NCBI GenBank assembly: GCA_018645065.1
Contig: JABGPF010000023.1
Span: 1 to 33,266, forward strand
From: Phycisphaerales bacterium
Lineage (GTDB): Bacteria; Planctomycetota; Phycisphaerae; SM23-33
Direction of reading: 5' to 3'
DNA: 33,266 nt
The notes beneath the pieces are model-generated. The model had not been told where the DNA came from. It was given only the letters and a program-made list of their open reading frames with translations, and made no database searches. Shown piece by piece: positions 1 to 33,266 of the stretch; position 1 is the stretch's first letter; every line of letters begins with the position of its first letter. The position numbers and the translations under genes were made by a program.

Positions 1-341
1 AATCACTCGATAAATACAGGCGAATTTTAAAATCTAATTTTAGATGCGTAAGCCCCGCCGAACAGAGCGGCCATACGTCAGATGGATCATCCGCTTCCAT
101 GAGATGGGCTACCCGACCGGTTGGCCCTGCGGTGTTCGTCGGTTGGGCGGCGTGGATTTGTGTCCTGCAATGACCGTCCCAATTTCAGCGGCCCGGCGGC
201 GGTTTACACATCTTCACACCTCCGCGGGGTGTGTAGCTCCGCGTCAACTGATCAGCGACCGTCCCCAACTATGTTGTGTGTGCGTAACTTCTTTGTATGT
301 AGAATCTTGTATCCCTGAATTCCTGTGTTACTCATAGCCCG

Positions 342-379
342 GATAAGTAGTACCACTTATCTGTGTATAATGTGCACAC
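342..379 (+). promoter_or_regulatory. Putative promoter/operator: near-palindrome GATAAGTAGTACCACTTATC (342-361) followed by perfect -10-like TATAAT (366-371)
   Basis: 20-bp near-palindrome (18/20 positions symmetric) just upstream of TATAAT; no good -35 hexamer seen. Confidence 0.3.
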
Positions 380-561
380 GCTAAAAGTGTGAAGCTATTG
401 TGAAGCTGTCGCGGATGTCAGCGTGAGTGGATACCGAGGGGTTGTCTGCGGATTTGATCGAGAAGGGGGGCGCCAAACCGCATGGCTATGGCGCGGTTTT
501 GCTCGTGTGGATTAAGAAGCAGGCGACGACCTGCAGATGCTATGTGGTATATATGGGCCTT

Positions 562-993
562 CTATTTGCGTTGGGCGATTAGCTCGGTCAGCCCGCCTGC
601 TGCGATGAACTGTTCGAAGGCTTGTGTGTCTGGGAAGATGCGGTCGCTGTAGACTCGCAGGACCCAGTTGGGCGCCATCGGGCTTATTGTCAGGACTATG
701 GCGTTGTTGCGGGCGGCTTCGTAGATTTCGATTGCTGTGCCCATCGACGCGCTGGGGACGTATGCTATTAGCAGGTCGCAGTCTGCGGCGCGTTGGAAAC
801 CGTCTGCCAGGGTGGCTTGGATTTCGGGCATGTCGTATGTGATTGAGTTTGGGTGGAGGGAGTAGTGGCAGTAGACATCGGCTTCTGGGTGATGTGCGTC
901 CAGGATGCGTTTTATAGGCGTTCGCCAGTCCTGGTCGTGGATGGTGGCTTCTGAGAGCGAGCCCTGTATTATGCCAGCCAGGAATACGTTCAT
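562..993 (-). CDS. Nucleoside 2-deoxyribosyltransferase-like protein
   Basis: Starting at MNVFLAGIIQGS...; the pattern ADCDLLIAYVPSASMGTAIEIYEAARNNAIVLTISPM is typical of the deoxyribosyltransferase-like fold; start overlaps the lspA stop (TAATG). Confidence 0.6.
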   Translation of the reverse strand: MNVFLAGIIQGSLSEATIHDQDWRTPIKRILDAHHPEADVYCHYSLHPNSITYDMPEIQATLADGFQRAADCDLLIAYVPSASMGTAIEIYEAARNNAIVLTISPMAPNWVLRVYSDRIFPDTQAFEQFIAAGGLTELIAQRK

Positions 994-1646
994 TATTTGG
1001 CGGCCTCTGCTTGGCGTTGTTGTTTTCGTTCGCTCAGCATGGCCGCTACCCAGTGTATCATCATGAGCCCCACGCCCACCACCAGCCAGACGTCTGCGAT
1101 GTTGAACACCCACTTATAGCTGAATCCGAACGGTAGGGGGATGCTGCTGCAGTCCAGGAAGTCTCGTACGTTGTATAGTATGGGCTCCATTCCGGGCAGC
1201 GCTACGCTGCTGGCCAGGCGGTCGTAGAGATTGCCCATCGCTCCTGCGAGTATCAATGCTGTGGCCAGGTGTACGCACCATGCCCTTCGGTGCGAGGTGG
1301 CGAACCAGCCGGCCATCATAATGGTGACTATAAGCGTAGCCCCGCCGACTATCATGCGATGCACGTTTCCCGACTTGTGCATCTCCATACCGAACACGGC
1401 GCCCTTGTTCAGCGAGAGGACGAAATCGAGCCCCGGACATACTTTTTTCCTGAGGTTCAGATATCCGAGCATTTCGCGAGATGTTAATTCGTCTGTGGTT
1501 TGCGACTGGATCAGCTCGATGCGCGCCGCTAGCGTTTCGTCGTCGGGCAGGAGGCTTTGGAACACGTAATGTTTGCTCAGCAGGTCAGCGGCCAGTGCTA
1601 CAGCAGTAAGTGTCAGGAAGAACACGATCGCTCGCGTGCTTCTCAT
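993..1646 (-). CDS. lspA: Lipoprotein signal peptidase (signal peptidase II)
   Basis: ADLLSKHYVF, NKGAVFGM, GNLYDR and VFNIADVWLVVG motifs, TM segments; ATG at 1646 with AGGA-like SD preferred over the non-ATG start in the track. Confidence 0.9.
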   Translation of the reverse strand: MRSTRAIVFFLTLTAVALAADLLSKHYVFQSLLPDDETLAARIELIQSQTTDELTSREMLGYLNLRKKVCPGLDFVLSLNKGAVFGMEMHKSGNVHRMIVGGATLIVTIMMAGWFATSHRRAWCVHLATALILAGAMGNLYDRLASSVALPGMEPILYNVRDFLDCSSIPLPFGFSYKWVFNIADVWLVVGVGLMMIHWVAAMLSERKQQRQAEAAK

Positions 1647-1746
1647 TGCTCGGTCCTGAGGCGCTACACCGTGGGGCGTTTGGGAACTATTGTCCGTCGT
1701 TTTTCCGCTTGCGCCCAATGTTAATTATCCTTCGCTGCGGTGTTGC

Positions 1747-2496
1747 TTATTCATCGTCGTAGTCGTCATCGTCAGAGGGGACGGGGTCGCCGGCTTTGAT
1801 GATTCCCTGCTCGACCATTCTGGCGTATTCGATACCGTATTTCGACCACGGTCTGGCGTTGAGTCGGGGTATGCCGATGGGATTGCCCGTGCCTACGCAT
1901 ATTCCGTATGTGCGGTTTTCGATGCGGTCCAGCGCGTCGTCGATATTTTCGAGCAGTGCTCGTTCGCTTTCCAGCAGCCCGAGTGAGAATTCCTGTTCGT
2001 AGTTGTCCGAACCGATATCGGCGGGGTGGGTGGGCATGCTCGACAGATCGCCTCCGCCGCTTCCGCCTCGGAAGGCTCCGGCGGCGATTCCGCTCATGTC
2101 GCCAAGGAGCGATTTCCGTTTCTCCAGGAGCATCGTGCGGAACTTTTTAAGTTGCGGTTTTGTCAGAGGGCACTTGATCTTTTTGGTCTTGGGCTTGGCT
2201 TTGACCGGTGCGGGCGCCTTCTTGGCCGCCTTTTTAACAGTCTTCTTGACTGCCTTCTTAACGGTCTTCTTAGCCGCTTTCTTGACAGTCTTCTTGGCTG
2301 CCTTTTTGACGGTCTTCTTGGCCGCTTTTTTGACAGTCTTCTTGGCCGCTTTCTTAACGGTCTTCTTGGCTGCCTTCTTAACGGTCTTCTTGGCTGCCTT
2401 CTTCACCGCTTTTTTGGCGGTTTTCTTATTCGTTTTCTTTGCAGCTTTTTTTGTTTTGCTGCACGATGATTTTGTCTTGGATATCTTTTTAGCCAC
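1747..2496 (-). CDS. DksA/TraR-family protein with long Lys/Ala-rich (KKAAKKTV)n N-terminal tail
   Basis: C-terminal ...LLESERALLENIDDALDRIENRTYGICVGTGNPIGIPRLNARPWSKYGIEYAR matches the DksA/TraR pattern; GTG start at 2496 preceded by AAGGA. Confidence 0.75.
   Translation of the reverse strand: MAKKISKTKSSCSKTKKAAKKTNKKTAKKAVKKAAKKTVKKAAKKTVKKAAKKTVKKAAKKTVKKAAKKTVKKAAKKTVKKAVKKTVKKAAKKAPAPVKAKPKTKKIKCPLTKPQLKKFRTMLLEKRKSLLGDMSGIAAGAFRGGSGGGDLSSMPTHPADIGSDNYEQEFSLGLLESERALLENIDDALDRIENRTYGICVGTGNPIGIPRLNARPWSKYGIEYARMVEQGIIKAGDPVPSDDDDYDDE
2220..2450 (-). repeat. 24-nt tandem repeat encoding KKAAKKTV (six perfect protein units plus degenerate flanks)
   Basis: Translated repeat [18 protein letters not shown]... 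in the DksA-like ORF. Confidence 0.9.
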
Positions 2497-2687
2497 GGCG
2501 TAATCCTTACCTTGGTTGCGTTGCTTCCACGTGTGGAGCGGACTGCTCCGGCGGTTGCTACACGGGTCGAGAATTATATGAACGTTCAGTGGGCAAGTCA
2601 AGCGATTTGAATGTGGAATCCAGAGCTGGCGAAGCTAATGCCTGCAAGCTTGATTCGGGGCGTCATTATCTTAAGGCCGATTGACTA

Positions 2688-2716
2688 TTGCAGATGCGCC
2701 CTCTGGTCGATATAAT
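2688..2716 (+). promoter_or_regulatory. Putative sigma70-type promoter of metK: TTGCAG - 17 bp - TATAAT
   Basis: -35-like TTGCAG at 2688-2693 and perfect -10 TATAAT at 2711-2716, 64 nt upstream of the ATG. Confidence 0.5.
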
Positions 2717-2780
2717 TACCTGATTATTCGTTAATGCACCATACCCGCTTATTTGCGGAAACCTAAGAAAAGGAATAGAC

Positions 2781-4010
2781 ATGGCAACAAAGAAGCCCAA
2801 AAAGACCCACTTTTTTACAAGTGAATCAGTGACCCGAGGTCATCCTGACAAGGTCGCAGACCAGATTTCTGACGCCGTTCTGGACAGCCTGCTGGCTAAA
2901 GATCCCGACGCCCGTGTGGCTTGCGAAACGCTTGTCACCACTGGTTTGGTGATGCTCAGCGGTGAAATTACCGTTCATAACGATAAAGCCAAAGCCGCTC
3001 TCCTCGGCGTTGAAGACACCGCCCGAGCAATGGTTAAGGATATCGGTTACACCGATCCCGAGATCGGATTTGACTACCAGTCATGTGCGGTTCTGACTGC
3101 ATTGCACAGCCAATCGGCCGATATTTCCCAGGGCGTGACCGCCGGTAAGGGTATCGATCGCCATCAAGGCGCCGGTGACCAGGGCCTCATGTTCGGATTC
3201 GCCTGCGACGAAACCAAGTCGCTCATGCCGCTTCCGGTATACCTGGCCCACAGGCTCACCGAAAAGCTGACAGAAGTTCGCGAAAACGGGCTGTTCGACT
3301 GGATTCGTCCGGACGGTAAAAGCCAGGTAACCATCGAATACCAGGATGGCGCCCCCAAACGAATCGATACGGTCGTTATCTCGACTCAGCACACAGAAGC
3401 CGTGATCGACCCCAAGACGCACAATATGTCGGAAAAGGCCCGCAAACAGCTGATCAAAGAGGTCATCAAGCCCGTTATTGAGGCTGAATGCCCCAAGATG
3501 TGGAGCACCAAGATCAAGTTCCTGATCAACCCCACCGGTCGTTTCGTCATCGGCGGACCGTACGGAGATACGGGCCTGACCGGGCGTAAGATCATCGTTG
3601 ACACCTACGGTGGTCGTGGCGCACACGGCGGCGGGGCGTTCTCCGGTAAGGATCCGTCAAAGGTTGACCGTTCAGCCAGTTACATGGCTCGCTACGTAGC
3701 CAAGAACATCGTGGCTGCGAAATTGGCCAAGGTTTGCGAAATCCAGTTGTCCTACGCCATTGGCGTATCGACGCCCACCAGCGTACTGGTTGACTGCGAA
3801 GGCACCGCCGTTATCGATGAAGGTATCATCGAACAGGCGGTTCTCGACCTGTTTGACCTCACGCCCCAGGGCATTATCGAACATCTGAAGCTTCGTCGCC
3901 CGATCTACTCCGATACCGCTCACGACGGGCACTTCGGACGAAAAGGCAAAGGTTTCACGTGGGAGAAGACCGACATGGCCAAGAAGTTGCGAAAGGCTTG
4001 CGGGCTTTAA
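2781..4010 (+). CDS. metK: S-adenosylmethionine synthetase
   Basis: [84 protein letters not shown]. Confidence 0.98.
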
Positions 4011-4034
4011 TAGCAGCATAGAATAAGACAAAAG

Positions 4035-4068
4035 AAAGAATCCCACGTCGCGAGGCGTGGGATTCTTT
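4035..4068. terminator. Bidirectional rho-independent terminator between convergent metK and rpmH
   Basis: 13-bp perfect stem AAAGAATCCCACG / CGTGGGATTCTTT, T-rich tails on both strands. Confidence 0.85.
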
Positions 4069-4150
4069 TATGTCAACATTTAATATGTTCGGCTTTTTCG
4101 ACGGTTTTCCGGCGCACGTCTTTCATCGTCCGGGCGAGGCAGGGGGCGTA

Positions 4151-4285
4151 TTATACGGCCTGGGCCTGCTTGCCTTTGCGACGTTTGCTGTTGATGATCT
4201 TGCGTCCGTTTGCTGTGCGCATGCGGGCTCGGAACCCAAGTTTACGGGCACGTTTACGTTTTGAAATTCTGTGCGGATAATGCAT
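4151..4285 (-). CDS. rpmH: 50S ribosomal protein L34 (not in the supplied ORF track because of its length)
   Basis: Reverse-strand translation MHYPHRISKRKRARKLGFRARMRTANGRKIINSKRRKGKQAQAV*; L34 signature GFRARMRT.NGRK. Confidence 0.95.
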   Translation of the reverse strand: MHYPHRISKRKRARKLGFRARMRTANGRKIINSKRRKGKQAQAV

Positions 4286-4424
4286 CATTCACCTCTCAGT
4301 GATAATCGTCTCAGGGTTTTTCAGGTTTTTTAAGGTTCTCTCAACGTCAAAGAGATCGAGGAGTATACGGGGATTGTATGGCTCAAGCAAGGGAAAAGTC
4401 GCTTAATCTCAATGAATTTATGGG

Positions 4425-6431
4425 TTATCGGTCCCTTGACTCTTTTCTGAACGTTAACACGGTGTTAAAGTTCTGCAGTATTTCCCGCAGTTGGTTGATC
4501 GTCCAGGCGATATACGCCTCGGTGTGTGCCGGTTTACCGCGTTTTTCCGTTATCAGTCCGTTGTAGACAGGTGAGAGGAACGTTTCGATTTCCTTTTCTG
4601 TCAGTGGTTGCGGATTTGCGCCCCAAGCGAGCAGTTTGCGGAACCTGGTGCGGTAGGCCTGGTTGCTGTTGTGCTGCTTGACTGTAAGGAAACTGCCAAG
4701 CGACATGCCCATCTGCAGCCCCTTCAGCGCCAGTGCAACCAGTTCGTAGTTCAGGTTGCGTCCCAACCGCATGAACTTGAACTGCTGGACGTAGCGTCCC
4801 GGTTTTCGTCCTGCCCGAACGGCGCCGTACGATTCGTCGGAGCTTTCGCTTTGTCTGCGTGAGACTCGTGAAAATTGCAGGGTGTTGGCTTTTAGTATGT
4901 TTCCCTCTTCGGGCGGTTTGTTGCCCAAGAAATCCTTGCGGCTTATTTCGTCGTTCATCAGGCGGTTAATGACGATGTTTCCATTTTCGTCGGGTCCGGG
5001 GTCTCCGGCCAGTGCGAACAGGCATTTCAGCACGCTCAGCGGTGGTGGTCGGTCCACCGTTGGTCTGTTTTTGCTGCTTCTTAGTTGCATTGATATGTGG
5101 ATACTGTGTGGTTCGATCTGGTCGTAAAATCGTCTTGTTTCGCTGATAATCTGATTGAGCACCCACGGATCGTCGGTAATTGGCATGGAGATATTTTCTT
5201 CGATCGACAGGCTTCCCAACGCCAGTTCGAAGAACCCTCTTCTCTGATCGTGCGATGATTTTACGTAGTGGTCGTCAATATGCCCACCGAGCTTCCAGGT
5301 CAGGACATCGAGCCCGAAGTCGGTGAAGTAGATGAAACCGTCGTATTCGGCGTCATGTATGCGTCTGGCCTGGGGGTCTCGTATTACGTCGTTTCCGATG
5401 TTCGAGAATTCCAGTTCGGCGCCCAGCGGGATATATCCTCTGGAGCCCATATTGTGGCCGATGAAATCGAGTTCGGATTTAACTTGTTGCGGGTCGTAAA
5501 ATTCGTCGGCGGCGATTACGCCCCATCGCACGAATTCCACCAGGGCGTTTTTCGGGAACGTCAGTTCGTCCAGGCAGTCGCCTACGACCAGTTCCAGCGT
5601 ATCTGAGAGTTTGTTCAGTATTCTCATCGCCGCCAGCGAACTTATCGTGCGATCGTACATGTCTTTTCGCAGGCCCATCTGGTCCAGTTCGTAGTGGCAG
5701 TCGTGATGGATGCGTTCCTCCAGTTGGTTGAACACGACTTGCCTGATGACCATTGACAGGTAGTTCGGCGCCAGTTTTGCGGCTTTTGGATCGTTGCTGA
5801 TTCGTTCGAAGCCTGGCAGCGGTGCGTCCAGAAGCGATTGCCTGATGGTGTAGTCGCTGATCCCTCCGGCGGCAAAGTGGTGTCGAACCATATCGCGTAT
5901 TTTGGGTCCGCAAAGTTCGCCCAGTGCTCGCCTGGTGAATGCGTCTGTGGTTTGCAGGCGTTTTTGTTCGGTTTCCAGGAGTGCGGCTTCGATTTTTTCT
6001 CGGAGCAGAATTTCCTGTTTGAACTCGTCTTTGAACGCATACCCGAACGAGTGTTCCAGTTGTTTGGTGTTGCCCAGGAAGACGATTGCTTCTTCGCGTC
6101 CTTTGCGTGTGGCGACGCGGACTCTTCGGCGCCTGTAGTTTCGCCCTTCGTACTTTCTGAGTACCGCCAGCAGGTCGAGGCTTAATGGTCCGATGAGATA
6201 TCCCTGTATTCGTGAATGGCGTGCAGGCACGGCGTAAAGATATGTATTGTCAGGGCTTATCGTCTTGTGCCCGTTGAGCACAGCCCGCCTTGCCAGAACA
6301 GCGTCTTCGTCGTTGAGCATTGTCCTGTCGGTAACCAGACGTTTACCGGTAACGGCGCGCATGATCGTCGGGTTCTTCAGCGTACCGTATACAAACAGAT
6401 TGAATGTTTCTCGTTTTGATGCCTGGTCCAT
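4425..6431 (-). CDS. Fusion: AIG2/gamma-glutamylcyclotransferase-like N-terminal domain + large C-terminal region with amidoligase-like (glutamine-synthetase-fold) motifs
   Basis: N-term FNLFVYGTLKNPTIM...YLIGPLSLDLLAVLRKYEG (GGCT/AIG2 pattern); C-term GAELEFSNIG, GGHIDD, FFELALGSLSIEENISMPITDDPW, PHSIHISMQLR. Confidence 0.55.
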   Translation of the reverse strand: MDQASKRETFNLFVYGTLKNPTIMRAVTGKRLVTDRTMLNDEDAVLARRAVLNGHKTISPDNTYLYAVPARHSRIQGYLIGPLSLDLLAVLRKYEGRNYRRRRVRVATRKGREEAIVFLGNTKQLEHSFGYAFKDEFKQEILLREKIEAALLETEQKRLQTTDAFTRRALGELCGPKIRDMVRHHFAAGGISDYTIRQSLLDAPLPGFERISNDPKAAKLAPNYLSMVIRQVVFNQLEERIHHDCHYELDQMGLRKDMYDRTISSLAAMRILNKLSDTLELVVGDCLDELTFPKNALVEFVRWGVIAADEFYDPQQVKSELDFIGHNMGSRGYIPLGAELEFSNIGNDVIRDPQARRIHDAEYDGFIYFTDFGLDVLTWKLGGHIDDHYVKSSHDQRRGFFELALGSLSIEENISMPITDDPWVLNQIISETRRFYDQIEPHSIHISMQLRSSKNRPTVDRPPPLSVLKCLFALAGDPGPDENGNIVINRLMNDEISRKDFLGNKPPEEGNILKANTLQFSRVSRRQSESSDESYGAVRAGRKPGRYVQQFKFMRLGRNLNYELVALALKGLQMGMSLGSFLTVKQHNSNQAYRTRFRKLLAWGANPQPLTEKEIETFLSPVYNGLITEKRGKPAHTEAYIAWTINQLREILQNFNTVLTFRKESRDR

Positions 6432-6551
6432 TGCGGGATTATTGTAACCTCAATCCGCGTCGGGAGCAAAGGCCTTATGGCGCCATTGGTTAATACTCTA
6501 AAAAGACGAGCCCGACGGTTTGGCTTCGCGGAAATCAAACGTATAATTCTC

Positions 6552-6581
6552 TTGACGTTGTTGTGTCCGGGGCAATATGTT
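6552..6581 (+). promoter_or_regulatory. Possible promoter TTGACG - 18 bp - TATGTT upstream of the kinase gene
   Basis: Sequence match to sigma70-like hexamers in the intergenic region. Confidence 0.3.
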
Positions 6582-6667
6582 CTTGGTGTTTGGGTTCCGC
6601 TACGGATGGCGAGACTCTGTCCACAACATCTCTTTTTTGATGGTTTTGGAAGCAGGAAGTCCTGAAT

Positions 6668-7978
6668 ATGCAGAATGAACCAGACGCTAAAGCGAATGCG
6701 AACGAAAACGCTACGCCCCAGGCCAAGCCCAATCCTTCCATGGAAACAGAGTTGGGTAAGCTGATTGTCGAGCAGGGCCTGGCCACTCAGATTGAACTGC
6801 GAGCCTGCCTGGACGCTGTCCAATCGCCGGACAATACGGGTGATCCGAACATGACGCTCTTGCAGGTGCTTGTGAAAAAGGGAGTTGTCACCGCCAGCCA
6901 GATCGGGCGGGTCAAAAAGGCCATCGAAGCAACTAGAGGCCAGGAAATACCAGGGTACCAACTACTGGCGAAAATAGGCGCAGGGGCGATGGCGATGGTG
7001 TTCAAGGCCAAGCAAATCAGCCTCGATCGTATTGTCGCGATCAAAGTTCTGCCCCGTAAACTCTCGGAGAACGTTGAATATGTCACCATGTTCTACAAAG
7101 AGGGAAAAGCGGCTGCGAAACTGAACCACGCTAATATAGTACAAGCCTTCGACGTAGGCGAAGCCGGCGGGTTCCACTACTTCGTCATGGAGTTTATCGA
7201 GGGGCACGATCTCTGGGACGAACTCCAGGCAGACGGTAAATACGCAAAAAACTTCACCGAAGCCGACGCGCTGGACGTTATCATCCAAATCGCACGCGCT
7301 CTGGAGCACGCTCATAGCCACGGACTAATACACCGCGATGTGAAGCCCAAGAACATAATGTTGACGATGGACGGTGATACTCCGATCGCCAAACTCGCCG
7401 ATATGGGCCTGGCTCGTTCAACCGAAGACGTCGATTCAGCCAAAGCAGAGGCTGGGCGAGCATACGGAACTCCGTATTATATCAGCCCCGAGCAAATCCG
7501 CGGAGAAGTGGATATCGATTTCCGTGCAGACATATACTCATTGGGCGCAACGTTTTATCACGTAGTAACCGGGCGGGTTCCGTTTGACGCAGAGACCCCT
7601 GTAGCGGTTATGCGGAAGCATCTGTCCGAACCGCTGATCCCTCCGGATCATCTGAACACTGCACTGTCGGCCGGTGTGGGCGAAGTTATTGAAGTAATGA
7701 TGGCCAAAGATCGCAATGCGCGATATTCGTCCACAAGCGACCTGCTTATGGATCTTGAAGCCATCGCCCAGGGCAGACCACCGATGCAGGCTCGCAAGCA
7801 GATAGACGCCGGAGTGCTTAGCGGGTTATCGGCCTCCACCGCTGAAGAGAGCGTTGAGGATTCCGCCGAGCCTGTTGCTGAAATTCAGGGCAATAGTGAT
7901 CTGATGGTTTATATCATAATGCTTGGCGCCGCATTGGCGGTGAGCATATTGTTCAACGTTATCCAGTTGATTATGTAA
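6668..7978 (+). CDS. Ser/Thr protein kinase with MshEN-like N-terminal segment and C-terminal TM anchor
   Basis: GAGAMAMVFKAK, VAIKVL, HRDVKPKNIM, DMGLARS, GTPYYISPEQ; C-terminal hydrophobic VYIIMLGAALAVSILFNVIQLIM; N-term LGKLIVEQGLATQIELRACLDAV. Confidence 0.9.
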   Translation: MQNEPDAKANANENATPQAKPNPSMETELGKLIVEQGLATQIELRACLDAVQSPDNTGDPNMTLLQVLVKKGVVTASQIGRVKKAIEATRGQEIPGYQLLAKIGAGAMAMVFKAKQISLDRIVAIKVLPRKLSENVEYVTMFYKEGKAAAKLNHANIVQAFDVGEAGGFHYFVMEFIEGHDLWDELQADGKYAKNFTEADALDVIIQIARALEHAHSHGLIHRDVKPKNIMLTMDGDTPIAKLADMGLARSTEDVDSAKAEAGRAYGTPYYISPEQIRGEVDIDFRADIYSLGATFYHVVTGRVPFDAETPVAVMRKHLSEPLIPPDHLNTALSAGVGEVIEVMMAKDRNARYSSTSDLLMDLEAIAQGRPPMQARKQIDAGVLSGLSASTAEESVEDSAEPVAEIQGNSDLMVYIIMLGAALAVSILFNVIQLIM

Positions 7979-8092
7979 AATAGTTGTCTTGCTGCGTCTA
8001 TTTATTGAATTTCAACCAGCCTGCCTTGACACGGACCGGTATGAATCCTACTATCTGGTTCTAGTGCGTAAGAATACAGGAGACTAAAACTG

Positions 8093-8461
8093 ATGTCAGA
8101 AACACCCGCGAATAGTTCCAGGATGCTTTTGGAACAGGCAGGCGATGTAATTATCGTCGAACTCAAGGATCGTAAGATTCTTGAGGAGATGAGCATTATG
8201 CAAATAGGCGAGCAGCTTAATGCTCTGGTCGCCGAGACCGATACACCCAAGATGGTTATCGATTTCACCCATGTGGCGCACATGTCGTCCAGTGCGCTGG
8301 GGATACTAATTACGCTTCACAAACGCATTCGCGAAAAGCGAGGTCAGTTGCGGTTGTGCTGTATTCAGTCGGCGATTTACGAAATTTTTGTGATTACCCG
8401 ACTCAACGAGATCTTCACGATAAGCCAATCGCGCAGCGAGGCGCTGAGCGATCTATCGTAA
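8093..8461 (+). CDS. STAS-domain anti-sigma factor antagonist-like protein
   Basis: VIIVELKDRKILEE...MVIDFTHVAHMSSSALGILITLHKRI. Confidence 0.9.
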   Translation: MSETPANSSRMLLEQAGDVIIVELKDRKILEEMSIMQIGEQLNALVAETDTPKMVIDFTHVAHMSSSALGILITLHKRIREKRGQLRLCCIQSAIYEIFVITRLNEIFTISQSRSEALSDLS

Positions 8462-8537
8462 GGCGTAACAGGTGCGCCGTCAGGCCGGGGCTGAATGTTG
8501 GATTCAGTCCAGCCTGTGAAAGGTTTCAGGTAGAATA

Positions 8538-8933
8538 TTGGCTACAATGTCTCAACTCAACACATTGGATCAGTGCTACAAGGTGACAGACGCCTTGCTG
8601 GGGGAATTGCAGCAAAACGACTACTCTGAAGCGGCAGTTTTCGCCGTACGCCTTGCTGTTGAGGAAGCGTTGAATAATGCCGTAAGGCACGGAAATGCGA
8701 TGGACCCGTGCAAGACCGTTGAATTTACTTACGAAGTTACGCGTGAATGCGTTGATATAAAAGTTCGCGATGAGGGGCCTGGATTTGACTATCGTCACGT
8801 TCCGGATCCGACTCTCTCAGAGAATCTGGACAAACCCACCGGACGGGGAGTCATGTTGATGCGAGCCTACATGGACACCGTGGAGTACAATGAAAAGGGC
8901 AACGAACTCCACATGATCAAGCTTAATAAATAG
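8538..8933 (+). CDS. RsbW-like anti-sigma regulatory factor (HATPase_c_2)
   Basis: VRLAVEEALNNAVRHGN, VRDEGPGFDYRHVPDP, GRGVMLMRAYMD; ATG at 8547 is an alternative start. Confidence 0.9.
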   Translation: MATMSQLNTLDQCYKVTDALLGELQQNDYSEAAVFAVRLAVEEALNNAVRHGNAMDPCKTVEFTYEVTRECVDIKVRDEGPGFDYRHVPDPTLSENLDKPTGRGVMLMRAYMDTVEYNEKGNELHMIKLNK

Positions 8934-8975
8934 GATATATCGCATGCGCTTACCGCGTAATCGATTCGCACGGGC

Positions 8976-10016
8976 ATGAAACACGAACGTCATCACTGGC
9001 TGGAGAAACTGCAAGTTCAATTCGCAGGCTTTGCTGCGCTTGGGGTTGTCTTCTTTTGCGTCGGACCCATACACGGATGGTGGGACCCGCAGTGGCCCGC
9101 GACATATATCCCGACAGGAAGCTTCATGTCGCTTTTGCAACTGGCGATGCTTGTCTGGGCGATGGCTGCGATTTGTGCGATTGTAACCATTACCGCACGC
9201 CCCGAAGGAACGCTCTTCGCCACATTGGTCGGTGCGATGGGCGTCAGTATGCATTCAACCCAGATTCGGATGCTCTTCTGGAGCCACGATGGTTCGCTGG
9301 CGGGGTTGTTCCTGCAATTGATCATTGAGCTACTGGTGCTGTTTGTGATTGTCGTGGGGGCGATCCACATTATCTGGCGGATCCGAGCCTTGATGAGCAA
9401 GTCCTTCCCGAAATTAATGTGGACTGGAAGGATCACCGCTGAAACGGTTATTGATGATCCGCAGGACGCGGTCGCCGCTGCCGGCAGGCACGCTGAAATG
9501 CTTCGCGGATTGCACAGAATGGGGTTTCTGGGCGGGTTGTTGGGCGGGATACTCGGACCGGAAGGCATGCCGATTATCTCTTCCAAACAGGAACGCAAAA
9601 GTCGCAAGGCTATTCTCGTTTGCACCGTATCGTGCCTTATCGCTACGATTCTGTACAGTTCGATTCTGCTGATGTTGCTTATGCAATCGGCGCAACGCGG
9701 GCAGATAATCTTCGCACTATTCGGTAGCTTCCTGCTGGCGACGCTTATCGCTCACCAGCAGTTCGCCACGCGATTCAGTGTGGCGGCATGGTCGGCGCCG
9801 CTAATTACCGGTATCGTGTTCTATGTGCTCGCGATCGCCTCGAGTGGCGACGTGGAAGCCAACGCATGGACCAGGGTCCAGCTATTCACCCGAGCGCTGC
9901 CTATTGACTGGATGACCGCCGGTGGGGCAGGGGCTGTCCTGGGATATTGGATCAGCGAGCGAGTGCACGAACTCAGGCACCTTGAACGCCACCTGGAAGA
10001 AAAACAATCGTCTTGA
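8976..10016 (+). CDS. Multi-spanning integral membrane protein of unknown function
   Basis: About 8 hydrophobic segments; ATG start; sits between the RsbW-like gene and the protease lipoprotein. Confidence 0.7.
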   Translation: MKHERHHWLEKLQVQFAGFAALGVVFFCVGPIHGWWDPQWPATYIPTGSFMSLLQLAMLVWAMAAICAIVTITARPEGTLFATLVGAMGVSMHSTQIRMLFWSHDGSLAGLFLQLIIELLVLFVIVVGAIHIIWRIRALMSKSFPKLMWTGRITAETVIDDPQDAVAAAGRHAEMLRGLHRMGFLGGLLGGILGPEGMPIISSKQERKSRKAILVCTVSCLIATILYSSILLMLLMQSAQRGQIIFALFGSFLLATLIAHQQFATRFSVAAWSAPLITGIVFYVLAIASSGDVEANAWTRVQLFTRALPIDWMTAGGAGAVLGYWISERVHELRHLERHLEEKQSS

Positions 10017-10054
10017 ACTTCCGCGCCCCGCCTGGCGTAGTAACTTTACCGCGA

Positions 10055-11521
10055 ATGGGAAAGGATACGCCTGTGTTTTCAACAACCAATCGTCTCACTG
10101 TCATTTTATGCACCTTGGGCATTCTGGTTCTGGGTTGTTCCAAAGAGGCCCAAACGGCGCCTCCGCAAGCCAAGCTGCTCCTCCTGAAAGATTTTCCACA
10201 CGTCACCCAGAAACCAGACTTCTGCGGAGAGGCGTGCGCCGAAATGGTGCTCAGGAAACTCGGAAAGAAAATCGACCAGAATCAGGTGTTCAACGCCTCT
10301 GGTCTAAATCCTATGCTCGGGCGCGGTTGCTACAGTGTCGATCTGCAAAAGGCGTTGACTAAAATCGGTTTCTCCGTTGGCAGCGTGTTTTACTACGTGA
10401 AGGCTTCCAGCGCAAAAGCGGGAATGCAACGCGAATTCGACGCCATGTGCGACGATCTCAAAAGCGATATACCCTCGATCGTTTGCATGCACTACGATTC
10501 GAAGCCCGTTACCACAGAGCATATGCGGCTTGTCGTCGGGTACGATCGGGCGAAAGACGAAGTGATTTACCACGAACCAGCGGTTGCAAAGGGCGCCTAT
10601 CGACGCATGGGGCGAAAACAATTCCTGGCGCTCTGGCCGCTGAAGTACAATCGGACAAAATGGACCGTTGTTCGCTTCCGAATGAAGCCCGGACGCATCG
10701 CAAACATTACGCCGTCGCCCACGTTCACTCCCGCCGATTACGCGCAGCACATCTTGAAACTGAAGAAGAAGATACCCGCGGGCAAGGGGTTTCATATTGC
10801 GATCCAGGCTCCGTTTGTGGTTATCGGCGACGCGCCGGCTAAGCGAGTGTCCGCCTATGCTTCGGGCACTGTAAAGTGGTCGGTCGACAAGCTCAAACAG
10901 GCGTATTTTAAGAAGGATCCCAAAGATATTCTGGACATATGGTTGTTCAGTAACGAGAAATCTTACCGCAAGTACACATGGGAGATATTCAACGACAAGC
11001 CCAACACGCCTTACGGATATTATTCCAGCACGTCCAAGGCGTTGATAATGAACATTGCAACGGGCGGAGGCACGCTGGTTCACGAGATTGTTCATCCGTT
11101 TGTCGAGGCCAATTTTCCGGCGTGCCCGTCGTGGTTTAATGAGGGGCTCGGTTCGCTTTACGAGCAGTCCAACCAGCGTCGCGGCGCGATTATCGGTATG
11201 ACAAACTGGCGGTTGGCGGGTCTCCAGAAGGCGATCCGGGCTCGGCGCGTCCCGTCATTCAAAACCCTTACCGCCACCACAACTCACCAGTTTTATAGCC
11301 AAGACAAGGGCACCAATTACGCCCAGGCCCGTTACTTGTGTTACTATCTGCAGGAGCGATATCTGCTGCGGAAATTTTATCGAAACTTCACCGCAAATCA
11401 GAAAACAGATCCCACAGGTTACCAGACGCTCAAGAAAATCCTCGGCGTGAAAACCGAAGCCGAAATGACCGCCTTCCAAAAGAAGTGGGAGGCGTATGTC
11501 TTGAAACTGGTTTACCGATAA
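10055..11521 (+). CDS. Lipoprotein with C39-like papain-fold peptidase domain and gluzincin (HExxH) metallopeptidase-like domain
   Basis: Lipobox ILVLGC; VTQKPDFCGEACAEMVLRKLG and later EHMRLVVGYD (C39-like); HEIVHPFVEANFPACPSWFNEGLGSLYE (HExxH...NEG); GTG at 10073 is another plausible start. Confidence 0.75.
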   Translation: MGKDTPVFSTTNRLTVILCTLGILVLGCSKEAQTAPPQAKLLLLKDFPHVTQKPDFCGEACAEMVLRKLGKKIDQNQVFNASGLNPMLGRGCYSVDLQKALTKIGFSVGSVFYYVKASSAKAGMQREFDAMCDDLKSDIPSIVCMHYDSKPVTTEHMRLVVGYDRAKDEVIYHEPAVAKGAYRRMGRKQFLALWPLKYNRTKWTVVRFRMKPGRIANITPSPTFTPADYAQHILKLKKKIPAGKGFHIAIQAPFVVIGDAPAKRVSAYASGTVKWSVDKLKQAYFKKDPKDILDIWLFSNEKSYRKYTWEIFNDKPNTPYGYYSSTSKALIMNIATGGGTLVHEIVHPFVEANFPACPSWFNEGLGSLYEQSNQRRGAIIGMTNWRLAGLQKAIRARRVPSFKTLTATTTHQFYSQDKGTNYAQARYLCYYLQERYLLRKFYRNFTANQKTDPTGYQTLKKILGVKTEAEMTAFQKKWEAYVLKLVYR

Positions 11522-11530
11522 ACGCCAGAA

Positions 11531-12235
11531 TCAATCGTACTGCAATGCGGGCCTACCGGCTTCTTGCCTCATTTCGGCTTGCATTTGTATCATGATCTGG
11601 CGGAGGTGTTCGACCATTTCGCCTGACTTGAATTGGCTGATGTCTTCTTTCGGGATCGCCTTTCCGAATGATACGGTGATGTCACCGGTTTTCGGTAGCG
11701 CTTTGTTTCTCGGCCATGCTTCGTATGCTCCGTCGACTACTACCGGTACGATCCACTTGGCCGCACGTTGGGCCAGTAGCGCCACGCCGGGAAGGAACGG
11801 TGCTATTTTTCCGTCTTGGGTTCGTGTGCCTTCGGCGAAAACGAGTACTTGTCCGCCCGCTTTGATGCGTCGCATTGCTTCTTTCAGGGCTCCGGTATCG
11901 GCTTTTCCGCGTTTGACGGGGAATGCGTTCAGTGCGGCCATTAGTTGGCCCATGCCCGGTACTCTGAACAGTGAATCGCGGGCCATGTAGCTCATCGGTC
12001 GGACCAGGCCAAACCCGACCAGCATTGGGTCCAGGAAGCTCTGGTGGTTCGAAATGTAAACCACTCCGCCTTCTGACGGTTCGTTATGACGCCCGTAAAC
12101 CCGGGCCTTCCAGAACGCCGGGAGTACAACTCTCAGACCCCATCGCATTATGAAGTACAGCGGATTTGACGAGTGCAGTGTGTTCGGTAGTCCGAACTGT
12201 GGGAATTTTGGGTTGGGATGGCTTCGCTTGATCAT
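11531..12235 (-). CDS. plsC: 1-acyl-sn-glycerol-3-phosphate acyltransferase family protein
   Basis: NHQSFLDPMLVG (HX4D), FPVKRGKADTGALKEA, FAEGTRTQDGKIAPFLPGVALLA. Confidence 0.88.
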   Translation of the reverse strand: MIKRSHPNPKFPQFGLPNTLHSSNPLYFIMRWGLRVVLPAFWKARVYGRHNEPSEGGVVYISNHQSFLDPMLVGFGLVRPMSYMARDSLFRVPGMGQLMAALNAFPVKRGKADTGALKEAMRRIKAGGQVLVFAEGTRTQDGKIAPFLPGVALLAQRAAKWIVPVVVDGAYEAWPRNKALPKTGDITVSFGKAIPKEDISQFKSGEMVEHLRQIMIQMQAEMRQEAGRPALQYD

Positions 12236-12299
12236 GAGCGTTCCTTGACAACTCGCGCTGAGCGTACCTTACCGGTATCGAGGCAGGCGGTAAAAATTT

Positions 12300-12316
12300 C
12301 GGGCCACGCAGGCCCG
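12300..12316. other. Short GC hairpin CGGGCC-acgca-GGCCCG in the intergenic region
   Basis: 6-bp perfect inverted repeat. Confidence 0.5.
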
Positions 12317-12448
12317 TCGATAGTAATAATTATCCGCAGATTTTACACGAACTAACCGCCCGTGTCACCGGTGAACCCGCAGAGGCGTTAAACTGTGCTT
12401 GCATTTAGCGGCAAATCCCATACTCTCAGGGGCAAACAAGGAGCACTA

Positions 12449-15016
12449 ATGCTAACTGAACACCTGAAAAAAAGCTGCGTTTTGATCTCTACTGTTATGC
12501 TGCTGAGCGGTACGCTCTCGGCGGCGAAAGTAATTCCGCCCGAGCCTGTAGGCCCGCCGCCGGACCTTACCAAGGGCGGAGTGCTGATCAATTCCGGCTC
12601 GTTCATGCTGGGACCAACTGGCGCCCATGGGCGAATGTTCGTTAGAAACTACATGAGCGGTGACGCTCGTCAGATTCTTATCACGCAAGTTGATGAAGGC
12701 TCCGCGGCTTCCGGTCTGCTCGCGGTCGATGATATCATTCTCGGGATCGGCGATAAAAAATTCGATAGCGACGCACGCAAAAGTTTCGGTAGGGCGATTA
12801 ACGACGCCGAAACTGAAAAGCTAAAAGGCGTACTGAAGCTGCTGCGATGGCGAGCGGGCAAAGAGAAAGTAGTCAGCCTGAAACTCAAAGTGATGGGCAC
12901 CTACAGCGACACGGCGCCGTACAACTGCCCCAAGTCCAAACGGATTATGGAAGATGCACTCAAGGTGCTGGCCGCTCGGGAAAAATCCGTCAAGTTCTCG
13001 CTGGATATCCTTGCGTTTCTGGCATCGGGCAAGCCTGAGTATGTAAAGCTCGCTCGCGAGCGGATCCACGCGGCCAGGTGGGCCTCGCCCGATACAAAGT
13101 GCGGTAACAGCGCCTGGAACGCCGGATATCTAGGCACGGTGCTGTGCGAATATTACCTGGCCACCGGCGACAAGTACGTTCTCCCGGCGATTCGGGAATA
13201 CGCGATTAAAACAGCGATGGGCCAGGGCGGACCGGGCACCTGGGGCCATCGGTTTGCTCCCCCCGATGCTAATGGAAAACTGCACGGAAGGCTGATGGGC
13301 TACGGCGGGTTGAATTGCGCCGGCGTCCCGTGTTTCCTGGCGCTGACGCTGGCCAAGAAGTGCGGAGTGAACCATCCTGAAGTTGATCAGGCGATCAAGC
13401 GGTCCAGCAGTTTCTTCAGCCAGTTTGTCGGACACGGATCCATCGGTTACGGATACCATCGCGCCAGCCTCGAACGGCGCAGCAACGGGCGCAATGCACT
13501 TTCGTCAAACGGGAAAAACGGAACCGCCGCCGTGGCGTTTGCCGTGCTGGGCGATAAGCGGGTCGCACAATATTACTCCAAGCTGCTGACCTCGTCGTAC
13601 GACGAACGCGAGTACGGGCATAGCGGTAATTCTTACGGCGTGTTCTGGGGCGCCCTGGGCGTTAACTGCGGCGGGCCAAAAGCAGCCGCTGCGTTCGGTA
13701 AGGAACTGCTCTGGTACAATGCGCTGACACGCAAAGCCGACGGTAGCTTTATCACCCAGCCGCTGGGCGGATACTATGGCGGTAGGGGCGTTATCGACGC
13801 AACCGTAGCGCACGTGCTGTCAAACGCTGTCCCGCTGAAAAAGATTTACCTCACCGGTAAAGATGTCCCGAAAACGCTGCATTTAAGCGAGACAGACGTG
13901 AAAGATGCGATCGGCTCGGGCAGATGGCGCTGGGCTGAATACGATAAAATGACCGCCGACGAACTGATCGCCAAGCTCGGCGACTGGTCGCCCGCGGCCC
14001 GCGAATGGATCGCCGACTGGCTCGGTAAGAAGAGCGGTAATCACACCGCCAAGTTGGTTAAGCTGCTGGCCAGCGACGATCATTACACCCGCGCCGGGGC
14101 GTGTGCCGCGCTGGGATATCAGGGCGAGCGATCGGCGGCCGCTGTTGACGCTGTGTCAAAAGCGCTTGCGGACGAAAACGAAGTTGTGCGAGTCGCCGCC
14201 AGTTACGCACTGATGCGAATCGGTAAGCCCGCACGACGAGCGGTGCCTGCGATGATTCAGGCGGCGTTGTCGACTAACGAAGCAAACACGATGCAGCCGA
14301 CGCAAACCGCGATCGCCTACAGCCTGGGACACGATCCCACCGGCGGTGCTCCGCTGTATTGCACGGGCATGTTCCCCAAATGGCCCAAGGGCGAAGACCC
14401 GCTGAAAGGAATTGATCGCAAGGTGCTTTACCCGGCGATTAGAAAGCTGCTGAAGCATTCGTCGGCCCGAACGCGCGGGTCGGGGGCGTATGCGTTTAAG
14501 TATTTAAACCAGCAGGATGTCGCTGTGTTGGCCCAGGATATTTATGACATCACACGGGAGATGGCGCCGCATTATCCGATGTTCGGTGATGTGCCTCGTC
14601 AGTACGGGCTCGACCTGATGGTCCGTATGAACTTGAAAGACGGCGTCAAGATTTGCGTCGATACGATGGAACTGGGCACATGGGGCGGCAGCACTCGCTA
14701 CCCGCACCGTCTGGCCACGCTGGAAAAATACCGCGGCGCAGCTAAAGAGTTTCTGCCGCAGATCAAGGCATGGCTGCCGAAGTTCCGCAGACCAGATGAG
14801 CGTGCTGCACTCGAAAAGGTCATCAAGATAATCGAGGATGACAAGAATCCGCCGAAGATGACCAGCCTTGCCGAACTCGTCGAAAAGCGATTGGCCGACG
14901 CACTGGCTTCGGCGAAAACGGACAAGCAACGCGCCGAAATCTGCGCGCAACTCGTAAAAGACAACCTCCGCGATACCTTCATGATCGCGGCGGTAAGGAA
15001 GTATCTGGCGAAGTAA
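12449..15016 (+). CDS. Secreted PDZ + HEAT-repeat protein (DUF6288-like)
   Basis: Signal peptide SCVLISTVMLLSGTLSAAK, PDZ-like QVDEGSAASGLLAVDDIILGIGDKKF, C-terminal HEAT-like repeats; AAGGAG SD before ATG 12449. Confidence 0.7.
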   Translation: MLTEHLKKSCVLISTVMLLSGTLSAAKVIPPEPVGPPPDLTKGGVLINSGSFMLGPTGAHGRMFVRNYMSGDARQILITQVDEGSAASGLLAVDDIILGIGDKKFDSDARKSFGRAINDAETEKLKGVLKLLRWRAGKEKVVSLKLKVMGTYSDTAPYNCPKSKRIMEDALKVLAAREKSVKFSLDILAFLASGKPEYVKLARERIHAARWASPDTKCGNSAWNAGYLGTVLCEYYLATGDKYVLPAIREYAIKTAMGQGGPGTWGHRFAPPDANGKLHGRLMGYGGLNCAGVPCFLALTLAKKCGVNHPEVDQAIKRSSSFFSQFVGHGSIGYGYHRASLERRSNGRNALSSNGKNGTAAVAFAVLGDKRVAQYYSKLLTSSYDEREYGHSGNSYGVFWGALGVNCGGPKAAAAFGKELLWYNALTRKADGSFITQPLGGYYGGRGVIDATVAHVLSNAVPLKKIYLTGKDVPKTLHLSETDVKDAIGSGRWRWAEYDKMTADELIAKLGDWSPAAREWIADWLGKKSGNHTAKLVKLLASDDHYTRAGACAALGYQGERSAAAVDAVSKALADENEVVRVAASYALMRIGKPARRAVPAMIQAALSTNEANTMQPTQTAIAYSLGHDPTGGAPLYCTGMFPKWPKGEDPLKGIDRKVLYPAIRKLLKHSSARTRGSGAYAFKYLNQQDVAVLAQDIYDITREMAPHYPMFGDVPRQYGLDLMVRMNLKDGVKICVDTMELGTWGGSTRYPHRLATLEKYRGAAKEFLPQIKAWLPKFRRPDERAALEKVIKIIEDDKNPPKMTSLAELVEKRLADALASAKTDKQRAEICAQLVKDNLRDTFMIAAVRKYLAK

Positions 15017-15049
15017 AAATTACACAACTCGACAGTCAGGAGCATGTTC

Positions 15050-16312
15050 ATGAAACGTCGTGATTTGCTTGGTTCCGGTATCGCTTTGGGTGCGATTTCT
15101 GCGTTTGGTTCGTCTGCTGGAGCGGCCGAGACGGATGGTAAATTCGCATTCACCAGCCCGCCTGTGGTCCAGACGCCGCTACCGGACTCGATTTCCATAT
15201 CGTGGACGACCGGAGCGTTGGCCAACTGCTGGGTCGAATGGGGCTACGATCGCAAACTGGCGTTCCGGGCCAAAGCCGCACACCACGGTTTGATTGAGTT
15301 CAGCGAGCGTTTCCACTCGATCCGAATACGCGGTATCAAGAAGAAGCGAATATTCTATCGCATCGCCGCACAGGAGTTGAAGTACGGCGGGGCCTATCGG
15401 ATCCGCACCGGCGAGACGATCTATAGCGACGTGTTCAGCACGGGCCTGGCCGATCCTGACGCGGAAAAAATCTCGCTGACAATCACCAACGACACGCACG
15501 CCAAAAACGCTCTGCTTGACCCGCTGATCGCGCGGATCAACGCTCTGGCTCCGGATTTTCACGTGTGCAACGGTGATATTTGCGATAGTTTTAACAGTGA
15601 AGAACAGTTGGCCAGAATTTGTCTGACCCCGGGCAGCAAGCCCCTCAGCGGTTGGGCGAGTGATCGTCCGCTGCTGTACGTTCCGGGCAATCACGATGTC
15701 CGCGGGCGGCATGCCGGTGCGGTGGTCAAGGCCATGTCGCCCTGGCCGCTTGACCCCAGCGACCCACCGGCGCTGAATCGCAGTGCTCACATCGCCGGGC
15801 GATATTGTTTCGCACTGAGGCACGGTCCGCTGGCGTTGATCGGCCTGGATACTGGCGAAGACAAGCCCGACAGGCATCCGGCGTTCGCGGGCCTAGCCGA
15901 TTATGAAGACTACCGCCGTGCCCAAACGCAATGGCTGAAAACAGCACTGAAGCGTCCTGAGATTAAGTCGGCTCCGTTCCTTATCGCCGCATGCCACATA
16001 CCGCTCCGCGGCCTGAAAGGTCAGAACGACGGGCAGACCCTCAAGGGGTATGCATCTTACTCGGGCCACGGCCAGACCGAATGGCTGAAACCTCTTGCCG
16101 ATGCGAAATGTCGCATGATCATCAGCGGCCATACGCACCGACCTCGCATTCAAAAGCCTGATGACGATTGCCCCATATACCAGGTGATCGGCGGTGGATC
16201 TCGCGCCAGTTCGGCGACGCTGGTCAGGCTGCAAGCCGATAACGCCAAACTCCAACTAACCATCGAAGATCTGCAGGCAAAACAAATCCATCAACTCGTT
16301 CTGAAACGATGA
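15050..16312 (+). CDS. Secreted metallophosphoesterase (calcineurin-like, purple-acid-phosphatase-like N-terminus)
   Basis: Tat-like MKRRDLLGSGIALGAISAFG; NGDICDS, GNHDVRG, GHTHRPR. Confidence 0.85.
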   Translation: MKRRDLLGSGIALGAISAFGSSAGAAETDGKFAFTSPPVVQTPLPDSISISWTTGALANCWVEWGYDRKLAFRAKAAHHGLIEFSERFHSIRIRGIKKKRIFYRIAAQELKYGGAYRIRTGETIYSDVFSTGLADPDAEKISLTITNDTHAKNALLDPLIARINALAPDFHVCNGDICDSFNSEEQLARICLTPGSKPLSGWASDRPLLYVPGNHDVRGRHAGAVVKAMSPWPLDPSDPPALNRSAHIAGRYCFALRHGPLALIGLDTGEDKPDRHPAFAGLADYEDYRRAQTQWLKTALKRPEIKSAPFLIAACHIPLRGLKGQNDGQTLKGYASYSGHGQTEWLKPLADAKCRMIISGHTHRPRIQKPDDDCPIYQVIGGGSRASSATLVRLQADNAKLQLTIEDLQAKQIHQLVLKR

Positions 16313-16329
16313 AATCTTAGCTCCGGTCG

Positions 16330-17478
16330 CTACGGTAGTTTTGTGTTTGGTTTTACCGCGTCTTTGGGGCGCGGGTTGTCCGGGCCGAACACCAGCATCG
16401 CTTTGTACTCTTCAACCGTTACGAACGATTCGTCGATCTTGTCATTGCCGCCCTGGACGGCTTGGATGTTCAGTTTCAGGTGTTTGGCCAGGAACGGATA
16501 GGCGGCCAGACGTTTCGACTCGCCGTAGTCGTGGCCTTCCTTGGCAAAGTGTGCGTTTTCGATTTTGTCGCTGGCTTTGTACAAATCGTAAACGCCGCGG
16601 ATGTACGGGAAACCGGTTTTGGGAATGAACTGCGTCCAGTCCTTACCGTTTGAGATTACCAGTTGCGGGCGGGGGGCGGCGAGGGCGGCGATCTCGGCGT
16701 TGTTTGTTTTGTGAGTCGGGCTCCAGTGGATCGGCATACCGCTTTCGCAAACGCATCCGCCGAAGAAGTGGGTCGACACCTGGCAGACCGGAACCGAGAC
16801 TGCAATTCGTTCATCAATCGCCGCCAACACGAACGTCTGGGTCCCGCCGCCGGAGCAGCCGGTCATCCCGATCCGCTTGGGGTCAACGCCTTCCAGCGAC
16901 AAGAGGAAATCCACCGCCCGTATACTGTTCCACGTTTGCAGCCGCAGCACTTCGGGCGTTTTCTTATGCGACCAACCGGCCTCCTTCCAGTCACCGTATC
17001 CGACCATGTCGTACTGGAAGACAACCGCTCCCATCCTGGCCAGCACGGCGCATCGCGTTTGGCGTGCGGCGTTGAATCGTCCGCCGTGTCCGTGCGGGCA
17101 GAGTATCCCGGCCAGCGAACCTTTGTGTTCAGTAGGGCGATAGAGCGAACCGGTGACATAAAACCCGGGCGAGCTCTGGAACGCCACGTTTTCGACGGTG
17201 TATCCTTTGTACGTTCGTTTTTTGAAGTGCAGCGGTTTGAGGGGCGTTTTCTTTGGTAGCGTTGCCAGCCTGGCGCCTTTTAGTATCCCTTCGCGGAGGA
17301 GTTTTTTGCGTTTCTCCCACCCGGCGAGATCTGAGTATGAAGCTTTGAATTGCTTGAGTTCCTTCGCCGCGGCTTCGGGCTTTTGGGCGTAGCCCCTTCG
17401 CAGCTTCGGTTTGGCGGTTTCTGAAACCGCGAAAGAACCCACCGCCCCAACAAGAATAATAAACACAAAAACTCGCAT
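16330..17478 (-). CDS. Secreted alpha/beta hydrolase, acetyl-xylan-esterase/dienelactone-hydrolase-like
   Basis: Signal peptide; [29 protein letters not shown] (nucleophile elbow), [10 protein letters not shown] (catalytic His region). Confidence 0.75.
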
Positions 17479-17502
17479 GGCTTCACCTGCTTTCATTGTT
17501 GA

Positions 17503-19908
<2,406 letters not shown>

Positions 19909-19998
19909 CGCCATTACGTAGAAACGGCTTCGGGTCGCGATGAATTTCGCGTGTCCGAAGCCGCATCTAATTTGGTCATCAGGAAAACTGGCGTTGTG

Positions 19999-20997
19999 TT
20001 ATTTGGGTGCTTCTGCGTCCAGCTCCTCCATTTTGGTTACTGCCAGTTCCAATGCGGTTTTGAACTCTTGGATGTCGGGGTACTTGTCGATTGCTTCCAT
20101 CAGGTCGCCGAGGCATGTTTCGCCCAGTTCGTTGGGGTCTTCGATCAGTTCAAGCATCGACTTGTATTCCAGCAGGCCCAGTTCGCCCTGGCCTGAGGCT
20201 ATTAACGCCAAGGCCAAATGATTGTGGGCGATCGGGTAGTCGGGGTTCAGTTCTATCGCTTTCTGCGATTGTGCGATGGATTCTTTGAATTGGCCCTGGA
20301 AATAGTGGATCCAACCCTGTTCGCTGTAGGCCAGGGTCAGCTGGTCTTCCTCGGCTTCGGGCATGTCGGTTACCGCGACGTAGTCCGCCAGTGAACCTTC
20401 CAGATCGCCTGCTCGTGCTTTTTCAGAACCGCGATTGAAGTATGCGTCGGCCCGTTGTTCAGGGGCTGCGTCGGGCATTTCGATCACGGCTGTGTAATCT
20501 TGCATTTCCCCGTCGTTGTCGTCCATTGCGCCCCTGGCCAGCCCGCGATTGAAGTAGGCTGAGGCCTTTTCCTCCGCCGGCGCGCCGTCCATTTCAATAA
20601 CCAGCGTGTAGTCTGCGATCTCGCCTTCGATATCTCCGGATTCGCCTTTGGACCGTCCGCGATTAACGCAAGCCTGTGCTCGTTCGCTGCTGGTTGCTTC
20701 TTCGGCATCGATCACGTGGGTGTAGTCTGCGACTTCGCCTTCCAGGTCGCCCATTTCGCCTTTAGTCACTGCGCGATTAAAATATGCCGGTATCTTTGCG
20801 ACCGCGGGAAGTTCGGGCGTATCGATGATCTGCGTCCACAAGCCGATGGCCTTGCCGAAATTTTCAGCTTCGCAGGCGGCAAGTGCGTCGTTGACTATCG
20901 CTTCGGTTCTCGCCAGAATCGCCTGCAACTTGGGGTCGTTCATTTGCGCGTCGCTGAACTTAAGTGTGTCGTGGGTATGTTCGTCGGTCATGGTCAA
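19999..20997 (-). CDS. TPR-repeat protein with ~38-aa units
   Basis: Repeated DYT.VIEM...AEEKASAYFNRG.A.G...GDIEGEIA units. Confidence 0.8.
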   Translation of the reverse strand: MTMTDEHTHDTLKFSDAQMNDPKLQAILARTEAIVNDALAACEAENFGKAIGLWTQIIDTPELPAVAKIPAYFNRAVTKGEMGDLEGEVADYTHVIDAEEATSSERAQACVNRGRSKGESGDIEGEIADYTLVIEMDGAPAEEKASAYFNRGLARGAMDDNDGEMQDYTAVIEMPDAAPEQRADAYFNRGSEKARAGDLEGSLADYVAVTDMPEAEEDQLTLAYSEQGWIHYFQGQFKESIAQSQKAIELNPDYPIAHNHLALALIASGQGELGLLEYKSMLELIEDPNELGETCLGDLMEAIDKYPDIQEFKTALELAVTKMEELDAEAPK

Positions 20998-21156
20998 GCC
21001 TCGGTGGGACGGTGTAGTGGTTTATTGATTATCCGGGTTCGGATTATCGTTGCCCTTAATGTTGGCGTCAAGAACTTACGTTCTTATTTCAGAGGCGCCG
21101 GTGTAGTGACGATACATATTTCAGGTCAGATCCTACGAGGAGACGAGGGATACCGG

Positions 21157-21213
21157 CCGAAGTATTTGTCGCGAGGGTTGCCGCTCGTCGGCAAAGGGCG
21201 ACAAATACTTCGG
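21157..21213. other. Large nested hairpin (16-bp perfect outer stem) followed by T-run; possible terminator or structured RNA
   Basis: CCGAAGTATTTGTCGC (21157-21172) / GCGACAAATACTTCGG (21198-21213), inner TTGCCG/CGGCAA stem, then cggtgTTTTTg. Confidence 0.8.
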
Positions 21214-21257
21214 CGGTGTTTTTGATCGACTTGTCCCGCATTCTGAGGCGCGAACAA

Positions 21258-21482
21258 ATGAAATACAACATACCGGACGACATTATGCTCAGGGCCCAGG
21301 CCAACAGTGCTGACGTCAATATGGCGATTGCTGTTGAATTCTATGCCGATAATCGCATAGATCACGCCGACGCCTGCCGTCTGGCCAATACAACTCCTGA
21401 ACGTTTTAATCGCGAGTTGCTGCATCGCGGGCTGGGAATTCAGATCTACAAACCTGGTCTGAAGTGCCGCACCGCCTGTTGA
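21258..21482 (+). CDS. Small UPF0175/HTH-like protein
   Basis: ATG at 21258; AIAVEFYADNRIDHADACRLANTTPERFNRELLHRGLGIQI resembles the UPF0175 A.ELY..G.IS...A..LAG..R..F...L..RGI pattern. Confidence 0.5.
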   Translation: MKYNIPDDIMLRAQANSADVNMAIAVEFYADNRIDHADACRLANTTPERFNRELLHRGLGIQIYKPGLKCRTAC

Positions 21483-21547
21483 GATCGCTTGCGGTCCAAA
21501 TAAGCTGTTGACAATGGTGTTCAGGGTGCGACAATGTGGTTTCTGAC

Positions 21548-22198
21548 ATGCCATCCCCATCCCCAAATAAACCTGTTATAGGTATTATAGGCGGAATCGG
21601 TTCGGGTAAATCCACTGTGTCCCGAGAGTTCGCCAGCTTGGGTTGCGCGGTGATAAACGCTGATGAGATTGGGCACGAACTTCTTGACGATGCAGGAGTT
21701 ATCAAAGAATTGCGTCAGCGATGGGGCGAATCGATATTCAATGTTTCTGGGCAAGTTGATCGTTCGATATTGGGCGGTATTGTGTTCGGGGCCCGCAAGG
21801 AACTCGACGCATTAAACGCAATATTGCATCCTCGCATAGGCCAGGAAATGACTCGTGCGGTCGACAAAGCGTCCAGTGACGATTCGGTCGAGGCGATAGT
21901 TCTCGATGCGGCCTTGCTCATCGAGGCCGGATGGGACAGTTTGTGTAATTGTGTTATTTTCATCGATACGCCCAGCCAAGAGCGATTGAGAAGGGTGAAA
22001 CAGGAACGCTGCTGGACGGAAGAAAATTGGTCGTCGCGAGAAAAAATGCAGATTTCTCTGGACATTAAGCGAGATAGATGCGATTATTCTCTTGACGGCA
22101 GTTCGAGCGTCTTCAGTCTGCGTCAGCAGATTCGTAAGCTTTACCCCCGCATAACCCACCCCGCGGACGGTTTTGAACACAGAAACAGGCCGGAATAA
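21548..22198 (+). CDS. coaE: Dephospho-CoA kinase
   Basis: VIGIIGGIGSGKSTVSREFASLGCAVINADEIGHELL, ALLIEAGWDSLCNCVIFIDTPSQERLRRV; alternative GTG start 21536. Confidence 0.93.
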   Translation: MPSPSPNKPVIGIIGGIGSGKSTVSREFASLGCAVINADEIGHELLDDAGVIKELRQRWGESIFNVSGQVDRSILGGIVFGARKELDALNAILHPRIGQEMTRAVDKASSDDSVEAIVLDAALLIEAGWDSLCNCVIFIDTPSQERLRRVKQERCWTEENWSSREKMQISLDIKRDRCDYSLDGSSSVFSLRQQIRKLYPRITHPADGFEHRNRPE

Positions 22199-22381
22199 TC
22201 GCACTCGGTTCGGGAGACGTACTGTACAACACCGAAGCGATGTTTCTCGGGACGGGACGTTCAAAACAGATACCACGGGCCGCAGTACGTAGAACACGTC
22301 GACCAGTACATTTTCCAAAGATCGAGACCAATCAGACTAACCAGACGATTTAACAGAATTACTAACGTTCTCAGGGGAGAT

Positions 22382-22436
22382 ACCTGACTCTACCGGATAG
22401 GATGCCGGAACCATAGTCAGGTGCTCCAGATGGAGG
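22382..22436 (+). promoter_or_regulatory. Structured rho leader: hairpin plus small hairpin covering the SD
   Basis: ACCTGACT (22382-22389) / AGTCAGGT (22415-22422) with inner CCGG/CCGG; CTCC-agat-GGAG (22424-22435) overlapping GGAGG SD-like sequence. Confidence 0.5.
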
Positions 22437-22449
22437 CTGTGTAAGACAC

Positions 22450-24456
22450 ATGGCAAAAACGATAAAGAAAACAACGAAGAAAACTACAAAGAAGGCCGCT
22501 AAAAAGGCGACTGCTAAAAAGGCGGCCAAGAAGACCGTCAAGAAGGCGGCCAAAAAGACTGTCAAGAAGGCGGCCAAAAAGACCGTCAAGAAGGCGGTCA
22601 AAAAGACTGTCGTCAAGGCCGCCGCAGATGCGGTCAAAAAGGCAGCCAAGGCAGTGGCGAAAACTGTGACCAAGAAAACTGTCAAGAAGGCGGCGAAGAA
22701 GACAGTCAAGAAGGCCGCAAAGAAGACCGTCAAGAAGGCTGCCAAAAAAGTCGCAAAGAAGGCAGTCAAGAAGAAGATCGAGGCCGAAGTGCTCCAACAG
22801 GATGTTCAGGACGCCGCGGTGATCGACGGTGGACTCTTCACTGAACCACAGACCGAAGCGCCGGTCGACCCGCCAGCAGCTCCGGAGCCTTCGGTTGAGG
22901 AAGCGGTCAAGGAAGAAGCACAGGAAGAGAAGGTCGAAAAAACTCCCGCTCCTTCCGAAAAGAAGCCCGAAAACTCACAGGGCGATTCTGGTAGCAAGGC
23001 CGATACGAACAAGAAGAAGTCAGGTCGATCTGACAATCGCGATAAACGCGACAACCGCGACAATCGCGACAACCGCGACAAACGCGATAAGTCAGGGCGA
23101 TCGGGTAAACACGACAATCGCGGTAAGCATGGGAAGCAGAAAAAACTTTCAAACGGTTTTGATGCTGTTATGCACGCCAAGTACGAGGAGATCAAGCGGG
23201 GGACGCTCCACATTACTGAACTGCAGTCGCTGTCCACCCCGGATCTCCGCAAACTGGCCAAGGACGAAGGCGTAGAAGATATTGAGTCGACCGGTAACCA
23301 GGAGCTGATGATTAAAATCATCTCAAACCGCGTTAATAAAAGCGGTTTGATGTTCGGTGACGGTGTGCTCGAAATCCTGCCCGACGGCTTCGGTTTCCTG
23401 CGTAGTCCGGAATACAACTACCAGCCCGGTCCGGACGATATCTATGTATCGCCCAGCCAGATTCGACGATTCAATCTCAAGCCCGGACACATTCTAGCCG
23501 GACAGATCAGGCCTCCCAAAGAGTCCGAGAAGTACTTCGCACTCCTGCGAGTCGAGGCGATCAACTACCAGGATCCCGACAAACTGTCGAAAGTCACGAG
23601 CTTTGAGGATCTCACCCCGTCCCATCCGGACAGGCGAATCTTCCTGGAGACCGAAAGCGACGAGATTTCGATGCGTGTGATGAACCTTATCTCACCGATC
23701 GGTTTCGGACAGCGAATGCTGATCGTTGCGCCTCCGCGAACTGGAAAAACTATCCTGCTGAAGAAGATCGCAAACTCGATCACCACGAATCACCCTGACG
23801 CATTTGTGATTGTATTGCTGATTGACGAACGGCCTGAAGAAGTGACGGACATGCGTCGAAACACCACCGCCGAAGTGGTTTCCTCCACGTTCGACGAAGG
23901 CGCCAAGCGTCACTTGATAATGGCTGAGATGATCTTCGCCAAAGCCAAGCAGATGGTCGAATTCGGACACGACGTCGTGATCCTGCTGGACAGCATTACG
24001 CGTCTGGCCAGAGCCTGCAACGCTGAAGCTCCGCACTCGGGCAAAATCCTGACCGGCGGTGTTGACGCGAGTGCTCTTGCTCTTCCGCGAAAGTATTTCG
24101 GTTCGGCAAGGTCCGTGCTCGAAGGCGGCTCGCTTACGATTATCGCAACGGCGCTGGTCGACACCGGGTCGCGAATGGACCAGGTTATCTTCGAAGAGTT
24201 TAAGGGCACCGGTAACGCCGAACTCTACCTTGACAGGCGTCTGGTTGACAGGCGAATCTGGCCGGCGATTGATCTTGCCCGCTCCGGTACGAGACGCGAA
24301 GAGCTGCTGATGGACACCGACGAATGCAGACTGGTGACCAATCTGCGTCGCGTTACGAGCAATATGCAGGCGACCGATGCGATGGAACTGCTGATCAAGC
24401 AGCTTTCAAAGACCAGTTCAAACGCCGAGTTCCTTATGTCAATGAAACTTGACTAA
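22450..24456 (+). CDS. rho: Transcription termination factor Rho with long H1-like Lys/Ala-rich and acidic/RDN-rich N-terminal extension
   Basis: Rho core: [107 protein letters not shown]. Confidence 0.96.
22480..22770 (+). repeat. 24-nt-unit tandem repeat encoding KKAAKKTV-type H1-like tail in rho
   Basis: Translation [32 protein letters not shown]...[20 protein letters not shown]. Confidence 0.9.
23034..23094 (+). repeat. Short-unit tandem repeat (CGCGACAAC-like 9-mer) encoding (N/K)RD repeats in rho
   Basis: [19 protein letters not shown]. Confidence 0.85.
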
Positions 24457-24508
24457 ATGGCGACTGTGATTCGACGCGCAGAATAATTGAACATTTAAAC
24501 ACTAGTTG

Positions 24509-24549
24509 GATGGGAACTTGCCTGGCGACTGGCTGGTTCCCATCTTTTT
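24509..24549 (+). terminator. Rho-independent-type terminator downstream of rho
   Basis: GATGGGAAC ... GTTCCCATC perfect 9-bp stem followed by TTTTT. Confidence 0.8.
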
Positions 24550-24577
24550 ATACCGAGATGATGAGGCCCGATTACTT

Positions 24578-25237
24578 ATGAAATGCGAAGCGATTATTTT
24601 CGATCTGGACGGTACGCTGCTTAACACTCTGGACGACCTGGCCGATGCGAACAACCAGGCCCTGACTGAAATGGGTTTCCCTACTCATCCGGTCGAGAGC
24701 TACAAGTACCACATCGGAAACGGTGTAAGGCTGCTGCTTGAGCGAACCCTGCCCGAAGACTCGCGCGACGACGCAATGGTCGAAAAGGGCGTTGCGATGA
24801 TGAAGGCCGCCTACGATAAATGCTGGGCCAACAAGACCCGCCCCTACGAAGGCATCGCCGAAATGCTCGACGAACTTACCCGCCGCGGTGTGCGGATGGC
24901 GATTCTCTCGAACAAACCGCACGAGTACACCCAGGTTATAGTCGACAAGTTGCTGGCGAATTGGAACTTCGAAGAAGTCTGGGGCGTCAGCGATACGACA
25001 CCGCCCAAGCCCGACCCGGCCGGTATCTCCAGCCTCGTTGAGAAAATGGGCGTAGCGAAGGAAAACCTCCTGTACCTTGGCGATACAGCCACCGATATGG
25101 AAACCGCAACCGGCGCCGATATCTTCGCCGTTGGCGTATTGTGGGGCTTCCGCGAGGCTGATGAACTGACCCAAAGCGGAGCCAATGTGCTGCTGAGCAA
25201 ACCGGCGGAATTGCTGGACGTTATGGACAAAGACTAA
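24578..25237 (+). CDS. gph: HAD-family hydrolase, phosphoglycolate-phosphatase-like
   Basis: MKCEAIIFDLDGTLLNTLDDLADANNQAL, AILSNKPHEYTQ, PKPDPAG, LYLGDTATDMETATGAD. Confidence 0.85.
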   Translation: MKCEAIIFDLDGTLLNTLDDLADANNQALTEMGFPTHPVESYKYHIGNGVRLLLERTLPEDSRDDAMVEKGVAMMKAAYDKCWANKTRPYEGIAEMLDELTRRGVRMAILSNKPHEYTQVIVDKLLANWNFEEVWGVSDTTPPKPDPAGISSLVEKMGVAKENLLYLGDTATDMETATGADIFAVGVLWGFREADELTQSGANVLLSKPAELLDVMDKD

Positions 25238-25251
25238 CCGTCAGTTTCCGT

Positions 25252-26400
25252 TTACTGCTCCGTTGCCGGTTGGGTTGCCGGTGTTTTACGCGAGTAGATA
25301 TCTACTCGCCGCTGCAGGCTTGTCTGGCTTGGTTCGAGTTTTAAGCTATCGCGCCATGCTTCTACCGCTTCGTTCAGGAATTTCTCATCGCCTGTTGCGC
25401 GGTGCAATTCGAGCAGCACGTTTCCCAACCGCAGGTGAATTTCCGAATTGAACGGGGTGAGCTTCGCGGCTTTTCGGGTGGCGGTTACGGCGTATCCGTA
25501 GCTGCCGGCCGCACGGGCAACCGTTGCCAAATTAAGCCACGCCGCCACATCATTAGGCGTAAGCCTTGCCGATTCCTTGTACGCATCCAGGGCGCCTTTG
25601 TTGTCTTTGAGATCAACCAGGACCTGCCCCAGATGCGCATAAGCCGACGCCAGAGCAGAATCGTTCATGGTTTCGTTCGTTCGAATCAGGCGTCGCAGTA
25701 GTTCCTCGGCTTGGTCCAACTTGCCCTGAGACGATAAGATCACCGCGATATTGAATGTAGCCTCAGTGGCGAATTTTTGGCTTTTCAGTAGCGGTCGAAA
25801 CACCTCCTCGGCTTCGGTCGTACCGCCGGACCGCATCATCGCCAGGCCCAGATTGAACCGCGCGGTCTCATCGTCCGGGCGGAGTTTCAGGATGTCTCGA
25901 TACACCTCGGCCGCTCGCCTGTAAAGTCGTCTTGATTTGCTAATCGAGGCCTGTCTGGCCGCATGTGTTGATATCGCCACGGCCAAACCTCTATGCGGGT
26001 CCGGATTTTTCGGGGCCAGTGCGACCGCGCGCCGGAAGCAATCGATCGATAGTTCCGCCTGGCCGTTGGCGAGGGCCTTGTCGCCGGCTTTCATATGGGT
26101 CATCGGATCGGTCAGGTGCTTGTCGTATGCTTCAGTGGCTTCTCGCAGGGCGGTTAGTGTTATTTGGCGCCATGGTGTGGGGTTTTGCAGTTGGTTAATC
26201 CTGCGGTCTATTGCTTGGCGACGGTGGCGCCAAAACAGCGAAGGTTTTTCCACGACAACGGGTTGTGTGGCCGTCGGTTGCTGGTCGCCCGGTTTTTCGC
26301 CCGGTTTGCCCGGTTGTTCAGCGGGTTTCTTACATCCACCGAGAGTCGCGATAACCGCCAGCAGGCATGAGACGCGTATTGTTTTTGCTACTGCGTACAT
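25252..26400 (-). CDS. TPR-repeat lipoprotein
   Basis: Lipobox-like LLAVIATLGGC, Pro-rich linker, multiple TPRs (ETARFNLGLAMMRSGGTTEAEEVF...). Confidence 0.85.
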   Translation of the reverse strand: MYAVAKTIRVSCLLAVIATLGGCKKPAEQPGKPGEKPGDQQPTATQPVVVEKPSLFWRHRRQAIDRRINQLQNPTPWRQITLTALREATEAYDKHLTDPMTHMKAGDKALANGQAELSIDCFRRAVALAPKNPDPHRGLAVAISTHAARQASISKSRRLYRRAAEVYRDILKLRPDDETARFNLGLAMMRSGGTTEAEEVFRPLLKSQKFATEATFNIAVILSSQGKLDQAEELLRRLIRTNETMNDSALASAYAHLGQVLVDLKDNKGALDAYKESARLTPNDVAAWLNLATVARAAGSYGYAVTATRKAAKLTPFNSEIHLRLGNVLLELHRATGDEKFLNEAVEAWRDSLKLEPSQTSLQRRVDIYSRKTPATQPATEQ

Positions 26401-26462
26401 GTGCAGTATTGTACCCGTTTAAGCGGCTACGGAAAGATCAAATCGAGCAGGGCGGGGGTTTG

Positions 26463-26681
26463 TCATTCTTTTTCCGGTAGAATTTTCCAGTTGTTGCGCC
26501 CGTAGTAAGGCCATTTGTCCCACATTATTTCCCGTGAGGTTTCACGAGGATCGCCCGTTTTTTTCAGATATTCCGTTAATCGCTCGGAGAGTTTTTTCAT
26601 TTCGGCTTGGCAGGTCGGGTCTCCGGCGAGGTTGTTCATTTGGAACGGATCTTTTCGGCAGTCGTAGAATTCTTCGTCGGT
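26463..26681 (-). pseudogene. C-terminal remnant of a sulfatase gene
   Basis: Reverse-strand translation TDEEFYDCRKDPFQMNNLAGDPTCQAEMKKLSERLTEYLKKTGDPRETSREIMWDKWPYYGRNNWKILPEKE*; in-frame TAG immediately upstream (26682-26684). Confidence 0.7.
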
Positions 26682-26782
26682 CTAAACGGGTTGACATTGC
26701 GATCATTACGCCGACTTGTCTGAATACTCCACCCCGATAAATACCACCTCCAGCATCGATTATGCACGACTCTGGGCTCGGT

Positions 26783-27187
26783 CTACTTGGTGTGACGTTT
26801 TGTGAGTTTCAGAAACTCTGTTACGGCGAATGGTTTGGCGATGAAAGCGGAGAATCCTTCTTCGGCGATCAATCGTCCGTTGAAGTCGGGAACGAACGCC
26901 GAGCAGAGAATAGCGTTAACTCGCGGATTGATCTGTTTCAGCAGGCGAAAAGTTTCGACACCGTTCATGTCGGGCATGAGCATGTCGAGAATTACCAGGT
27001 CGATTTCTTTACCGAGTTTCGCGTAAATGTCCACCGCTTTGGCTCCGTCGGAGCATTGGGTGACGTCGTATCCCTGAGACGATAGGATGCTTTTCGTCAG
27101 ATGCCGTACGGCCGTGTCATCATCAACAACGAGTATATGCTTGGTGGTGGTGGGGGGGGCGGATTGTATTGTAGTTTTTTTGTGCAT
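26783..27187 (-). CDS. Stand-alone response regulator receiver domain protein (CheY-like)
   Basis: HILVVDDDTAVRHL, VILDMLMPDMNGVE, GFSAFIAKPF. Confidence 0.92.
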   Translation of the reverse strand: MHKKTTIQSAPPTTTKHILVVDDDTAVRHLTKSILSSQGYDVTQCSDGAKAVDIYAKLGKEIDLVILDMLMPDMNGVETFRLLKQINPRVNAILCSAFVPDFNGRLIAEEGFSAFIAKPFAVTEFLKLTKRHTK

Positions 27188-27667
27188 GGCGAATCTGTAT
27201 AAACACAGTGCTCCTATTGAGCAACACTTAAGACTGTCTTACCTCCGCTCCATGCAATTTCATTGTAGGATAGGAATCCATTATTGACAAGGTGAATAAT
27301 CGGATTGTTGGCATTAATATCGCAACTCTGAATAGTGGGGGCTGTATTGCTGGGGTCCGGTGGTGATGGTGGGAAGACGTTGCAAGAGGCTCCGCGAGAT
27401 CGGCGCCGCGTTTTGTGCGTTGAGATTTTCGCGATATTAAACATGGGGTGCTGCTGTTTCCAGGGTCATGAACTCACAGGTGGGTTTCCGGGTGGGCAAT
27501 ATTACCTAAATAGGGGACTTGAGAGAACTTTTCGAGCAGTAAAAATATTTCCATGGTCTTATATCATTTGTTTGCAGTGGGTTAGCGGTGTTTTTGTGTC
27601 TTTGAGGCAATATTTTTTCAAAAAAAGATCGTTTTCTTGTTGTTGCCGAGGGAAATGCTAGATACCT

Positions 27668-27682
27668 TTTACAAAATGTAAA
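27668..27682. promoter_or_regulatory. Dyad TTTACA-aaa-TGTAAA upstream of the MerR-like gene
   Basis: Perfect 6-bp inverted repeat 13 bp before the annotated start. Confidence 0.4.
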
Positions 27683-27695
27683 GTATGTATAAATC

Positions 27696-28169
27696 ATGCG
27701 TGCAGATGGATTCGGGAAAAACGATATGGAAAGCATGTTAGTAGCGATCGCCGAGGTCGTTGAAATGAATGCCTCAGAGTTGGATAAATCTGAGCAGGGC
27801 CGTGACGCCAAAACTGCTGCGGGCGATAAAACCCCCGGTAGCGAACAGGCCGGTTCTGATGGTGTTACACATTCCAACGGGTCTGGGCGAGCGGGGATCG
27901 GAAATCGTTTCGTCGAACCCAAGCCGATAGATATCCCACCGAAGTTGTACCGTATTGGTGAGGTGATCGAGTATTCGGGCCTGAGTCGCCAGACGGTGCA
28001 TAACTATACAACTATGGGCCTGCTGGTTGAGGTCCGACGAACCGACGGTGGTCACCGTTTATATGATGAGTCGGTGTTTCAACGCTTGAATGAAATTATC
28101 GCGTTGAAGGCTCAACACAAATCGTTGGCGTATATTCGGGAATATTGTACAGCGTTGGACGCTGAGTAG
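27696..28169 (+). CDS. MerR-family HTH regulator with ~70-aa low-complexity N-terminal extension
   Basis: YRIGEVIEYSGLSRQTVHNYTTMGLLVEVRRTDGGHRLYDESVFQRLNEIIALKA; start codon uncertain. Confidence 0.8.
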   Translation: MRADGFGKNDMESMLVAIAEVVEMNASELDKSEQGRDAKTAAGDKTPGSEQAGSDGVTHSNGSGRAGIGNRFVEPKPIDIPPKLYRIGEVIEYSGLSRQTVHNYTTMGLLVEVRRTDGGHRLYDESVFQRLNEIIALKAQHKSLAYIREYCTALDAE

Positions 28170-28207
28170 TACGGTAGTCAGTTCATCGTAAGGCCCCCTT
28201 ACCGGTC

Positions 28208-29995
28208 ATGGAGGACCGGGATGTGAAGAGGTTGAAACGACATGTTGTTCGTCTTAGAGTTCGCTTGGCTGGTTTGAGTGCTGGCGCGCGGTTTGCGGCT
28301 GGTGCTTTTGCTGCGGTGATTCTGGGCGGTGCGGTTTGGTTGGTTTGGGCGATGGTCTCGCCCGAACCGATGATAGCTGTCGCACGCGATCTCGACGGCG
28401 TTTCGCGGGAGCGAGCGGCGGTTGCTTTGGTGCGCCAGGGCGTTAAGGTCCGTCGCACTGAAGGCGGGCTCCTGGTTCCGGCCGGTTCTCTACCCGAGGC
28501 GCAAAAAGTGTTGCGTTCGACTGCGCCAAGCGTTGAATCGTCGGGTTTTGGTTTGCGAAAGTTGGCTGACAGTTCCAGCATGTGGCGGAGCAGTGCGGAG
28601 AATAAGCGTATCTGGCAGGCGGGTGTTACCGCTGAGTTGGGGCGTTTGATTACTGACCTGGCGCCGATCGAATCGGCTTCGGTGCTGTTCGAGCCTGGCT
28701 CGCCGGGCGGACTTGGCTCCCAGGGCAGGGCGGCACGGGCTGCGGTGAAAGTAACGTTGGTTAAAGGGCGTCGTATGGCTCCTGGTCTGGTTGTCGCCAT
28801 TGGCGAACTGGTTTCGGGAAGCGTTTCGGTTGAGTTGGGCGAGGTTCGCGTGATTGATCAGACTGGGCGCAGTTATCGCCCGTCGTCTGACGTTTTGACG
28901 CTGGCTCGGCGTAATTCGGCTGAGTCGTATTACACAGAGAAGGTCACCTCGGCGCTTCGTTACATTCCTGGCGTGACAGCCGATGTGCAGATTATCGGCG
29001 CCCGGGTTGACTTGAACCAACTCGCCGGTGACGGGTTGAGGGTGTGGATATCGGTTCCGCGAAGCTATGTTTCGTCGTCCGGTAACACAGGTTCACAGCA
29101 GCAGCAAATAGCATCGATTAAGAATGCCGCTCACGCGATTCTTGGTCCGGCGGGGCGTCATGAGGTAACTGTAGCTTTACATGGCCCGGTTGGCGCCAAG
29201 GTGAACGCCGCCCAAGCCGCCGGCGGGATTGAACAAAGCGTATTCTTCATCGCGATTGTCGCCTCGGCGTTTCTTGGCGGGATGGGCTTGTGGTTGGCGT
29301 TGCGATATCGTCGCATAGCCGTCGGCAGGCCGGTAAGCATACCTTCGCCAGTCCGCGACCAGAGCAATGACGAGCTTGGCTACGATCTGTTGGCGTCTTT
29401 ACCGCAGGAGCCTTCCGAGGAGCCTGACGATGAGTTCGCTGGCGAACATCCGCAGACTCTGGCGTTGATCCTGTCTCGCATGCCGACCGGGCAGGCCCGC
29501 GATATTATCTCTCGCCTTCCGTTGGAACTTCGCTCCGAAGTTACGCGGCGTATGGATGACCTGAGCGACGTTGACGCTGAAGTGGTTTCGGAAATTAATC
29601 GTGATATCTCACGCCGCGTCGGACGCAGCGACGGTGAAGCCGAAAATCCCGATCGCCGACGGGCCGAACGCGACGCTCTGAAATTGCTGGCGTTTGAAGA
29701 CATTGTGCATCTGGGCTCGGGCGAGCTTAGGATCGCACTTGGTGCGGTCGACTCTGACGATCTTGCGATATCGTTGCGAATGGCCGCTCGGCACGTTAAG
29801 CGAAAAGTCCTGGGATGTCTCGTGGCGAAAGACGCCCAATACGTGCGTTCCAGGATGGACGGGATCGGGCCTGTGCGAATCTGCGACGTGGAATCGGCCC
29901 GTCAGCGTGTTATGGAAATAGTCAGTCAGGCTTCCGGTGTGTCTCAGGCCCCGAAGAACATAGACTGTGGTGAAATGATGGAGGGCGCCGTATGA
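28208..29995 (+). CDS. FliF-FliG fusion: flagellar MS-ring protein with C-terminal FliG middle and C domains
   Basis: N-term FliF (TM1; GGLLVPAGSLPEAQKVLRS; VTAELGRLITDLAPIESASVLFEPG; TM2 VFFIAIVASAFLGGMGLWLALRYRR); C-term FliG (EHPQTLALILSRMPTGQARDIISRLPLELRSEVTRRM; LLAFEDIVHLGSGELRIALGAVDSDDLAISLR...GPVRICDVESARQRVMEIV). Confidence 0.85.
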   Translation: MEDRDVKRLKRHVVRLRVRLAGLSAGARFAAGAFAAVILGGAVWLVWAMVSPEPMIAVARDLDGVSRERAAVALVRQGVKVRRTEGGLLVPAGSLPEAQKVLRSTAPSVESSGFGLRKLADSSSMWRSSAENKRIWQAGVTAELGRLITDLAPIESASVLFEPGSPGGLGSQGRAARAAVKVTLVKGRRMAPGLVVAIGELVSGSVSVELGEVRVIDQTGRSYRPSSDVLTLARRNSAESYYTEKVTSALRYIPGVTADVQIIGARVDLNQLAGDGLRVWISVPRSYVSSSGNTGSQQQQIASIKNAAHAILGPAGRHEVTVALHGPVGAKVNAAQAAGGIEQSVFFIAIVASAFLGGMGLWLALRYRRIAVGRPVSIPSPVRDQSNDELGYDLLASLPQEPSEEPDDEFAGEHPQTLALILSRMPTGQARDIISRLPLELRSEVTRRMDDLSDVDAEVVSEINRDISRRVGRSDGEAENPDRRRAERDALKLLAFEDIVHLGSGELRIALGAVDSDDLAISLRMAARHVKRKVLGCLVAKDAQYVRSRMDGIGPVRICDVESARQRVMEIVSQASGVSQAPKNIDCGEMMEGAV

Positions 29996-30768
29996 CTCAA
30001 ATTATCAAAAAAAGTAAACGCCTGTCAGGCGCCGCAGATGCGGTAATGCAGCTTTCGGATATCGCCAGACAGGTTAACGAAGTTGTGCTTGACGCACGCA
30101 AAACCGCCGCCAGGATCAGCGCAGAAGCCAGAGCAAAAGCCGAACTCACACGTCAGCAGGCTCGCCAGCAAGGTTACGACGAAGGTTTCGCCCAAGGGCG
30201 AGAACAAGGCGTGCTGGACGGAGCCAAAGAAGGCGCCGAGCAGGCCCGATCGCAAATCGCAGGCGAATCGAAGGGGCTGACGCAGCTGGCTGGTTCGATT
30301 ATGTCCGCACTGGACGGAAGCAGTGATCGGCCTTATGAACTGGCCAGCGACGAAGTTCTCGCATTTACGCTCGAATTGGCGACGAAAATTGTAGGCCAGC
30401 TCGCACGCACCGATATTTCGGTAGCTCGCAGTAATCTCGTCAAGGCGATGAAATTAGCACATGCCGAAGGCGAGATAATCGTCTCGGTTAATCCCGCCCA
30501 GTTGCAGGGACTTTCCCGTGACTTCGCGGAGTTCGTGGAAGTTATTGACGCCGCTGGACGCACAAGACTCGTCGCCGACGAGCAGGTCGGGCCGGGCGGT
30601 GTGAAGATTACAACTGCCCGAGGCGTTATCGACGCTACTGTCGAAACGCAACTGGCCAAAGTGGCTTCGGCGCTCGCAGCCGACGGCCTGGCCGGATCGC
30701 ACGAAACGCCCGGAAAAACAGACGGTGTTCCGTCTTTGAGGATGCCTGGTTCTGATGGCCCCATTTGA
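29992..30768 (+). CDS. fliH: Flagellar assembly protein FliH
   Basis: ARQQGYDEGFAQGREQGVLDGAKEGAEQ, LALELATKIVGQ-like C-term; ATGA overlap with the upstream gene. Confidence 0.85.
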   Translation: MTQIIKKSKRLSGAADAVMQLSDIARQVNEVVLDARKTAARISAEARAKAELTRQQARQQGYDEGFAQGREQGVLDGAKEGAEQARSQIAGESKGLTQLAGSIMSALDGSSDRPYELASDEVLAFTLELATKIVGQLARTDISVARSNLVKAMKLAHAEGEIIVSVNPAQLQGLSRDFAEFVEVIDAAGRTRLVADEQVGPGGVKITTARGVIDATVETQLAKVASALAADGLAGSHETPGKTDGVPSLRMPGSDGPI

Positions 30769-32122
30769 TCGATACAGACAGATGCTTTCGCAGGTCCAAC
30801 CGGTCAGCGTGACCGGGCAGGTGGTCTCCGTTCGCGGTTTGACAGTTGCAGTTGGCGACTTCCCGGCGCCTGTTGGCTCGGGCTGCAGAATCATTCGCGG
30901 ACACAGCGGGCTTGACGCTCGGGTTATCGGGTTCTCCGGTGAACAGACCCTCGTCATGCCGCTCGGCTCGACGGCGGGAATCTGCCGCGGTGATCAGGTC
31001 GAATGCACCGACGGTCAGCCGGCTGTACCGGTTTGCGATGCGATGCTCGGGCGCGTGGTCGACGGAATGGCCCGCCCGATCGACGGGCTCGGTGATCTTA
31101 CCCCCGAGATGCACATGCCCCTCTGGCCCGAACCAATTTCGCCAATGATGCGACGCCGAATATCCGAACCGCTGGCTACCGGCGTGCGCGGAATCGACTC
31201 GATGTTAACCGTAGGCCGAGGCCAGCGGATGGGAATCTTCTCACCGTCGGGAGCAGGCAAAAGCGTATTGATGGGAATGATAAGCCGCTACTGCGACGCC
31301 GACGTCGTGGTCATAGCGCTGATCGGAGAACGCGGGCGGGAAGTTCGCGACTTTGTCGAGAAGGAACTCGGGACCGAAGGACTGAGACGCTCAGTGGTGG
31401 TCGCATCGACCAGCGATCAACCGCCTCTGGTTCGTGTCCAGGCCGGTGCGGTCGCAACTTGCATCGCCGAATATTTCCGCGACTCAGGAAAGAACGTTGT
31501 GCTGGTTATGGACTCGCTTACGCGATTGGCCACCGCCCAGAGGCAGATCGGTCTGGTCGCTGGCGAACCGCCCACCGCGGGCGGATATACGCCGAGTGTT
31601 TTCGGACTGCTGCCCGAACTGCTCGAACGCGTTGGGCGAACAGACGCAGGATCAATCACGGGCTTCTACTCGGTGCTCACTGAGGGCGCCGAAACCGCCG
31701 GGCCGATCAGCAATGCTGTGCGAGCGGTGGCTGACGGGCACGTGATACTGTCAGTTGACCTGGCGAATCGAGGCCAGTTCCCCGCGATTGATCTCCTGGA
31801 GAGTATCTCTCGCGTGATGGGCGAGGCCGCCTCAGTTGAGCACGTCCAGGCTGCGGCGAAGATCAGACGCGTGCTGGCGCTTTATCGAGAAATCGAAGAC
31901 ATGGTTAACATCGGAGCCTACCGAAAAGGCGGCTCGGAACAGTTTGACTCGGCGCTCGAAGCGATGCCTCTGGTGCGTGAATTTATGGCCCAGAAGGCGT
32001 TTGACCGCCCGGACAAGGAAATCTCGCAGACCCTTGAAGCGATGCTGGAGCTTTGCGAGCGGATCGATTGTGACGACGAATCAACAGGCGCATACATCCC
32101 CGAAATGACGCTGCACGGATAG
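30755..32122 (+). CDS. fliI: Flagellum-specific ATPase FliI
   Basis: GIFSPSGAGKSVLMGMISRY, VVIALIGERGREVRDFVEKELG, LVMDSLTRLATAQRQIGLVAGEPPTAGGYTPSVF. Confidence 0.95.
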   Translation: MAPFDRYRQMLSQVQPVSVTGQVVSVRGLTVAVGDFPAPVGSGCRIIRGHSGLDARVIGFSGEQTLVMPLGSTAGICRGDQVECTDGQPAVPVCDAMLGRVVDGMARPIDGLGDLTPEMHMPLWPEPISPMMRRRISEPLATGVRGIDSMLTVGRGQRMGIFSPSGAGKSVLMGMISRYCDADVVVIALIGERGREVRDFVEKELGTEGLRRSVVVASTSDQPPLVRVQAGAVATCIAEYFRDSGKNVVLVMDSLTRLATAQRQIGLVAGEPPTAGGYTPSVFGLLPELLERVGRTDAGSITGFYSVLTEGAETAGPISNAVRAVADGHVILSVDLANRGQFPAIDLLESISRVMGEAASVEHVQAAAKIRRVLALYREIEDMVNIGAYRKGGSEQFDSALEAMPLVREFMAQKAFDRPDKEISQTLEAMLELCERIDCDDESTGAYIPEMTLHG

Positions 32123-32126
32123 CACC

Positions 32127-32603
32127 TTGAACGACACCAGAACTACAAAACGAAGCGAAATGCTGATGCGGATGCGAATGCACGATGAGAACATCGCACG
32201 CAGAAGCTGCGCTGAAAGTCTTGCTTGCCTCCAGGTGATTGAAGGACGCGTGGCGATGTTGAACGAGACGTTGGGACAATATGACGCCGCGGCTGGAGAA
32301 ACCCTGCTAAGCGGCGTTTCGGCGAGAGTCTTGGGACAGTACGCCTTGAGAACGGGCGACATTCGCAAGGAACTATCGCGACTGGAAGAACAACGCAGCA
32401 TGCTGAATCAAACGTTGCAGCAGAGCGAAGCAATGTTGCTTGAGGCGCACCGGGCCAGGAAATCCGCAGATCAGTATCACCTGCGTTTGGTCCGAATGAT
32501 CGCACTGAAACGCACCGCCGAGATCGATAAACAAACCGGCCACGCCCATCAGGCTTATTCGAGTCGGTCGAACGATTCGTGGGAGAACCATGATGTTTGC
32601 TGA
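32127..32603 (+). CDS. fliJ: FliJ-like flagellar export coiled-coil protein
   Basis: Coiled-coil 158-aa protein directly after fliI; TTG start; position plus composition. Confidence 0.6.
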   Translation: MNDTRTTKRSEMLMRMRMHDENIARRSCAESLACLQVIEGRVAMLNETLGQYDAAAGETLLSGVSARVLGQYALRTGDIRKELSRLEEQRSMLNQTLQQSEAMLLEAHRARKSADQYHLRLVRMIALKRTAEIDKQTGHAHQAYSSRSNDSWENHDVC

Positions 32604-32832
32604 CACAGAACCGCTGAGAGTCGAAGTCGGGCGAACCTGGTTATGGCCCGGTGAAGTGCCCGAATTAACTGTCGGTTCGACGGTGGAACTCGACACCAGA
32701 GGCCAGCAGGACGTGCAGGTTTATCTCGCCAGTCGTTTGATCGCACGCGGCCAGGCCGTTGTTGTTGCTGGGAAGCTTGGCGTGGAAGTATCGGAAATTG
32801 TACCGGTGGAGCAGTCGGAAGGTAATCGTTAA
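32590..32832 (+). CDS. fliN: Minimal FliN-like SpoA-domain protein
   Basis: VEVGRTWLWPGEVPELTVGSTVELDTRG...VYLASRLIARGQAVVVAGKLGVEVSEIV. Confidence 0.8.
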   Translation: MMFADTEPLRVEVGRTWLWPGEVPELTVGSTVELDTRGQQDVQVYLASRLIARGQAVVVAGKLGVEVSEIVPVEQSEGNR

Positions 32833-32835
32833 GAA

Positions 32836-33266
32836 ATGATGGTAATGCTGAAACAATTCGCGGCCGGGATGTTGGTTGTCACGGTTGTGATGTGCGCTTC
32901 GGCGCTGGGTCAAGCTACTCAGCCTGCGGCGACTCAGCCAGCGGTGTCGGACATATCCACTCGTCCGGTCGGGCCCTCGGAAGGGCAGCGAATTGAAACC
33001 GCCCCGACGAACCCCATGGGCCAGTGGACTCGCACGCTCGGCGCACTGGCGCTGGTTGTTGTGCTGATATTCCTGGCCCGGATAATGCTCAAGCGTTTTG
33101 GTCCGGTTTCAGGCAGGGCTCGTCGTGATGTGCTTGATGTTTTGGCCAGATCGGCGGTTTCACCGCGTCATGAGTTGCTGTTGGTGCGGGTGGGGCGGCG
33201 TGTGGTGCTGGTGGGTCGTAGCCCGTCGGCGATGACCACGCTGAGCGAAATTACCGATCGTGACGA
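32836..33266 (+). CDS. fliO: FliO-like flagellar biosynthesis protein (truncated by window end)
   Basis: Signal peptide, single TM LGALALVVVLIFLARIMLKRF, then RDVLDVLARSAVSPRHELLLVRVGRRVVLVGRSPSAMTTLSEI. Confidence 0.75.
   Translation, partial: MMVMLKQFAAGMLVVTVVMCASALGQATQPAATQPAVSDISTRPVGPSEGQRIETAPTNPMGQWTRTLGALALVVVLIFLARIMLKRFGPVSGRARRDVLDVLARSAVSPRHELLLVRVGRRVVLVGRSPSAMTTLSEITDRD

Follow-up and report, generated by a model that had tools for sequence, protein, structure and literature searches.

The window, by which we mean the whole stretch of DNA analysed, is an entire 33 kb contig (33,266 nucleotides) from the 5.8 Mb genome of a Phycisphaerales bacterium. Translation of the window gives, on its minus strand, a 668-aa open reading frame (ORF) that begins with ATG and occupies 4425..6431; across the same interval, the plus strand is crowded with stops. 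An earlier note made from the letters of the sequence had placed an ORF at this position without stating its strand; the ORF is borne out here, and every motif cited for it (FNLFVYGTLK, GAELEF, GGHIDD, FFELALG...ISMPITDDPW, and PHSIHISMQLR) is found in the translation in the same order. The ORF is far from a chance one. Matches are present in 31 of the 60 relatives' genomes that were searched, and the same GTDB family holds 21 more full-length copies at 51-82% identity. Compared with the closest relative (82% identity), dN/dS is 0.08 over 667 codons, and the gene is under purifying selection. The encoded protein is made up of three regions, with the following features.

4425..6431, minus strand: whole gene, 668 aa, made up of a GGACT domain, an all-alpha region, and a predicted glutamine synthetase (GS)-fold domain
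6066..6398, minus strand: GGACT/AIG2 gamma-glutamyl cyclotransferase domain, residues 12-122 (Pfam PF06094; AIG2-like structures 2g0q and 2jqv)
6378..6389, minus strand: YGTL substrate-binding loop, residues 15-18 (48-row alignment; role from PMC2954230 and PMC7022552)
6135..6152, minus strand: YEGRNY, residues 94-99, with the catalytic-type Glu95 and Tyr99 (48-row alignment)
5451..6026, minus strand: all-alpha middle region of no known family, residues 136-327 (secondary structure of the model)
4431..5438, minus strand: predicted GS-fold (carboxylate-amine ligase-like) domain, residues 332-667 (AlphaFold2 model and Foldseek)
5409..5423, minus strand: core strand 1, GAELE (GhExE), residues 337-341 (model and alignment; signature from PMC2588565)
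5268..5288, minus strand: core strand 2, GGHIDDH, residues 382-388 (D386 and H388 in 46 of 48 rows)
5223..5234, minus strand: core strand 3, FFEL, residues 400-403 (E402 in 46 of 48 rows)
5085..5111, minus strand: core strand 4, PHSIHISMQ, residues 441-449 (model and alignment)
4962..4964, minus strand: Arg490, in the loop before core strand 5 (48 of 48 rows)
4854..4856, minus strand: Arg526, in core strand 5 (48 of 48 rows)
4776..4787, minus strand: core strand 6, QQFK, residues 549-552, [QE]x[RK] (model and alignment)

Elsewhere in the window, the plus strand encodes an 873-aa protein with DUF6288 and HEAT repeats (12395-15016). A 595-aa ORF on the same strand (28208-29995) joins a YscJ_FliF domain to FliG middle and C-terminal domains, a natural FliF-FliG fusion; the genes after it encode FliH and a FliI/T3SS-type ATPase.

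The cyclotransferase domain and the helical middle region

The assignment of the N-terminus to the AIG2/GGACT group, as proposed in the earlier note, is supported by sequence comparison. The Pfam GGACT family (PF06094) matches with an E-value of 3.1e-10 and, at 41.1 bits, clears its cut-off of 22.8, and the same family is matched by all 24 homologues in the first alignment. A profile search of the PDB retrieved the plant AIG2-like structures 2g0q (E 2.9e-8) and 2jqv (E 9.9e-8), and a fold search with the full-length model also retrieved human GGCT and mouse GGACT. GGACT is characterized by a YGTL loop and by a catalytic Glu and Tyr (PMC2954230, PMC7022552). Here, Y15, G16, E95, and Y99 are present in 48 of 48 rows of the alignment, and position 17 is either Thr or Ser. 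E95 appears to correspond to Glu82, judging from the AIG2 alignment and the order of the motifs. The YGTL loop, the catalytic Glu and Tyr, and the Pfam GGACT match are thus common to this protein and to GGACT (A2LD1) and AIG2-like proteins, but the latter are small and stand alone, whereas here some 540 further residues are fused to the domain. The middle stretch of about 200 aa, previously left without an assignment, is helical in the model, and residues 136-327 gave no separate match in the fold search with the full-length model.

The C-terminal domain and its predicted glutamine synthetase fold

The C-terminal region had been put forward as a GS-fold amidoligase. The fold is the part of this proposal that stands, through structure prediction, fold comparison, and an ordered signature; the link to amidoligases by sequence profile does not, and the Amidoligase_2 HMM is unmatched. 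AlphaFold2 gave a pLDDT of 86.8 and a pTM of 0.78 for the whole protein, and a pLDDT of 83.2 and a pTM of 0.86 for residues 326-668 modelled alone with 48 sequences. When the C-terminal model was compared with the PDB using Foldseek, the best solved fold was PafA (E 2.9e-4, prob 1.0), and Dop was matched with an E-value of 5.9e-3. The top ten matches (E 2.9e-4 to 0.11), which include PafA-Pup, Dop, GshF, glutamine synthetase, and PafA-ADP, are by this modelled comparison all GS-fold carboxylate-amine ligases or relatives of them, and the best unrelated match has an E-value of 0.16 and a prob of 0.18. With GS-fold proteins filling the first ten places, the outcome named in the earlier note as speaking against it, a C-terminus of some other fold, did not arise. 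The TM-scores for these PDB matches are only about 0.45, with an rmsd of about 8 Å, and the domain is therefore probably a remote member of the GS-fold superfamily. The full-length model retrieved GS, GmaS, PafA, and plant glutamate-cysteine ligase (GCL), and in a viral structure library, 4 of the first 11 rows returned for the C-terminal model are named 'Amidoligase enzyme'.

Searches with the C-terminal domain in Pfam, NCBIfam, PHROGs, PADLOC, and PDB sequences returned nothing usable. Comparison by hhalign with PafA, GCS2, and Amidoligase_2 scored no better than with seven unrelated controls, although the shallow PafA and Amidoligase_2 alignments make this a weak test. Membership of Amidoligase_2 (PF12224) was rejected, as its HMM was matched neither by the protein and its 24 homologues nor anywhere in the organism's own genome. 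Membership of the Pup ligase family (PF03136) was likewise set aside, with no HMM match in the protein or in its own genome.

The features of GS-fold carboxylate-amine ligases were listed in 2008 by Iyer, Burroughs and Aravind (PMC2588565). We mapped this signature onto the strands of the model and the 48-row alignment, a post hoc exercise that serves as corroboration rather than as an independent test. The elements fit the published order, with two of them deviating, the strand-4 motif and the strand-6 Asp. The GAELE motif sits on a model strand that spans residues 336-342, and G337, E339, and E341 are each found in 47 of the 48 rows. Strands 2 and 3 carry the acidic residues D386 and E402, respectively (46 of 48 rows each). 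Strand 4 contains S443-x-H445, followed by S447 and Q449; compared with the superfamily motif [HDQ]x[NH], the His is retained and the first residue is Ser. The required Arg residues in strand 5 and in the loop preceding it are both present, as R526 and R490. In strand 6, Q550-x-K/R552 is present and Arg555 occupies the position of the Asp (superfamily Ex[RK]x2D or [QH]x4D). Helices follow strands 3 and 6 in the model, and four further helices end the chain; PafA also contains further helices beyond the core (PMC2588565). Prediction in this way supports both the GS fold and the residues of its active site.

Distribution, descent, and gene neighbourhood

A match was found in 77 of 299 sampled Phycisphaerae genomes, nearly all of them full-length fusions, and the carriers fall in seven GTDB families, numbered here f1, f7, f11, f17, f21, f25, and f26. 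There is one copy per genome, except where genes are split across contig ends, and every one of the 48 aligned sequences retains the whole fusion. Outside Phycisphaerae, the matches in the phylum sample extend over only the GGACT domain. Within this sampling, which lies almost wholly in Planctomycetota and barely covers other phyla, the fusion is confined to the class Phycisphaerae. In the gene tree, f1, f7, f11, f17, and f21 are each found on a single side of a branch, a pattern that fits vertical descent of the fusion. A mobile or phage origin was considered and rejected, as searches gave no relative on a plasmid, phage, or viral contig, and a role as a defence system was discarded when the PADLOC search was unmatched. 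As a separate observation, 4 of the 298 Phycisphaerae genomes searched contain true PF03136 Pup-ligase homologues, apparently two per genome (loci L109-L112), and the families that have them are families where the fusion gene was not found.

In f17, f21, f25, and f26, the gene is the last in a tight same-strand cluster (loci L067-L085). The cluster is made up of a class I/II aminotransferase, a membrane protein of about 950 aa, a GT2 glycosyltransferase, an alanine racemase in eight of the loci, and the GGACT/GS-fold gene, in that order, with gaps that are mostly 5-100 bases. The protein of about 950 aa is hydrophobic, apparently crosses the membrane multiple times, and has no Pfam match. The cluster in these four families hints at an envelope-related amine or amino acid as the substrate. 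The aminotransferase/GT2 cluster is absent from the window's own family, where the gene is flanked by an S-adenosylmethionine synthetase gene and, at its other end, by a divergently transcribed Ser/Thr kinase gene with a STAS protein gene next to it; this neighbourhood points to no substrate.

A possible cycle of ligation and release

The reading that we favour, and to which we would give roughly even chances, is of a bifunctional enzyme that serves as both gamma-glutamyl ligase and cyclotransferase. With Mg-ATP, the C-terminal GS-fold domain would activate a carboxylate, for which the gamma-carboxylate of glutamate is the likeliest candidate, and would then join the activated carboxylate to an amine. 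The GGACT domain would free the amine from the gamma-glutamyl-amine, yielding 5-oxoproline. A single chain could in this manner run a make-and-break cycle on one substrate pool, for transient protection, trimming, or editing. We infer the probable GGACT chemistry from the conserved residues and the putative ligase chemistry from the fold and its signature, and at a further remove we infer that the GS-fold domain ligates and does not hydrolyse, that glutamate is the donor, that an amine is the acceptor, and that the two activities are coupled. In favour of a bifunctional protein are the invariant GGACT residues, the confident model, the GS-fold matches, the ordered signature, the intact fusion, and the purifying selection, along with the joint loss of ligase residues in f11 and the neighbouring ligase and AIG2 genes of firmicutes (Iyer 2008). 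Against it are the lack of a profile link above controls, the low TM-scores, the two motif deviations, the absence of PxpA, the two f11 proteins, which are missing the metal residues predicted on strands 2 and 3, and a neighbourhood in the window's own family that is silent on the substrate.

Alternatively, the GS-fold domain may be a Dop-like hydrolase, in which case the protein would serve degradation alone, each of its domains cleaving gamma-glutamyl or isopeptide bonds. Dop does rank beside PafA among the top fold matches, and two domains acting in one direction leave no futile cycle to explain. However, the known GS-fold families are mostly ligases (PMC2588565), no Pup-like partner ORF adjoins the gene, and the organism's own genome gave no Pup ligase HMM match; we think a hydrolase unlikely.

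The two f11 sequences (L030 and L031) bear on another possibility, in which the GS-fold domain catalyses nothing or acts as a sensor, binding a nucleotide or a ligand that resembles glutamate and regulating the GGACT domain. Both have jointly lost D386, H388, E402, and H445, and with them the predicted metal-binding residues, yet they retain the GGACT residues; two core motifs that are off the superfamily consensus also suit a sensory role. Nevertheless, all the predicted catalytic residues are retained in the 46 non-f11 rows of the 48 despite great divergence, which would be unexpected in a merely structural module, and such a role seems improbable to us. Joint loss is also what would be predicted of residues in one shared pocket, and it lends indirect support to the clustering of the E-x-E and His motifs on which the earlier note relied; both sequences belong to a single lineage, however, and one event may account for the pair.

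It is also conceivable, at a similarly low probability, that the ligase alone is active and that the GGACT domain has drifted to a role other than 5-oxoproline release. A PxpA-type 5-oxoprolinase, PxpA being the only oxoprolinase looked for, is missing from every carrier examined, and the nearest solved structures are those of plant AIG2-like proteins. The absence of PxpA may mean that 5-oxoproline is perhaps no major product, and it weakens the case for bulk production while still allowing it. Against such drift, Y15, G16, E95, and Y99 are found in every one of the 48 rows, including those of f11 with their degenerate ligase site.

The bifunctional ligase/cyclotransferase that we favour can be set beside several known systems. 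It resembles PafA and Dop in being placed with them by the top fold matches, in the GhExE of strand 1, in the Arg residues of strand 5 and the preceding loop, and in the Gln of strand 6, and it shares with PafA the extra helices after the core. It differs from both in its N-terminal GGACT domain and in an identity of only about 8% in the fold alignment, and here there is no PF03136 match in the own genome and no conserved adjoining Pup-like ORF. Pupylation was rejected, as the few Phycisphaerae genomes with a Pup ligase are in families without this gene, and the gene has next to it no conserved small ORF with a G[EQ] ending. With no such Pup-like ORF and no Pup ligase match in the own genome, the peptide-tagging pathway suggested in the earlier note found no support.

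In butirosin biosynthesis, ligation of a glutamyl group by BtrJ is followed by its removal by the GGCT-fold enzyme BtrG, which amounts to a protecting-group cycle. This attach-then-remove glutamyl cycle is like the one proposed here, but BtrJ is an ATP-grasp ligase that acts on a carrier protein, and BtrJ and BtrG are two separate proteins.

Another such system is found in firmicutes, in which genes for GCS2-sized GS-fold ligases adjoin genes for AIG2-family cyclotransferases, and peptide metabolite synthesis has been predicted for these neighbourhoods (Iyer et al. 2008, PMC2588565). The present protein shows the same association of a putative GS-fold ligase with an AIG2-type cyclotransferase, and models of viral Amidoligase enzymes rank high in the fold comparison of its C-terminal domain. 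Proteins of the CJD_1902 type probably correspond to today's Amidoligase_2 (PF12224). The firmicute pairs are separate neighbouring genes, whereas here one chain holds both domains together with an all-alpha region of about 190 aa, and the PF12224 HMM is unmatched. The fusion is undescribed in the open-access literature that we searched, a scope outside which lies the main amidoligase survey (Iyer et al. 2009). Adjacent ligase and AIG2 genes had already been reported; a lineage-wide fusion in a single chain is, to our knowledge, new.

When domains that make and break the same kind of bond stay joined in a single chain throughout a bacterial class, a functional link between them is strongly indicated. 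The known ligase/AIG2 gene neighbourhood evidently occurs as a fusion too, in an enzyme family without database annotation past its first 110 residues, which would add to the GS fold a lineage missed by sequence profiles. A more ambitious proposal, which we regard as a long shot, is that this Phycisphaerae family runs a reversible, Pup-independent modification system, in which one chain both adds a gamma-glutamyl group to an amine of the envelope or of a protein and takes it off again. The family offers a defined target for transient gamma-glutamylation in Planctomycetes, and its pairing of a bond-cutting domain with a predicted bond-making one suggests an undescribed cycle acting on a small molecule or a cell-surface component.
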